This document shows, one piece after another, positions 1 to 64,000 of a stretch of DNA of 64,000 nucleotides (position 1 is the stretch's first letter; every line of letters begins with the position of its first letter). The notes under the pieces are model-generated. The model saw nothing but the letters and a program-made list of their open reading frames with translations. It had not been told where the DNA came from and did not search any database. A program made the translations under genes and the position numbers. Location of the stretch: assembly GCF_001659685.2 (NCBI RefSeq), contig NZ_LXYE02000020.1, positions 124,001 to 188,000 of the forward strand, written 5' to 3'. This DNA is from Labilibacter marinus (GTDB lineage Bacteria > Bacteroidota > Bacteroidia > Bacteroidales > Marinilabiliaceae).

Positions 1-1
1 C

Positions 2-577
2 GCAGAAGTACCTGTTACCAATATATATAGAGATGAAGTGGTAAAAGAGGAGGAGCTTCCTTTAAAAAACATGGCTTATACTCCTTGCTTCCGTCGTGAG
101 GCTGGTTCGTGGGGAGCACATGTACGTGGTTTAAATCGCTTACATCAGTTCGATAAAGTGGAGATTGTACAAATCTCGCATCCTGATAAATCATACGAAG
201 CTTTAGATAGCATGGTTGCTCATGTAGAAAGCTTAGTCAACAAGCTAGGCTTACCATACCGAATCTTAAGACTATGCGGAGGAGACATCAGTTTTACCTC
301 AGCCTTAACTTTTGACTTTGAGGTATATTCTGCTGCTCAAGAGCGATGGTTAGAAGTTAGTTCTGTATCCAACTTTGAGAATTACCAAGCCAACCGTTTA
401 AAGTGTAGATTTAAAGGTAAGGATATGAAGAAGCCAGAGTTAGTGCATACCTTAAACGGAAGTGCTTTAGCTTTGCCTCGAATATTGGCCGCTATTTTAG
501 AAAACAACCAAACTGCAGAAGGAATTAAAATTCCTGAGGTACTTGTACCTTATTGCGGTTTTGATATCATTAAATAA
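2..577 (+). CDS. serS: Seryl-tRNA synthetase, C-terminal part (5' end outside window)
   Basis: The reading frame is open from base 2, so only the last 191 residues are present; the family is usually about 420 residues long. SerRS charges tRNA-Ser and Sec-tRNA in the cytoplasm. Visible are the class II catalytic core: TAEVP-type sequence at the very start (AEVPVTNIYRDE), motif 2 (FRREAGSWG followed by RGLNRLHQFDKVE) and motif 3 (NGSALALPRILAAILENNQ). The GTG at 38 is an internal codon, not a start, because conserved sequence continues upstream of it. No terminator is obvious before the next gene, 65 bases downstream. Identification is certain from the motifs. Confidence 0.97.
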   Translation, partial: AEVPVTNIYRDEVVKEEELPLKNMAYTPCFRREAGSWGAHVRGLNRLHQFDKVEIVQISHPDKSYEALDSMVAHVESLVNKLGLPYRILRLCGGDISFTSALTFDFEVYSAAQERWLEVSSVSNFENYQANRLKCRFKGKDMKKPELVHTLNGSALALPRILAAILENNQTAEGIKIPEVLVPYCGFDIIK

Positions 578-642
578 ATAATACGATTGGCTCTTTAGGA
601 GGTTATCTTAAAGAGCCATATCCATATAGAATATTAAAATTC

Positions 643-945
643 ATGTTTGTATTTAATACTACGTTTGTAATTGCACCCGCTAAATTTAACCAGTGGGAAA
701 AATGGTTAAAGGGGACTTATAAGCCTTTAATTAAAACTGTTGTTCCTAAGTGTGAAGTGGGCATTTACGAAGTAATGACGGCTGAAGAGCAGAAGGAAAG
801 AACAGTATCTGTTCAATGGAAAGTGAGTACTCCAGATGACTTAGAAATCATCAACAAACAATCTCCTGTTGTATTAGGCCAGATGAGTTCCGAATTTGGT
901 CAGGATGTATTATACTTCAGCACCATTTTAAAATCTTTACAATAA
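643..945 (+). CDS. DUF4286 family protein
   Basis: A 100-residue cytoplasmic protein with no signal peptide or membrane segment. The start ([10 protein letters not shown]) and the spacing of aromatic residues ([15 protein letters not shown]) resemble the DUF4286 family of Bacteroidota, small alpha-beta proteins of unknown function. From memory, this family is often encoded just before ruvC in Bacteroides relatives, as here: the stop is 4 bases before the ruvC start, so the two are almost certainly co-transcribed. The family call rests on recall of N-terminal pattern and context. No catalytic motif is visible and no function is assigned. Confidence 0.7.
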
Positions 946-949
946 TTAC

Positions 950-1504
950 GTGGTAAAGGAGCGTATTATATTAGGAATCGACCCTGGTACAACTGTAATG
1001 GGGTACGGTATTCTAAAGATAATAGGCAATAAACCATCTTTAGTTTCAATGGGTGTTCTTGAACTTCAAAAGTACGACAACCATTATATTAAACTAAGGA
1101 AAATATACGATACTGTTGTACGATTATGCGACAACTATCATCCCGACGAGTTAGCCATTGAAGCCCCTTTCTTTGGTAAAAACGTACAATCTATGCTAAA
1201 GCTTGGCCGTGCACAAGGAGTTGCCATGGCCGCTGCTCTATCCAGAGACTTACCCGTATTTGAATACGCTCCTCTTAAAATCAAACAAGCTATAACGGGT
1301 AATGGAGGTTCAAGCAAAGAACAGGTAGCCAATTTTCTTTCGCGCTATCTAAAAATTGAAGCACAGCCCAAATACCTTGATGCCACCGATGGCGTAGCCG
1401 CTGCCTTATGTCATTTCTTCCAAAATCAAAATTTAAAAGCTGAAAAAGGACCTAAGACCTGGAAGGATTTTATGAGCAAAAACCCCAATCGGGTTAAAAA
1501 ATAA
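950..1504 (+). CDS. ruvC: Holliday junction endonuclease RuvC
   Basis: RuvC resolves Holliday junctions made during recombination, acting with RuvAB. The protein is 184 residues, slightly longer than the E. coli enzyme (173). The four acidic metal ligands of the RNase H-like fold can be placed: Asp11 in GIDPGT, Glu71 in AIEAPFF, and Asp144 and Asp147 in [13 protein letters not shown]. The start is a GTG four bases after the upstream stop; translation from it gives the standard start [14 protein letters not shown], and no ATG lies in a better place. It probably shares a transcript with the DUF4286 gene. The last 20 residues are a basic tail without homology that I recognise. Confidence 0.96.
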
Positions 1505-2007
1505 TTTTCTAAGCTCAGCAGCAGTTATTTACATTCCCTTCTTTCTAAAGTGTCAATACTAATCACTTCATCACGATTATGTTCATAGCAAACTAAAAGT
1601 TTACCCTGTCATTTTTTACACATTAATACAATTAAATATACTCAAAGGCCAAATATTTAACATTCTTTGACTTTGTTCAGGAAATAATACATTATGATTT
1701 AGGGTAAAATTGTACACCTCAGTATTATATATTATACACAATCTGAATCTTTCCAATTAAAACTCACGATACCCTAACACCTCTCTTACTGACTCTTACA
1801 GAACATAGAATAGTAAATATCAGCACACAAAACTATAAACATTACTGAAAAGCACAATTCGTATTGATAAAAATATTAAATTCAATTGTAACATTATTTA
1901 ACTTTTTTAAAACACCCCAAAACATTATACCTAATTAACATATGCAATTAATGAAATTGAATTTTAAAAACTATAGCACTATTAAATACAACCTTAAAAA
2001 TTAAAGT
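1505..2007 (+). other. 503-base AT-rich gap before susC
   Basis: No gene, RNA gene or clear terminator was found here. The stretch is very AT-rich with long runs of A. I looked for the Bacteroidota promoter elements (TTTG or TTG about 19 bases before TAnnTTTG) and found only imperfect candidates, for example TAAAATTG near 1703. It probably holds the susC promoter and a long 5' leader, but nothing can be fixed from sequence alone. Confidence 0.4.
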
Positions 2008-5000
2008 ATGAAAAAAAGCCTATTAAGTTTAATGTTATGCTTCCTGAGTTTTGCATTTATGCATGCTCAAAGCATTCAGGTATCGGGTAAAGTAACCGAT
2101 GGTAGTAATGGGGATCCACTCCCTGGAGTATCCGTAGCAGTAGTTGGTACATCCACTGGTACTATTACCGACATTGATGGTAAGTACTCTCTTAGTGTAC
2201 CAAGTGAAGCTACATTAGCAGTCTCTTTTATTGGTTATGCAATGCAACAAGTTGCGATTGCAGGTCAAAGCAATATTGATATTGTATTACAACCAGACTT
2301 AATCTCATTAGATGAAGTTGTTGCCGTTGGTTATGGAGTCGTTAAAAAAAGAGACGTTACAGGTTCGGTAGGTTCAGTATCTGCAGATAAATTGTTAGCA
2401 CAACCAATTACATCATTAGATGCCGGTCTACAAGGAAAAATCGCAGGAGTTTCGGTACAACAAACCACCGGCGCACCAGGTCAGAAGATGAAAATTCGTA
2501 TTCGTGGAGGGGCTTCTATTAACTATAGCAATGAGCCTCTATATGTAATTGATGGGTTTATAGGCGCAGATATTACTACAATAAACCCTAGTGATATTGC
2601 TACAATTGATGTATTAAAGGATGCCTCTGCTACCGCTGTATATGGTTCTCGTGGCGCAAATGGTGTAGTCCTTATCACAACAAATACTCCCAAAGCAGGC
2701 AAGTTTAAATTTTCTTTTGATGCGAATGCAGGTGTCAGCACTATGATTAATGAGTATAATAGATTATCAGCAGTTGACCAAATGTTACTAATGAACGAGC
2801 AAGACATTGCTGGAGATAAAGATCCAGCTTTTGATGAAGGCTTCATTAATCTTTATAGAACCGGCGAAAGAAAAGCAACTGATTGGACTGACCTACTAAC
2901 TCAACAAGGAGTAACGCAAAACTACAGTTTTAATGCCACCGGTGGATCAGAAAAGATTCAGTATTATTTCTCAGCAAACTACAATGACGAAAAAGGAGTA
3001 ATCAAAAACTCTTTTTATAAACGCGCTGCAGTTAGGTCTAACATTAAAGCTGCTTTATCCGACAAAATTGATTTAGTATTTAATACATATGGAACTAGTA
3101 CTAAATCGCAAGCTAATGGACGTGGCACTGGAGGAAGAAATAACGTAATTGGGATGGGAACAATACATCCACAATTATGGGAACCATACATCACTGCTGA
3201 CAATATTGATAGGTATCAAGCCGTGGATGAATTTGGTAAAAATAAATATCAAATAGGTGATATTATCGACCCTAATGATGACGACAACTTCAATGGTACA
3301 TACCAAGCTGGAGGCGATGATAGTCCTCTACATAGGATTCGTCAGAATCAAGAAAGTTTTAGCGATAGGGTTATTTCTAATCTGGATTTAACGTTTGATC
3401 TAGGAGCCAATTTAACATTGTTTATTTCCAATTCAGGTAGTTACAACTCTACCTATAGTGGCTCTAGAGCTTTGGAGACATGGATAAAAGTACCTTCAGA
3501 AAATATAACTGCTCAACAAAGGTATGGAAGAAATGTAAGATGGATGAATACTGATATTTTAACTTACGAAAATGACTTTGGCAGACACCATTTAAAGGTT
3601 TCAGGGGTATACGAATATTCAAAGACCGTTAATCGCAACATGACAGGTTCCGTTGGGGAGCTTTCAACATTAGCTAATGAGTGGTACTTGTTAGGAAACG
3701 GTAAAAAGCCACTTAGTACAGTTTCAAATTACTACCAGCTAGCCATGAGATCTTGGATGGGTCGTGCAAACTATAGTTTTGCAGATAAATATTTATTTAC
3801 TGCCTCTGTTCGTGCGGATGGAACCTCTGTATTTAGTGAGGATACTCGCTGGGGATACTTCCCATCAGCAGCTTTTGCTTGGAGAGCATCAGAAGAACCG
3901 TTTATTAGAGATATAGACTTTATTCACAATTTAAAACTAAGAGCGGGATTTGGTGCCACTGGTAATACTGCTATTGGTCCATATGTAGTTACACCAAGTA
4001 TCGATGGAACTCCAAGCCAAAACCAAACATACTATCCAATGTATGGCGAATTAACAAGTGGAACAAGACCTGCATCACCAGCAAATAATGCCATTCAATG
4101 GGAAACAACAAAACAGTATAACTTCGGTCTTGATATTGCAGTACTGAATGGAAAATTATCTGCTGTACTTGATTTATATTCGAAGCAGAGTACCGATGTA
4201 ATTATTGGAAAATCTATACCGAGACATTCTGGTTTTAATTCTTACACAGATAATGTTGCCGAAATTCACAACAAAGGTTTTGAACTTGGAATAACTTGGA
4301 ATATTATAAACAATAGTGATTTTAACTGGGATGCTAACTTCAATATCGCACGAAATGTGAATGAGGTAGTAGACCTAGGTGGAGATTCAGATCAAATATT
4401 TATTGCCAATGAAGAAGCAATTGGTATGTGGGGACAAGGAACTAAGTTTGTGGTTCAAAAAGGTGAATCTATGGGGTCTTTCTACGGATTAAAAAAAATT
4501 GGCCTTTGGCAACCGGGAGAAACTACGTATCATAAAGCTAAACCAGGAGAAACTAAATATGAAGATGTTAATGAAGATGGAAAATACACGGCTTCTGATC
4601 GTCAGATTATTGGTAATGCCTCTCCTGATTTTACCTACGCTTTAAATACAAGTTTAATGTATAAAGGGGTTGACCTTAACATACAATGCGTAGGTTCGCA
4701 AGGAAATGAAATTTACAACTACTCAGAAAGTGTTATGCAAGAACAGGCTAGAATTGTAAGTTCTAAATATCTAGACAGATGGACTCCTGATAACCCAAAC
4801 TCTGACCAACAAACAATGCCAGTTGGTAACGACCAATCCATGAAGCACTTAGTCAGTCAACATGTTGAAGATGGTAGCTTCTTTAAAATAAGTAACATTA
4901 CATTGGGCTACACCTTACCCAAAAAGCTTACCGACAAAGCTAAATTGGGCAATGTTAGATTTTATGCAAGCATGGACAATGTTCTTACAATCACAGGCTA

Positions 5001-5121
5001 TACTGGTTTAGATCCCGAAGCATCAAGTACAAATCTACAGAGTGATTCTCAAGCAGGAATTGATGCCTTCTCATACCCATTAACTCGAACAGTAAGAGGT
5101 GGAGTTAAAATTAATTTCTAG
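2008..5121 (+). CDS. SusC/RagA-family TonB-dependent outer-membrane transporter
   Basis: SusC-type proteins are 22-strand TonB-dependent barrels that import oligosaccharides or peptides across the outer membrane together with a SusD lipoprotein. At 1037 residues the length is typical. A signal peptide covers residues 1-20 (cleavage after HA, before QS). A carboxypeptidase-regulatory-like beta domain (VSGKVTDGSNGDPLPGVSV) spans about residues 25-100. It is followed by the signature LDEVVAVGYG and a plug domain with the conserved IRIRGGASI and PLYVIDG motifs. The C-terminus ends in Phe, as usual for outer-membrane barrels. There is no N-terminal STN domain, so it is not the anti-sigma-signalling type. 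susD follows 33 bases later. The substrate cannot be told. Confidence 0.96.
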   Translation: MKKSLLSLMLCFLSFAFMHAQSIQVSGKVTDGSNGDPLPGVSVAVVGTSTGTITDIDGKYSLSVPSEATLAVSFIGYAMQQVAIAGQSNIDIVLQPDLISLDEVVAVGYGVVKKRDVTGSVGSVSADKLLAQPITSLDAGLQGKIAGVSVQQTTGAPGQKMKIRIRGGASINYSNEPLYVIDGFIGADITTINPSDIATIDVLKDASATAVYGSRGANGVVLITTNTPKAGKFKFSFDANAGVSTMINEYNRLSAVDQMLLMNEQDIAGDKDPAFDEGFINLYRTGERKATDWTDLLTQQGVTQNYSFNATGGSEKIQYYFSANYNDEKGVIKNSFYKRAAVRSNIKAALSDKIDLVFNTYGTSTKSQANGRGTGGRNNVIGMGTIHPQLWEPYITADNIDRYQAVDEFGKNKYQIGDIIDPNDDDNFNGTYQAGGDDSPLHRIRQNQESFSDRVISNLDLTFDLGANLTLFISNSGSYNSTYSGSRALETWIKVPSENITAQQRYGRNVRWMNTDILTYENDFGRHHLKVSGVYEYSKTVNRNMTGSVGELSTLANEWYLLGNGKKPLSTVSNYYQLAMRSWMGRANYSFADKYLFTASVRADGTSVFSEDTRWGYFPSAAFAWRASEEPFIRDIDFIHNLKLRAGFGATGNTAIGPYVVTPSIDGTPSQNQTYYPMYGELTSGTRPASPANNAIQWETTKQYNFGLDIAVLNGKLSAVLDLYSKQSTDVIIGKSIPRHSGFNSYTDNVAEIHNKGFELGITWNIINNSDFNWDANFNIARNVNEVVDLGGDSDQIFIANEEAIGMWGQGTKFVVQKGESMGSFYGLKKIGLWQPGETTYHKAKPGETKYEDVNEDGKYTASDRQIIGNASPDFTYALNTSLMYKGVDLNIQCVGSQGNEIYNYSESVMQEQARIVSSKYLDRWTPDNPNSDQQTMPVGNDQSMKHLVSQHVEDGSFFKISNITLGYTLPKKLTDKAKLGNVRFYASMDNVLTITGYTGLDPEASSTNLQSDSQAGIDAFSYPLTRTVRGGVKINF

Positions 5122-5154
5122 AACATATATGCAATAAAAAATAAAAAAAATCAT

Positions 5155-6753
5155 ATGAAACTAAATATATTCAAATACATTACTCCAATCATAGTCTTAT
5201 CAGCTACACTACTTAGTAGTTGCGAAGAATTAGAGTTGGATACAAAAGGGACAGTACCTGAAGAAAACTATTTTACCATTGAAAATGCCCTAGAACCAGC
5301 AGTAGTTGGTATATATGCAAGAGTACACAGAGGAACTTGGGCTCTTGATCAATGTGCACCATACTACGGAGCTGACGATCTAACATCTAGAACTGGCAGT
5401 AACAAACAACCTGTACTAGAAGCAGATCAGTTTGCTCGAACCGATGGTAATAGCTGGGTAGCTAACACCTATAACCTATATTACGATGCAATAAATGCAT
5501 GTAATAGTTTAATTAGTGGAGTTGAGCGCGATGGTGAAAACCTAGATCCTGCTCAAGCCACTAATGCAATAGCTAATGCAAGATTCATTAGGGGTATGTT
5601 GTACTTTAGATTAGCCACTAGTTTCAAGAATATTCCGATGCCATTAACTTCAGAGCTTGACTTGACTATATCTAGAACTCCTTATCAGGAGGTAATGAAC
5701 CAAGTAATAAGTGATTTGAAATATGCAGAGAAATTTTTGAATAGTGCAAGAGACGGAAATCCTGAAGCTATAGATGGACATGCAACAATAGTTGCGGCTA
5801 AAGCTTTTTTAGCTAAAACTTATATGCAGCTGACAGGATACCCTACTGATTTAACATCTATTATCGTTGGCGATGAAACAATAATTTTATGGGACGAGGT
5901 TCAGCGATTAACAAAGGAAATTATTGATGAAGGAAAGTATTCCTTAACGGATGATTTTGCAGCCTGTTTTCAGGAGCCAACTCAAATAAATAAGGAAATG
6001 ATATTTTCTCATATGTGCACTAGAGGTGCAGGGGCCGTAAAGGCCGAGAGTAGGTATTATGGTTTTAAATGGCGCGATTGGGGAGATTGTTATCTGGAAC
6101 ATAAGTTTTCAGACGCTTATCCTGATGGATATCGCAGACATTTTTCTATAGTTACAATTGCTGATACAATTACTAAAACTGATAAAACAACTAAAGAGTA
6201 CAAGCCATTTATTAAAACCTGGAAGCATCCTATGGTATCTAAGTTTTCATATGGTACGATTAAAGGAAACCCTGGATTTGAGCATAAATGGCAAACCTCT
6301 AATGACTGTCCTGCAATGCGCACGGCTGAGGTTTACTTAATGTATGCAGAAGCTTGTGCCAGAAAAAGCGAATTTACTGAAGCCAAAAGATATTTAAATT
6401 ACATTAAGAGAAGAGCCTCTGCAAGAGGAACAACTACTCAGGCTGAAGCACAAGCATTACCAATGGGTTTCTGGATGGATGACTCTTATACTATGGATGA
6501 TTATTCAGGAGCTGACGTGGTGGATGAATTGGTTGATGCAATAGTTATGGAACGTGCTTATGAGTTCCTTGGAGAAACAGGAGGAAACAGATGGTTGGAC
6601 TTATTACGCCTTAGAAGAATTGCTGAGGTAAATGAGTATAGAAAAACAGCGGACAATGAGGAAGAAATGATTGGTGACCCCGCAGATGAAACTCAATGGT
6701 GGACACCGCTTCCGGGAACAGAGTTGATACTAAATCCAAATTTAGTAGAGTAA
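5155..6753 (+). CDS. SusD/RagB-family nutrient-binding outer-membrane lipoprotein
   Basis: SusD proteins sit as a lid on the SusC barrel and bind the substrate at the cell surface. This one has 532 residues, with a lipoprotein signal ending in LLSSC (lipidated Cys23) followed by acidic residues, the usual surface-export signal of Bacteroidota. The N-terminal region (EENYFTIENALEPAVVGIYARV) and tetratricopeptide-like helices (ARFIRGMLYFRLATSF, AVEVYLMYAEACAR-like AEVYLMYAEAC) match the family. The C-terminal half carries the RAYEFLGE-type motif (ERAYEFLGETGGNRWLDLLRL). It shares an operon with susC and is followed at once by a terminator. No glycoside hydrolase, sulfatase, protease or regulator is attached. 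Confidence 0.95.
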   Translation: MKLNIFKYITPIIVLSATLLSSCEELELDTKGTVPEENYFTIENALEPAVVGIYARVHRGTWALDQCAPYYGADDLTSRTGSNKQPVLEADQFARTDGNSWVANTYNLYYDAINACNSLISGVERDGENLDPAQATNAIANARFIRGMLYFRLATSFKNIPMPLTSELDLTISRTPYQEVMNQVISDLKYAEKFLNSARDGNPEAIDGHATIVAAKAFLAKTYMQLTGYPTDLTSIIVGDETIILWDEVQRLTKEIIDEGKYSLTDDFAACFQEPTQINKEMIFSHMCTRGAGAVKAESRYYGFKWRDWGDCYLEHKFSDAYPDGYRRHFSIVTIADTITKTDKTTKEYKPFIKTWKHPMVSKFSYGTIKGNPGFEHKWQTSNDCPAMRTAEVYLMYAEACARKSEFTEAKRYLNYIKRRASARGTTTQAEAQALPMGFWMDDSYTMDDYSGADVVDELVDAIVMERAYEFLGETGGNRWLDLLRLRRIAEVNEYRKTADNEEEMIGDPADETQWWTPLPGTELILNPNLVE

Positions 6754-6776
6754 CTATAGAATTAGTGATGTATTTG

Positions 6777-6803
6777 AGGCCTCCAATTCTGGGGGCCTTT
6801 TTT
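6777..6803 (+). terminator. Intrinsic terminator after susD
   Basis: The arms AGGCCTCC (6777-6784) and GGGGGCCT (6791-6798) pair over 8 bases with one G-T wobble around a 6-base loop and are followed by a run of seven T. It ends the susC-susD transcript 24 bases after the stop. The opposite strand has no T-run, so the convergent thioesterase gene is not clearly served. Confidence 0.85.
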
Positions 6804-6805
6804 AT

Positions 6806-7228
6806 TTACCACTTCTCAACAACACCAATCCTCTTCCTCCATTCCTCAGGAATAACCATTGAAGTATGATTTTGTGGATTAAAACCTACCATCACTGATT
6901 TACAGGTAGCTTTAAGGATTTCTTTATCATCATAAACATGCTGGGTAAGCTGCATACTTTTATTTCCGATAGAAGTGATTTTTGTTTTCACAATTAAGGA
7001 ATCTGAAAGAAATACAGGGGCAATGAAATCGGTTTTTATGGAAGCAACAATAGCTCCAAATTTACTCCAATTCACCTTATTATCAAACACCTTGTTAAAA
7101 TAGCCTAGCCTACCAAGATCGAAATACTCTTGAAGCGTAGTATTATTGACATGACCTAGGCCATCAATATCGTTAAATCTTATTTGAATTGAATCTTGGT
7201 GATTAAATACAATTTTTTCCTCGCTCAT
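6806..7228 (-). CDS. Acyl-CoA thioesterase, 4-hydroxybenzoyl-CoA thioesterase family
   Basis: A 140-residue single hot-dog-fold enzyme that should hydrolyse acyl-CoA thioesters in the cytoplasm. The diagnostic N-terminal motif is RFNDIDGLGHVNN at residues 17-29; the second Asp (Asp22) aligns with the catalytic Asp of the 4HBT/YbgC group, and HVNN is typical of the FadM-like subgroup. Length is normal. The start codon lies one base from the stop of the threonylcarbamoyl-AMP synthase gene, so the two are co-transcribed. The true substrate is unknown; housekeeping removal of acyl-CoA is an inference. Confidence 0.88.
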   Translation of the reverse strand: MSEEKIVFNHQDSIQIRFNDIDGLGHVNNTTLQEYFDLGRLGYFNKVFDNKVNWSKFGAIVASIKTDFIAPVFLSDSLIVKTKITSIGNKSMQLTQHVYDDKEILKATCKSVMVGFNPQNHTSMVIPEEWRKRIGVVEKW

Positions 7229-7229
7229 C

Positions 7230-7793
7230 CTATTCTCTTATAACTTGTACCAAACCATCCACTTCAAGTTTAACTATACTGGAAGGAGCAGGATTATTAG
7301 TTTCATCTTGCCTATACCCTACTATGTAATCTACACCTTTTTTTACTTCCTCAGATATTTCTCCAAAGAATTTAGGTGAAGGCTGGCCACTGATATTAGC
7401 TGAAGTGGAAACAATCGGCTTCTTAAATCTTTCGCAAAGCTTTTTCGAGAATTCCTCTTTGGTGATTCTAATTCCAACACTTTTATCCTCTGCCAATAGA
7501 TTTTTGGCCAAGTTTTTAGCGTTTGGATAAATAATGGTGATAGGTTTTGTACTCAGCTCAATCATATCCCAAGCCATTTCTGGCACTTCAACAACATATG
7601 AATTAAGCTTAGCATCGTTACCCAATAAAACCAACATGCTTTTACTGTCCTCACGCTGCTTTAAAGCGTACACCTTTTTCACAGCCTCTTCATTGGTAGC
7701 ATCACAACCTATCCCCCAAATAGTATCCGTTGGATAAAGAATCAAACCTCCTTGCTGAAGTACTTCAACCGCTTTTTTAATATCGTCAGTCAT
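7230..7793 (-). CDS. L-threonylcarbamoyladenylate synthase (Sua5/YciO/YrdC)
   Basis: This enzyme makes threonylcarbamoyl-AMP from threonine, bicarbonate and ATP for the t6A37 modification of ANN-decoding tRNAs. The family signatures are present: the N-terminal GGLILYPTDTIWGIGCDA, the KxR motif (ALKQRED) and the SxN motif (VSTSANISG). At about 187 residues it is the short TsaC/YrdC-like form without the extra Sua5 domain. The ATG at 7793 gives MTDDIKKAVEVL; another in-frame ATG at 7805 would add MTDI, but those codons look like part of the intergenic repeat next door (ATGACT occurs twice), so I prefer 7793. dapD lies upstream and the thioesterase gene downstream on the same strand. Confidence 0.93.
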   Translation of the reverse strand: MTDDIKKAVEVLQQGGLILYPTDTIWGIGCDATNEEAVKKVYALKQREDSKSMLVLLGNDAKLNSYVVEVPEMAWDMIELSTKPITIIYPNAKNLAKNLLAEDKSVGIRITKEEFSKKLCERFKKPIVSTSANISGQPSPKFFGEISEEVKKGVDYIVGYRQDETNNPAPSSIVKLEVDGLVQVIRE

Positions 7794-7805
7794 TATATCA
7801 GTCAT

Positions 7806-7866
7806 TAGTTAAATGGTCATTGGTCATTAGTTACTACCTACTATTGACCAATGACTAATAAGCTTA
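7806..7866. repeat. Short inverted/direct repeat between dapD and the YrdC-like gene
   Basis: GTCATTGGTCA (7816-7826) and TGACCAATGAC (7845-7855) are perfect 11-base inverted repeats around an 18-base loop; GGTCATT also occurs twice in tandem on the left side. No T-run follows on either strand, so a terminator is unlikely. The composition, built of GGTCATT/ATGACTAAT units, resembles small intergenic repeats that I recall from other Bacteroidota genomes. Confidence 0.6.
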
Positions 7867-8685
7867 TTAAACCGCTACGTTATTTTCGCGCAAAGCATCG
7901 TTTAACGAAGTCTTTTTATCAGTAGATTCCTTACGTTGCCCAATAATTAAAGCACAAGGAACTTGATATTCTCCTGCTGGGAATTTTTTAGTGTAAGTAC
8001 CTGGAATAACTACAGAACGTGGAGGAACATAACCTTTAAATTCAACAGGCTTATCTCCGGTAACATCAATAATTTTAGTAGACATAGTAAGTACTACATT
8101 AGCACCTAAAACAGCTTCTTTACCAACTCTACATCCTTCAACTACAATACAACGAGAACCAATAAATGCGTCATCCTCAATAATACATGGAGAAGCTTGA
8201 ATTGGCTCAAGTACACCACCGATACCAACACCACCACTTAAGTGAACATTTTTACCGATTTGTGCACAACTACCAACAGTAGCCCAAGTATCAACCATTG
8301 TACCAGCATCAACGTAAGCTCCAATATTAGTATAAGATGGCATTAAAACAACACCACTTGAAATATAAGCACCATAACGAGCAACAGCATGAGGTACTAC
8401 GCGGATACCTAATTTAGCATAGTCTTTTTTAAGCGCCATTTTATCATGAAACTCTAATGGACCAGCTTCTATAGTTTCCATTTTTTGAATAGGGAAATAA
8501 AGAATAACTGCTTTCTTCACCCACTCATTCACTTGCCAATCGTCACCTTTGGGCTCAGCTACACGAATTTTACCTTTATCTAGCATCTCCATTAACTCAC
8601 GGATAACATCTTGTGTTTCCGTTTTCTTTAAAAGATCCCTGTTTTCCCAGGCTTGCTCAACAACTTCTTTGTATTGCTCTAACAT
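7867..8685 (-). CDS. dapD: 2,3,4,5-tetrahydropyridine-2,6-dicarboxylate N-succinyltransferase
   Basis: DapD transfers a succinyl group from succinyl-CoA to tetrahydrodipicolinate in the succinylase branch of lysine and diaminopimelate synthesis. The 272 residues match the usual length (274 in E. coli). An N-terminal helical domain is followed by a left-handed beta-helix of hexapeptide repeats from about residue 110 to 215, including MPSYTNIGAYVDAGTMVDTWA, GSCAQIGKNVHLSGG and GVGIGGVLEP. These are standard DapD sequences. The gene is divergent from the exported-protein pair that begins at 8923. No other lysine gene is beside it. Confidence 0.97.
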   Translation of the reverse strand: MLEQYKEVVEQAWENRDLLKKTETQDVIRELMEMLDKGKIRVAEPKGDDWQVNEWVKKAVILYFPIQKMETIEAGPLEFHDKMALKKDYAKLGIRVVPHAVARYGAYISSGVVLMPSYTNIGAYVDAGTMVDTWATVGSCAQIGKNVHLSGGVGIGGVLEPIQASPCIIEDDAFIGSRCIVVEGCRVGKEAVLGANVVLTMSTKIIDVTGDKPVEFKGYVPPRSVVIPGTYTKKFPAGEYQVPCALIIGQRKESTDKKTSLNDALRENNVAV

Positions 8686-8922
8686 GATTGTTCTAATTTA
8701 TAATTTGCTGCAAAAATATAATGAAAGCAATCTAATTGCAAATCAAATATCTATAATAAATGATAATTTGAAATTAAGATGCTCTTTTAAGTTAGATATT
8801 ACCTTAACAAGGTACGATTCTTGTAACACCTAGCATAGGTTAAAGTTTGGTTAACAACCTGCAAAAAATACTTCAACTCAAATTTTGTTTATAATTTTCC
8901 GACATTAAATTATAGTTGTGAT

Positions 8923-9672
8923 ATGCGCCTAGCCCTACTGGTACTTCTCATATTAATTTGTGCACGTTCTCATGCACAAGACTCTCTACGCACTGAGATC
9001 TGGGTAAAAGTATTGGTGTTTGATAAAACAGACGACCGAATTATTGAAAATGCACAAATCATCAGTTACGAAACTATGCAGGCATTTTCTACCGATACCT
9101 TAGGAACATTTAGAAATATATTTAACGACTCCGATTCCTTAAAAATATTTAGCTTAGGTTATGATGCGGTTACAGTTAAGGTAGCTGATTTTAAAAATCT
9201 ACCCGATGGAGGAGAAATAGGGCTTACCAGACGCACGTATATGATTAAGTCAGTTGATGTGCAGGCCAAACAAGAACTACATTTACATTTACCAGATGAT
9301 ATTAAGCTGGCTAAAAAAAGCAAAGATGACAAACCATTAGCAGTACGAAGCGAATTATTTTCGAGTAAACCACCAGTACTAGCTGCTGTGGTTAACCCCA
9401 TTAGTTTTGTACATTATTACACCAGCAAAACGGAGCGAAGAAAAAGGAATGCTATCAAAGAATTGGCAAAGTCTGCAGAACAGCAAAAAATTAACACCTT
9501 CTTTAATCGAGACATTATAAAAGAGGTATCTGGTTACAGTGAAGGTGATTCATTAACTAACTTTATAGTGTACTGCAATGTTAACCTTAAATTAAGCTCA
9601 CGCGATAACCCTTTAATTGTAAAACAACAGATTTTAGAACTGAAGGAAAAATTTGAAACAGATGCGAAGTAA
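8923..9672 (+). CDS. Exported protein with carboxypeptidase-regulatory-like domain, paralogue 1
   Basis: Function not recognised. The 249-residue product begins with a signal peptide (MRLALLVLLILICARSHAQ, cleavage before D). Residues 25-100 look like a CarboxypepD_reg-like beta sandwich: IENAQIISYETMQAF, then a TDTLGTFRN turn and SLGYDAVTVKV, the pattern seen in Bacteroidota surface proteins. The C-terminal part is helical and basic (TSKTERRKRNAIKELAKSA) and ends in FFNRDIIKEVSGY followed by a LTNFIVYCNVNLKL segment. The next gene encodes a protein of the same build and overlaps this one by 20 bases, so the two are translated together. Location is probably periplasm or inner face of the outer membrane. 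Confidence 0.8.
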   Translation: MRLALLVLLILICARSHAQDSLRTEIWVKVLVFDKTDDRIIENAQIISYETMQAFSTDTLGTFRNIFNDSDSLKIFSLGYDAVTVKVADFKNLPDGGEIGLTRRTYMIKSVDVQAKQELHLHLPDDIKLAKKSKDDKPLAVRSELFSSKPPVLAAVVNPISFVHYYTSKTERRKRNAIKELAKSAEQQKINTFFNRDIIKEVSGYSEGDSLTNFIVYCNVNLKLSSRDNPLIVKQQILELKEKFETDAK

Positions 9673-10459
9673 TATATCCATAATATCTATCTTACTTTTA
9701 ACTCTTACCTGTGGGTTAAACGCTCAAGAAAAGGAGCTTCATACTTTGTCTGCTTACTTATCGGAAAGCGTTTCTGAAAACAAAGTACGCTTTGCAGCCA
9801 TTAAAAACGAAGTATCTGGCGAGATTACACTTAGCAATACGGATGGTCTATTTACCATTCAGGGCTCTGTTGGCGATACTCTACGTTTTCATAGTTTGGG
9901 TTATAAAGACACCACTTGGGTGATTCCAACAGTATGGGTAAACATGCATGAAACCATTCAACTCAATGTTCAATCAAATATTTATTCGTTAAGCGAAGTA
10001 GAAGTGCTTCGTTACCGCTCTTACGCCCATTTTAAGCAAGCCTTTAAAGATTTAAGAGTGGATAAGACCGAAGCTGAAAAAGTTAAAGATATCTTTATTT
10101 CATGGAAGGATGAAATAAATTTGGCTGCTGCGATGGGTTATGCCGAGAGGAAATCAGGAGGAGGAATTTCTATAGATATTAAAAGCGAAGATGAAAGAAA
10201 ACGAGAAGAGGTAAAACGTTTAGAGAATATCCGAGAAAAAAGCACACGCTTTAACTACTTTGTTTCTCGAGACAACCTGCTTCAACTAACAGAATACAAA
10301 GGCACTTGCCTGGATTCGTTTATGATTTTTCTAAATACGGGATATAATTTACACTATAAAATGGATGAGTATCAACTACTAGAATCTATCCTGCAAGCAT
10401 CAAATGATTTTAAAGCTAAGTATGGAGAGAAAGATTGGTATAGTCAACCAATCGACTAG
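9653..10459 (+). CDS. Exported protein with carboxypeptidase-regulatory-like domain, paralogue 2
   Basis: Function not recognised. 268 residues with a signal peptide ending near CGLNAQ. The mature N-terminus again resembles a CarboxypepD_reg-like domain (VSGEITLSNTDGLFTIQG, then LRFHSLGYKDTTWV). The C-terminal half has a charged helix and a final segment (FNYFVSRDNLLQLTEY, then SFMIFLNTGYNLHY) that lines up with the end of the preceding protein. The ATG at 9653 overlaps the upstream gene by 20 bases; an ATG at 9662 is an alternative and gives a more typical signal peptide starting MRSN. The pair probably arose by tandem duplication. Confidence 0.78.
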   Translation: MKQMRSNISIISILLLTLTCGLNAQEKELHTLSAYLSESVSENKVRFAAIKNEVSGEITLSNTDGLFTIQGSVGDTLRFHSLGYKDTTWVIPTVWVNMHETIQLNVQSNIYSLSEVEVLRYRSYAHFKQAFKDLRVDKTEAEKVKDIFISWKDEINLAAAMGYAERKSGGGISIDIKSEDERKREEVKRLENIREKSTRFNYFVSRDNLLQLTEYKGTCLDSFMIFLNTGYNLHYKMDEYQLLESILQASNDFKAKYGEKDWYSQPID

Positions 10460-10548
10460 CTGTATACTCATTTCTTAAAACATGTTGAATAGTTTCGGAT
10501 GAATGGAAATCTTTCGTTATTTTGTATTTCATTCAAACGTTATCCGAA

Positions 10549-12792
10549 ATGAGTTTGCAGTTAGATTCTTTGCCTCAGTTAGTGGCTAAATTTATCAATA
10601 ACACCAATCAAAACATTTTCTTAACAGGAAAGGCCGGAACTGGTAAAACTACTTTTTTAAGAAATATTACCAAATACACGCATAAGAGTGTGATTGTTGC
10701 TGCTCCTACAGGTATTGCTGCTATTAACGCTGGTGGAGTAACCTTACATTCCTTATTTCAATTACCCTTTGGTGCATTTATTCCAGATAACAATGGATTG
10801 AACAGTCAATCCATGAGTACACAAATTAATACACCTCGTACATTGCTCAGCTCCTTTCAAATGCATAAAACCAAACGCAATATGCTCAAAAAAATGGAGC
10901 TACTCATTATTGACGAGGTTAGTATGTTGCGTGCTGATTTGTTAGATGCTATAGATTTAATTTTACGTAGCGTTCGAAGAGAGCGCGACCTCCCTTTTGG
11001 TGGCGTTCAGGTACTTTTTATTGGCGATTTATTGCAGCTTCCTCCCGTTGTTAAGGAAGATGAATGGCGAGTAATTGGAGCATATTATCCAAGCGCCTTC
11101 TTTTTTAGTGCTCAAGTTTTAAGACAAATGCCTCCACTTTACGTGGAATTAGAAAAAATATATCGTCAGTCCGATGATACTTTTATTAAACTATTAAATA
11201 ACCTTCGTAACAATATAGTTACTGCGGAAGATGCTAATTTGTTGAATAAATATTATAAACCAAGTTACCAACAGAAAAGTGACGAAGGCGTAATTCTTCT
11301 TACTACCCACAATAGAATTGCCAACGACAAAAACCTAAAAGCTTTACAAGGTATTAAGGAATCCTCTGTATTTTTTAAAGCAGAAGTAATTGGCGATTTT
11401 AAAGAGTTTAGTTATCCAACCGACGAAAGTCTTGAGCTAAAAAAAGGTGCTCAGGTCATGTTTACTAAAAACGACTATTCAGGAGAGCAAAAATATTTCA
11501 ACGGTAAAATTGGAACCATTACAAAGTTGAATAGGGAACAAATTGAAGTCAGCTTTTCCGATGGCTCTGAATCAGCCATTGCTGAACAGTATTTATGGGA
11601 GAATAAAAAGTACTCTGTAGATAAGGATTCTAACGAAATTGAAGAAAGTATTGTAGGTACCTTTAAGCAATATCCTTTAAAATTAGCTTGGGCGATTACA
11701 GTGCACAAAAGTCAAGGTTTAACTTTTGATAAAGCGATTATTGATGTACAAAATGCTTTTGCTCCAGGGCAAATTTATGTTGCACTTTCACGCCTGCGCA
11801 GTTTAGATGGTTTGATCTTAACCTCTCCTATTCCTACCGAAGGTTTTCAAGTAGACCCATCTTTAAAGTCCTTTTCGGAGATAAAGAAACAACCAGAGGA
11901 ACTAATACCTATCCTGAAATCCGAATCACAAAATTATTTTAAAAGCTTTGTTCTTCACGCATTCGACTTTGCAGGATTAATGCAGGATTTGAGCTATCAC
12001 ATTTCCACCTATAATAAGGATGCTAAAAAGTCTATAAAACAGCAACATAAATCAAAGGCATTAGCTTGGTTAGAAAACACACAACCTATCAGAACAGTTG
12101 CAGATTCGTTTAGAGCTGAAGTAAATCGAATTGTAACCGAAGGAAGTAAGAATTACCAATTGCATTTACTAGAACGCATCAATAAAGCAGCAGCTTATTT
12201 CGAACCATTGATAAAAACCATTCACGACGACATCCGTGAATTATGTAATGAATTAAAAGGAACTAAAGGTGCTAAAGCCTATCATACAGAATTGATTGAT
12301 TTATCCAACCTATATTATGGCCAGCTGCAATTAGTTTATAAAGCACAAACCTTAATTAAAACAGCTATCGACGGAACGGACTTTGATAGAAACTCCATAA
12401 AAAAACCTTCGTTTGCCGAGAGTAGAGAAAACCTAAGTCCTGTAAATAAAAAGCGTACGCCGAAGGAAAAGAAAGAGAAAGTAGATACCAAGCAGGTTAG
12501 CTTTGAAATGTACAAGGAAAGCAAAAATATTAAGGCCATTGCCAAAGAGCGTTCTTTAACAGAAGGAACCGTTGAAGGCCACTTGGCTCATTACGTTCAG
12601 TTGGGAGAATTGGATGTATTAGATTTTATTGGGCAAGGTAAGTTGTCTATGATTGAAAAAGCGATTCACAGTTTAGACACATTTGCCCTAACTCCGCTTA
12701 AAAAAGAATTGGGTAAAGAGTTTTCCTTCGGAGAATTAAGATTGGGGGTAGCTTATATGATATCGCAAAACAAAGTTGATAATAGTGATTAG
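10549..12792 (+). CDS. Pif1/RecD-like DNA helicase with C-terminal helix-turn-helix domain
   Basis: A superfamily 1 helicase of 747 residues. Walker A is GKAGTGKTTF (residues 27-36), Walker B is LIIDEVSML (about 119-127), followed by FIGDLLQLPPV, the arginine-containing LEKIYRQSDD, and the C-terminal helicase motifs AWAITVHKSQGLTFDKAI and GQIYVALSRLRSLDGLIL. Residues after about 640 carry a segment like the helicase-associated helix-turn-helix domain (MYKESKNIKAIAKERSLTEGTVEGHLAHYV). A TTG at 10522 would extend the frame by nine residues, but ATG 10549 opens with the natural MSLQLDSLPQLV and is preferred. Pif1-like enzymes unwind 5' to 3' and act at stalled forks and G-quadruplexes; the exact role here is unknown. 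Confidence 0.9.
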   Translation: MSLQLDSLPQLVAKFINNTNQNIFLTGKAGTGKTTFLRNITKYTHKSVIVAAPTGIAAINAGGVTLHSLFQLPFGAFIPDNNGLNSQSMSTQINTPRTLLSSFQMHKTKRNMLKKMELLIIDEVSMLRADLLDAIDLILRSVRRERDLPFGGVQVLFIGDLLQLPPVVKEDEWRVIGAYYPSAFFFSAQVLRQMPPLYVELEKIYRQSDDTFIKLLNNLRNNIVTAEDANLLNKYYKPSYQQKSDEGVILLTTHNRIANDKNLKALQGIKESSVFFKAEVIGDFKEFSYPTDESLELKKGAQVMFTKNDYSGEQKYFNGKIGTITKLNREQIEVSFSDGSESAIAEQYLWENKKYSVDKDSNEIEESIVGTFKQYPLKLAWAITVHKSQGLTFDKAIIDVQNAFAPGQIYVALSRLRSLDGLILTSPIPTEGFQVDPSLKSFSEIKKQPEELIPILKSESQNYFKSFVLHAFDFAGLMQDLSYHISTYNKDAKKSIKQQHKSKALAWLENTQPIRTVADSFRAEVNRIVTEGSKNYQLHLLERINKAAAYFEPLIKTIHDDIRELCNELKGTKGAKAYHTELIDLSNLYYGQLQLVYKAQTLIKTAIDGTDFDRNSIKKPSFAESRENLSPVNKKRTPKEKKEKVDTKQVSFEMYKESKNIKAIAKERSLTEGTVEGHLAHYVQLGELDVLDFIGQGKLSMIEKAIHSLDTFALTPLKKELGKEFSFGELRLGVAYMISQNKVDNSD

Positions 12793-12825
12793 ATATATTT
12801 ATCTTTACAATGCAATTATACAATC

Positions 12826-13713
12826 GTGGCAAAAGAAAAACAAAATATACCAACATACGGGCTTCAGTCTTTTAGTCATCCACAATTTGGCAGTAGACAG
12901 TTTCACGTGGAGCCTTTTGATGCTAACCGACACTTTACGGTAAAGTATCCGCATCGTCACGACTTTTTTGAGGTATTGTATTTGACCAAAGGCTCTGGGT
13001 ATCATATTATCGACAGTAGTTATTATGCTATAGACCCTCCGTGCATCTTTTTTATGTCTCCAGGACAAGCGCACAAAATAGAATATTCAACTGATATAGA
13101 GGGCTACCTATTTATTTTTTCAGCTGACTTTTACCTGTTCGACAAAAACAACCAAAACAGGCTATTAGAATTTCCTTTCTTTTTTAATATCCAACAAGAT
13201 AACCCTCCACTACAACTCGTGGATAAATCAGATTGTGAATTCTTAAGACAACTATTTGTAAAAGGAATAGACGAGATAGGTAGAAAAGATGGAGGTAAAA
13301 TAGATTTACTTCGTTCAATATTAGATACTATATTAAATTACACCGCTTGCTTATACCCAACTGAAGAGGAAGGGCTAAGCTCTGGCAAAGGTCACCTACT
13401 CGTAAAACGTTTTTTTCAGCTAGTAGAGGAAAATTACCAAAAAAATCTAAGCGTAAATCAATATGCCGAACTTTTGGCCATTACTCCTAATCATCTAACG
13501 CAAACACTGAAACAATTAACTGGACGTACCTCAAATGAAATTATCCAGTCGAAACAAATGTTGGAAATAAAGAGGCTACTCATTCATACAAGCCTTACTG
13601 TTACACAAATTTCAGACCAATTAAATTTCTCCGATCAATCGTACTTCACCAAGTTTTTTAAGAAACAAATCGGCGTTACTCCCAACCAGTTCAGAAGTCA
13701 ATTTGAACGTTGA
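12826..13713 (+). CDS. AraC-family transcriptional regulator
   Basis: 295 residues. The N-terminal half looks like a cupin sensor (HRHDFFEVLYLTKGSGYHII and a later SPGQAHKIEY), and the C-terminal 100 residues hold the two helix-turn-helix motifs of AraC (SVNQYAELLAITPNHLTQTLKQLTG and VTQISDQLNFSDQSYFTKFFKKQIGVTPNQFR). The start is GTG at 12826; no ATG lies near. It stands 33 bases after the helicase gene and 206 bases before ilvC in the same direction. The ligand is unknown. Regulation of ilvC is possible from position only. Confidence 0.92.
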   Translation: MAKEKQNIPTYGLQSFSHPQFGSRQFHVEPFDANRHFTVKYPHRHDFFEVLYLTKGSGYHIIDSSYYAIDPPCIFFMSPGQAHKIEYSTDIEGYLFIFSADFYLFDKNNQNRLLEFPFFFNIQQDNPPLQLVDKSDCEFLRQLFVKGIDEIGRKDGGKIDLLRSILDTILNYTACLYPTEEEGLSSGKGHLLVKRFFQLVEENYQKNLSVNQYAELLAITPNHLTQTLKQLTGRTSNEIIQSKQMLEIKRLLIHTSLTVTQISDQLNFSDQSYFTKFFKKQIGVTPNQFRSQFER

Positions 13714-13751
13714 AAACATATACAACACTTCTGTATATTTATAAATCCATG

Positions 13752-13776
13752 AAAAGTACCTAACAAAAGTGCTTTT
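13752..13776 (+). terminator. Possible terminator after the AraC gene
   Basis: AAAAGTAC (13752-13759) pairs with GTGCTTTT (13769-13776) with one wobble around a 9-base loop; the 3' arm itself supplies four T. It is a weak structure, but lies 38 bases after the AraC stop and before the ilvC promoter region. Confidence 0.4.
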
Positions 13777-13827
13777 ATACGATAATTATTCCCTTTTTTA
13801 TCCGTTGATTTGTATCATGAACTTATG

Positions 13828-13838
13828 TACCTTAGGTA
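13828..13838. promoter_or_regulatory. Palindrome TACCTTAGGTA upstream of ilvC
   Basis: An 11-base palindrome lies 82 bases before ilvC. The right half (TTAGGT) can also pair with ACCTAA at 13855-13860. It may be an operator, for example for the adjacent AraC protein, or part of a 5' leader fold. A near match to the Bacteroidota -7 element, TTGATTTG, is just upstream (13805-13812). Confidence 0.3.
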
Positions 13839-13919
13839 TCGTTTTAAAAATCAGACCTAAATACTAAGTTTTCAGTGTTTAAAAATTAAGAAATAGTTTA
13901 AATATTTAAAATTATTAAA

Positions 13920-15392
13920 ATGGCTAATTATTTTAATACATTACCGTTACGTGAGCAGTTGAATCAATTAGGAGTTTGTGAATTCATGGATAACACAGAA
14001 TTTGCAGATGGTGTTGAAAAACTAAAAGGTAAAAAAGTAGTAATTGTAGGTTGTGGAGCTCAAGGATTAAACCAAGGGTTAAACATGAGAGATTCTGGAT
14101 TAGATGTATCTTATACATTACGTCCTGCTGCTATCAAAGAGCAACGTCAATCATGGAAAAATGCTACTGAAAACAACTTTGCAGTGGGCACTTACGAAGA
14201 GATGATTCCTACAGCTGATATGGTTGTAAACCTTACTCCAGATAAGCAGCACACTAACGTAGTGACTGAAGTAATGCCATTGATGAAAAAAGGAGCTACA
14301 CTTTCTTATTCTCACGGTTTTAATGTGGTTGAGGAAGGAATGCAAATTCGTGAAGACCTTACGGTTGTAATGGTTGCTCCTAAATCTCCAGGTTCTGAGG
14401 TACGCGAAGAGTACAAAAGAGGATTTGGTGTTCCAACATTAATCGCTGTTCACCCAGAAAATGATCCTAATAAGGATGGATTAGAAATTGCAAAAGCATA
14501 TGCTGTAGCAACTGGAGGTCATAGAGCTGGTGTTTTACATTCTTCTTTTGTTGCTGAGGTTAAGTCTGACTTAATGGGAGAGCAAACTATTCTTTGTGGT
14601 TTATTACAAACAGGTTCTATTCTTTGCTTCAACAAAATGGTTGAAAAAGGAATCGACAAAGGATATGCTTCTAAATTTATCCAATACGGTTGGGAAGTTA
14701 TTACTGAGGCTTTAAAAATTGGTGGAATCACTAACATGATGGACCGTTTATCTAACCCAGCTAAAATTGAAGCTTTCAAAATCTCTGAAGAATTAAAAAC
14801 TATCATGCGTCCATTATTCGAAAAGCATATGGATGATATCATGAGCGGTGAGTTTTCTTCTACTATGATGGCTGACTGGGCTAACGGAGATAAAAACTTA
14901 TTGACTTGGAGAGCTGCAACTGGCGAAACTGATTTCGAGAAAACACCTGCTGGTGATGTAGAAATTTCTGAGCAAGAATATTTCGACAATGGTACTTTAA
15001 TGGTTGCTATGGTGAAATCTGGTGTTGAGCTAGCTTTTGAAGCTATGACTGAAGCTGGTATTAAGGAAGAAAGTGCTTATTACGAGTCGTTACACGAAAC
15101 TCCACTTATTGCAAACACTATTGCACGTAGAAAATTATATGAAATGAATAGCGTAATTTCTGATACTGCTGAGTACGGATGTTACTTATTCGACCATGCT
15201 TGTAAGCCTCTATTAACTGACTTCATGAAAAAAGTTGAAACCAATATTATTGGTAAAAACTTTAACGAAGGAAATACTGGGGTTAGCAACAAAGAATTAG
15301 TAGACGTAAACGAAGCTATCCGTTTTCATGATGTGGAAATTGTTGGTGCTGAGTTAAGAGATGCTATGACTGCTATGAAAGCAATTATCTAA
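13920..15392 (+). CDS. ilvC: Ketol-acid reductoisomerase, class II (long form)
   Basis: IlvC converts acetolactate and acetohydroxybutyrate to the dihydroxy acids of valine/leucine and isoleucine synthesis. The 490 residues and duplicated helical C-terminal domain mark the long class II form found in E. coli. The Rossmann glycine motif is [12 protein letters not shown] near residues 44-55. The cofactor loop carries [18 protein letters not shown], whose Arg, Arg and Ser match the NADPH-selecting residues of E. coli IlvC (Arg68, Arg76, Ser78, recalled). The gene is monocistronic: its own terminator follows at 15417, and ilvDBN start behind a separate leader. Confidence 0.97.
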
Positions 15393-15416
15393 GACTAATT
15401 ATTAGATGAATATATA

Positions 15417-15449
15417 AAACCCTGTTTTGATTAATTTAAAACAGGGTTT
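15417..15449 (+). terminator. Terminator after ilvC
   Basis: AAACCCTGTTTT (15417-15428) and AAAACAGGGTTT (15438-15449) form a perfect 12-base stem with a 9-base loop. The arm ends in T but only a short T-rich stretch follows (AATTTAT). Stem symmetry suggests it can work in both directions. It separates ilvC from the ilvD operon. Confidence 0.8.
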
Positions 15450-15755
15450 AATTTATCCAATGTATTGAAAAACAGTAGGAGTTTTTCATGAAAAGAATGA
15501 GTGAAGTCAAAATTACATAGTAGAACAGATGATTTAAGTATTCGAGCAATACAGAATCTGTTTTCAGTTTATTACTTCAATAAACAAATTATCGTAAAAC
15601 GAAGTAAATGAACACTTTGTAATGACATTTACATTGACTGTATAATCATGCAATCTGATTGCTTAAATATGGAAAAATATACATTTTGAAATTCAAATTG
15701 CTTTAAGTAGTTATCTAACAGCTTGAAAGTAAATGTATGATTTAGCATTTATTTT
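15450..15755 (+). other. Gene-free stretch between ilvC and the ilvD promoter
   Basis: About 300 AT-rich bases. No reading frame of credible composition, no strong hairpin and no RNA gene were seen. It ends at the promoter of the ilvD leader. Confidence 0.4.
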
Positions 15756-15785
15756 TTTGGAGATTCAAAAAAATCTCTACATTTG
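15756..15785 (+). promoter_or_regulatory. Bacteroidota-type promoter of the ilvD operon leader
   Basis: TTTG (15756-15759) and TACATTTG (15778-15785) are 18 bases apart. This fits the Bacteroidota consensus TTTG/TTG, about 19 bases, TAnnTTTG. The start of transcription would be near 15791, about 28 bases before the leader peptide ATG. Between the two elements lies an inverted repeat GAGATT (15760-15765) and AATCTC (15772-15777), and just after the -7 element lies the palindrome GTTGTTTAACAAC (15791-15803); either could be an operator. Confidence 0.7.
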
Positions 15786-15818
15786 TAAACGTTGTTTAAC
15801 AACATAAAGCAAAACGAA

Positions 15819-15884
15819 ATGAACAATATTTTTTCACTCATTCTCATTAACGTCATTCTCTTGGTCATCACCAAGCGAACGTGA
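15819..15884 (+). CDS. ilv-leu operon leader peptide (21 residues)
   Basis: An ATG at 15819 opens a 21-codon frame ending at TGA 15882-15884. Residues 4-17 read IFSLILINVILLVI: five Ile, four Leu and two Val in 21 residues, the three end products of the genes downstream. The codons overlap the RNA arms of an attenuator, and the stop overlaps the anti-terminator arm. This is the arrangement of the E. coli ilv and leu leader peptides, where a ribosome stalled for lack of charged tRNA prevents terminator formation. The peptide itself needs no function. The frame is too short for ordinary gene calling; support comes from composition and RNA structure, both seen directly. Confidence 0.85.
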   Translation: MNNIFSLILINVILLVITKRT

Positions 15885-15960
15885 GAATTCTGTGCAAAAA
15901 ATAATCATATAAGATATTTTGTATAGGCCTTTCTCACATGTTGAGAAAGGCCTTTTTTTT
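15840..15960 (+). promoter_or_regulatory. Ribosome-mediated transcription attenuator (protector, anti-terminator, terminator)
   Basis: Four RNA segments can be named. Segment 1 is ATTCTC, present twice in the peptide codons (15840-15845 and 15855-15860). Segment 2 is GTGAGAA (15881-15887), over the leader stop codon. Segment 3 is TTCTCAC (15931-15937). Segment 4 is TGAGAAAGGCCT (15942-15953). Segment 1 pairs with GAGAAT in segment 2 (protector); segment 2 pairs with segment 3 over 7 bases (anti-terminator); segment 3, extended to AGGCCTTTCTCA, pairs perfectly with segment 4 (terminator). An inner hairpin CTTGGT/ACCAAG (15860-15865, 15870-15875) could act as pause signal. Confidence 0.8.
15925..15960 (+). 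terminator. Attenuator terminator before ilvD
   Basis: AGGCCTTTCTCA (15925-15936) and TGAGAAAGGCCT (15942-15953) form a perfect 12-base stem with a 5-base loop, followed directly by a run of T to 15960. It lies 40 bases after the leader peptide stop and 110 bases before ilvD, with no gene in between that it could end, so its role must be conditional termination. Confidence 0.92.
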
Positions 15961-16070
15961 GCCTTTAACTGAAACGCATAGTAAGCTTTTTTAAGCTTCA
16001 ATAAAATATAAATCGCATTTAAGCAAGTCACGATTCGTCCTGATGCTTGAGTCTTGATACAGATAACGAA

Positions 16071-17897
16071 ATGAAGAATAAATTAAGAAGTGCAACCACC
16101 ACCGAAGGCCGTAGAATGGCTGGAGCACGTAGCTTGTGGAGAGCTAACGGCGTAAAAGAAGAGCAATTCGGTAAGCCGATGATTGCGATTGTTAACTCAT
16201 TCACACAGTTTGTTCCAGGTCATGTTCATTTACACGAAATTGGACAAGACGTGAAGAAAATGATTGAAGCACAAGGTTGTTTTGCTGCCGAGTTTAATAC
16301 CATTGCTGTTGATGATGGTATTGCCATGGGACACGACGGTATGTTGTATTCTTTACCTTCAAGAGATGTTATTGCAGATAGCGTGGAATACATGTGTAAT
16401 GCGCACCAGGTAGATGCTATGGTTTGTATTAGTAACTGCGATAAAATTACACCTGGAATGTTAATGGCAGCTATGCGATTAAATATTCCTGCTGTATTTG
16501 TATCAGGAGGCCCAATGGAAGCGGGTAAAGTTGGCGATAAAGCACTTGATTTGGTTGATGCTATGGTAATGGCTGCTGATGACAGTGTATCTGATGCAGA
16601 CGTTCAAGCTGTTGAAGAAAACGCTTGTCCTACTTGTGGTTCTTGTTCAGGTATGTTTACCGCTAACTCCATGAACTGCTTAAACGAGGCAATTGGATTA
16701 GCTTTACCTGGTAACGGAACAATTGTAGCTACTCATGCTAACAGAAAGAAGTTATTTGAAAAAGCTGCTAAAATCATCGTTGAAAATACTTATAAGTATT
16801 ACAGAGACGGCGACGATTCTGTATTACCCCGCAACATCGGATCATTTAATGCATTTAAAAATGCGATGACTTTAGATGTGGCTATGGGAGGTTCTACCAA
16901 TACGGTATTACACATTTTAGCTATAGCACACGAAGCTGGTGTTGAGTTTACCATGGATGATATCGATAGAATATCACGTAATACACCTGTGTTATCTAAA
17001 GTAGCGCCTAATTCAGACTATCATATCGAAGATGTAAACCGAGCCGGTGGTATCATCGGAATTTTAGCTGAGTTAGATCGAAAAGGGTTGTTAGATAATA
17101 ATGTATCTCGTGCAGATGGCCTTACTCTTAAAGAAGCGATTGCAAAGTATGATATAATGAATCCTGAAGTTTCGGAAGAAGCCAAAGATATATACACTAG
17201 TGCTCCTGCCGGAATCAGAAACCTAACAATGGGCTCGCAAAAAACACATTACGCAAAGCTTGATGTGGATAGAGCAAATGGTTGTATCCGTTCTGTTGAT
17301 GAAGCTTACAACAAAGATGGCGGCTTGGCTGTTCTTAAGGGAAATATTGCCGCAGATGGCTGTGTTGTTAAAACCGCAGGTGTGGACGAATCCATCTTTA
17401 TTTTTAAAGGAAAAGCCAGAGTTTATCAATCGCAGGATGCTGCTTGTGATGGTATCTTAGCAGGAGAAGTTAAAGCAGGAGAAGTTGTTGTTATTACATA
17501 CGAAGGACCCAAAGGAGGACCAGGTATGCAAGAAATGCTTTACCCTACTTCATATATCAAATCTCGTCATTTAGGCGAAAAGTGTGCCCTCATTACAGAT
17601 GGTAGATTTTCAGGAGGTACTTCTGGTTTATCTATAGGTCACGTTTCTCCTGAAGCTGCTGCAGGTGGAGCTATTGGATTAGTTCAAACTGGCGACGAAA
17701 TTGAAATCAACATTCCAGAACGCTCTATTAATGTACTGGTATCTGATGAAGTTTTAGCAGAAAGAAGAAAAGCAGAGGAAGCAAAAGCTGAAAATGCATT
17801 TATGCCAGAACCTCGCGAACGTAACGTATCTAAAGCACTTAAGGCATATGCAAGCTTAGTTAGCTCTGCCGATAAAGGTGCTGTTAGATTAATATAA
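16071..17897 (+). CDS. ilvD: Dihydroxy-acid dehydratase
   Basis: IlvD is the iron-sulfur enzyme that dehydrates dihydroxy acids to the 2-keto acids of valine and isoleucine. With 608 residues it has the normal length. The cluster cysteines can be placed in [12 protein letters not shown] and [19 protein letters not shown], and the C-terminal domain has [24 protein letters not shown] at 16047 would add eight residues, but ATG 16071 ([15 protein letters not shown]) matches the family start. It is the first structural gene behind the attenuator, and ilvB follows after 66 bases. Confidence 0.97.
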
Positions 17898-17918
17898 TAT
17901 AAATAAGAAAATGGAAAA

Positions 17919-17944
17919 AGAGACCAAGCTAATTCTAGGTCTCT
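17919..17944 (+). other. Hairpin between ilvD and ilvB
   Basis: AGAGACC (17919-17925) and GGTCTCT (17938-17944) form a perfect 7-base stem with a 12-base loop. No T-run follows, so it is not a terminator; it may stabilise mRNA ends or mark a processing site. Confidence 0.45.
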
Positions 17945-17963
17945 GTTCTAAATTCAAATAAAT

Positions 17964-19697
17964 ATGCAACCACAAAGCCAATTACTCATGGAAAAGAACA
18001 AAAAAGGAAAAGAGAGAATTTCCGGTTCAGAAGCAGTGCTTCGCTCGTTAATATGTGAGGGTGTGGATTTAATTTTTGGATATCCTGGAGGTGCTATCAT
18101 GCCAGTTTATGATGCCCTTTACGATTATCAAGACAAACTACACCACGTACTCACAAGGCATGAACAGGGTGCCGTTCATGCTGCACAAGGATTCGCAAGA
18201 GTTACGGGTAAGGTGGGTGTCTGTTTTGCAACTTCGGGGCCTGGAGCAACAAATACCGTTACAGGAATTGCTGATGCGATGATTGACTCAACCCCAATGG
18301 TGGTTATCACTGGCCAGGTTGCTTCACCATTACTTGGAACAGATGCTTTTCAAGAAATTGATGTGGTAGGCATAACGCAACCCATTACTAAGTGGAACTA
18401 CTTGGTTAAAACTGCGGAAGAAATTCCTGAGGCCATTGCTAAAGCTTTTTACATTGCTTCAACGGGCCGTCCAGGACCAGTAGTTATTGATATAACCAAA
18501 GATGCTCAGTTTGGAGAAGTGGATTTTGATTATGAAAAAGTAAATCATATCAGAAGTTATATTCCAGTTCCATTAACTAAGCCTGAATCTGTTCATGATG
18601 CAATAGACATAATTAATTCAGCAAAAAAACCAATGGCACTTGTAGGTCAAGGAGTAATCCTAGGACACGCAGAAGAAGAGCTAAGGGAGTTTTTAGATAA
18701 AACAGGTATTCCTGCCGCATGGACCTTATTAGGAATGTCGGCTATGCCAACTGATTATCCTTTAAATGTAGGTATGTTAGGTATGCATGGTAACTATGGT
18801 CCAAATGTTAAAACCAATGAATGCGATGTATTAATTGCCATTGGAATGAGATTCGACGATAGAGTAACCGGTGATGTTAGCAAGTATGCCAAACAAGCCA
18901 AAGTTATTCATCTAGAAATAGATCCTGCTGAGGTAAATAAAATTATTAAAGCTGATGTAGCTGTTTTAGGAAGCGTAAAAGACACCTTACCTGCTTTAAC
19001 GAAAGAAGTAAAAGGTAATACTTATCCTGAATGGTTGGCAGAGTTTAAAGCTTGTGATAAAATAGAGGACGAAAAAGTTATTTCTGGCGAGGTATTTCCA
19101 ACCCAAGAAGGAATGACTATGGGTGAAGTAGTTCATAAAGTATCAAAAGCATTTAATGATGATGCGATTTTGGTAAGTGATGTAGGTCAGCACCAAATGA
19201 TGGCTTCTAGATATTTTAACTTTAAGCAATCCAGAAGTAATGTAACTTCAGGAGGACTTGGAACCATGGGATTTGGATTGCCTGCAGCTCTTGGAGCAGC
19301 CCTTGGTGCACCAGATAGAGATGTTTGTGTGTTCATTGGCGACGGTGGTTTTCAAATGACAATACAAGAACTAGGTACTATTTGGCAAACCAGAGCAAAA
19401 GTTAAAATTATTGTACTTAATAATAACTTTTTAGGTATGGTACGTCAGTGGCAAGAGTTATTCTTTGATAGAAGATATGCATCAACTGAATTAATGAATC
19501 CAGATTTTCAGATGATTGCTAAAGGATTTGGTATAGAAAGTGCTTTAGTTGATTCGAGAGACAACCTTGATTCTGCTATTGAAACTATGGCAAAACATGA
19601 TGGACCTTATTTCTTAGAAGTAAAAGTGGAGAAAGAAGGTAATGTTTTTCCAATGGTACCAGCAGGAAGTTCAGTTTCTGATATTCGTTTAGAGTAG
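17964..19697 (+). CDS. ilvB: Acetolactate synthase, large (catalytic) subunit
   Basis: The ThDP- and FAD-dependent catalytic subunit of acetohydroxyacid synthase joins pyruvate with pyruvate or 2-ketobutyrate, the first common step to valine, leucine and isoleucine. The 577 residues hold the N-terminal GVDLIFGYPGGAIMPVYDAL with the catalytic Glu further on in LTRHEQGAVHAAQG, and the ThDP-binding motif GDGGFQMTIQELG to VLNNNFLGMVRQWQ. The ATG at 17964 is used; a second ATG at 17988 (MEKNKKGKERISG) is possible. The regulatory subunit follows after 28 bases. Confidence 0.97.
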   Translation: MQPQSQLLMEKNKKGKERISGSEAVLRSLICEGVDLIFGYPGGAIMPVYDALYDYQDKLHHVLTRHEQGAVHAAQGFARVTGKVGVCFATSGPGATNTVTGIADAMIDSTPMVVITGQVASPLLGTDAFQEIDVVGITQPITKWNYLVKTAEEIPEAIAKAFYIASTGRPGPVVIDITKDAQFGEVDFDYEKVNHIRSYIPVPLTKPESVHDAIDIINSAKKPMALVGQGVILGHAEEELREFLDKTGIPAAWTLLGMSAMPTDYPLNVGMLGMHGNYGPNVKTNECDVLIAIGMRFDDRVTGDVSKYAKQAKVIHLEIDPAEVNKIIKADVAVLGSVKDTLPALTKEVKGNTYPEWLAEFKACDKIEDEKVISGEVFPTQEGMTMGEVVHKVSKAFNDDAILVSDVGQHQMMASRYFNFKQSRSNVTSGGLGTMGFGLPAALGAALGAPDRDVCVFIGDGGFQMTIQELGTIWQTRAKVKIIVLNNNFLGMVRQWQELFFDRRYASTELMNPDFQMIAKGFGIESALVDSRDNLDSAIETMAKHDGPYFLEVKVEKEGNVFPMVPAGSSVSDIRLE

Positions 19698-19725
19698 TTA
19701 TTTGTCATCTTTAAAGATTGAAATC

Positions 19726-20280
19726 ATGCAACAAGAATTCACAATTACCATATTTTCCGAAAACCACGTAGGTCTCCTCAATCAGGTTACAACGGCTTTT
19801 ACACGTCGTAGTATCAATATTGAGAGTTTAAATACATCTGAGTCGGCACTCGAAGGAGTTCATAAATTCACGATTGTAGTTTTTACTACTCGTGAACAAA
19901 TGGATAAACTCGTTGGTCAACTCGAAAAGAAACTCGATGTTCTCAAGGTATTTGTTTTTACTACTGATGAAATAATACATCAAGAGCTAGCACTTTATAA
20001 AGTACCTACTGAAGCACTCCTCAATGGAAACGAAATTGAAGGAATTGTAAGAACGTACGGAGCACAAATTATGGAGGTAACGCCAGAGTATACCGTAATA
20101 CAAAAAACCGGGCATAAAGCCGAAACACAAGAGCTATTTGTAAAACTCGATAAATATGGTGTATTACAGTTTGTTCGTTCTGGTAGAATTTCTATTACAA
20201 AACTGAGAACTGAGCTCCTCGAAAAATACCTCAGGGAACTGAGAACAGAAAACAAGATTCGAGGAATCGAAACATATTAA
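19726..20280 (+). CDS. ilvN: Acetolactate synthase, small (regulatory) subunit
   Basis: The regulatory partner of IlvB gives feedback inhibition by valine or other branched-chain amino acids. The protein has 184 residues counted from ATG 19726 (MQQEFTITIFSENHVGLLNQV); a TTG at 19702 would add eight residues but looks artificial. The N-terminal ACT domain (VGLLNQVTTAFTRRSINIESLNTSES) is clear and a C-terminal IlvH-type domain follows (GHKAETQELFVKLDKYGVLQFVRSGRISI). Length is close to E. coli IlvH (163) plus a short tail. Confidence 0.95.
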   Translation: MQQEFTITIFSENHVGLLNQVTTAFTRRSINIESLNTSESALEGVHKFTIVVFTTREQMDKLVGQLEKKLDVLKVFVFTTDEIIHQELALYKVPTEALLNGNEIEGIVRTYGAQIMEVTPEYTVIQKTGHKAETQELFVKLDKYGVLQFVRSGRISITKLRTELLEKYLRELRTENKIRGIETY

Positions 20281-20352
20281 AGTAAAAAAAGAGTAATTAA
20301 TTATAGGAAAGAGGTCCTCCCGGCTTCTTCCATTTAAAGCGTTATAAATATT

Positions 20353-21846
20353 ATGGACAATAAAGTTTATATTTTTGACACCACGTTGAGGGACGGTGAG
20401 CAAGTTCCAGGTTGCCAGTTAAATACTATTGAAAAAATAGAAGTAGCTAAGCAACTAGAAAAACTAGGTGTTGATATTATTGAGGCCGGGTTCCCAATCT
20501 CCAGCCCTGGGGATTTTAATTCGGTCGTCGAAATTTCAAAAGCAGTTACTAATCCTACTATTTGTGCATTAACACGTGCTGTAAAAAAGGATATTGAAGT
20601 GGCTGCCGATGCTCTTAAATTTGCTAAGAGAGGCCGTATTCACACAGGAATAGGCACCTCACCTTACCATATCTATCAAAAATTAAACTCTAATCCTGAA
20701 GAGATTATTGAGCGTGGTGCTGCTGCGGTTAAATTTGCTCGTCAGTTTGTAGATGATGTAGAGTTTTATGCTGAGGATGCAGGACGTAGTGACAATGAAT
20801 ATTTGGCACGTGTAGTTGAAGCAATGATTGCTGCTGGAGCAACCGTAATTAATGTTCCTGATACAACGGGTTATTGTTTACCAGGTGAGTATGGTGAAAA
20901 GATTGCTTACTTGATGAATAATGTACCTAATGTTGACAAAGCCATTATTTCAACGCATTGTCATAACGATTTAGGTATGGCTACGGCCAATACTTTGTCG
21001 GGCATAATTAATGGAGCTCGTCAGGTAGAGGTTACTTTAAATGGTTTAGGCGAACGTGCTGGTAACACTGCTTTAGAAGAAGTAGTAATGGCTATTCAGG
21101 CGCATAAAGATCTTGATTTTAAAACTGAAATTGATGCCAAGCAAATCATCAAAACAAGTAAGTTAGTTTCTACTTTAATGCGTATGCCAGTTCAGGCAAA
21201 CAAAGCTATTGTAGGACGTAACGCATTTGCACATTCATCAGGCATCCACCAGGATGGGGTGTTAAAAAATCGTGAGACTTACGAGATAATTGACCCAGCA
21301 GATGTAGGTGTTAAGGAGTCGAGTATTGTACTTACAGCTCGTAGTGGACGTGCAGCTTTAAAACACAGGTTAGAAGTTCTTGGTTATAAATTAGATCAGG
21401 AGAAAATCGATCAGGTATATAAGAATTTCTTGGTATTGGCTGACTCTAAAAAAGACATCTCTGACGAAGATTTAGAGGTGTTAGTAGGTCATGAAAAGAA
21501 AGAAGAAAGAGTATTGAAGTTGGATAAATTCCAGGTGATTTGCGGTAAATCTTGTATCCCATCAGCTACTGTTACCATTAACCACAATGGCACTATTAAA
21601 ACAGAAACAGCTACAGGTGATGGTCCAGTTGATGCAGCTTTTTCTGCCATCAAAAAAATGATAGATATAGATGTTGTACTTGAAGAGTATTTAGTACAAG
21701 CTATTACTAGAGGTTCTGATGATATTGGTAAAGTACACGTTCAGCTTTCGCACGACGATAGAACAGTACACGGATTTGGTGCTAACGTAGATATTTTAAC
21801 TGCTTCGGTTTGGGCATATTTAGATGCTTTATCGAAAATAGTTTAA
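20353..21846 (+). CDS. leuA: 2-isopropylmalate synthase
   Basis: LeuA condenses 2-ketoisovalerate with acetyl-CoA, the first step of leucine synthesis. Its 497 residues comprise a TIM-barrel catalytic domain with [14 protein letters not shown] near the start, the metal-binding [14 protein letters not shown], and [15 protein letters not shown], and a C-terminal allosteric domain (about residues 390-497). The N-terminal sequence [16 protein letters not shown] is the standard LeuA form, unlike the second synthase at 24073. It follows ilvN after 72 bases, so the valine and leucine genes share the operon. Confidence 0.96.
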
Positions 21847-21858
21847 CAGAGATAAAAA

Positions 21859-21914
21859 TTTAAAGACGAAAGCTATAAAGAGGTTGAACAAGCTACTTTA
21901 TCTTTTGTCTTTAA
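21859..21914. repeat. Inverted repeat in front of leuC (family A, copy 1)
   Basis: TTAAAGACGAAAG (21860-21872) pairs with CTTTTGTCTTTAA (21902-21914) with one wobble, and the inner ATAAAG (21875-21880) pairs with CTTTAT (21896-21901), leaving a 15-base loop. The flank continues with AAGTACTTTATACTT. A related repeat precedes leuB (25644-25716): both contain AAGAC[A/G]AAAG and its complement and TACTTTATACT. Confidence 0.6.
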
Positions 21915-21965
21915 TATGAAGTACTTTATACTTGAAATAAATAATAACTTATAAATAATAGTAAA

Positions 21966-23363
21966 TTGGCAGGGAAAACACTTTTCGACAAGATTTGGGA
22001 TATGCACGAAGTGAAGACTATCGAGGATGGTCCTTCCGTATTGTATATCGACCGCCACTTGGTTCATGAAGTAACCAGTCCGCAAGCATTTGCAGGATTA
22101 AAGGCAAGAGGAATTAAAGTATTCAGACCGCAAAACACATTTGCAACGCCTGATCACAATATTCCAACCATCAACCAACACCTTCCTATCGCAGACGAGA
22201 TTTCAAGATTCCAAGTGGATACCTTGACTAAAAACTGCGAAGATAATGATGTAACGCTATTTGGTTTAGGTCATCCTAAAAATGGTGTTGTACACGTTGT
22301 AGGACCAGAGCTTGGGATTACTCAACCAGGTATGACCATCGTTTGTGGAGATAGTCATACTTCTACACATGGTGCTTTTGGTAGTATTGCCTTTGGTATT
22401 GGTACTTCTGAGGTTGAAATGGTACTTTCTACGCAATGTATCATGCAACCACGTCCTAAAACGATGAAGATTAACATCGATGGGGAATTAGAAAAAGGAG
22501 TTTCAGCAAAAGACCTTGTTTTATATGTCATCTCTAAGTTGACTACAGGTGGTGGAACTGGTTATTTTGTTGAGTTTGCTGGATCTGCTATCCGCAACTT
22601 AAGCATGGAAGGCCGTATGACCGTTTGTAACATGAGTATCGAAATGGGTGCACGTGGAGGTCTTATTGCTCCTGATGAGAAAACAATTGAGTACGTTAAA
22701 GGTCGTGAGTATGCGCCTAAAGGTGCTGATTGGGATACAGCTGTTGAAAAATGGAAAGCTTTAGTAACTGACACTGATGCTGAGTTTGACAAAGTATATA
22801 ACTTTGATGCTGCTGATATTGAGCCAATGATTACTTACGGTACTAACCCAGGAATGGGAGTTGGTATCACTCAAACTATTCCTGCCTTGGATACCGTTGA
22901 GGAAGCTTCTCAAAAAACTTACTTAAAATCGCTTGATTACATGGGCTTTGCTCCTAGCGAAAAGATGTTAGGTAAGAAAATAGATTGGATTTTTGTGGGT
23001 TCATGTACGAATGGACGTATTGAAGATATACGCACTTTTGCTAACGCTGTAAAAGGTAAGAAAAAGGCAGATGGCGTTACAGCTTGGATTGTTCCTGGCT
23101 CTCACAAAGTAGAAGATCAAGTTATTGCTGAAGGTTTAAAAGATATTCTTGAAGAGGCAGGTTTTGAATTACGTCAGCCTGGTTGTTCAGCTTGTTTAGC
23201 AATGAATGACGATAAAGTACCTGCAGGTAAATATTCTGTAGCAACTAGTAACCGTAACTTCGAAGGTCGTCAAGGACCTGGTTCAAGAACTTTACTAGCT
23301 GGTCCGTTGACTGCTGCCGCTTGTGCTGTAACAGGTGTAATTACTGATCCTCGTACTTTATAA
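21966..23363 (+). CDS. leuC: 3-isopropylmalate dehydratase, large subunit
   Basis: LeuC carries the [4Fe-4S] aconitase-type active site that isomerises 2- to 3-isopropylmalate, as a complex with LeuD. It has 465 residues. Cluster cysteines lie in [13 protein letters not shown] and in [13 protein letters not shown], and the [10 protein letters not shown]-type motif appears as [23 protein letters not shown]. The start is TTG at 21966: an in-frame stop lies 21 bases upstream with no ATG or GTG between, and the next ATG would remove the conserved start [10 protein letters not shown]. LeuC and LeuD probably also act on citramalate made by the synthase at 24073. Confidence 0.96.
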
Positions 23364-23381
23364 CCTTTAAATTTCAAGAAA

Positions 23382-23966
23382 ATGCCTATAAATAAGTTTA
23401 TAACATTAGAGTCAACATACGTACCTCTTCCAATTGAGAATGTAGATACGGATCAAATTATCCCGGCTCGTTTCTTAAAAGCAACTACTAAAGATGGTTT
23501 TGGCGATAATTTATTTGCCGACTGGAGATACAACAAAGATGGTTCTCCTAAAGCTGATTTCGTTTTAAACAAACCTGAATATAAGGGATCTGTTTTAGTA
23601 GCTGGAAAAAACTTTGGATCTGGATCTAGCCGTGAGCACGCTGCTTGGGCCGTTGATGGATATGGATTTAAAGTAGTTGTTTCTAGTTTCTTTGCAGATA
23701 TTTTTAGAAATAACTCTTTAAACAATGGTGTATTACCAGTGATTATCTCTGAGGAATTTCTAGCAGAATTATTCGCAGCAGGTGCCGATAATACAGTAGT
23801 AGTTAACCTTGAGGAACAAACTATTACTAATAAAGCGAACGGAAAATCAGAATCTTTTGACATTAATAGCTATAAGAAAAACTGTTTACTAAACGGTTTC
23901 GACGATATCGATTATTTAATGAACGCAAAAGACGAGATAGAGACTTACGAACGAAACAGATCGTAA
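23382..23966 (+). CDS. leuD: 3-isopropylmalate dehydratase, small subunit
   Basis: LeuD is the swivel domain partner of LeuC. The 194-residue protein shows the family pattern: IENVDTDQIIPARFLK near residue 20, GSSREHAAWAVDGYGFKVVVS, and FRNNSLNNGVLPV. It follows leuC by 18 bases. A strong hairpin with terminator features comes directly after the stop, which may lower expression of the following two genes. Confidence 0.96.
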   Translation: MPINKFITLESTYVPLPIENVDTDQIIPARFLKATTKDGFGDNLFADWRYNKDGSPKADFVLNKPEYKGSVLVAGKNFGSGSSREHAAWAVDGYGFKVVVSSFFADIFRNNSLNNGVLPVIISEEFLAELFAAGADNTVVVNLEEQTITNKANGKSESFDINSYKKNCLLNGFDDIDYLMNAKDEIETYERNRS

Positions 23967-23977
23967 TAAAATCATAT

Positions 23978-24016
23978 AACGGCATAAACTTTTTAGGGTT
24001 TATGCCGTTTTCTTCT
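23978..24016 (+). terminator. Intra-operon hairpin after leuD (possible partial terminator)
   Basis: AACGGCATAAAC (23978-23989) and GTTTATGCCGTT (23998-24009) form a perfect 12-base stem with an 8-base loop, followed by TTCTTCTTT, an interrupted T-run. It stands 11 bases after leuD and 64 bases before the citramalate synthase gene. A leaky terminator or a transcript-end stabiliser are both possible. Confidence 0.6.
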
Positions 24017-24072
24017 TTGAAGATTCATAAAGTAGATGCCGAATTTCTGCGTCTAGAACTAAACATGATAGC

Positions 24073-25629
24073 ATGAAGATTGAAGTAATGGATACGACGC
24101 TCCGTGACGGGGAGCAAACTACTGGGGTGTCATTTAACGAAAGTGAAAAGCTAGCTATGGCTGGTTTGTTAATTGAGGAATTAAAGGTAGATCGGATTGA
24201 GGTGGCTTCAGCTCGTGTTTCTGAAGGAGAATTTGCTGCTGTAAAGCGCATTACCGAGTGGGCAAAAAAACATGATTGCCTTGAAAAAATTGAAGTACTT
24301 GGATTTGTAGATGGAGACATCTCGCTAAAATGGATTCAAGATGCTGGAGCCAAAGTAATTAATTTACTGACTAAAGGTTCTTTAAAGCATGTTCAAAGCC
24401 AACTTCGAAAAACACCTGAGGAACATATGACAGATGTGGCCAAAGTAGTTGAAACTGCTGAAAAGATGGGCATCACAGTTAATGTTTACCTTGAGGATTG
24501 GAGCAACGGCATGCTTACCTCTCCAGAATACGTTTACTTCGTGATTGGAGAGATTCAGAAAATGAATGTGAAAAGAATTATGCTTCCTGATACTTTAGGG
24601 GTGCTTAATCCAGATCAAACATTGGAGTTTTGCTCTAACATAGTGGCCAAATTTCCAGATGTTCATTTCGATTTTCATTCTCATAATGATTACGATATGG
24701 CTGTAGCCAATGTTTTTTCCGCACTCAAAACAGGTATAAAAGGAATTCATACTACCGTTAATGGATTGGGAGAGAGAGCAGGTAACGCTCCTCTAGCAAG
24801 TGTCATCGGTATTTTAAACGATCATCTTAAATTAGAGCATAATTTAGATGAATCGAATATTACTAAAGTAAGTAAAGTCGTTGAGCAGCTTTCTGGTTTA
24901 AGAATTCCAGAAAATCAGCCCATCACAGGTTATAACGTGTTTACACAATGTAGTGGTGTACATGCCGATGGGGATAACAAAGACAACCTGTACTTTAATA
25001 ACCTGATGCCAGAGCGTTTTGGTCGTAATCGTAAATATGCATTAGGCAAAACATCGGGCAAAGCCAACATAAAGAAAAACCTTGAGGAATTAGGAATTGA
25101 ACTCGGTGCAGAGGACATGAAAGAAGTCACTCGAAGAGTCATTGCGTTGGGCGATAAAAAAGAAATTGTTACCATAGAAGATCTTCCTTTTATTATAGCC
25201 GATGTACTTAAAAGCTCATCGGTAAAGGATGCCATTAAAATTAGAAACTATCATCTTTCATTAGCACACGATCTGCGTCCATTGGCTTCTATTAGCATAG
25301 AAATAAATGGAGAAAGGCAAGATGAAACTGCTGTAGGAGATGGTCAATACGATGCTTTTATGAAGGCATTATGGCGTATTTATAAAAGATTAAATAAAGC
25401 ACATCCAGTATTAGTAGATTACTGGGTTAGTATTCCTCCTGGAGGAAAAACAGATGCCATTGTAGAAACCATGATTACCTGGGATTACAAAGGAGTAGAA
25501 ATTAAATCGAGAGGTTTAGCAGCTGACCAGACTGAAGCTGCTATTGAAGCCACTATAAAAGTGTTAAACGTAATAGAAGAAGGTTCGTTAACACGCCAGG
25601 CCAACTGGAAAGAGACATTAGAGAAGTAA
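24073..25629 (+). CDS. cimA: Probable (R)-citramalate synthase (LeuA-related)
   Basis: A 518-residue member of the LeuA/CimA/homocitrate synthase family with [15 protein letters not shown] (Arg11, Asp12), the metal site [24 protein letters not shown] and a C-terminal regulatory domain. Its N-terminal half resembles, as far as I recall that sequence, Leptospira interrogans CimA much more than LeuA: LKVDRIEVASARVS, LGFVDGD, NLLTKGSL and VYLEDWSNG. The three residues that shape the small pyruvate pocket there (Leu81, Leu104, Tyr144) correspond to Leu76, Leu99 and Tyr139 here. The predicted reaction is pyruvate plus acetyl-CoA to citramalate, feeding 2-ketobutyrate for isoleucine through leuCD and leuB. 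Substrate preference is inferred, not proven. Confidence 0.82.
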   Translation: MKIEVMDTTLRDGEQTTGVSFNESEKLAMAGLLIEELKVDRIEVASARVSEGEFAAVKRITEWAKKHDCLEKIEVLGFVDGDISLKWIQDAGAKVINLLTKGSLKHVQSQLRKTPEEHMTDVAKVVETAEKMGITVNVYLEDWSNGMLTSPEYVYFVIGEIQKMNVKRIMLPDTLGVLNPDQTLEFCSNIVAKFPDVHFDFHSHNDYDMAVANVFSALKTGIKGIHTTVNGLGERAGNAPLASVIGILNDHLKLEHNLDESNITKVSKVVEQLSGLRIPENQPITGYNVFTQCSGVHADGDNKDNLYFNNLMPERFGRNRKYALGKTSGKANIKKNLEELGIELGAEDMKEVTRRVIALGDKKEIVTIEDLPFIIADVLKSSSVKDAIKIRNYHLSLAHDLRPLASISIEINGERQDETAVGDGQYDAFMKALWRIYKRLNKAHPVLVDYWVSIPPGGKTDAIVETMITWDYKGVEIKSRGLAADQTEAAIEATIKVLNVIEEGSLTRQANWKETLEK

Positions 25630-25643
25630 ACAAATAAGACAAA

Positions 25644-25716
25644 AGTATTAAGTATAAAGACAAAAGAAATTGAGAATAAAAAAGTCTTTCGTCTTACTAC
25701 TTACTACTTTATACTA
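25644..25716. repeat. Inverted repeat in front of leuB (family A, copy 2)
   Basis: An imperfect inverted repeat: the left arm contains AGTATTAAGTATAAAGACAAAAG in two pieces, AGTATTAAGTA then AAGACAAAAG, and the right arm CTTTCGTCTT, TACTTA and ATACT. It shares AAGAC[A/G]AAAG and TACTTTATACT with the repeat before leuC, so it is a second member of one small repeat family in the same operon. No T-run marks it as a terminator. Confidence 0.5.
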
Positions 25717-25727
25717 ACAATTGAAAC

Positions 25728-26786
25728 ATGAAATTAAATATTGGAGTATTAGCCGGTGACGGGATTGGTCCCGAGATTGTAGAGCAAGCGCAAAAGGTGC
25801 TTGATGCAGTAGCAACAAAGTTTAACCACGAAATAGTTTACACACCTGCAATCGTAGGAGCTTGTGCTATTGATGAGGTAGGTGATCCTTATCCAGAGGC
25901 AACTCATGAGGTTTGTATGAACTCTGATGCGGTTCTTTTTGGTGCAATTGGTGACCCAAAATTTGATAATGATCCTTCAGCTAAGGTTCGACCAGAGCAA
26001 GGTTTATTAGCGATGCGTAAAAAGTTAGGTTTATATGCCAACATTCGTCCGGTTACTACATTTCCTTCTTTATTAGATAAAAGTCCTTTGCGTTTAGATA
26101 TCGTAGAAGGTGCTGATATGGTTGTTGTTCGTGAGTTAACAGGTGGTATCTATTTTGGTGAAAAGGGTCGTTCAGAAGACGGAACTAAAGCGTTTGATAC
26201 TTGTACTTATACCACTGAGGAAATTGAGCGTATCTTAAAGCTTGCTTTTTCTTATGCTGAGAAAAGAGATAAGCGCTTAACCGTAATCGACAAAGCTAAC
26301 GTATTGGCTACTTCTCGTCTTTGGAGACAAGTTGCTCAAGCTATGGAAGCCGATTACAAAGATATTGAAGTGGATTATATGTTTGTTGACAATGCTGCTA
26401 TGCAGTTAGTTCAATGGCCTAAGAAATTTGACGTAATGGTAACTGAAAACATGTTCGGTGATATCATTAGCGATGAAGCTTCTGTAATTACTGGTTCATT
26501 AGGTTTATTACCATCTGCATCAGTAGGTATTCATACTTCTGTATTTGAGCCTATCCATGGTTCGTATCCACAAGCTGCAGGTAAAGATATTGCTAACCCT
26601 ATTGCAACCGTTCTTTCCGCTGCTATGTTATTAGAGTCTTTAAACTTATTAGACGAAGCTGCTGCTGTTAGAGAAGCAGTTAACAAGTCTTTAGAGGCTG
26701 GAGTAGCAACTGAAGATATTGTAAACGAAGGCGAAAAAGCTTATAAAACTTCAGAAGTTGGAGATTGGTTAGCTAAGGCTATCTAA
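25728..26786 (+). CDS. leuB: 3-isopropylmalate dehydrogenase
   Basis: LeuB oxidises and decarboxylates 3-isopropylmalate to 2-ketoisocaproate with NAD; it can act on 3-methylmalate in the citramalate route. The 352 residues show GDGIGPEIV near the start, [23 protein letters not shown] in the middle, the [13 protein letters not shown] segment, and [27 protein letters not shown]. Conserved NAD-binding sequence [18 protein letters not shown] is present. It is the last gene of the ilv-leu operon and is followed by a strong terminator. Confidence 0.97.
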
Positions 26787-26818
26787 GGGTAATATACCTT
26801 GATATTATGATATAAGTA

Positions 26819-26851
26819 AGCCCTGATTGCGAAAGTAATCAGGGCTTTTTT
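26819..26851 (+). terminator. Terminator of the ilv-leu operon
   Basis: AGCCCTGATT (26819-26828) and AATCAGGGCT (26837-26846) are perfectly complementary around an 8-base loop and run into six T. It lies 32 bases after leuB. Confidence 0.93.
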
Positions 26852-26873
26852 GTGTTTATGCGATGGTGCCTTT

Positions 26874-26956
26874 GCTCCGTTGGAGCGATAATGACTAATA
26901 TGGTATATTTACCTATGGCGTTGCCATAGGCTTTTGCTGCAAGTCCGTTGGACTTG
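26874..26956. repeat. Three palindromes sharing a GTT loop
   Basis: GCTCC-GTT-GGAGC (26874-26886), CCTATGGC-GTT-GCCATAGG (26912-26930) and CAAGTCC-GTT-GGACTTG (26940-26956) are perfect hairpins with stems of 5, 8 and 7 bases and the identical 3-base centre GTT. They sit between convergent leuB and the metallo-hydrolase gene. They look like REP-type elements. Confidence 0.7.
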
Positions 26957-26997
26957 AAAGCATATGTTACAATAGAAAGAAATGCTATTTGTAGCTC

Positions 26998-27135
26998 TTC
27001 CTGCACAATTAGGAACATTCTCCCTACGACTTAAGGGAAATGCTCCCTATAACCTTAAAAGCACACTCCCTACCTCCTTAGGGAGATTCTCCCTATGGCA
27101 TTAGGTATAACCTCTCCACCATATTGAAGTTTAAG
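26998..27135. repeat. Tandem array of 23-base palindromic units, locus 1
   Basis: TCCCT begins at 27021, 27044, 27067 and 27090, exactly 23 bases apart, with decayed units at 26998 and 27113. The better copies are hairpins within each unit: TCCCT...AGGGA in unit 27021, TCCCTA...TAGGGA in unit 27067, TTCCT...AGGAA in unit 26998. The array lies between convergent genes. A second array of the same period is at 46340. Together with the GTT-loop palindromes it fills the gap of 26852-27176; no gene is seen there. Confidence 0.75.
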
Positions 27136-27176
27136 AGAGGTAAACACAGGGAGATTCTTATTGGAATATAAAGCAG

Positions 27177-28016
27177 TTACAGAATGCTATCCAACTTAAA
27201 ACTCTCTCCTTCTTTAATGCCTTTATCTGTTTTAATTACATGGCAGCATTCGTTATATAAATCGTGCTCAAAAAACAGGATATACTCTTTCTCTACTGCT
27301 TCCTTTAAGAACTCTCTTTTCTCTGTCATGGCAGTGATAGGGTCGGCATCATATGCAGAAACCCAAGCTTCGGGTACGCTGGGCATAACAGGAATTAGAT
27401 CGGCTGTATACACCAGGGTTTTATCTTTATACTGGATAAGCGGGATGATTTGTCCCTTGGTATGGCCATTGAATAACCTCATCTCTACTTCAGGAATGAG
27501 TTGGGTATCTTCCTTAATAAACTTTAACTGACCAGACTCTAATACTGGTAGTATATTCTCTTTAAAATAGACTGAGCCTTCGCGTATGTTAGGCTTATTA
27601 AAGTTGTCCCATTGTGCTTGTGCTAACCAATGTGTTGCATTCGGAAAGGTTAAAACCAAATTATCTTCAGCATCTCTTTTTACCGCTCCTCCACAATGAT
27701 CGAAATGCAAATGGGTTAGTATTACATCGGTTACCTCATCATACGAAGTACCTATGGCAGCAAAGGATTTTTCCATACTATCATCGCCATTTAGGTGTTG
27801 ATATGATAGAAACTTCTCGCTTTGCTTATCTCCTATTCCGGTATCTATAAGAATAACTCTATCGCCTGTTTTAATTAACAAGCAACGCATGGTCAGGTTG
27901 CAATAATTGTTCTCATCACAAGGGTATTTCTTTTCCCACATTACTTTGGGTACTACTCCAAAAATAGCACCTCCATCGGCCATAAAATTGCCTGTATTAA
28001 TTATATGTAATTCCAT
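27177..28016 (-). CDS. Metallo-beta-lactamase-fold hydrolase
   Basis: 279 residues, no signal peptide. The metal motif THLHFDHCGG gives His102, His104, Asp106 and His107; further ligands are likely His in FNGHTKGQI and Asp in YTADLIP. The arrangement MELHIINTGNFMADGGAIFGVVPK with an N-terminal nutrient-like LLIKTGDRVILIDTGIG is shared by a widespread group of MBL-fold enzymes annotated as lactonases or hydrolases; the substrate cannot be predicted. The gene is separated from parE-parC-aroK upstream by a terminator, so it is probably transcribed on its own. Confidence 0.9.
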   Translation of the reverse strand: MELHIINTGNFMADGGAIFGVVPKVMWEKKYPCDENNYCNLTMRCLLIKTGDRVILIDTGIGDKQSEKFLSYQHLNGDDSMEKSFAAIGTSYDEVTDVILTHLHFDHCGGAVKRDAEDNLVLTFPNATHWLAQAQWDNFNKPNIREGSVYFKENILPVLESGQLKFIKEDTQLIPEVEMRLFNGHTKGQIIPLIQYKDKTLVYTADLIPVMPSVPEAWVSAYDADPITAMTEKREFLKEAVEKEYILFFEHDLYNECCHVIKTDKGIKEGESFKLDSIL

Positions 28017-28025
28017 AACTATTAG

Positions 28026-28060
28026 TAAAACAAAAGGGCTTCAGTAAAACCGAAACCCTT
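28026..28060 (-). terminator. Terminator after aroK (minus strand)
   Basis: On the minus strand AAGGGTTTC (28060-28052) pairs with GAAGCCCTT (28042-28034) with one wobble around a 9-base loop, followed by TTTTGTTTT. It ends the parE-parC-aroK transcript 24 bases after the aroK stop and 10 bases before the start of the metallo-hydrolase gene. Confidence 0.75.
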
Positions 28061-28084
28061 ATATGATGTATGTTATTAACGTAT

Positions 28085-28597
28085 TTAATGCGATTGAACC
28101 GCTGCCACAAAATCGTCTACCTTCCAATTATCGGCATCGGCAATTAGCTTGGCTTGTTTATAAAAGTCTTCCCTTTCTGCTAGTTTAACAGCAATAAAGT
28201 GTAAGAGTTCATCGCCCTGTTTTCCTTCAATTAAAGGTCTTTTATTTTTAGATGTTTGTAACCTATCGTATATAACCTGTGGTGTTAGCTGTAAATAAAT
28301 AGCTAAACCAGTATTATTCATTACCTCCATATTATCGAAATAACAAGGGGTTCCGCCACCTGCTCCAATAATCACTTTTTCGAAGGTGCTCACCTCTTTT
28401 AAGCAAGAGGATTCCATCTTACGAAATTCAGTTTCTCCCTTTTCTTCAAATATTTGAGGAATGGTTTTATGGTACTTGTTCTCAATAAAATGATCCAGGT
28501 CAATAAAGGTCCAACCTTCCATGGCATCTGTTAACCATCTACCCAGCGTTGACTTACCGCTACCCATAAAACCAATTAGATATACTCTTTCTGTCAT
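28085..28597 (-). CDS. aroK: Shikimate kinase
   Basis: Phosphorylates shikimate with ATP in the pathway to chorismate and aromatic amino acids. The 170 residues carry Walker A GFMGSGKSTLGR (about residues 9-20), the shikimate-binding Asp and Arg in FIDLDHFIE and ETEFRKMES, the GAGGGTP motif (about 78-84) and the LID region RPLIEGK. Length is typical. The start is 11 bases after the parC stop, so it is the third gene of a parE-parC-aroK operon. Confidence 0.95.
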   Translation of the reverse strand: MTERVYLIGFMGSGKSTLGRWLTDAMEGWTFIDLDHFIENKYHKTIPQIFEEKGETEFRKMESSCLKEVSTFEKVIIGAGGGTPCYFDNMEVMNNTGLAIYLQLTPQVIYDRLQTSKNKRPLIEGKQGDELLHFIAVKLAEREDFYKQAKLIADADNWKVDDFVAAVQSH

Positions 28598-28608
28598 TTG
28601 ATCTTTAT

Positions 28609-31233
28609 TTAAAATAATGACATTTGGTCCTTATCATCTTCATCCTCCTCCTCTTTCACTTCAGGTTCTGGCTCCTTAGGTTCAGGGAGTCTAATAGGCT
28701 CTAACTCGTTAATCTTAGACACCTGATAAGTCGTTAATCGTTTACCTCTGGCTTTAAAACTCTTTACTCCAATAAACTCATCAACCTCCACAATCATCTT
28801 ATCCTTCTCCTTATCATCGCCACCAAACTTAACTTCTAATCTAGGATAATCAACGGTTGTTACTCTTACTAAATACGATTTACTGTGATCGCCAATAAAA
28901 CTTTGTGGCTTGGTAGACGCCTCCACTTGGAAGCGTTTTAAGTAAAAATACTTCTGATCGGCATCGTAATAAGCCACCGACCAAACTTTATCTGCATTAA
29001 ACTTCTCAATCAGTAATATATTATCCTCGTAATGATTACTTAAGTCGAAATTGGTATGGTAGAACTTACCTTCTTTGGTAATAACCAATATTGTATCATC
29101 CGCATGAAACTCTCCTAAATAATCACCTCTACTATCCGAATTTATGCGCAATACATCTTTATCAAACCAAATTTTTCGTCCACCTAAAGTAGAAACACCC
29201 TTTTTACGCAAGGAAACCTTCTGGACTTCGTACTTGGTTAAAATATTACCCATAGCACCACGACCTTTAATGGCCAATTCGGCCATATCGAAATCAAAAA
29301 TCATATTCCGAATTCTGGCCTTCGGTTTAAGTATAACCTTCAGTACCTCAGCTTCGCCATTAGGGTTGGCACTAAAATATAAAATATCAGAACCTTTAGT
29401 TCCTTTGGTAACATTGTATTCTTTATCGCGTGTGATACCCGTAACAGCAAACCTTTTTACGTAACTCGAACCACCTTTCCCATCTCGATAAACCAAGTTG
29501 TAAATGGTTCTGGTATCTGACTTCTTAAACACCGCTAGGTGAAGGATTCCTTTACCAATAAAGGCTTTATCAGATACTTTGGTAATGAGGTAACGTCCAT
29601 CTTTATAAAAGATGATGATATCATCAATATCGGAACAGTCACAAACAAACTCATCTCTACGCAACGAAGTTCCCATGAAACCCTCGGCACGATTGATGTA
29701 TAACTTCTCGTTTTTAACTACCACCTTACTGGCCTCAATACTCTCGAAACTTCTGATTTCTGTTTGGCGAGGATGATTTTTACCGTATGTTTTTTTAATA
29801 TGCTTGTAATACTTGATAGAATAAGGAATAATATTCTCCAGGTTGTAAGCTATTTGCTCTAATTCCTCCTCAATAGAAGCAATATACTCATCTGCCTTTT
29901 TAGCATCAAACCTCGAAATTCTCTTAATCTTAATCTCAGTAAGCTTGATGATGTCATCGCGCGTAACGTCTCTTCGCAGATTCTTTTTAAAAGGCTCTAA
30001 ACCATGATCAATGGTTTGGATAATAGCCTCCATCGTTTCACAGTCTTCAATCTTTTGGTATATCCTATTTTCAATGAAGATACGCTCCAAAGAAGAAAAA
30101 TGCCACGCTTCCTCTAATTCTCCTCTTCTAATCTCTAGTTCTCGCGTAAGCAGATGAACCGTGTTATCCGTGTTTCGTCGTAAAATTTCAGAAACAGGCA
30201 TAAACTTAGGCGTGTTATCTTCAATTAAACACGAGTTAGGTGAAATAGAAATTTCACAATCGGTAAATGCGTATAAGGCATCAATGGTTTTATCTGTAGA
30301 AACACCGTTAGGCAAATGGATTAAGATCTCTACCTTTTCTGCGGTGTTATCATCAATCTTTTTAATCTTAATTTTCCCTTTATCATTGGCCTTAATAATA
30401 GACTCAATAAGGGTAGTCGTATTTTTACCAAAAGGAATATCCGTAATATTTAGTGTGCGATTATCCTCTTTAACAATGCGAGCACGAACCTTTACTGCTC
30501 CCCCTCTTATACCATCGTTGTAACGAGATACATCGGCCATACCTCCTGTAGGGAAATCTGGAAATATCTCGAAACCTTTTCCTTCTAGATGAGCTACAGA
30601 GGCATCAATCAACTCATTAAAGTTATGCGGCAATAGCTTAGAAGCCAACCCTACTGCAATACCTTCAACACCCTGAGCAAGCAATAGCGGAAACTTAACA
30701 GGAAGGGTAATAGGCTCTTTGTTACGACCATCGTAACTCATTTTCCAATGCGTAGTTTTTGGATTAAAAACCACCTCTTGAGCAAACTTGGTTAATCGTG
30801 CCTCGATATAACGAGCGGCAGCAGCTCCATCACCTGTAGCTACATTACCCCAGTTACCTTGACAATCAATTAATAAGTCCTTTTGCCCCAGCTGCACTAA
30901 AGCATCTCCAATAGAAGCATCACCATGTGGGTGAAACTGCATGGTAAAACCAATGATATTAGCCACCTTATTATACCTACCATCGTCCATACGGCGCATG
31001 GCATGTAAAATCCTACGCTGTACTGGTTTTAAACCATCGTTTAAATGGGGCACAGCACGTTCAAGAATTACATAAGAAGCATAATCCAAAAACCAACTTT
31101 TGTACATGCCACCCAAATGTGATATTCGGGTATCCGCAACTGGGTTATCTGATTTATGTTCCTCTTGAGAATTATTCTCTTCGTGGTTAGGCTCTAACTC
31201 TTCTTCGTTTGATGTGTTATTTTCGTCGCTCAT
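28609..31233 (-). CDS. parC: DNA topoisomerase IV subunit A
   Basis: The DNA-cleaving subunit of topoisomerase IV, which decatenates chromosomes; 874 residues. The catalytic Tyr is in AAARYIEARL. The region that binds quinolones reads HPHGDASIGDALVQL, with Ala at the position of E. coli ParC Ser80 and Asp at Glu84. The first 35 residues are an acidic, low-complexity extension, and the C-terminus ends in a Glu/Asp-rich tail (PEVKEEEDEDDKDQMSLF). It follows parE by 21 bases. Assignment as ParC rather than GyrA rests on linkage with a 611-residue ParE-type partner and on the shortened C-terminal domain. Confidence 0.93.
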   Translation of the reverse strand: MSDENNTSNEEELEPNHEENNSQEEHKSDNPVADTRISHLGGMYKSWFLDYASYVILERAVPHLNDGLKPVQRRILHAMRRMDDGRYNKVANIIGFTMQFHPHGDASIGDALVQLGQKDLLIDCQGNWGNVATGDGAAAARYIEARLTKFAQEVVFNPKTTHWKMSYDGRNKEPITLPVKFPLLLAQGVEGIAVGLASKLLPHNFNELIDASVAHLEGKGFEIFPDFPTGGMADVSRYNDGIRGGAVKVRARIVKEDNRTLNITDIPFGKNTTTLIESIIKANDKGKIKIKKIDDNTAEKVEILIHLPNGVSTDKTIDALYAFTDCEISISPNSCLIEDNTPKFMPVSEILRRNTDNTVHLLTRELEIRRGELEEAWHFSSLERIFIENRIYQKIEDCETMEAIIQTIDHGLEPFKKNLRRDVTRDDIIKLTEIKIKRISRFDAKKADEYIASIEEELEQIAYNLENIIPYSIKYYKHIKKTYGKNHPRQTEIRSFESIEASKVVVKNEKLYINRAEGFMGTSLRRDEFVCDCSDIDDIIIFYKDGRYLITKVSDKAFIGKGILHLAVFKKSDTRTIYNLVYRDGKGGSSYVKRFAVTGITRDKEYNVTKGTKGSDILYFSANPNGEAEVLKVILKPKARIRNMIFDFDMAELAIKGRGAMGNILTKYEVQKVSLRKKGVSTLGGRKIWFDKDVLRINSDSRGDYLGEFHADDTILVITKEGKFYHTNFDLSNHYEDNILLIEKFNADKVWSVAYYDADQKYFYLKRFQVEASTKPQSFIGDHSKSYLVRVTTVDYPRLEVKFGGDDKEKDKMIVEVDEFIGVKSFKARGKRLTTYQVSKINELEPIRLPEPKEPEPEVKEEEDEDDKDQMSLF

Positions 31234-31254
31234 TCTACTGGTGCATTATAAAAA

Positions 31255-33090
31255 TTAAGCAGGGTCTTCTTCTATCACAAGATTCTCAATAATAAACTCC
31301 TGACGGGTTGGTGTATTTTTACCCATATAAAAAGTAAGTAACTCTTTTACGGAGTCCTCTTTTTTCATTCTAACAGGCTCTAATCGTATATCTTTATTAA
31401 TAAAATGCTTAAACTCGTCTGGGCTAATTTCTCCAAGTCCTTTAAATCGAGTAATTTCTGGATTAGCACCCAACTTTTTCATGGCTGATTGCCTTTCCTC
31501 TTCGGAGTAACAATATATAGTCTTCTTTTTATTTCTTACCCTAAACAATGGTGTTTGTAATATATACAAGTGGCCATTTTTAACTACCTCAGGGAAGAAT
31601 TGTAAAAAGAAAGTAATCAATAATAATCGGATATGCATACCATCCACATCGGCATCGGTAGCAATGATAATATGATTATATCGTAAAGTATCTAAACCGT
31701 CTTCAATATTTAATGCCGCTTGCAGTAAGTTAAACTCTTCGTTTTCGTATACTACCTTTCTGGTTAAACCGTATGAATTTAGCGGCTTACCCTTTAAACT
31801 AAAAACGGCTTGGGTATTTACATTTCGAGCCTTGGTAATAGAACCACTCGCAGAATCTCCCTCGGTAATAAATATGCTGGAGTTAATGGCATCTTCATTT
31901 TTGGTATTGTAATGAACACGACAATCTCTTAGTTTCTTATTATGCAGACTTACTTTTTTGGCTCTTTCTTTAGCTAGTTTCTGAATTCCTGAAATGGCCT
32001 TACGCTCTTTCTCCGATTCTAGTATCTTCTTCATCAAACTTTCAGCCACCTCTGTGTTTCTATGCAGAAAGTTATCCAGCTCCTTCTTAATAAAGTCAAC
32101 CACATAATTTCTTACAGAAGGTCCTTTAGGTCCCATATCTTTTGAACCCAACTTAGTTTTAGTTTGTGATTCAAAAACAGGCTCTTCAATTTTAATACTT
32201 ACGGCAGCAATGATACCCGTCCTGATATCCGACACATCGAAATTCTTATTATAAAACTCTCGAATAGTCTTCACCAAAGCTTCTCTAAAGGCCACTTGGT
32301 GTGTACCTCCTTGCGTTGTATGCTGACCATTTACGAAAGTATAATATTCTTCACCATACTGATTTCCATGGGTAAAAGCCACTTCAAAATCTTCAGTTGT
32401 TAGCTGAATTAATGGATATTCACCTGGAGAAGTCATGTTATCATTTAATAAATCAAGTAAACCATGTTTTGATTTATATATCTTACCATTATAATTAATG
32501 GCCAATCCAGCATTCAGATAAGTATAGTTTTTTAATAGAGGTTCAATATATTCATCGCGATAAGTGAACTTTTCAAAGATTTCGTGGTCAGGCGTAAAAG
32601 TCACAAAGGTACCGTTCTCCTCCGTACTTGGCTCAACATCAAATTCCTTGATAACATTTCCTTGCGAGAATTCTACTTTTTTGCATTCGCCCTCTCTAAA
32701 AGCAGTTACTGTAAATGTTGTAGACAGTGCATTTACTGCCTTAATACCTACCCCATTAAGGCCTACCGACTTTTTAAATGCCTTAGAATCGTACTTGGCA
32801 CCCGTATTCATTTTTGAAGCTACATCGATTACTTTACCTAAAGGAATACCTCTACCATAGTCGCGAATGGTAACTACACCTTCTTGCACTGTAACGTCAA
32901 TTTTTTTACCATAACCCATCATATACTCATCAATGGAGTTATCCATAACCTCCTTTAATAGGACGTAAATACCATCATCGGGATATGCACCATCACCAAG
33001 CTTTCCAATATACATACCCGGTCTTTTTCGAATATGTTCTTTCCAGTCTAATGTTCTAATGGCGTCTTCAGAATACTGTTGCTGCGACAT
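31255..33090 (-). CDS. parE: DNA topoisomerase IV subunit B
   Basis: The ATPase subunit of topoisomerase IV; 611 residues. The GHKL ATP-binding site shows [27 protein letters not shown] and [14 protein letters not shown]. The TOPRIM domain shows [18 protein letters not shown] and [12 protein letters not shown]. The C-terminal [12 protein letters not shown] motif is present. The length is shorter than that of GyrB (about 650 in this phylum). It is first in the parE-parC-aroK operon; an inverted repeat lies about 27 bases upstream of the start. Confidence 0.95.
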
Positions 33091-33116
33091 AGCTACCTTA
33101 TATTTAAAGATTAATA

Positions 33117-33139
33117 CTGTATCAAAGAGTTAGATACAG
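33117..33139. promoter_or_regulatory. Inverted repeat upstream of parE
   Basis: CTGTATC (33117-33123) and GATACAG (33133-33139) are perfect 7-base inverted repeats with a 9-base spacer. The place fits an operator or a 5' leader hairpin for parE. The rest of 33091-33306 is AT-rich without recognisable features. Confidence 0.4.
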
Positions 33140-33306
33140 AAGTATGCTTCTAAAAAATCTCTCAAATATAATAAAAGCGAGTTTTGTTTGGTAATTCTTT
33201 TATCAACAGTTGAAATTAAAATGCCCAAGAAGCAAACTGTTATTGGGTTTACCTAGTTAGTAAGTTTTATTAATTTTTTATCTTACAAAATAGAAATCTC
33301 CAAAGC

Positions 33307-33486
33307 ATGTATCAGATATTAAAGAATTCCAATACTCAAATATCAAACTGGTTTAGTGCAATATTGACACTTATTATAAGTTCTCTCCTCAAATATTTTC
33401 TGATATTCGTACTCAATTTAACGCCAATAGCACCTTCGATACTAAAATGTTATTATTTTTATACCGCCAACATAAAAGCATATTGA
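33307..33486 (+). CDS. Candidate small ORF before the Na/Pi transporter gene
   Basis: A 59-codon frame from ATG 33307 to TGA 33484-33486, ending 5 bases before the next gene. The product has one hydrophobic stretch (about residues 15-43) and no motif. The placement just ahead of a transporter gene would suit a small membrane partner or translational coupling, but frames of this length are common by chance in AT-rich DNA and the composition is not convincing. Treat as unproven. Confidence 0.25.
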   Translation: MYQILKNSNTQISNWFSAILTLIISSLLKYFLIFVLNLTPIAPSILKCYYFYTANIKAY

Positions 33487-33491
33487 TATAG

Positions 33492-35195
33492 ATGGAATAT
33501 TCTTTAATAGATTTACTTAAACTAGCCGGTGCAATTGGGCTTTTCCTATACGGAATGAAGCTGATGAGCGAAGCGCTCCAGAAGGTTGCTGGGTCAAAAA
33601 TGAGAAACATCTTTGCCGCCATGACATCTAATCGATTTTTAGGTGTTTTTACTGGGTTACTTGTATCTGCCACCATTCAATCGTCCAGTGCAACCATATT
33701 AATGGTTGTAAGTTTTGTGAATGCTGGTTTAGTTTCATTGGTAGAATCTATCGGAGTAATCATGGGAGCTAATGTTGGAACCACCATAACAGGTTGGTTA
33801 ATCTCCTTATTTGGGTATAGATTTAACTTTACCGAATACGCGCTACCATTAATGGCCGTTGGTTTTCCCCTAGTATTCTCCAAGGGGCAAAGACATAAGT
33901 CATGGGGTGAAGCTATCATTGGGTTTTCGATACTTTTTGTAAGCCTTGACTTTATAAAAACTACCGTTCCTGATATTAATAATAACCCTGGCTTACTTAG
34001 CTTTTTAGCTGATTACACTAACCTAGGTTTTGCTTCGGTAATGCTATTTTTGTTTATTGGTAGTCTGCTTACCGTTATTGTACAGTCATCAGGAGCTACT
34101 ATGGCCATAACCTTTGTGATGTGTAGCCAAGGTTGGGTACCTTTTGAATTAGGGGCTGCCATGATTTTAGGAGAAAACATAGGAACCACTATTACACCCA
34201 ATATCGCAGCCACCGTTGGAAATGTGTCAGCTAAGCGGGCAGCTCGATTTCATATGTTATTTAATCTCTTGGGAGTTATTTGGATGTTGTGCATTTTTAC
34301 GCCATACACCAATTTTATTGAAGAGGTAATTACTAGCATCAACGCAGTATCTGTTAAAAATCCACAAGCACTTATTCCATTTTCACTGGCATTATTTCAT
34401 ACCTCCTTTAATATTATCAACCTACTATTGTTTATTGGATTTGTTCCTTTAATTCACAGAGTAATTATTGAATTAGTGCCACAAAAAGGTGAAGAGGGAG
34501 AAGAGTTCAAACTTAGATATATTACAACGGGAATGTTATCTACCTCGGAATTATCTATACTTCATGCTAAAAAAGAGTTACAATCCTATGCAAAGCATAC
34601 TAATAAGATGCTCGGCTTTAACCGCAAGCTTTTATTGGAAGAAAACGAGAAAAGATTCAACAGACTGTATTCCAATATCGAAAAATACGAATCTATTAGT
34701 GACGATGTTGAGGTAGAAATTGCCAATTACCTAGCTAAAGTATCTCAAGGTAAACTGAGTGAACAAAGTAGAGGAAAAATTAGAGCCATGCTTAAGCTAG
34801 TGAGCGATTTAGAAAGTATAGGCGATAGTAGCTACACCTTGGCTCGCATCATTAACCGTATGCATAAAAACAAATTGAAGTTTTCTCCATTAATTATGGA
34901 GAAGCTAGATTTGATGTTTAATCTGGTAGAAGAATCATTAACCGTAATGCGTCAGAACTTAAATGCGGATGAGAAAAAGATTGAACTGGCCAGAGTAAAT
35001 AAAATTGAAGGGCAGATTAACCAATATTGCGACCAATTAAAAATGGAGCATTTAGAGAGCTTGAAGAATAAAGACTACTCCTATGACGAAGGTGTGGTTT
35101 TCACCGATATTTTTCATGAGTGCGAAAAAATTGGAAACTTTGCCATCAATGTGTCCGAAGCTCTTTACGAAACAAAGAAGAAATTCATTATTTAA
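33492..35195 (+). CDS. Na/phosphate cotransporter family protein with PhoU-like domain
   Basis: A 567-residue inner-membrane protein of the NptA/YjbB type (SLC34-like). Two inverted Na/Pi repeats carry the QSSS-type motifs: TIQSSSATILMVVSFVNAG near residue 60 and IVQSSGATMAITFVMCS near residue 195, each followed by GxNxGTT (MGANVGTTITG, LGENIGTTITP). About nine to ten hydrophobic segments end near residue 320. The C-terminal 230 residues are helical and resemble PhoU (KISYTLARI-like DSSYTLARIINRMH), typical of this family in Bacteroidota. It is expected to import or export phosphate with Na. No pho genes lie beside it. Confidence 0.92.
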   Translation: MEYSLIDLLKLAGAIGLFLYGMKLMSEALQKVAGSKMRNIFAAMTSNRFLGVFTGLLVSATIQSSSATILMVVSFVNAGLVSLVESIGVIMGANVGTTITGWLISLFGYRFNFTEYALPLMAVGFPLVFSKGQRHKSWGEAIIGFSILFVSLDFIKTTVPDINNNPGLLSFLADYTNLGFASVMLFLFIGSLLTVIVQSSGATMAITFVMCSQGWVPFELGAAMILGENIGTTITPNIAATVGNVSAKRAARFHMLFNLLGVIWMLCIFTPYTNFIEEVITSINAVSVKNPQALIPFSLALFHTSFNIINLLLFIGFVPLIHRVIIELVPQKGEEGEEFKLRYITTGMLSTSELSILHAKKELQSYAKHTNKMLGFNRKLLLEENEKRFNRLYSNIEKYESISDDVEVEIANYLAKVSQGKLSEQSRGKIRAMLKLVSDLESIGDSSYTLARIINRMHKNKLKFSPLIMEKLDLMFNLVEESLTVMRQNLNADEKKIELARVNKIEGQINQYCDQLKMEHLESLKNKDYSYDEGVVFTDIFHECEKIGNFAINVSEALYETKKKFII

Positions 35196-35269
35196 CTATC
35201 TAACATAACAAACTCAAGCTTATTAAAATTAAATTCTCCTCCAACTACTAGAGGAGAATCTAAATGATT

Positions 35270-36466
35270 TTAGTAGTTTAATGTCTTACGTGTTACAGCT
35301 ATAAAAATGTCCATAGCCCGCAACTGGTCTTTAATAGCGAGTAAATCTTTAATTTTTATGAGTCCTATTTTGTAATTGCAATCTACGCTAGAATACTCCT
35401 CTGAAATACTTTTAAACTTGAATTGCGTTAAATCCGCATCATTTTTATATCTCAAGTAAATTTCAATCTCTCCAGTTTGTTCGTATGACAATTTCTGATA
35501 ATAGTTTTTCTTTTTGTACTCGTATTTATAATCGTGTGCAATCGCTGTGATATCCGATAAAACTGCCGAACCAGTTGGATGTCCTCCGGCTCCTTTTCCA
35601 AACATAAATTGTTTGTCGTAAGCTAAACCTTGAATAACCACTCCATTAAACTCGTCCTCCACATTATAGATGTATTTATCCTTCATCACCAAACGTGGCA
35701 ACACAAACAAGGATATTTTATCTTCTTCCAACTTCTCAACCTGACCAACTAATTTTAATTTATAACCTTTTTCTTTGGCATAACGAATATCGAAATCGGA
35801 AATATTAGATATACCATAGTGTAAAACATCCTCTGGGCTTACAACAGTTCCAAAACTGTGGGCAGTAAGTATTACTAATTTAAATAATGAGTCAAAGCCA
35901 TCTACATCAAAACTTGGGTTAGCTTCAGCAAAACCTAAATCTTGTGCTTCTTTTAAGGCTTCATCGTAACCCTTGTTATGATCGAATATTTTAGATAAAA
36001 TATAATTAGATGAGCCATTTAAAATTCCTGTTACCGATAACAATAAATCATTATCGTAATACTCCTCCAGATTTCGAATGACTGGAATACTGCCACAAGC
36101 AGAAGCTTCGTATAATAATGAAACATCATGCTCCTTCTGCAACTCAATGAGTTCAGCCAAATTTTCAGCAATCATCTTTTTATTTGCAGAAACTACATTC
36201 TTACCACTTTTTAAAGCCTCCGTAACAATGGTATAAGCCTCATCTGCATCCGAAATTAATTCAACGATAAGGTTAATTTCTTCGTTTTCGATAAGCTCTT
36301 TAGGAGAATAACAGAACATATCCTCTGGCAAAGAACGTTCTTTTTTATTCTTAACACATATTTTTAGAACCTGTGCATTTAAGGCAGGACTTTTTTGTAA
36401 CACATCGTACAATCCCTGGCCTACAACACCAAAACCAGCTAATCCTATTTTTAATTCTTTATTCAT
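35270..36466 (-). CDS. hom: Homoserine dehydrogenase
   Basis: Reduces aspartate semialdehyde to homoserine, the branch point to threonine and methionine. The 398-residue protein is monofunctional, without an aspartokinase. The Rossmann motif GLAGFGVVGQGL lies at residues 8-19; the catalytic region contains SANKKMIAE, YEASACGSIPVIR, TGILNGSSNYIL and LGFAEANPSFDVDGFDSLFKL. Residues after about 310 form a short C-terminal region that may be a degenerate ACT-like domain. The metY gene upstream on the same strand uses an activated homoserine, so the pair fits methionine synthesis. Confidence 0.95.
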   Translation of the reverse strand: MNKELKIGLAGFGVVGQGLYDVLQKSPALNAQVLKICVKNKKERSLPEDMFCYSPKELIENEEINLIVELISDADEAYTIVTEALKSGKNVVSANKKMIAENLAELIELQKEHDVSLLYEASACGSIPVIRNLEEYYDNDLLLSVTGILNGSSNYILSKIFDHNKGYDEALKEAQDLGFAEANPSFDVDGFDSLFKLVILTAHSFGTVVSPEDVLHYGISNISDFDIRYAKEKGYKLKLVGQVEKLEEDKISLFVLPRLVMKDKYIYNVEDEFNGVVIQGLAYDKQFMFGKGAGGHPTGSAVLSDITAIAHDYKYEYKKKNYYQKLSYEQTGEIEIYLRYKNDADLTQFKFKSISEEYSSVDCNYKIGLIKIKDLLAIKDQLRAMDIFIAVTRKTLNY

Positions 36467-36518
36467 TTGTCTTCGTTATTGGGTAAAAACTAAGGAGGTT
36501 CAAAACTGAGATATCTCC

Positions 36519-36623
36519 CGCAAAGTTCACTAAAGTAACACAAGGCTAAGAACGCAAAAGGAAGTTATTCTAACACTTTGCCTTTGCGAACTTAGCATAA
36601 TTGATTAGCGCTTTTTGCGCGAA
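36519..36623. repeat. MITE-like inverted repeat between hom and metY
   Basis: Two arms of about 40 bases, 36519-36561 and 36583-36623, are imperfect inverted copies. The left arm holds CGCAAAGTTCAC and GGCTAAGAACGCAAAAGG; the right arm holds CCTTTGCGAACTTAGC and TTAGCGCTTTTTGCGCG. The words CTTTGCGAACTTAGCG and CGCAAAG recur, as far as I recall, in intergenic repeats of many Bacteroidota genomes. No coding capacity. Confidence 0.6.
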
Positions 36624-36646
36624 ACTATATCATGTAATAATATAAA

Positions 36647-38164
<1,518 letters not shown>

Positions 38165-38170
38165 GTTTTT

Positions 38171-38178
38171 CAAACTTA
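38171..38178 (-). promoter_or_regulatory. Possible -7 promoter element of metY
   Basis: The minus strand reads TAAGTTTG, an exact TAnnTTTG match. A TTTG lies only 13 bases upstream (38195-38192), short of the usual 19, so the -33 element is not convincing. Transcription would start near 38164, ten bases before the first arm of the structured leader. Confidence 0.4.
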
Positions 38179-38327
38179 ATTATGCTTTTCACAAATAAAG
38201 GAAATAAAACTTTAAAATAAAAGAGTCTACTGTCCTTTTTATTTATTTTTAAAATATTTCCAGACAAAAAGCAACCTTTTTATAAAACTTGAGTCTAAGC
38301 ATTAGAAACCCTTAAAAAACCAATTTC

Positions 38328-38444
38328 ATGAAACACCTAATGCGTATTAATCTCCTAAAATTCAAACGGATTGAAATTCCCGAAAGATTCTTACTTCTTC
38401 AAATTATGGTACTCGCTACTATAGCACTATTGATGGCATTTTAA
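38328..38444 (+). CDS. Small (38-residue) predicted membrane protein
   Basis: A short frame from ATG 38328 to TAA 38442-38444, ending 10 bases before a strong terminator. The product has a basic N-terminal half (HLMRINLLKFKRIEIPERF) and a hydrophobic end (LLLQIMVLATIALLMAF), like a single-span small membrane protein. No other gene lies on this strand between the metY leader and the terminator, so the terminator must serve this frame or an RNA. I recognise no family. The stretch 38179-38327 upstream is AT-rich with no clear TAnnTTTG box. Confidence 0.5.
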   Translation: MKHLMRINLLKFKRIEIPERFLLLQIMVLATIALLMAF

Positions 38445-38454
38445 TGCAGAAACC

Positions 38455-38481
38455 AGGCATCCTATAAGGGATGCTTTTTTT
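38455..38481 (+). terminator. Terminator after the small membrane-protein gene
   Basis: GCATCC (38457-38462) and GGATGC (38469-38474) pair around TATAAG, extended by G-T and A-T pairs (38455-38456 with 38475-38476), and run into seven T. Orientation is clearly plus strand. Confidence 0.8.
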
Positions 38482-39445
38482 ATCTAGTAAATAATCCTTT
38501 TTGTCTCCCTTGTTTATTTCCAAAGTGATAAGTTAAATCAAAAATAGGCATAATAGGTCCTTCACTTCCTTTACCAAAAGTTAACCAGTAACCTCCAGAA
38601 AGAGAAAAGCGGGGTGTTAGTTTATACCGCAACAAGCCATTGTTCTCAATAGAATTACCAATCTCTCCTCCACTAAATAATGCCCGAATGGCCATGGTTC
38701 CGTATAAATCTCTGGCAATATAAAAATCACCTTGAAGTCTTGCTGTTATAAAACCACCTCCTCCTAAAATAACACCGCTCCTTTGCTGAAAGAACTTTCT
38801 TTCCATCATTTCAACGCTTGTATCATATATCGGGATACCATAATCAAAAGCTGCTGCAGCGGTAATTATAATATAAGGTTGTTTTACACTACCGCACTTT
38901 AAATCTTTTAAAAACGGTTTACTTAAAATCAATTCGTTTTTTATACCAATAGAAATAGGCAGATTTTCATTTGGAGGAAATATTCCAGGATATTCTAATT
39001 GCTGAGCCCAGTATAACATGGGAGCATACGAATATATTTGATGTCTACTAGCTACATAAACTCCACCTTCTTTCCATCTTTTCTTTATATAGAAGTTAGG
39101 TGCCACAGGCAAGGCAGCTATAGAGCCACCAAACTCAACACCTCTATAAGTAGAAAAACGAGATGGCGCTATTAAACTAATATCACCAGCATATATCGGC
39201 ACAGTATTGGCTGTTTCATAACTCCAAATCATATCAATACGAGCTTGCGACGATTTATGCCCCATAGGCTGTAACTCATTAAACTTGTTGTATTGGCTTT
39301 TTTTATTGGCCTCTTCCTGCCTTTTTCTTATCTCTCTTTTACTGGTTCCTTTATTCCGATTTTTCTTAAACTGACCCTGTACTTGAGGAGCAGCCATTAA
39401 AACCAATGTTATAACAAGTAAAATATGTCTCAATTTTATATTCAT
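38480..39445 (-). CDS. Exported protein, probably outer-membrane associated, function unknown
   Basis: 321 residues with a signal peptide (hydrophobic residues 8-19, cleavage near QVQGQ). A very basic stretch follows (NRNKGTSKREIRKRQEEANKK, about residues 29-50, split here by description only). The rest alternates hydrophobic and polar residues with many aromatic and glycine residues (GGSIAALPVAPNFYI, GVILGGGGFITARLQGDFYIARDLYG, RFSLSGGYWLTFG) and finishes with PIFDLTYHFG, all typical of a small beta-barrel or PorP-like outer-membrane protein. No family was recognised. It is divergent from the TetR gene. Confidence 0.7.
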   Translation of the reverse strand: MNIKLRHILLVITLVLMAAPQVQGQFKKNRNKGTSKREIRKRQEEANKKSQYNKFNELQPMGHKSSQARIDMIWSYETANTVPIYAGDISLIAPSRFSTYRGVEFGGSIAALPVAPNFYIKKRWKEGGVYVASRHQIYSYAPMLYWAQQLEYPGIFPPNENLPISIGIKNELILSKPFLKDLKCGSVKQPYIIITAAAAFDYGIPIYDTSVEMMERKFFQQRSGVILGGGGFITARLQGDFYIARDLYGTMAIRALFSGGEIGNSIENNGLLRYKLTPRFSLSGGYWLTFGKGSEGPIMPIFDLTYHFGNKQGRQKGLFTR

Positions 39446-39651
39446 AAAAAAACTTTTTAGGATCTTAAGCGTCTCAATTCAAATATGGATATGCTGTAAT
39501 ATTATAACGTTTATTGATTTTAAATATTTTAATAAAATGTTGGGTTGAGCTAATTTCCAATAATATATAAAGTATATAACTTCAGTTAGAAATTAACCGA
39601 AACTTAAGAAACTTTTTACGTCTTAATAGTTTCCAAAACAAAAAGCTTTTT

Positions 39652-39694
39652 TACTTTTGTACCAAATTATTTAATTATTCCTGAATTTTAGGAA
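39652..39694 (+). promoter_or_regulatory. Promoter element and palindrome before the TetR gene
   Basis: TACTTTTG (39652-39659) matches TAnnTTTG exactly; no good -33 element is seen. Just before the TetR start, TTCCT (39678-39682) and AGGAA (39690-39694) form an inverted repeat with a 7-base spacer, within ATTCCTGAATTTTAGGAAAT. Its place over the expected transcription start suits an autorepression operator. Confidence 0.4.
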
Positions 39695-39699
39695 ATTAT

Positions 39700-40326
39700 A
39701 TGAACGAAATAGAAGAATACATTAGTAAGATTACCGCTCTCTTTTTGCAGTATGGTATTAAAAGCGTTAGCATGGACGATATTGCAAAAGAGCTTGGCAT
39801 ATCTAAAAAAACAGTATATCAGGTTTTTACGGATAAAAATGATGTTGTTTTTAAAAGCATTGCTCACCTTAAATTACAGATGGATAACATCATTGAGGAG
39901 TTTAATAAATCTAAGCTCAATGTAATTGAAAAGGAAATTGCGCAGCGTAAAAAGTACATGAAAACCTATTTAAAAATAAAGCCAACTTATATGTACGACT
40001 TAAAGAAGTTTTATCCGAACATATTTGACGACTTTATTCAATACAAAACCAGAATTATTTCAGAAACAACTTATAACTTTATTAAGGAAGGTAAAGAACA
40101 AGCATTGTTTAGAAATGATTTGGATCCAGAGTTTATGACCAAACTATCGGTTACCTTAACTTTTGCAGTTTTTCATCCTGACATAGAAACTTTTTCGGAA
40201 GGTGATTTAACCTCTAAAAAATTTTCGGATCAGTTTTTTATTTACCATATGAATGGTATTTGCTCTGATAAAGGAAGAAAGTTATTCAACGAATTATTAA
40301 ATAACGAACAATTACTAGAGGACTAA
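39700..40326 (+). CDS. TetR/AcrR-family transcriptional regulator
   Basis: 208 residues. The N-terminal helix-turn-helix is clear: SVSMDDIAKELGISKKTVYQVFTDKNDVVF at about residues 23-52. The C-terminal ligand domain has no recognisable signature. It stands 12 bases before a TolC-family gene and heads a complete tripartite efflux operon, so it very likely represses that operon and is released by an effluxed compound. The ligand is unknown. Confidence 0.93.
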   Translation: MNEIEEYISKITALFLQYGIKSVSMDDIAKELGISKKTVYQVFTDKNDVVFKSIAHLKLQMDNIIEEFNKSKLNVIEKEIAQRKKYMKTYLKIKPTYMYDLKKFYPNIFDDFIQYKTRIISETTYNFIKEGKEQALFRNDLDPEFMTKLSVTLTFAVFHPDIETFSEGDLTSKKFSDQFFIYHMNGICSDKGRKLFNELLNNEQLLED

Positions 40327-40338
40327 ATCATAACACAA

Positions 40339-41652
40339 ATGACAACAAAAATGCGAATATTAATTATTACACTTTTAATGTGTTGTTCATTAATAACCAA
40401 AGCCCAAAACGACACCCTAGAAGTTTCTATGAATCAAGCTATGGCTTATGCAACGGAGTTTGGTTACCAAAGTATAAATGCACGAACCGACATTGAAATT
40501 GCAAAAAGAAAAGTAAGGGAAACATTAGCTATTGGATTACCTCAGGTTAATGCAAGTGGATTTCTAAATAGCAACCTTAGAATCCAAGAAAATCAAATTC
40601 AATTTGGAGATACTACAACGATCAGAACAAAATTTGGCACAAAACTAAATAGTTCAATTGGAGGAAGAGTTGATCAATTGTTATTTGACGGCTCTTATTT
40701 AGTAGGACTTCAAGCCAGTAAAGTTTACGTTCAGCTTTCTGAGAATGCCAAGCAAAAGACAGATATTCAAATTAAAGAAGCTGTGGCTAACGCATACTTT
40801 TTGGTTTTACTAGCTCGAGCTAATATAGACGAATTTAAGGCAAACTATGAAGTTATTAACAAGACACTTAAGGATACCAAAATTTACTATGAAAATGGTT
40901 TAGTGGAAGAAACGGATGTTGATCAGGTTAGATTAATGGAAATCGAAACTCGACGTTTGTATTCCAATGCTCAACGCCAATTAGAAATAGCTATGGCGGT
41001 GTTAAAGTTTTCTATGGGTGTTGATATTGATAATGGAATACGGTTGTCGGATAAAATTAGCGATATCTTGCTTACTATTCCTAATGATCCAAGTAGTACT
41101 ACTAATATTCAATCACATATAGATTATAGAATTCTAGCAACTCAAATAGATATCCAGGGATTGGATATTAAAAACCAAAAAGCTCAGGCTATGCCTAAGT
41201 TAAATGCTTTTGCTAATTATGATTATTCTTGGTTTGGAGATGAGTTTAGTCAATTAGTAAATACTGATGCTGCTGCGATTGGTGTATCCTTAAATATCCC
41301 AATTTTTTCAAGTGGAATGCGCTCATCTCAACTAAAGCAGAAAAAACTGGAACTTAAAAAACTAGAAGTTGATAGACAAATGTTAGAACAGGATTTAAGA
41401 ATGACTGTTCTAGTGGCCTCTACCAACTTAAGCAACGCCAAGGAAGAATTTGAAAGTGCCATTGAATCTAAAAATATTTCCTCAAAAATTTATGATAAGT
41501 CACTGATTAAATTTAAGAATGGCTTATTAAATAGTCTGGATTTATCGCAAGTAGAGGGTAGAAAAGTTGAAGCCATTATCAATGCAAGTAGAGCCGCATC
41601 TACCTATTTCGACAACTATATTATTTACCAAAAAGCCACATCTCAATTATAA
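40339..41652 (+). CDS. TolC-family outer-membrane efflux protein
   Basis: 437 residues with a signal peptide (cleavage near TKAQ). Two repeats of long coiled-coil helices follow the OEP pattern: VSMNQAMAYATEFGYQ with RTDIEIAKRKVRE near the start and LKFKNGLLNSLDLSQVEGRKVEA near the end (the KYxxGxxxxxDL-type motif of the family). It forms the outer-membrane channel of the tripartite pump with the two following genes, 24 and 30 bases away. Confidence 0.93.
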   Translation: MTTKMRILIITLLMCCSLITKAQNDTLEVSMNQAMAYATEFGYQSINARTDIEIAKRKVRETLAIGLPQVNASGFLNSNLRIQENQIQFGDTTTIRTKFGTKLNSSIGGRVDQLLFDGSYLVGLQASKVYVQLSENAKQKTDIQIKEAVANAYFLVLLARANIDEFKANYEVINKTLKDTKIYYENGLVEETDVDQVRLMEIETRRLYSNAQRQLEIAMAVLKFSMGVDIDNGIRLSDKISDILLTIPNDPSSTTNIQSHIDYRILATQIDIQGLDIKNQKAQAMPKLNAFANYDYSWFGDEFSQLVNTDAAAIGVSLNIPIFSSGMRSSQLKQKKLELKKLEVDRQMLEQDLRMTVLVASTNLSNAKEEFESAIESKNISSKIYDKSLIKFKNGLLNSLDLSQVEGRKVEAIINASRAASTYFDNYIIYQKATSQL

Positions 41653-41676
41653 TACCTATTCCCAAAAATGATAACA

Positions 41677-42792
41677 ATGAAAAAGATATTCACATTACTA
41701 TTTTCTGTCTTGCTACTAGCTTCATGTACAGAAACTGATACTGAAAAAATAAAAGCTGAAATAAAAGCTAATAAAGCGCAAATACAGGAACTGAAAGCTA
41801 AAAACAAAGAACTTGAAGAGGAATTAGCCAAGGTAGATACGGTTGAGATCAAGCATAGAATTCCTATCATTACAAGAACAATTTCTACTAAAACCTTTAA
41901 CCACTTTATTGAAACCAGTGGTCTTTTAGAGGCTAAAGAAATTGCCTATATCAGCCCTGAAGTTCCTGGGCAAGTAACAAAAATTCATGTTATGGAAGGC
42001 CAGCGTGTAAATAAAGGTCAGTTATTGATATCCTTAAACTCTAGTGTAATTAAAAATGCGATTAGAGAAATAGAAACCAATCTGGAGCTTGCTACAACTA
42101 CTTTTAAAAAACAAGAAAACCTTTGGAACCAAAACATCGGGTCAGAAATTGAGTACCTGCAAGCCAAAGCACAAAAGGAATCTTTAGAGAGCACCTTAGA
42201 ATCGCAAAACGAGCAACTAAAAATGTATAATGTTACGGCTCCTTTTAGTGGAATTGTAGATGACATTATTATTAAGGAAGGTGAACACTCTTCTCCTGGA
42301 ATGACCAATGTATTAAGCTTGGTTAACCTGGATAAAATGAAAGTTAATTCGGATGTTTCTGAAGTGTATTTACCTGCCATTCATAAAGGTGACACCGTAA
42401 AACTAAGCTTTAGCACATACCCCGATTTAATTATTGAAACACCTATATCACGTACCAGCAATATTGTACATCCTGATAACAGAACTTTTAATGTACAAAT
42501 TGTATTGGATAACATTAACAATAAACTTAAGCCTAATATGATGGCCAAATTGCAAATTAAAGATTATAGTTTAAGCAATGCCATTACTGTTCCTTCAGCC
42601 ATTATAAAAAATGATATTTCGGGTAAGTTTTTGTTTACAGTACAAGAGGGCCAAGCACAAAAGGTATATATAGAAACTGGTCGTTCGTATAAAGATGAAA
42701 CACTAGTTACTAAAGGGCTAATGGCAGGAGATGTTGTTGTAGTTGAAGGATATAACACGGTTTCTAACGGAGCCTTAGTTGCTGAAAAATAA
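41677..42792 (+). CDS. RND efflux periplasmic adaptor (HlyD/MFP family lipoprotein)
   Basis: 371 residues. ATG 41677 opens a lipoprotein signal (MKKIFTLLFSVLLLASC, lipidated Cys17); the ATG at 41668 would add three residues. A predicted coiled coil follows at once (KAEIKANKAQIQELKAKNKELEEEL, near residues 25-49, quoted here as separate heptads), then a lipoyl/barrel-sandwich part (ISPEVPGQVTKIHVMEGQRVNKGQLL), a helical hairpin, and a beta-barrel (FNVQIVLDN, KPNMMAKLQI). It links the inner-membrane pump to TolC. The short extra coiled coil right after the lipid anchor is unusual for the family and may act as a spacer. Confidence 0.92.
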   Translation: MKKIFTLLFSVLLLASCTETDTEKIKAEIKANKAQIQELKAKNKELEEELAKVDTVEIKHRIPIITRTISTKTFNHFIETSGLLEAKEIAYISPEVPGQVTKIHVMEGQRVNKGQLLISLNSSVIKNAIREIETNLELATTTFKKQENLWNQNIGSEIEYLQAKAQKESLESTLESQNEQLKMYNVTAPFSGIVDDIIIKEGEHSSPGMTNVLSLVNLDKMKVNSDVSEVYLPAIHKGDTVKLSFSTYPDLIIETPISRTSNIVHPDNRTFNVQIVLDNINNKLKPNMMAKLQIKDYSLSNAITVPSAIIKNDISGKFLFTVQEGQAQKVYIETGRSYKDETLVTKGLMAGDVVVVEGYNTVSNGALVAEK

Positions 42793-42822
42793 TATTTTGC
42801 ATCATGCTATAATTGATAAAAA

Positions 42823-45800
42823 ATGCAAGAAAAAGAAAACCAATCAAATCAAAGTTTTAAGGAGAAAGTAGCCAGAGAATTTAAGTTGACTACTTTAGCC
42901 TTGAAAAATAAAACTACCATCTTATTATTAACATTCTCGTTAATGATATTTGGCTTGGTATCATACAATACGCTCCCTAAGGAATTATTTCCTGAAGTAC
43001 AATTACCTTGGGTTATGGTAATGACACCATACCCTGGTAACTCTCCTTTAGATATTGAAAACTTGGTTACTCGACCAATCGAGAAAGAGTTGGAAAGTAT
43101 CGATGGAATAAAAGATATCAAATCTACCTCCTCACAAGGGCTTTCGTATATATTCCTGATATTTAATAGTGACGTAGAATCAAAAGTCGCTTTGCAGGAT
43201 ACCAAAGATGCAGTAGATGTTGCCATTAGTGAATTACCAACTGATTTACCCGCCGATCCAGTTGTTAAGGATATCGATGCTTCAGAGTTTCCTATTGTGA
43301 ACATTAATCTTTCGGGAGATTACAGTATTGATGAACTAAAAAAGTACGGCGAAATTCTGGAAGATAGAATTGAGAGTCTTTCTGAAATTTCGAAAGTGGA
43401 AATTCAAGGAATCAATGAAAAAGAGATTAAAGTAAATGTAGACCCTCTAAAAATGTCTGCCTATAAACTAGGCTTTAAAGATATTTCGGATGCCATTGAA
43501 TTCGAAAACATGAGTATCTCCAGTGGTGAGATTAAACTTGGTAACACACGAAGAGCCATTCGTGCGCTTGGTGAGTTTGTCGATGTAAAAGAGATGGAAG
43601 ATATCATTGTTAAAAGTGAAGAGGGAAAGGTGGTTTACCTAAAAGATGTAGCTGAAGTTATTGATGGTTACGAAGAACCTTCGAGTATTACTCGCTTAGG
43701 ACAAGAGCCTGTTATCTCGCTTCAGGTAGTTAAAAAAGGAGGAGAAAACCTATTAAATGCCACCCGACAAATTGAAGAGATTCTACAAGAAGTGAATGAT
43801 AATCACATCTTCCCTGAATCCTTAAAAATTACTATTACTAACGATCAATCCGATCAAGTTAAGGCGCAGTTAAACAGCCTTGAGAATAGTATGATTATGA
43901 GCGTTCTTTTTGTGGTGTTAGTGTTATTCTTCTTTTTAGGAACTCGTAATGCCTTGTTTGTTGGTTTGGCTATTCCGTTATCCATGTTCATGTCTTTTAT
44001 CATTTTACAAATGATTGGATATACCATTAATATGATGGTATTATTCGGACTTATTTTAGCCTTGGGTATGCTAGTGGATAATGCGATTGTGGTGGTCGAA
44101 AATATTTATCGATTTGTAGATAAGGGATACAAACCACTTGAGGCGGCCAAGCTAGCTGTAGGTGAAATTGCCGTTGCCATTATCGCTTCTACCGCGACTA
44201 CGTTGGCAGCTTTCTTCCCATTGGTATTTTGGGATTCTATTATGGGTGAGTTTATGAAATATTTACCCATCACCCTTATCATTGTATTATCCTCATCCTT
44301 ATTTGTGGCCTTGGTAATTATCCCAGTTTTCTCTTCTATTTTTATTAAACATACAGAGGAAGATAAATTACCAGAAAGCAAAATGGTATACCGCATCATC
44401 GGTATATTATTGGTATTAGGAACCCTTTGTTACGCAGGAGGAATAAATATTTTAGGAAGCTTGTTGTTTATAGCAGCTTTTGTTTCGTTAATGAACTTGC
44501 TATTTTTTGCTAAGATAGGCATCTGGTTTAAAACCACTTTTTTAGATTATTTAGAAAAAGTGTACGTTACCTTTCTAACGGCCGTGTTAGAAGGTAAGCG
44601 ACCAAGAAATATGCTGATAGGAACAGTAGTATTGATGTTTGTAACCATGTCGTTCTATAATTTAAGAGCACCCAATACTATATTCTTCCCTAATGGGGAT
44701 CCTAACTTTATCAATATTTTTGTTGAGTTACCTGCAGGAACACATATTACTACAACCGATGATTTTGCTAAAAAGCTTGAAGGTGATGTTATTGACTTGT
44801 TAAACCCTTATAAGACTATTGTAAAATCGGTATTAACTAATGTGGGTGATGGTGCCAGACTTGAAAACGACCTCGACTTTTCAACACGTGATAATAAATG
44901 TTTGGTTACTGTTTCGTTTGTTGATTACGAGGATAGAGAAGGTGTTAATACTTCTGAGGTGATGAAGATGTTTAACGATGAGTTAACCTACAATTATCCA
45001 GGAGCCATCTTTACCATTGACAGAAATCAAGATGGACCACCAACAGGAAAACCAATTAACCTAGAGATTTCCGGGTACGATTTTGATAAGCTAATATACC
45101 TATCTGATACTATTATGCAGGTAATAGATCAATCGGACATTGAAGGTATTGAAGGCCTTAAAATGGACCTTAACGTTAACAAACCAGAAATGATTGTTAC
45201 TATTGATAGAGACAAGGTACGAAGGTTTGGAATGTCCACCGCTCAGGTTTCTGATGCACTGCGTACTGCGCTTTTCGGTAAAGAGGTTTCTGATTTTAAA
45301 ATTGGTGAAGATAAATTCCCTATACAGCTCCGATTTATGGAGGAATATCGTAATAACATTTCTGCATTGATGAATCAGAAAATAGTTTTCAGAAACAACA
45401 TGGGAAAACTTAGGGAAATTCCTATTGCATCCGTTGCTTCGTTTAAATATGCCAGCACTTACGATGCTATTAAACGTATTGATTTAGATCGTGTAGTAAC
45501 CGTATATTCCAATGTATTGGAAGGGTATAATGCCAACAATGTAAATGCACAAATCAAGGAGCTTCTTTCAGACTTTGAAATGCCAACAGGTTACCAGTAT
45601 AACTTTACAGGAGAACAAGAGGAGCAGGCAGAATCAATGGAGTTCTTACTATTTGCCTTGGTCATGGCTATTGTACTTATCATGATTATTTTAGTATCTC
45701 AATTTAATTCTATTGTAAAACCATTTATTATCATTGCAAGTGTTGTATTTAGTACCATTGGAGTATTTGGAGGTATTGCCACCTTTAAAATGGATTTTGT

Positions 45801-46257
45801 GGTTATTATGACTGGTATTGGTATTGTATCGCTTGCTGGTGTTGTAGTTAATAACGCCATTGTACTCATTGACTACATTGAGTTACTAAAAAAGCAAAAA
45901 CGCGATGATCTTGGACTAGGAGAAAATGACTTTTTACCTGTAGAACATGCCACTGAATGTATTGTAAATGCTGGTAAAACAAGGTTACGCCCTGTACTTT
46001 TAACCGCTATTACAACTATACTTGGTTTATTTCCTATGGCTGTAGGTATCGATATCAACTTCTTTGGATTACTAAGCAGCTTTAACCCTGAAATTAGTTT
46101 TGGTGGAGATATGGCATCCATGTGGTCACCTATGTCGTGGACGGTAATATTTGGACTTACCTTTGCAACTTTCTTAACCTTAATTATCGTACCAGTTATG
46201 TACAGAATTGCAATACTAACTAAGAAAAGAATGATGCGTCTTACAGGAAAAGCATAA
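42823..46257 (+). CDS. RND-family efflux transporter permease
   Basis: A 1144-residue inner-membrane proton antiporter of the AcrB/MdtBC type. TM1 is near residues 31-48; two large periplasmic loops and two TM bundles follow. TM4 carries GMLVDNAIVVVENIYR with Asp419 and Asn420, so one of the two adjacent acidic residues of AcrB (Asp407/Asp408) is Asn. Between TM6 and TM7 there are two additional hydrophobic stretches (about 522-540 and 542-568), making the protein about 100 residues longer than AcrB. It completes the TetR-TolC-adaptor operon; substrate unknown. Confidence 0.95.
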   Translation: MQEKENQSNQSFKEKVAREFKLTTLALKNKTTILLLTFSLMIFGLVSYNTLPKELFPEVQLPWVMVMTPYPGNSPLDIENLVTRPIEKELESIDGIKDIKSTSSQGLSYIFLIFNSDVESKVALQDTKDAVDVAISELPTDLPADPVVKDIDASEFPIVNINLSGDYSIDELKKYGEILEDRIESLSEISKVEIQGINEKEIKVNVDPLKMSAYKLGFKDISDAIEFENMSISSGEIKLGNTRRAIRALGEFVDVKEMEDIIVKSEEGKVVYLKDVAEVIDGYEEPSSITRLGQEPVISLQVVKKGGENLLNATRQIEEILQEVNDNHIFPESLKITITNDQSDQVKAQLNSLENSMIMSVLFVVLVLFFFLGTRNALFVGLAIPLSMFMSFIILQMIGYTINMMVLFGLILALGMLVDNAIVVVENIYRFVDKGYKPLEAAKLAVGEIAVAIIASTATTLAAFFPLVFWDSIMGEFMKYLPITLIIVLSSSLFVALVIIPVFSSIFIKHTEEDKLPESKMVYRIIGILLVLGTLCYAGGINILGSLLFIAAFVSLMNLLFFAKIGIWFKTTFLDYLEKVYVTFLTAVLEGKRPRNMLIGTVVLMFVTMSFYNLRAPNTIFFPNGDPNFINIFVELPAGTHITTTDDFAKKLEGDVIDLLNPYKTIVKSVLTNVGDGARLENDLDFSTRDNKCLVTVSFVDYEDREGVNTSEVMKMFNDELTYNYPGAIFTIDRNQDGPPTGKPINLEISGYDFDKLIYLSDTIMQVIDQSDIEGIEGLKMDLNVNKPEMIVTIDRDKVRRFGMSTAQVSDALRTALFGKEVSDFKIGEDKFPIQLRFMEEYRNNISALMNQKIVFRNNMGKLREIPIASVASFKYASTYDAIKRIDLDRVVTVYSNVLEGYNANNVNAQIKELLSDFEMPTGYQYNFTGEQEEQAESMEFLLFALVMAIVLIMIILVSQFNSIVKPFIIIASVVFSTIGVFGGIATFKMDFVVIMTGIGIVSLAGVVVNNAIVLIDYIELLKKQKRDDLGLGENDFLPVEHATECIVNAGKTRLRPVLLTAITTILGLFPMAVGIDINFFGLLSSFNPEISFGGDMASMWSPMSWTVIFGLTFATFLTLIIVPVMYRIAILTKKRMMRLTGKA

Positions 46258-46277
46258 CGTATTTAAATGATAAGACA

Positions 46278-46309
46278 AAGCCCCGATTGATTCATCTCAA
46301 TCGGGGCTT
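46278..46309 (+). terminator. Terminator of the efflux operon
   Basis: AAGCCCCGATTGA (46278-46290) and TCAATCGGGGCTT (46297-46309) form a perfect 13-base stem with a 6-base loop. Only GCTTTATT follows, so the T-run is weak, but the stem is strong and may serve both convergent genes. Confidence 0.75.
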
Positions 46310-46339
46310 GCTTTATTATATGTATTTAGCATTATATTA

Positions 46340-46417
46340 TCCAACGATCGCGGAACTATGCATCCAATGTCATTGGAACTAGGCTTCCAAGGTTGTTGGA
46401 AAATAGAACCTGCAATC
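46340..46417. repeat. Tandem array of 23-base palindromic units, locus 2
   Basis: Units begin at 46340, 46363 and 46386 (TCCAACGATC..., TCCAATGTCATTGGA..., TCCAAGGTTGTTGGA...), exactly 23 bases apart, with a decayed fourth unit running into the 3' end of guaC. Each good unit is a hairpin (CCAAT-GTC-ATTGG, TCCAA...TTGGA). The array lies between convergent genes, like locus 1 at 26998, and has the same period, although the hairpin part is 15 rather than 18 bases. Confidence 0.7.
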
Positions 46418-47458
46418 CTATTTGGTATAAACTCTATTTTCCTGTTCAGCCACTCTAATAAAAGTAGTTCTTTTAGATAGCTCTTTTAACTGTTGAGCTC
46501 CCACATAAGTACACGTACTTCTAACTCCCCCAAGAATATCCAATAAGGTATTATTTACTGGGCCTCTATATTCTACTTCAACCGTTTTACCTTCGCTAGC
46601 TCTATAATTAGCTACTCCACCAACATGTTTATCCATGGCTGTTGCCGAACTCATTCCGTAAAACTGCTTATACTGTTTCCCGTCTTTTTCCACTGTTTCT
46701 CCACCACTTTCATCGTGCCCTGCTAGCATACCACCGAGCATCACAAAATCGGCTCCTGCCCCAAATGCCTTTGAAACATCACCTGGTACCGAGCAACCAC
46801 CATCACTAATAATTAAACCTCCTAAGCCATGAGCAGCATCGGCACATTCAATAATAGCTGATACTTGCGGATAACCTACGCCTGTTTTAACACGAGTAGT
46901 ACAAACAGAACCTGGTCCAATACCAACTTTAATAATATCAGCACCAGCCAACAATAATTCCTCTACCATCTCTCCAGTAACTACGTTACCAGCTATAATA
47001 ACCTTATCAGGAAATAAAGCTCTAGCCTTTTTTACAAACGCAACAAAATGCTCTGAATATCCATTGGCCACATCTATACAAATAAATTTTAGATGCGGGT
47101 GTTTATTCATCATTTCTTCTACCTTATTTAAATCAGCATCGCCAGTCCCTGTGCTGATTGCTATATAATTCTCAATACCTTTGGGTGCATTGCCTAAAAA
47201 TGCATCCCACTCCTCAATCGTATAATGTTTATGAATTGCTGAGAAGAGCTTTTTATCAGCCAAAGTAAGCGCCATTTCAAAAGTACCTACTGTATCCATA
47301 TTTGCCGCCATAATAGGCACACCTGTCCACTCATGTGTACTATGCATAAATTTATAGGTACGCTCCAAACTTACCTGAGACCTACTTTTTAAAGTGGAAC
47401 GTTTCGGTCTGAACATAACATCTTTAAACCCTAATTTAATCTCATTTTCAATTCTCAT
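46418..47458 (-). CDS. guaC: GMP reductase
   Basis: GuaC deaminates GMP to IMP with NADPH in purine salvage. From ATG 47458 the product has 346 residues (E. coli 347) and starts [21 protein letters not shown], very close to the E. coli form; a TTG at 47464 would add two residues. The catalytic Cys is in [20 protein letters not shown], and [28 protein letters not shown] is the phosphate-binding part. The gene lies downstream of the ATP synthase operon on the same strand but behind that operon's terminator. Confidence 0.95.
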
Positions 47459-47471
47459 AAGCAAATGTTTT

Positions 47472-47503
47472 TACACAAAAAAGGTTGGTAAAAAACCAAC
47501 CTT
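47472..47503 (-). terminator. Terminator of the ATP synthase operon
   Basis: On the minus strand AAGGTTGGT (47503-47495) pairs perfectly with ACCAACCTT (47489-47481) and is followed by a T-run (TTTTTTG). It lies 22 bases after the atpG stop. Confidence 0.9.
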
Positions 47504-47525
47504 CATCATTCAATTTTAATATATT

Positions 47526-48401
47526 CTATTTGGAGAGGGCTTCTGCTCCTCCTACAATTTCAAGTATCTCGTTTGTAATTGATGTTTGTCGAGCTTTATT
47601 ATATACCAGCTGTAAATCACCAATCATTTCGCTTGCATTATCCGTTGCTTTGTGCATCGAGGTCATCCTTGCCCCATGCTCTGCTGCAATAGAATCTAAT
47701 ACAGCTTTAAAAAACATTGTTTTTAGCGATTTAGGAATTAAATCATTAATGATGGTTTCCTGATCTGGCTCGTATAAATATTGCGAAATATGATTGATAT
47801 CTTTTTCAGGTAATTCTAAAGGCAAAAACTGTTGAACAGAAACTTTCTGAACAGCCGCATTCACAAATTCATTATAAGCCAATAAAACTCTATCGTATTT
47901 CTTACTTAAAAAGCCTTCTAGTATTTCATCCGATATTTCTTCAACACTACTAAAATCAACATGGTTATAGATATCGTTTTTATCATCACTACAAATAATA
48001 CCTGCCGACTTTAATAACTTTTGACCTTGTTTACCAATCGCCAGAATATCTATAAAACCATTTTTAAGATGAGAACTATACTTTTCATTCACTAAATGAT
48101 TTACTTCTTTTACCACATTTGAGTTAAAAGCACCACACAAACCTCTATTGCTTGTAATCATAACCACAAGAATATGATCTGCCTCTCTCTCCTCCGCCAA
48201 ATTAATGGTAATACTCTCATCCATTGCATTCACCAAGTCATAGATAATCTCGTTCAGCTTATTTGCATAAGGTCTAATCTGAACAATATCATCCTGCGCC
48301 TTTTTTAGCTTGGCTGCCGATACCATCTTCATGGCACTGGTTACCTGTCGCGTGGTTTTAACAGAATCAATTCGAGTACGTATATCTTTTAAACTGGCCA
48401 T
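47526..48401 (-). CDS. atpG: ATP synthase F1 subunit gamma
   Basis: The central rotor shaft of F1; 291 residues. The N-terminal helix MASLKDIRTRIDSVKTTRQ with TSAMKMVSAAKLKKAQD and the C-terminal helix ARQTSITNEILEIVGGAEAL are the two conserved ends that form the coiled-coil shaft. It follows atpA by 16 bases and is the last gene of the operon. atpD and atpC do not follow; a terminator and guaC do. Confidence 0.97.
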   Translation of the reverse strand: MASLKDIRTRIDSVKTTRQVTSAMKMVSAAKLKKAQDDIVQIRPYANKLNEIIYDLVNAMDESITINLAEEREADHILVVMITSNRGLCGAFNSNVVKEVNHLVNEKYSSHLKNGFIDILAIGKQGQKLLKSAGIICSDDKNDIYNHVDFSSVEEISDEILEGFLSKKYDRVLLAYNEFVNAAVQKVSVQQFLPLELPEKDINHISQYLYEPDQETIINDLIPKSLKTMFFKAVLDSIAAEHGARMTSMHKATDNASEMIGDLQLVYNKARQTSITNEILEIVGGAEALSK

Positions 48402-48417
48402 TGGCTAATTTTAATTT

Positions 48418-50004
48418 CTATTCTTCAACTGATTTAAATCTTCGCGAAATATCCGCAGCTACTTCCTTAAGAACATTAATTTGTTTATCCGAAAACTGAC
48501 CTGCACCAAGTTCTTCTACCGTTTCTTTATGTCTCATATCTAAGTCATCGATAAAGCTTCGTTCAAACTCCTTCACTCTATCTCCAGCCACATCTGACAA
48601 TAAACCTTGTGTACCACAATAGATTAATGCAGCCTGATGAGCTACATTTACTGGTGCATATTGAGGTTGTTTTAGTAACTCCACATTTTTTCGTCCTTTA
48701 TCTAACACTGCTTTAGTAGCAGGATCTAAATCAGAACCAAACTTAGAGAAAGCTTCTAATTCACGATACTGAGCCTGATCCAACTTTAATGTACCAGATA
48801 CCTTTTTCATGGACTTAATTTGCGCATTACCTCCCACACGTGATACTGAAATACCTACGTTAATGGCAGGACGAATACCCGCATTAAATAAATTACCTTC
48901 TAAGAAAATCTGCCCATCTGTAATAGAAATTACATTGGTTGGAATATATGCCGAAACATCACCAGCTTGCGTTTCAATGATAGGAAGTGCGGTTAATGAT
49001 CCACCACCTTTTACCTTATCTCTAATAGATTCGGGCAAATCATTCATTTGAGCTGCAATTTCATCTGATTCGATGATTTTTGCAGAACGCTCTAATAAAC
49101 GTGAATGAAGATAGAATACATCTCCTGGATACGCCTCACGACCTGGCGGACGACGTAATAACAATGAAACCTCACGATAAGAAACTGCTTGCTTTGATAA
49201 ATCATCATAAATAATCAACGCAGCTCTACCTGTATCTCTAAAGAACTCTCCTAAAGCAGTACCGGTAAACGGAGCATAAAATTGCATCGCAGCTGGATCA
49301 GCAGCACCCGACGAAACAACCGTAGTATATTCCATTGCCCCATGTTTTTCTAATGTATTTACAATTTGTGCTACCGTTGAACCTTTTTGTCCAATAGCCA
49401 CATAAATACAATAAACAGGGTTTCCTTTTTCAAAATTTTCTTTTTGGTTGATAATGGTATCAATTGCAATTGCAGTTTTACCCGTTTGGCGGTCACCAAT
49501 AATTAACTCGCGCTGACCTCTTCCAATAGGAATCATGGAATCGATGGCCTTTAAACCCGTTTGCAAAGGCTCCTGAACAGGCTGACGATAAATTACGCCA
49601 GGTGCTTTTCGTTCTAACGGAAATTCGAATAACTCTCCATCTATACTACCTTTACCATCAATCGGCTCTCCGTTGGTATTAATCACACGACCAAGCATTC
49701 CTTCACCTACCTTAACGGAAGCGATGGTTCCTGTTCGTTTAACGATATCTCCTTCTTTAATACCTCTTGATGTTCCCAATAATACAATTCCAACGTTATC
49801 TTGCTCAAGATTTAAAACTACTCCTTTGCACGATTCAAACTCAACTAACTCATTAGCTCTAACTTTTTCCAATCCGTGCACACGAGCAATACCATCCCCT
49901 ACCTGAAGTACAGTTCCAACTTCTTCTAAGTTAGTATCATTGGTAAAACCTTGTATTTGCTTTTTTAATAATTCCGAAACCTCGGCAGGTCTAATATTTT
50001 CCAT
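48418..50004 (-). CDS. atpA: ATP synthase F1 subunit alpha
   Basis: The non-catalytic nucleotide-binding subunit; 528 residues, standard for the phylum. Walker A is [11 protein letters not shown] (about residues 169-179). The [21 protein letters not shown] segment and the arginine-finger region [10 protein letters not shown] are present, as is the N-terminal barrel [18 protein letters not shown]. It lies between atpH (25 bases) and atpG (16 bases). Confidence 0.98.
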
Positions 50005-50029
50005 TAGTACAATTTTAACCGGTAGTAAT

Positions 50030-50566
50030 TTAACTCAACAGCTTCTTTTTAATTTCCTTTAGTTTATTGGCTACAGAGGCATCCATCATTTTGCCATCTA
50101 CCATTAAAACAAACCCTCCAATAAGGTTATCCCTTACTCTTACATTCATCTCAATTTTGGCTGCCAATTCTACTTGCAATAAGTCTTTAATTTTTTCAAG
50201 ATAATCCTCATTCAACTGAGAAGCCGTAAAAAGCGTCACAGTTTTTAAGTCTTTCTCTTTTTTATAAAAATCAATATAATTTCTGGCAATATCATCTAAT
50301 AAAGCTTCTCGCTTATTATCGACCATAATGGCCAAAAAATTTATTGTAAGTTGATTTACATGCTTATCAAAAACAGTTTTTAAGGCCTTTTTTTTCTTTG
50401 CCGGTGTTATTACCGGGCTAGACAAAAGTTCTTTAAACTCTTTTGTATCGGAACAATACTGATACAGCATGTTCATATCGTTATAAACATTATCAACTTC
50501 TCCCTTTTCTTTACTTAAAAGGAACAAAGCTTTTGCATATCTTACGGATATTAAACTGTTGTTCAT
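50030..50566 (-). CDS. atpH: ATP synthase F1 subunit delta
   Basis: The stator subunit that joins F1 to subunit b. From ATG 50566 it has 178 residues and starts [21 protein letters not shown], the usual OSCP/delta start with the YAKAL motif. A TTG at 50581 would add five residues and is unlikely. The C-terminal part has the family pattern [22 protein letters not shown]. It overlaps no neighbour; atpF lies 74 bases upstream. Confidence 0.95.
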
Positions 50567-50640
50567 GCGTTTACATTTCAAATTTCAAGGTCACATGAAA
50601 GGGCCTTATTACAAGACTTTTCATTTTCCTTACTCCGTAA

Positions 50641-51138
50641 TTAATTAAAATTTACATTATCCAAGTACTTATCAATGATAGCCTTTTGTTTGTTATCATC
50701 TTTTAATTCTGTTTCAATTAAAAGACTTGCTATATCCACTGATAATTCTGCAACCTGCTTTTTTAATTCCTTTATAGCGGCACTTTTTTCTGCCTCTATT
50801 TGTTTTCGAGCCGATTCGATTATTTTATCAGCTTCGCTATTGGCACCTGATCTTGCTTCTGCTAAGATTTTATCCTTTAACTCACGTGTTTCTTTTAATA
50901 GATCATCACGTTCGTTTTTAGCATCATCCATCATTTCTTGCCTGGTTATAGCCAATTGTTCCACTTCAACCTTAGCACGTTCTGCAGCTTTTAACGACTG
51001 CTCAATCGTTTCGTTTCTAAGATTTAATGCATGTAAAATTGGTCCCCAAGCAAACTTTTTTAATATGAATGCCAGAATAGCAAATGATATGGTAGTCCAA
51101 AAGACTAAACCAGGATCGGGTGTTAATAAAAAATCCAT
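50641..51138 (-). CDS. atpF: ATP synthase F0 subunit b
   Basis: The peripheral-stalk subunit; 165 residues. One N-terminal membrane helix (about residues 11-28, VFWTTISFAILAFILKKFA) is followed by a long, highly charged helix up to the C-terminus (RNETIEQSLKAAERAKVEVEQL and on), typical of b-subunit dimers. The Arg in the short segment after the membrane helix and the AL-NLRNETI turn match other Bacteroidota AtpF proteins. Confidence 0.95.
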   Translation of the reverse strand: MDFLLTPDPGLVFWTTISFAILAFILKKFAWGPILHALNLRNETIEQSLKAAERAKVEVEQLAITRQEMMDDAKNERDDLLKETRELKDKILAEARSGANSEADKIIESARKQIEAEKSAAIKELKKQVAELSVDIASLLIETELKDDNKQKAIIDKYLDNVNFN

Positions 51139-51175
51139 ACGCCTCGTTTTTTAATTCAAGCTCTGATCGGAAATA

Positions 51176-51382
51176 TTATCCTTTAAGCAGAGCAACTACA
51201 ATAGCAAAAAGAGCAGCACCTTCAATAAGGGCGGCAGCAATAATCATCGCTGTTTGGATTTTTGAGCTGATTTCTGGCTGACGAGCCATTGCTTCCATTG
51301 CTCCATTAGCTAATTTTCCGATTCCTAAAGCGGCTCCTAATACAATAATTCCTAGACCTAAAGCTGTAAGAGAAAGTGTCAT
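51176..51382 (-). CDS. atpE: ATP synthase F0 subunit c
   Basis: The ion-carrying ring subunit; 68 residues in two membrane helices joined by the polar loop ARQPEISSK. The ion-binding carboxylate is Glu54 in ALIEGAALFA. The residue after it is Gly, not the Ser/Thr of sodium-binding rings, so a proton ring is predicted. The first helix carries the tight GIGKLANGAMEAMA packing motif. Confidence 0.97.
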   Translation of the reverse strand: MTLSLTALGLGIIVLGAALGIGKLANGAMEAMARQPEISSKIQTAMIIAAALIEGAALFAIVVALLKG

Positions 51383-51423
51383 AACTTTTTAATTTTATAA
51401 AAATAATATATTAAACTTCGATA

Positions 51424-52503
51424 TTAATGTTCGTGATCTTCAACGGCCATACCTATAAATAAGGCCGATAATAAGGTGAAAATATAAGCTTGTAACGCTG
51501 CCACTAAAAGTTCTAAAACAAACATAACGAGTGTAAGTAAAATTGACACTGGCGAAATGTAAATCGTTTTTAAAATAAAGATGAGTGAAACTAAGCTTAA
51601 TATTATAATATGACCTGCTGTAATGTTGGCTAATAAACGAATCATTAAAGCAAATGGCTTGGTAAATAAACCAATAATTTCAACTGGAACTAATAAAACT
51701 TTTACGAAAAATGGTACTCCTGGTGCGGTTAAAGTATGTTTCCAATAACTTTTACTACCATTAATATTAGTAATAAAAAAGGTTATTAAAGCCAACACCA
51801 TAGTTACAGATATGTTTCCAGTAAAGTTACTTCCTCCTGGAAAAAATGGAACCAAACCTAATATGTTGTTAAACCATATAAAAAAGAAAACGGTTAGTAA
51901 GTAAGGAGCAAATTTAGGTCCTTTTTCAGCACCAATTTGTTCCGTAATGATATCCTCGTTTACAAACTGTATAATCGGCTCAAATAAAGACTGAGCTCCT
52001 TTGGGCTTTGCAGGCCCGCCTTTGTAAGCTTTAGCAACAGATGTAAATACCCAAATCATAATAACAATAGATATCCACATAGACCATACATTTCTTTTTA
52101 AAGAAAAATCTAATGGCTTGCTATTGATTATATGATGATCTGAATCATACTCTACATTACCATGCTTATCCGTATTGTAAATTTTACCGTGATGATAAAA
52201 AAAGTAGCTTCCTTTACTCTCTGCTATATGGGTATCATGATCAAACTCAGAATATAGAAAGAAATGAAAAGTACCATCATTAATTAAAATAATAGGCAAA
52301 GGAATTTCGATATGTTTTTCGTTTTCTCCTTCGCCCCACGAAACCACATGCCAAACATGAGAATCTGATATGTGATGCATAATTAACTCTGTAGGATCAA
52401 ACGCCTCTTCGTTTTCTTCCGTTTTAGAATGAGTATCTGAAGCATAAATTGCAGAACAAAATATACTCGAAAGCACTACTAACACACAAAGAAATTTCTT
52501 CAT
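51424..52503 (-). CDS. atpB: ATP synthase F0 subunit a with long histidine-rich N-terminal extension
   Basis: The proton-channel subunit; 359 residues, longer than E. coli (271). The core has the essential Arg289 in FALMIRLLANITAGH and several membrane helices from about residue 140 on. Ahead of it lies an apparent signal peptide (residues 1-20) and about 110 periplasmic residues with 14 histidines between 25 and 124 (including HH pairs at 43, 104 and 123). Such N-terminal extensions are known from subunit a of this phylum; the histidine content here is notable. It follows the AtpI-like gene by 30 bases. Confidence 0.96.
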   Translation of the reverse strand: MKKFLCVLVVLSSIFCSAIYASDTHSKTEENEEAFDPTELIMHHISDSHVWHVVSWGEGENEKHIEIPLPIILINDGTFHFFLYSEFDHDTHIAESKGSYFFYHHGKIYNTDKHGNVEYDSDHHIINSKPLDFSLKRNVWSMWISIVIMIWVFTSVAKAYKGGPAKPKGAQSLFEPIIQFVNEDIITEQIGAEKGPKFAPYLLTVFFFIWFNNILGLVPFFPGGSNFTGNISVTMVLALITFFITNINGSKSYWKHTLTAPGVPFFVKVLLVPVEIIGLFTKPFALMIRLLANITAGHIIILSLVSLIFILKTIYISPVSILLTLVMFVLELLVAALQAYIFTLLSALFIGMAVEDHEH

Positions 52504-52533
52504 TTCAATTCTTTATACAATCGGCTTATAAAA

Positions 52534-52896
52534 TTACTCGCTTTTTACGATAGTTACCACCGAAAAATTAAGGTAAATTAAATAATTCACCATAAAAATA
52601 AGTATTACTGTTTCCTTGTTACTTGCCTCACTATAAATGATAGGTAGCATATAAACTAATGCTATTAACATTTTAATACTCATCATGACCAGCAAAAACA
52701 TGGCACTATTATTCGCTATTTTTTTCCTAAGCCAAGTAGTTAACCATGTAAATGATCCAAATAAAATTATTAAAAAAACCTGTGCTTTTAAAACATCTTT
52801 TAATAATTCATTATAGAAAATAGTAGCACTGCCAACATTTAGCAATAGCAATACTACTGCAAACAGTAAAAAAACCTTAAACAAGCGTCGACCCAC
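52534..52896 (-). CDS. AtpI-like membrane protein of the ATP synthase operon
   Basis: 120 residues with four hydrophobic segments (about 7-27, 40-57, 65-88 and 95-115), the layout of ATP synthase protein I, which helps c-ring assembly or Mg handling in other bacteria. Sequence similarity to known AtpI could not be judged by eye; the call depends on size, topology and position between bactofilin and atpB. The start is GTG at 52896, 14 bases after the bactofilin stop; no ATG is available. Confidence 0.65.
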   Translation of the reverse strand: MGRRLFKVFLLFAVVLLLLNVGSATIFYNELLKDVLKAQVFLIILFGSFTWLTTWLRKKIANNSAMFLLVMMSIKMLIALVYMLPIIYSEASNKETVILIFMVNYLIYLNFSVVTIVKSE

Positions 52897-52910
52897 TTTT
52901 GTTGACCCAA

Positions 52911-53294
52911 TTATTTTTTATTTGCCCCATTTGATGTTTCAACTTGCTTAGCAGCTCCACCCATTTGACATTTTCCTGTAAATACAGCACCTGGTTCAAT
53001 TGTTAATTTACTTGTATTAATATCACCTAAAAGTTTTGATGTAGCTTTTAGTGATAATAGTTCTTTTACGTTTAATTTTCCTTCCAACACACCCTCAACT
53101 TCAGCATTAAGGCAATTAACCTCACCTTTTACTTTACCTTTAGTACCAATAACCACTCTACCATTAGAAACAATATTTCCCTCTATATCTCCATCAATTC
53201 TAAAATTCTCATTGGTTTCAATGTTACCTACTATTTTTGTTCCTGGACCTATAACATTTGCTTGATGAATTGGTGTTTCGTTTGACTTTCCCAT
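52911..53294 (-). CDS. Bactofilin (polymer-forming cytoskeletal protein)
   Basis: 127 residues. The central part is a run of short beta-helix turns: NVIGPGTKIVGNIETNENFRIDG, GNIVSNGRVVIGTKGKVKG, and KLNVKELLSLKATSKLLGD, with polar tails at both ends, as in bactofilins (DUF583). Bactofilins polymerise at the membrane without nucleotides and act in cell shape or localisation. It is the first gene of the ATP synthase operon here, a linkage that I recall from other Bacteroidota; its meaning is unknown. Confidence 0.93.
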   Translation of the reverse strand: MGKSNETPIHQANVIGPGTKIVGNIETNENFRIDGDIEGNIVSNGRVVIGTKGKVKGEVNCLNAEVEGVLEGKLNVKELLSLKATSKLLGDINTSKLTIEPGAVFTGKCQMGGAAKQVETSNGANKK

Positions 53295-53442
53295 GATTTT
53301 ATTGAATTTTAGCTTAAATATATTTATTGATATCCAAAGAAAATAAAAAAATAAAGAATCTTAAATCAATCGTAGATTTATATTTTATAGAAAAAAAGCT
53401 AGTGACACAAAATTGCACTTCTTTATTTTAAAGATACGGTTT

Positions 53443-55260
53443 CTATTTCAATAATTCCTCTATTTTTTTTAACTGCATCTCTTTATTTACTTGTCTTAAC
53501 TTTCTTGCTGTTTCAGTATAATATACATGCCTGGATATGAATGCATATTGCTTTTTGTTCCACTCCTTTTGCGAAATCTTACCATTATAATTACATAATT
53601 CTTCCCAAAGTTTTTCGGATAATGGTATAAAGTCTGCCCTTCCTAAATAATCTAAATCAGCATCTTTAATAATTTTCTCCATTAAAATTTTAGGCTCCAC
53701 ATCACTCTCTGTTACCAATATTAACTGAGCAATAGCTTCTATTTCAGCAATACTATACGAAAAATGGGGTAACATCTCTTTAGCAATTCTTACACTTTGC
53801 TGTTCATGTCGATGTGGATTAACCATATAACCGGTGTCATGAAATAACGCTGCTGTTTTTAACAATAGTAGTTCCTTACTATTTAAACCTTCTGCCCTAC
53901 CAAAAACTTCAACTTGAGTACAAACATCCATTGTATGACTAATGTTGTGATATTTTAACGAAGAGGCCAACTCCTGCCTCATTTGGCCAAAAACAGCATC
54001 TTCCAAATCATTATATCTTATCCATTGTAGCTTGGTAAGAAAATCATCATTCGGAACCTTTCCCTGTCCATCGATAGAAAGTTTAGGCTTAATGCCTTTT
54101 ACAAAATACATATCGGTTTCACCCTTATATTTAATAGGCATTTTACCTCGGTATTCGCACTCAAAAAAATCTTTAATGAGCTGATAAGTTACACCAGATA
54201 CATTTATTTTTCCCGCCACACCAGAGGATTCCATCCTACTGGCTATATTTACGGTGTCGCCCCAAATATCAAACGATAGTTTTTTACGACCAATAACACC
54301 AGATATTAATGCTCCAGTGTGAATTCCGATTCTAAGCTCCCAGAAGTCCTTTCCGCTACGCTGTGCATCTTCACCAGTCTCTTGCATAAACCGTTGCATT
54401 TCAATAGCTGCTAACACTACTTCAATTGGGTTAGTTCTATTTTTCTCGGGCAAACCACCAGCACACATATAGGCATCACCAATGGTTTTTATCTTTTCTA
54501 TTTTATATTTCTCAGCTACTTCATCAAAATGTACAAAAAAACGATCCAGTTCATCAATTAATGTTTCTGGATTCATATGCTCAACTATTTTTGTGAAACC
54601 CTGAATATCTGCAAAAAGAACTGTTGCCTTTTCGTACTTAACCGATGCCCTATGAGTTAAGGTTTGACTATTCTCTTGTTCAGGTTCTTTCTTTTTGATA
54701 TACTTTTCTATAATCGGTGCAATAGAGTCTTTGCGCCAAGAGTGCATTTTTTTTGAAACACTTTGCGATAACCTTAACTTTAATAAAAAAATAGAAAAAA
54801 GTATGATAAAAAGGAGAACTATGGATGATATTAAATATCTATTATAATTGTTAGTAACAAGAATAATTAAACTTTGAGAATCATCTTCACTCTCAATTAT
54901 AAAATTATAGGAACCTGTTGGTATACGGCTATAGGTAACACTATTTTTATAACTCCAATTACTCAATACGGAATCTACACCCTCTAGACGAAATCTATAC
55001 AATTGAATTTTCTCCTTTCGTTTTGGAATAAAATTGATTTCCAGATACTCAAATTGAGCCTCTTTTAATACCAAAGTATCCATATTTTGATTGAAATCAA
55101 CCGTATCTCCAGAAACTATGATAGAATTAATCAAATTTTCTTTTCCTTCAGAAAATGAAATTACATTGTTGGCAAAACATCCATCTCCTTGGATTAGCAA
55201 CACATATAAAACAATTAACGCTGCATATTTTCCTTCAACGTTGAAAAGTTTTTCCCTCAC
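53443..55260 (-). CDS. Membrane sensor: class III adenylate cyclase fused to HD phosphohydrolase domain
   Basis: 605 residues in four parts: signal peptide (to about 30); a periplasmic beta domain resembling Y_Y_Y (LYRFRLEGVDSVLSNWSYKN, then IPTGSYNFII, residues 70-125); a membrane helix (about 142-162); a class III cyclase (about 208-390); and an HD domain (about 425-600). Cyclase metal ligands are Asp218 (LFADIQGFT) and Asp262 (TIGDAYM); base-selecting residues Lys258 and Asp331 are those of adenylate, not guanylate, cyclases; Asn338 and Arg342 are kept. The HD domain has YHNISHTMDV (437-446), His474-Asp475 in FHDTGY, and Asp533 in KDADLDYLG. One protein may thus both make and degrade a cyclic nucleotide. 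It is divergent from the stress-protein gene. Confidence 0.9.
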   Translation of the reverse strand: MREKLFNVEGKYAALIVLYVLLIQGDGCFANNVISFSEGKENLINSIIVSGDTVDFNQNMDTLVLKEAQFEYLEINFIPKRKEKIQLYRFRLEGVDSVLSNWSYKNSVTYSRIPTGSYNFIIESEDDSQSLIILVTNNYNRYLISSIVLLFIILFSIFLLKLRLSQSVSKKMHSWRKDSIAPIIEKYIKKKEPEQENSQTLTHRASVKYEKATVLFADIQGFTKIVEHMNPETLIDELDRFFVHFDEVAEKYKIEKIKTIGDAYMCAGGLPEKNRTNPIEVVLAAIEMQRFMQETGEDAQRSGKDFWELRIGIHTGALISGVIGRKKLSFDIWGDTVNIASRMESSGVAGKINVSGVTYQLIKDFFECEYRGKMPIKYKGETDMYFVKGIKPKLSIDGQGKVPNDDFLTKLQWIRYNDLEDAVFGQMRQELASSLKYHNISHTMDVCTQVEVFGRAEGLNSKELLLLKTAALFHDTGYMVNPHRHEQQSVRIAKEMLPHFSYSIAEIEAIAQLILVTESDVEPKILMEKIIKDADLDYLGRADFIPLSEKLWEELCNYNGKISQKEWNKKQYAFISRHVYYTETARKLRQVNKEMQLKKIEELLK

Positions 55261-55297
55261 AATGGATAGTTTTATTCTTAAATTCTTGATTTTTTAT

Positions 55298-55305
55298 CAA
55301 AAGTA
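55298..55305 (-). promoter_or_regulatory. Possible -7 promoter element of the cyclase gene
   Basis: The minus strand reads TACTTTTG (55305-55298), an exact TAnnTTTG match, 38 bases before the ATG. A TTTG lies 14 bases further upstream, closer than the usual spacing, so the assignment is tentative. Confidence 0.4.
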
Positions 55306-55351
55306 GTATATTTATTTCGCAAAATAAACCGTTATCTTTTAATTATATCTC

Positions 55352-56185
55352 ATGGAGAACTCGGAAAACATAATACTAGTACCATATGACTTCACAGAAG
55401 TTGCCATGCATGCAATAGAGCACGCCAAATCACTTTCTGATAGAAGCAACTCTTCCATTTGCATCTTACATATTGTTAAAAAAGATACTGATATGGATGC
55501 GGCAACGGAACTTTTAAACAAGGAAAAAGATGTTATTAAAGGCAAATTTGGAATTGATATTAAAGCGATAGTTAAGGAAGGTACCATTTTTAAAACCATT
55601 AATGAAGTTGCCGATGAAATTGGCGCAATCATGGTGGTAATGGGAACTCATGGTATCAAAGGCATGCAAAAACTGACAGGAAGCTGGGCACTTAAAGTTA
55701 TTATTGGCTCTAAGATTCCATTTTTTGTAGTTCAAGAGAAACCATTAAATAGCCCAGTACATAAAATTGTTTTCCCTGTTGATTTTAAAACTGAGAATAA
55801 GGAAAAATTAGTTTGGGCAGAGTTTATTTCTAAGTTTTTAAACACTAAAATATATTTACTGAGTAGCTCTACAAAAGATGGAGTTATTGAACCACGTACA
55901 AAAGCTAACTTAGTATTCTGCAAAAAATTCTTGGAAGAAAAAGGTATTGATTATGAATTATCGCTTTCTGAGGGAGGCGGTTCATTCTCTCAAGAAACCA
56001 TTAAGTTTGCAGATAATATTGAAGCTGCAGCTATTATCATAATGACCACACGAGACATTGCATTTCATGATTATATACTAGGTGCTAATGAGCAACAAAC
56101 AATTGCAAATAGCTCTAAAGTTCCAGTAATGGTAATTAACCCTCGAACGGACCTAATGAAATATGGTTATGGCGGTTTTGGTTGA
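55352..56185 (+). CDS. Universal stress protein, tandem-domain type
   Basis: 277 residues with two UspA domains (about 1-145 and 146-277). The first has the complete ATP-binding signature GTHGIKGMQKLTGSWALKVI (G-2x-G-9x-G-S pattern); in the second the equivalent region, MTTRDIAFHDYILGANEQQTI, lacks the glycine pattern, so only one site may bind nucleotide. Start VPYDFTEVAMHAIEHAKSL is typical. Such proteins are induced by growth arrest and stress. The gene is monocistronic, with a terminator after it, and divergent from the cyclase gene by 91 bases. Confidence 0.93.
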   Translation: MENSENIILVPYDFTEVAMHAIEHAKSLSDRSNSSICILHIVKKDTDMDAATELLNKEKDVIKGKFGIDIKAIVKEGTIFKTINEVADEIGAIMVVMGTHGIKGMQKLTGSWALKVIIGSKIPFFVVQEKPLNSPVHKIVFPVDFKTENKEKLVWAEFISKFLNTKIYLLSSSTKDGVIEPRTKANLVFCKKFLEEKGIDYELSLSEGGGSFSQETIKFADNIEAAAIIIMTTRDIAFHDYILGANEQQTIANSSKVPVMVINPRTDLMKYGYGGFG

Positions 56186-56212
56186 TTCTTAAAAATCTTA
56201 CATATAAAAATT

Positions 56213-56244
56213 AAACAACGGCTGCTTTGTCGTTGTTTTTTTTT
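56213..56244 (+). terminator. Terminator after the universal stress gene
   Basis: AAACAACG (56213-56220) pairs with CGTTGTTT (56231-56238) around a 10-base loop, and the T-run continues to 56244. Confidence 0.88.
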
Positions 56245-56290
56245 AGTATAAAATACTATCACAACCAATAATTACGTTAATGTTTTAAAT

Positions 56291-56869
56291 ATGGAACTAG
56301 TTTTTGCTACCAATAATTTAAACAAACTGGAAGAGATTCGTCATCTTTTAGGAGATAAAATCAAAATAGTTAGTTTAGAAGATATTAATTGTACAGAAGA
56401 AATACCTGAAACAGGTTTTACATTAGAGGAAAACGCATTACAAAAATCCGAATACGTTAATAAGAAATTCAACATCAATTGTTTTGCTGATGATACAGGT
56501 TTAGAAATTGACGCTTTAAATGGTGAACCTGGAGTTTATAGTGCAAGGTATGGAGGAGAAAGTAAGGATGCTAACTTAAATATGGAGAAGGTTCTTGAAA
56601 AAATGAAAAGAACTAGCAATCGTAAGGCTCGGTTTAGGACGGTTATTTCTTTGATTATAGATGGCAAGGAATCTCAGTTTGAAGGTGTAGTTGAAGGAAG
56701 AATTAGTGAAACAAAATCAGGCAGCAAAGGTTTTGGCTACGACCCTATATTTATACCAGATGGTTATGGTACATCTTTTGCTGAACTAGATATTAATGAA
56801 AAAAACAAAATAAGCCATAGAGCTTTAGCTATAAAAAAACTAGCTGCGTTTTTAATGGATATTAAATAA
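56291..56869 (+). CDS. rdgB: XTP/dITP diphosphatase (non-canonical purine NTP pyrophosphatase)
   Basis: Removes dITP and XTP from the nucleotide pool by pyrophosphate release. Its 192 residues match RdgB/HAM1: start [16 protein letters not shown], the metal and substrate site [26 protein letters not shown] (about residues 69-94), and [20 protein letters not shown] followed by [10 protein letters not shown]. The porZ-like gene begins 16 bases after it. Confidence 0.96.
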
Positions 56870-56885
56870 AAATAAGATTGTTGAG

Positions 56886-59300
56886 ATGAGAGTTGTTGTA
56901 ATTATATCTATTTTTCTTTCTAGTATAACATTGTCTTTTGGTCAAGCTGCAATTGGAGAATGGCAAGATTATTTATCCTTTTATAATGTACATAGCATTG
57001 CAAAAGTAAATAACAAAATATATGCGGCATCTGAAGTTGGCATGTTTTCCTACGACATAGAGGAAAAAGCATTACAAAAACACACTAAAATTAATGGACT
57101 ATCCGATATTGAAATAAGTGCCATAGCAGCCATTCCAAATACTAACAGCTTATTTATTGGATATAAAAATGGAAACATTGATATTTTAAAAGAGAATTCC
57201 ATTGAGAACATCCCAGATCTTTATCTTAAAGATCTTATGGTTGATAAAGCTATAAATCATATTCATTTTGATAAAAACAAAGCATATTGTTCCACCAATG
57301 TTGGAATTGTTGTAGTTGACTATGCTAAACGAGAGATTTCAGACACATATATTCTTGGCGAAAATTCGTCATATCTAAACGTAAACCAAGTAACTTCAAC
57401 CTCTGATTCAATTTTTGCAGCAACTCAAAACGGAATACTAGGCGCTCCAATTAATAGTAATGCACTTACATACTTCAAAACCTGGAAAGACATTACAAAG
57501 GATGATAAAGAATATTCTTCAATAGCTTCTTATGAAGACAAAGTTTATGCAGCTCGTATAGAAAACCAACAAGGTAAAATATATACCTATGATAACGGCC
57601 TTTTAAAGTTCGAATTCAATCAAAATAAATTTAAACAATTGACAATTACTGCTGATAAGGTAGCCTTAATTTCAAGTGATCTTATTTCTATTCGATACCC
57701 GAATCTATCTGCTATTGAAGATGTAGCTAATTATAACCTCGAAGATAAAACAATTAGCCCCAATTTCTCAAACATTATTATTGATACGGAGGGCAATAAA
57801 TGGATATCAGATAATTCAACTGGTTTAGTTAAAAACTCTGAACCTTACGATTTATTAATAGTTCCCGATGGTCCAAATTCAAACCTTGCGTATAAAATAA
57901 AAGCTTCTGAAAATTCTCTTTGGGTTGTTGCTGGTGTAAATCATTATGTATATCCAATATTTATCCGAGCAGAGTGTTCAATCCTAAGAGATAACAAATG
58001 GACAAACGTTAATACCCACAATAATGACATTTTAAAAAAATCATATATCCTAAATATCAATGGTGATACTTTATGGGGTGCATTTAATTTTAATGATATT
58101 GCCATTGACCCAAGAGACGACACGCATGGATATATCAGTAGTGCTCATACAGGAATTTATGAATTTAAAGACGATAAAATAGTTACTCATTACTCCCTAT
58201 ATAACGACAATTTTCCAATTGCTCTTGCTCACATTTGGCAATCGGTAAACGGTGTTGCAATAGATAGGGAAGGTAACCTGTTTTCTACTAATATAGGTGA
58301 TTCAATACCCATTTTAGTTAAACCTGACATTATACAAGATAAAAGTGAAAATAATAATTATGGCTGGTACAAATACAACTATGTTTCATATGAAGACAAT
58401 GTATCAGACCCATGGTTATGGCAGACTATTATAACAACTTGGAATCATTTTTGGTGTATTTCATTTCGTAATCCTGCTGGGTTATTCGTTTATGATATTA
58501 ATGGAACAATTGAAACAGATTCCGATGATTCCTATAGATATGCTGGAGATTCGAATAATACAGGTTACTCACCGTTTTTACTTTGGGATGAAGATGGAAA
58601 GGTTATAGATGCTAAGCCCACTTGTTTAGCTGAAGATAAGAATGGGTATATCTGGGTTGGCACCTCTCAAGGAATACTAGTCTATTATAGACCTAGAGAT
58701 ATATTCAACATTGAGAAACTTGTAGCCTCTAGAATAAAAATTCCACGAAACGATGGCAGTAGTTTAGCTGATTTCTTGCTTGATAAAGAAGAGATAACGG
58801 ACATAGCTGTTGATGGAGCGAATAGAAAATGGATTGGAACATTAAACAATGGAGTTTATTTGGTATCATCGGATGGTACAAAAACAATAAACGAATTTAA
58901 CACTTCTAATAGTCCTCTTATTTCTAATATTATTACTTCAATTACTATCAACCCTAAAAGTGGTGAGGTATTTATTGGTACGAATAAAGGAATTGTTTCT
59001 TACAGAGGCACAGCAACTGAAGGTGAGAAATCATACTCAAATGTTAAGGCGTTTCCAAACCCAGTTCAGCCAAATTATATGGGTTCAATTAGCGTTACAG
59101 GATTAATTGAAAACTCCAATATTAGAATTACAGATATTAGTGGTAAAGTTGTATACCAAGCTAATTCTACCGGAGGTCAAATAATCTGGGATGGGAAAAA
59201 TGTTTTTGGTGAAGCTGTTTCTAGCGGTGTGTATTTAGTTTTTGCAACGAATGAAGATGGGTCAGAATCCATGGTTACAAAAATTATGATTATTAAATAA
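56886..59300 (+). CDS. porZ: Type IX secretion system protein PorZ (propeller protein with C-terminal sorting domain)
   Basis: 804 residues: a signal peptide (to about 20), a large beta-propeller region, and a T9SS type-A C-terminal domain in the last 80 or so residues (VKAFPNPVQPNYMG, ITDISGKVVYQ, GQIIWDGKNVFGEAVSSGVYLV). The N-terminus (IGEWQDYLSFYNVHSIAKVNNKIYAAS, GLSDIEISAIAAI, GYKNGNIDIL) matches, from memory, the PorZ N-terminal propeller. PorZ belongs to the PorU-PorV-PorQ-PorZ attachment complex on the cell surface, where it is thought to supply anionic lipopolysaccharide for cargo anchoring. Size is close to P. gingivalis PorZ (776). Co-transcribed with rdgB. Confidence 0.87.
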   Translation: MRVVVIISIFLSSITLSFGQAAIGEWQDYLSFYNVHSIAKVNNKIYAASEVGMFSYDIEEKALQKHTKINGLSDIEISAIAAIPNTNSLFIGYKNGNIDILKENSIENIPDLYLKDLMVDKAINHIHFDKNKAYCSTNVGIVVVDYAKREISDTYILGENSSYLNVNQVTSTSDSIFAATQNGILGAPINSNALTYFKTWKDITKDDKEYSSIASYEDKVYAARIENQQGKIYTYDNGLLKFEFNQNKFKQLTITADKVALISSDLISIRYPNLSAIEDVANYNLEDKTISPNFSNIIIDTEGNKWISDNSTGLVKNSEPYDLLIVPDGPNSNLAYKIKASENSLWVVAGVNHYVYPIFIRAECSILRDNKWTNVNTHNNDILKKSYILNINGDTLWGAFNFNDIAIDPRDDTHGYISSAHTGIYEFKDDKIVTHYSLYNDNFPIALAHIWQSVNGVAIDREGNLFSTNIGDSIPILVKPDIIQDKSENNNYGWYKYNYVSYEDNVSDPWLWQTIITTWNHFWCISFRNPAGLFVYDINGTIETDSDDSYRYAGDSNNTGYSPFLLWDEDGKVIDAKPTCLAEDKNGYIWVGTSQGILVYYRPRDIFNIEKLVASRIKIPRNDGSSLADFLLDKEEITDIAVDGANRKWIGTLNNGVYLVSSDGTKTINEFNTSNSPLISNIITSITINPKSGEVFIGTNKGIVSYRGTATEGEKSYSNVKAFPNPVQPNYMGSISVTGLIENSNIRITDISGKVVYQANSTGGQIIWDGKNVFGEAVSSGVYLVFATNEDGSESMVTKIMIIK

Positions 59301-59370
59301 ACTTATAATATCAAGCACACTAATAAAGAAACACTCAAGCTTTCAGCTTAAATTAATGAATAAGTTTTTC

Positions 59371-59396
59371 TATTTTTGAGGGATTAATATAATCCC
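59371..59396 (+). promoter_or_regulatory. Possible promoter element and 5' hairpin before the 912-residue gene
   Basis: TATTTTTG (59371-59378) is an exact TAnnTTTG match. Directly after it GGGATTA (59380-59386) and TAATCCC (59390-59396) form a perfect 7-base stem with a 3-base loop, which would lie at the very 5' end of the transcript. No -33 element is evident. Confidence 0.4.
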
Positions 59397-59423
59397 GTAT
59401 TTATCTATTAACTTTTTCATTAG

Positions 59424-62162
59424 ATGACAAAAAGAATTGTTTCTATTTCTTTGGTTATAGTTTTATCTGGCCTTTTAGCTTTTGCATATTTCTACTTCAA
59501 TAATCTTAAAAATTTCAAAAACAATGATACTATCAAAGGTATACCTACTGATGCATCATTAATAATTCAAATCCAGAATCCGGATAAAGTTATAGATATA
59601 ATCTTAAACGAAATAGCATATAGTGAATCTCTAAAAGCATTTAATTGGTTCAGAGGATTCTCATCTTCATTAAACTATATAAAAGAGGATTCTTTAATAG
59701 ACCAATCATTTGCCAAAAAACTATTAAAAAAATCTCTAACTATTTCATTACACCCAATTGGAAAAGATAAATCCTTTCCATTGTTTATTTATTCACTAAA
59801 TAATAAAGCAGAACAAAATAAAATAATTGGTTTATTCGAACAGAATAACTTAGGCTTACAATTCAATCAAAGAAAATATAATTCTTCCACAATATATTCT
59901 TCAAAACTTTCTAATGGTAATGGTGATATAAATATAAGTATATACCGTGGCCTTCTATTAATTAGTAACTCATCTCTTTTAGTAGAAAACTCTTTAAGGC
60001 AATTAAGAGCGGATTTTTCGTTGCTTGAAGATCCAATCTTTAATAAACTTTTTAAAACAAAAGGAAATAACACCGATGCTAATTTATTAATCAACTTCGA
60101 AAATCTACCAAAAACTATTTCTGCACTATTTAAAAATTCAGATAAAAAAATCACAAACAAAATAAATAGAATAGCCAATTGGGGGGAGTTGGACATCAAT
60201 CTGAAGGATAACCACATTTTAATTAATGGTTTTTTATATAGTCAAGATAACGTAGGTAAGTTAAATTTACTTTTTAAAAATATCAATTCTAAAAAATCAG
60301 ATATCATTGAGGTAATTCCTGATAATGCGAGTTTTATCCACTCCTATAGTTTCGATCATTCAAAAAGGCTATTGAATAATTATAGAGTATATCACAATAC
60401 AGTAAATCAGTATGGCGCAAAAAACAAACTAATTAAGGATTTAAACTTAAAGCTAGAGGGTGCAGAAATTGAAGAAGGTGTTTTTAATCTATTAGATAAC
60501 GAATTTGCTAGTGTAGTTCTTAATTCAAATGTAAAAACTGAAAATAAAATCCTGATTATAAAAACAAAAAGTAAATCGAAAACCCTAGAATTTTTAAAAG
60601 AAATACAGAAAACAGAAGTTAAAACTGCACTAAATTATAATATTGATGCAGAAACTAAGCACATTATATACAAGAGTCAAGCTTCTATTATCTTTCCTGT
60701 ACTACTTGATACTTATTGCCCCAATTTACCCAATAAGTATTTTACATTTATTGATAATTACCTTATTTTTTCAAACTCAACTAATACAATAAAAGAAGTA
60801 ATTTACTCCAACGTGTTAAATAAAACACTTGATAATAATATATATCAGGAGCAATTCAAAGATCTATTTTCATACAAAGACAATATGTATATCTATTGCG
60901 ATCTTTCAAAGATTAAAAATATCCTTCCTAAGACTAGTAATTTTGAATTATTGAATCCCAACGAAACGCAAGAAATTGCGCTAAGTAAATTCTATGGCTT
61001 GGGTATTCAACTATCTACTGCAAATGACTTATTATACGTAAATGCATGTATTCAACACCTTCCTAATAGGGAGAAAGAACCAGAAACAGTATGGCAAAGT
61101 GGTTTAGATAGTACAATTATTGCCAAACCTACCTTAGTTAAAAATCACAATACTAAAGAAAAAGAGATTATAGTTCAAGATAAATCGAATATGCTTTATC
61201 TTATCTCTAATTCTGGAAGGATTTTATGGAAGAAACTGCTTGATGGCCCTATCTTAAGTAAGATTGAACAAGTTGACTACTATCGAAATAATAAATTACA
61301 ATACATCTTTAATACACGCAATAAAATTTACCTATTAGACAGAAATGGTAATACTGTAGATAGATACCCAATTAATCTGGCGGATAAGGCTACCAATGGT
61401 ATATCTATATTTGATTATGACAATAATCGTAATTACAGAATTTTTATAGCCTGCGAAAACAAGAATGTATATGCTTACAACATTAAAGGTCGTTTGTTAA
61501 CAGGTTGGAAAATGGACAAAACAGAAGGGGTAATCAGCAAACCAATCCAGCATTTTAGAACCCAAGGAAAAGATTACATCGTACTTTCCGATGATAAACG
61601 AAATTATATTCTAAATAGAAAAGGTAAAATAAGAGTGCCTATTAAATCAAACTTCATCGCTAACTCAAGAAGTGAGTTTAGTTTAATAAGTGAGAACAAT
61701 ATTTCGATATTATCTACTACTGATACGAAAGGTAATATTCGCAAAATAAATTTAGCAGATGGAAACTGTGAAATGGTTACTCTTCTAAATAAGCAAGTTG
61801 AACATTATTTTTTATCCAAAGATATCACCTCTTCCAAAGGGAATGAAAACATCCTAGTTACTAAAGATAAAGTAAAAGTATATAATGCCGCATATAAAAA
61901 GCTATTTGACATAGATATAGATGGTGATCTTGCATTAGTGGCAGATACCTACATATTCTCCAAAAACAACACCAAAATAGGCGTATACGATACAAAAAAC
62001 AGTATGATCTACTTAGTTAATAACGATGGAACTATCTATAAAAACTTTCCGTTACGTGGTCGTTCAAGATTCAGCATTGGATTTATGAATAAATCAAGCA
62101 CAAATTTTAACCTCATTGTAGGCGGAGAGAATAATTATCTATACAATTATAATGTAGAATAG
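59424..62162 (+). CDS. Large membrane-anchored protein with N-terminal DUF3352-like region and C-terminal PQQ-like repeats
   Basis: 912 residues; function unknown. One N-terminal membrane anchor or uncleaved signal (about residues 5-26). Residues 35-570 show the layout I associate with DUF3352-like proteins (IKGIPTDASLIIQIQNPDK, then VIPDNASFIHSYSF). The C-terminal third (about 580-912) is a string of short blade-like repeats: IIVQDKSNMLYLISNSGRILWK, YIFNTRNKIYLLDRNGNTV, IFIACENKNVYAYNIKGRLLTGW, YIVLSDDKRNYILNRKGKIRV, which read as a PQQ-type beta-propeller. It probably faces the periplasm. The next gene starts one base after the stop. It is much more AT-rich in codon use (many AAT, AAA, ATA) than the amino-acid genes. 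Confidence 0.72.
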   Translation: MTKRIVSISLVIVLSGLLAFAYFYFNNLKNFKNNDTIKGIPTDASLIIQIQNPDKVIDIILNEIAYSESLKAFNWFRGFSSSLNYIKEDSLIDQSFAKKLLKKSLTISLHPIGKDKSFPLFIYSLNNKAEQNKIIGLFEQNNLGLQFNQRKYNSSTIYSSKLSNGNGDINISIYRGLLLISNSSLLVENSLRQLRADFSLLEDPIFNKLFKTKGNNTDANLLINFENLPKTISALFKNSDKKITNKINRIANWGELDINLKDNHILINGFLYSQDNVGKLNLLFKNINSKKSDIIEVIPDNASFIHSYSFDHSKRLLNNYRVYHNTVNQYGAKNKLIKDLNLKLEGAEIEEGVFNLLDNEFASVVLNSNVKTENKILIIKTKSKSKTLEFLKEIQKTEVKTALNYNIDAETKHIIYKSQASIIFPVLLDTYCPNLPNKYFTFIDNYLIFSNSTNTIKEVIYSNVLNKTLDNNIYQEQFKDLFSYKDNMYIYCDLSKIKNILPKTSNFELLNPNETQEIALSKFYGLGIQLSTANDLLYVNACIQHLPNREKEPETVWQSGLDSTIIAKPTLVKNHNTKEKEIIVQDKSNMLYLISNSGRILWKKLLDGPILSKIEQVDYYRNNKLQYIFNTRNKIYLLDRNGNTVDRYPINLADKATNGISIFDYDNNRNYRIFIACENKNVYAYNIKGRLLTGWKMDKTEGVISKPIQHFRTQGKDYIVLSDDKRNYILNRKGKIRVPIKSNFIANSRSEFSLISENNISILSTTDTKGNIRKINLADGNCEMVTLLNKQVEHYFLSKDITSSKGNENILVTKDKVKVYNAAYKKLFDIDIDGDLALVADTYIFSKNNTKIGVYDTKNSMIYLVNNDGTIYKNFPLRGRSRFSIGFMNKSSTNFNLIVGGENNYLYNYNVE

Positions 62163-62163
62163 A

Positions 62164-63150
62164 ATGAAAAAACTAAAAGTTGGTGTTCTAAGCACTTCAA
62201 ATCACTTGGTAAAAAGAATTGTTCTTCCTTTACAAAACACAAAAAATTGTGAAATATATGCTATTGCTTCTCGCGATATAAAAAAAGCACAACAGTTTGC
62301 TGAAGATTTCAATATTCAGATAGTCCACGAAAGTTATCAAAATATTATTGATGATCCTTCCGTAGATATCGTATATATACCATTACCAAACCATCTGCAC
62401 TTAGAATGGGTAAAAAAAGCAGCCAATGCTGGTAAGCACATACTGTGCGAAAAACCCATTGCTTTAAATACCGAAGAGGCCATTAAATGCTTTGATGTAG
62501 CGAAGAAAAACAATGTGTTACTAATGGAGGCATTTATGTATAAGTTTCATCCTCAATGGCAACATGCCAAAAACACAGTTAAAACAAAGCAAATAGGAGA
62601 TATTACATACATTAGAAGCTCATTTGCCTATAGTAACCCTTCACCTTCTAACATTAGAAACATTAAAGGATTTGGTGGGGGAGCATTAATGGATATTGGT
62701 TGTTATGCTATTTCAGTTCCTCGTTTTATACTTGACATGGAGCCACAGAAGGTTATTTCACTTCAACAAACTCATCAAGAATTCAATACAGACTTTTTAA
62801 GTAGTGGGATTCTCGATTTTAATGGAATTCATGCTAGTTATACTGTTGGCACACTTAGTCAGCCAAATCAGTCTGTTGAAATAATTGGAACAGGAGGTAG
62901 TATTAAAATAGAAATCCCTTTTAACACATATGTGGATACAAAAGCTGTTATTGAAATATCCACTCCGCAAGGTTTAAGGAACGTTGTTTTTGATGCAGAA
63001 GATCAATATGGATTAATGTTTGATGCATTCGCTGAAGCTATTATAAACAAAGGTAACTCTCCTATCAATATTGAAGATGCCATTAATAATATGAAGGTAA
63101 TTGATGCTGTTTCTTTATCTGCAACGTCTCAGCAATGGGAAATATTATGA
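62164..63150 (+). CDS. Gfo/Idh/MocA-family oxidoreductase
   Basis: 328 residues, an NAD(P)-dependent sugar-type dehydrogenase. The Rossmann part starts KLKVGVLSTSNHLVKRIVLPLQ, less glycine-rich than usual. The family motif is clear at HILCEKPIALNTEEA (Glu-Lys-Pro with the catalytic-region Lys, about residues 95-109), and GGGALMDIGCYAISVPRFIL is the conserved start of the C-terminal domain. The gene begins one base after the stop of the large anchored protein, so the two are translated together, but the substrate is unknown. A strong terminator follows. Confidence 0.93.
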   Translation: MKKLKVGVLSTSNHLVKRIVLPLQNTKNCEIYAIASRDIKKAQQFAEDFNIQIVHESYQNIIDDPSVDIVYIPLPNHLHLEWVKKAANAGKHILCEKPIALNTEEAIKCFDVAKKNNVLLMEAFMYKFHPQWQHAKNTVKTKQIGDITYIRSSFAYSNPSPSNIRNIKGFGGGALMDIGCYAISVPRFILDMEPQKVISLQQTHQEFNTDFLSSGILDFNGIHASYTVGTLSQPNQSVEIIGTGGSIKIEIPFNTYVDTKAVIEISTPQGLRNVVFDAEDQYGLMFDAFAEAIINKGNSPINIEDAINNMKVIDAVSLSATSQQWEIL

Positions 63151-63153
63151 TGC

Positions 63154-63193
63154 AAAAAAGAGCGTTACTTAAATTAAGTAACGCTCTTTTTTT
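63154..63193. terminator. Bidirectional terminator between convergent genes
   Basis: GAGCGTTACTTAA (63160-63172) and TTAAGTAACGCTC (63174-63186) are perfect inverted repeats, flanked by A-run (63154-63159) and T-run (63187-63193), so it works on both strands. It ends the oxidoreductase gene and the minus-strand gene at 63212. Confidence 0.93.
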
Positions 63194-63211
63194 ATTTTAT
63201 CTTATCTTCTA

Positions 63212-63667
63212 TTAAAAGTTCATTTCTCCAGCAGAATATTGCTTTACCAAAGACATAACAGCCTTTGAACAACCTTCTTCTCCTCCTTTAAATGAAAATA
63301 CCAAATTATATACTTTTGATTTACGACATATATACTCGATAGAGTTATACATTTTGCCACCCTCAAAATTACTAATTAACATTCTATCTCCATCAAAAAG
63401 TTGTAAAATAACTTTTTCAGGATTACCAACACCATTAGATGTATTAAATTTATAATGGCTTCTACTATTTAAAATTACACTGAACTTGATAGTACCTGTT
63501 TTTGTATCTTTTTTAGCTTTTTTAAGATCAATAGTAAAATCCTTCATGTATTGGGCATCACCCATTTCTTTTAAAGCTTTTTTAAGCAAATCATCACCAC
63601 ATTGAGCATTACTCGAAACAGTAAATACCGAAATGAACAGAATTGCTAAAACTAATATCTTTTTCAT
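63212..63667 (-). CDS. Exported protein of unknown function
   Basis: 151 residues. A clear signal peptide (MKKILVLAILFISVFTVSSNA, cleaved before QCG). The mature part has three cysteines (in AQCGDDLL, YICRKS and EGCSKAV), of which two could make a disulfide. The pattern of alternating beta-like stretches (GTIKFSVILNSRSHYKF, KVILQLFDGDRMLISN, YNLVFSFKGG) suggests a small beta-rich periplasmic fold. I recognise no family. It ends at the shared bidirectional terminator. TACCTTTG at 63779-63772 on this strand matches the -7 element and would give a leader of about 100 bases. Confidence 0.75.
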   Translation of the reverse strand: MKKILVLAILFISVFTVSSNAQCGDDLLKKALKEMGDAQYMKDFTIDLKKAKKDTKTGTIKFSVILNSRSHYKFNTSNGVGNPEKVILQLFDGDRMLISNFEGGKMYNSIEYICRKSKVYNLVFSFKGGEEGCSKAVMSLVKQYSAGEMNF

Positions 63668-63798
63668 ACGCTTAATTTTTTATCCAAATTCTTGTAATAA
63701 GAATTACTTCAAATTTCAGCTTAAATATCTACCGAAACTCTACTTATCAATAACTAATTAAATATTAATTACAAAGGTAATTTATTAAATTTAAATAC

Positions 63799-63999
63799 CT
63801 ATGAAACAATAAAATCACGAAGACTATTTATTTCATTTATAATATTATCTATCTGTTCTGGAGTAACTTCTATATGACTTATTTCATCCTGAACTATAAT
63901 TAAAGTACCGTCTTTCTCTATACGTTTCGGTTCTCCAAATGTAGTTGTAATCTTAACATCAGCATAAGCTTGTTTAATCTGCTCCATCTTAACAACCAT
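63799..63999 (-). CDS. Small protein of unknown function, possibly truncated by window edge
   Basis: 66 residues from an ATG at 63999, one base from the window end, so a longer frame cannot be excluded. The product is charged and soluble (MEQIKQAYADVKITTTFGEPKR, then ISHIEVTPEQIDNIINEINSL), perhaps two strands and a C-terminal helix. No family recognised. Codon use is similar to neighbouring genes. Confidence 0.5.
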   Translation of the reverse strand: MVVKMEQIKQAYADVKITTTFGEPKRIEKDGTLIIVQDEISHIEVTPEQIDNIINEINSLRDFIVS

Positions 64000-64000
64000 T

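Follow-up and report, generated by a model that had tools for sequence, protein, structure and literature searches.

A predicted ribosome-mediated attenuator for isoleucine, leucine and valine ahead of ilvD in Labilibacter marinus and related Bacteroidales

The region ahead of ilvD in Labilibacter marinus most probably (at about 93%) represents a transcription attenuator of the ribosome-mediated kind, by which charged tRNA for isoleucine, leucine and valine is sensed. To judge from the sequences, the same switch is present in many families of the order Bacteroidales. Comparison of these sequences points to a conserved leader frame, composition and spacing, and to mutually exclusive pairings that co-vary. 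All coordinates refer to the window, i.e. the whole stretch of 64,000 nt of DNA that was analysed.

In the proposed mechanism, the promoter would fire and start transcription at about position 15790, as estimated from its location, giving a leader RNA with a 21-codon frame that would be translated. If isoleucine, leucine or valine is short, a ribosome would wait at a codon for one of them (ILV codon), with its leading edge remaining 5' of segment 2. The free segment 2 would pair with segment 3, the terminator would be blocked, and ilvD to leuB would be transcribed. With a good supply, the ribosome would get to the stop codon located in segment 2 and cover this segment, and the terminator, made of segments 3 and 4, would form and act in vivo. 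This logic, known from attenuators of the E. coli ilvGMEDA and leu type, was invoked in the sequence-only reading, and is supported by the conserved frame, the covariation and the composition. Features of the element and of the operon that it would control are as follows.

15756-15785, plus strand: predicted promoter of Bacteroidota type; TTTG at 15756-15759, 18-base spacer, TACATTTG at 15778-15785 (sequence)
15819-15884, plus strand: leader peptide frame, MNNIFSLILINVILLVITKRT and stop (sequence, conservation, codon bias, initiation context)
15846-15869, plus strand: codons 10-17 (I N V I L L V I), the putative main run for sensing (stall scan by folding)
15855-15875, plus strand: segment 1, protector side, ATTCTC at 15855-15860 and hairpin CTTGGT/ACCAAG at 15860-15875 (sequence, folding, weak covariation)
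15881-15887, plus strand: segment 2, GTGAGAA, 5' side of the antiterminator (sequence, covariation)
15889-15927, plus strand: A+U-rich hairpin inside the antiterminator, bringing together segments 2 and 3 (folding prediction, window only)
15931-15937, plus strand: segment 3, TTCTCAC, common to the antiterminator (with 2) and the terminator (with 4) (sequence, covariation)
15925-15960, plus strand: predicted intrinsic terminator, segments 3:4 (terminator scan, covariation, folding)
16071-17897, plus strand: ilvD (dihydroxy-acid dehydratase), which heads the operon (NCBIfam; start set by inspection and by agreement with relatives)
17964-26786, plus strand: remaining operon genes, ilvB to leuB (NCBIfam)
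from 17964, plus strand: ilvB (NCBIfam)
from 19702, plus strand: ilvN (NCBIfam)
from 20353, plus strand: leuA (NCBIfam)
from 21966, plus strand: leuC (NCBIfam)
from 23382, plus strand: leuD (NCBIfam)
from 24073, plus strand: cimA-like gene (NCBIfam)
from 25728, plus strand: leuB (NCBIfam)

The leader frame is comprised of 21 codons, and 11 of the 20 that come after Met specify Ile, Leu or Val (5 Ile, 4 Leu, 2 Val). Its stop codon is positioned within segment 2. The intrinsic terminator predicted between the leader and ilvD has a 12-bp stem (15925-15953), a 5-base loop and a T-run (15953-15960), with an energy of -19.0 kcal/mol, and it is the single terminator detected on both strands between 15400 and 16400 (shuffle mean 0.4). 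The antiterminator fold, predicted for the window at 15878-15940, has -18.6 kcal/mol, and the energies of the two structures are balanced. The motif ATTCTC is present twice, at 15840-15845 and in segment 1, and its protector partner GAGAAT lies at 15883-15888. The promoter, frame, terminator with T-run and duplicated ATTCTC had all been proposed from the sequence alone, and each was found again at the same coordinates. A scan for sigma-70 promoters gave two sites, under the shuffle mean of 4.5.

The gene order after the leader, according to NCBIfam models, is ilvD-ilvB-ilvN-leuA-leuC-leuD-cimA-leuB, in which the cimA-like gene is best matched by NF042433 with 641 bits, under the model cut-off of 950. 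Gene order and spacing suggest that ilvD to leuB form one transcript. The nearest named match of IlvD is in a Saccharicrinis sp. record, with 78% identity, in a comparison that may omit the nearest genomes. The ilvC gene is located upstream of the leader on the same strand (13920-15392), and inspection of the stretch preceding it disclosed no such leader. Because of this position of ilvC, the terminator could be thought to end transcription coming from upstream, either of ilvC or of a small RNA, next to a frame that is accidental. We consider this extremely improbable, since a TAnnTTTG element is present in the 130 nt that precede the leader start in 63 of 66 cases, compared with 10% of mononucleotide shuffles; two further observations against it are given below.

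To describe conservation of the attenuator, two sets of ilvD-upstream sequences were used, one with 30 loci, taken from the own genome and 29 relatives (among the 34 of 41 genomes with a match), and the other with 80 loci of named genomes. Division into 88 Bacteroidales and 22 other loci followed record titles for L032-L111 and computed kinship for L002-L031. A fixed rule combined the terminator score, a frame of 12-34 codons, an ILV content of at least 40% and at least six codons, and a stop 15-75 nt before the terminator. It was passed by 66 of 88 Bacteroidales loci and by none of 880 dinucleotide shuffles, which also argues against an accidental frame. None of the 22 other-group loci passed; three of them have less than 200 nt of upstream DNA and are for this reason weak controls, and some Bacteroidales loci are also short upstream. 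Within the 30-locus set 26 pass, L013, L019 and L027 carry the element by eye, and in L031 it is absent. Among named Bacteroidales loci 40 of 58 pass, and L082 has the element by eye; by eye, four of the 22 Bacteroidales loci that fail the rule are thus carriers. The misses include L095, L098, L106, L109 and L110, labelled Prevotella or Prevotellaceae, although L047 and L056 with the same label pass.

The same layout extends across families, with leaders such as MKFNLSLILDIIIILVVIIIRT and MKLFASLILVVVIILVVHH, or MNLHTSVNLAVLHIIRVVVVASRA in a Bacteroides record. In total, 71 candidate leaders were collected, 68 by rule from 65 loci and 3 added by eye; the numbers 66 and 68 differ because the per-locus rule and the per-frame selection are slightly different. 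The mean ILV share of leader codons is 56.6% over the 68 frames, themselves selected at 40% or more. Both the short frame and its ILV content are thus conserved in relatives, as the check proposed in the sequence-only reading had asked. Alignment A2 contains 64 of the 71 leaders, some of them with frames begun at a later codon (e.g. L046, L051, L086, L097), and A3 contains 54 of those 64. Excluded from A2 are L030, L062, L088, L089 and the second units of L079, L083 and L085. The last three loci, together with L192 and L193, show tandem units of leader and terminator ahead of ilvD, as if two attenuators were placed in series.

In A2, terminator cells are paired in 92.7%, double changes are found in 10 of 12 pairs, and the co-variation score is.381 versus.226 in shuffles. 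The antiterminator is paired in 89.0% of cells, with co-variation of.215 versus.128 in shuffles; its doubly changed pairs (3) are not above shuffles (288/500), and neither are the pair types. Because the extension of the antiterminator into the terminator loop is species-specific (e.g. GCAGAAGTGAGA with TCTCACTTCTGC), cognate and non-cognate helices were also compared, using 40 representatives less than 70% identical, among which kinship is reduced and still present. This comparison gave z of 9.6 for the antiterminator 2:3 and 12.0 for the terminator 3:4 (both 0/20000), and 4.2 for the protector 1:2 (3/20000, with kinship among the 40 only reduced). Column by column, covariation of the protector is not significant in the 64 leaders. 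Pairing of GTGAGAA (15881-15887) with TTCTCAC (15931-15937) thus stands as originally proposed, with co-variation above shuffles, and the antiterminator and terminator are predicted to be mutually exclusive. Of the three stems expected to co-vary, the terminator and the antiterminator do, and the protector does so weakly. Both ATTCTC and GAGAAT are present, but folding of 15852-15890 alone favours the CTTGGT/ACCAAG hairpin (15860-15875) with flanking pairs instead of the suggested register.

Positions of the ribosome were modelled by folding the RNA left free up to the terminator loop, on the assumption that the leading edge lies 13 nt beyond the A site. In the 64 leaders, segment 2 is left free by 681 of 720 ILV codons. 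Antiterminator pairs average 10.2 when the A site holds the first ILV codon, 10.4 when it holds the last ILV codon that leaves segment 2 free (so chosen by definition), and 0.5 when the ribosome is at the stop codon, where 56 of 64 leaders have less than 2. Between the last-free ILV codon and the stop, every leader except L087 (63 of 64) loses at least 4 expected pairs. The model therefore predicts that a stalled ribosome frees segment 2 and a ribosome at the stop masks it. In the window the switch point falls at codons 18-19, beyond the last ILV codon (17), and the run of codons 10-17 probably has the sensing function, as a ribosome held there would keep segment 2 free.

Without a ribosome, the mean number of antiterminator pairs is 7.4, in a range from 0 to 15.5 over the 64 leaders, so the untranslated default seems species-dependent. 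When the window RNA is folded without a ribosome as far as the terminator loop (15940), it adopts the antiterminator with 0.97, and for this reason the E. coli default, termination without translation, is not assured. At equilibrium, the predicted fold of the complete window leader contains the terminator. Which fold wins in the untranslated full leader depends on kinetics.

Rare codons are preferred in leaders. GTC accounts for 47% of Val codons in 68 leaders, versus 12% in the ilvD genes that belong to them and 3% in 11 genes of the window. CTC makes up 59% of Leu codons in own-family leaders versus 5-6% in genes, and 33% versus 13% over all leaders, while ATT accounts for 78% of Ile codons versus 46%. 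Use of CTC is probably fixed in part by pairing, and that of GTC less so. Among 50 tRNA matches obtained in the genome with ARAGORN there is one tRNA-Leu(GAG), and for Val solely tRNA-Val(UAC), so that GTC would be read by wobble; this is provisional, since the matches include no Ile or Asp tRNAs and the set is incomplete. In the theory of Elf and Ehrenberg (PMC1183508), leaders employ the codons most sensitive to starvation. With regard to initiation, a Shine-Dalgarno-like site was found ahead of none of 62 ATG leaders, in agreement with the earlier expectation of initiation without strong sites, and positions -5 to -13 before the leader ATG contain 50-63% A.

A strict covariance model of ilvD leaders (R1) has matches in 112 of the 295 genomes available for the order, a count in which ilvD carriers are not separated, and in 57 of 395 genomes of the phylum, order included. 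A second match in the window (63156-63262, minus strand) shows no leader by eye. The own genome has 24 other matches, all with 36 bits or less, and seven of them that were viewed (L113-L119) revealed no convincing leader. Twenty further regions of the order matched by R1 were chosen by hand and not at random, most of them as second matches in already matched genomes; eight more were also hand-picked from the order-wide matches. With the downstream gene named by the opening residues of the frame that follows, 13 of the 20 precede leuA and 7 precede ilvD. Presence of the element at leuA is the second observation that speaks against a terminator serving upstream transcription.

Leaders of leuA contain Ile and Leu and are nearly devoid of Val, which makes up 2.3% of residues in the 13 leuA leaders and 19.1% in the 68 ilvD leaders (0/20000 permutations), in spite of R1 having been trained on Val-rich leaders and its bias opposing the finding of Val-poor ones. 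Val is absent from 8 of 13 leuA leaders and from 3 of 68 ilvD leaders. Downstream genes, searched by tblastn with window proteins for 6 of the 13, are always leuA-leuC-leuD-cimA-leuB, with only 37% identity for the last gene in L200. The steps encoded by these genes lead to Leu and, via citramalate, to Ile, and none is Val-specific, which would explain leaders that contain Ile and are poor in Val; according to PMC9026213, CimA provides a different initial reaction on the way to Ile. In the window, one attenuator, that of ilvD, precedes the genes from leuA to leuB as well, and its leader contains Ile, Leu and Val; R1 has no match in the 72 nt that separate ilvN from leuA (20281-20352), and in the 13 regions of relatives leuA has a separate, nearly Val-free attenuator. 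The earlier claim that leader composition fits the products Ile, Val and Leu is thus borne out, and composition shifts where the operon differs.

In the own genome, a candidate His attenuator precedes hisG (L232, 1332-1437, G000:C11), with the leader MTNITHHHGHHFYLL, the terminator GGAGGGCTTACCGTATGGAAAGCCCTC followed by a T-run, and the promoter element TACTTTTG. A candidate Trp attenuator precedes trpE (L233, 1288-1409, G000:C65), with the leader MTNLMNNTWWWHWLFLK and a 14-bp terminator, and without TAnnTTTG within 70 nt upstream. No such leader was seen by eye at cysK of this genome. These differences in composition bear on the possibility that the leader is a gene for a small hydrophobic protein with its own function, and the terminator merely its end. 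Leader peptides are indeed short and hydrophobic, and their sequences are conserved in the family. However, their composition tracks the operon (Ile, Leu and Val at ilvD, Ile and Leu at leuA, a His run at hisG, a Trp run at trpE), segment 2 co-varies with the terminator arm, and rare synonymous codons are favoured, and we regard a protein gene as very unlikely.

Trp and His leaders were also picked up by R1 elsewhere in the phylum. Leaders rich in Cys or with a Cys run, such as MTPAHFMANCCCCCKTCQSEREACI, precede terminators in L163, L173 and L165, followed by genes that by eye are O-acetylhomoserine sulfhydrylase-like, cysK-like and carbonic anhydrase-like; these are candidate cysteine attenuators in Bacteroidota. 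Ile-rich leaders with terminators were observed elsewhere in the class or phylum, ahead of ilvE-like genes in L150, L151, L153, L158 and L166 and of an ilvA-like gene in L159 (by eye).

A search of the window and 13 related loci against 4227 Rfam families gave no match at gathering score. At gathering as well as loose settings, no Rfam leader family exceeded threshold. A weak match to PyrR (30 bits, cut-off 54) could hint at a regulated terminator read by a T-box, a metabolite riboswitch or an RNA-binding protein instead of the ribosome. The lack of gathering-score matches in the window and the 13 loci speaks against this, and such a reader would not account for the coding frame, the choice of codons or the spacing, so hardly any likelihood remains for it.

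Compared with known systems, the predicted ribosome-mediated attenuator resembles those of E. coli ilvGMEDA, ilvBN and leu in having a leader rich in the operon's amino acids with biased codons, an exclusive antiterminator and terminator, and a stop codon that lets a finishing ribosome mask segment 2. It differs from the E. coli ilv and leu systems in the lack of a Shine-Dalgarno-like site (0/62), in a protector that is weak and variable, in having no Rfam match, and in an operon with a cimA-like gene. The Bacteroid-trp RNA motif (RF01692) is linked to trp genes and has the nature of a leader peptide; it gave no gathering-score match in the window, nor in two loci with trp leaders that were scanned from other genomes. 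Corynebacterium belongs to Actinobacteria, unlike the host of the Bacteroidales element. Its ilvBNC attenuator is similar in combining an upstream frame and RNA hairpins at a branched-chain operon outside Proteobacteria, according to PMC11857589 and PMC10272879. E. coli operons with ribosome-mediated attenuation are listed in PMC1183508. As stated by Naville and Gautheret (2010; PMC2965389), no leader-peptide system was known outside Proteobacteria and Actinobacteria before theirs in Firmicutes.

Within the phylum, a transcriptome study of Flavobacterium psychrophilum (2021; PMC9723704) derived from its transcript maps strong clues to attenuation by leader peptides at the head of amino-acid operons, and the term ilv does not occur in its main text. 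Bacteroid-trp was presented by Weinberg (2010; PMC2864571) as a likely cis-regulatory RNA of Bacteroidetes, and short frames reminiscent of leaders are mentioned for B. thetaiotaomicron in PMC7366714. The literature search found no description of a Bacteroidota ilv or leu attenuator in the texts as available; Lopatovskaya (2010, cited in PMC4833913) may cover Bacteroidetes. The earlier remark that such attenuation is little documented in Bacteroidota is therefore right in that little has been written, and has to be tempered because attenuation was hinted at in F. psychrophilum and, since 2010, by Bacteroid-trp, as far as the available texts go.

A broader and rather doubtful proposal is that Bacteroidota have a widespread Shine-Dalgarno-independent attenuation network, with leaders spelling the amino acids of their operons, gated by the ribosome and reading through by default. 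Leaders would comprise I/L/V at ilvD, nearly Val-free I/L at leuA-leuCD-cimA-leuB, and those for His, Trp, Ile and perhaps Cys. Termination would require a ribosome that finishes the leader, the protector being too weak to free the terminator alone.

Bacteroidota mRNAs lack Shine-Dalgarno sites and their ribosomes fail to recognise them, as reported in PMC6847099 and PMC9976891. Attenuation depends on prompt initiation at the leader and on coupling of ribosome and polymerase, and its design looks intact here despite the complete lack of Shine-Dalgarno-like sites among ATG leaders. The element would constitute an RNA family undetected by Rfam release 15. Gut genera, among them Bacteroides and Phocaeicola (L042, L054, L060), probably use it to regulate their supply of branched-chain amino acids, and it may serve as a natural reporter of ribosome-polymerase coupling in Bacteroidota.
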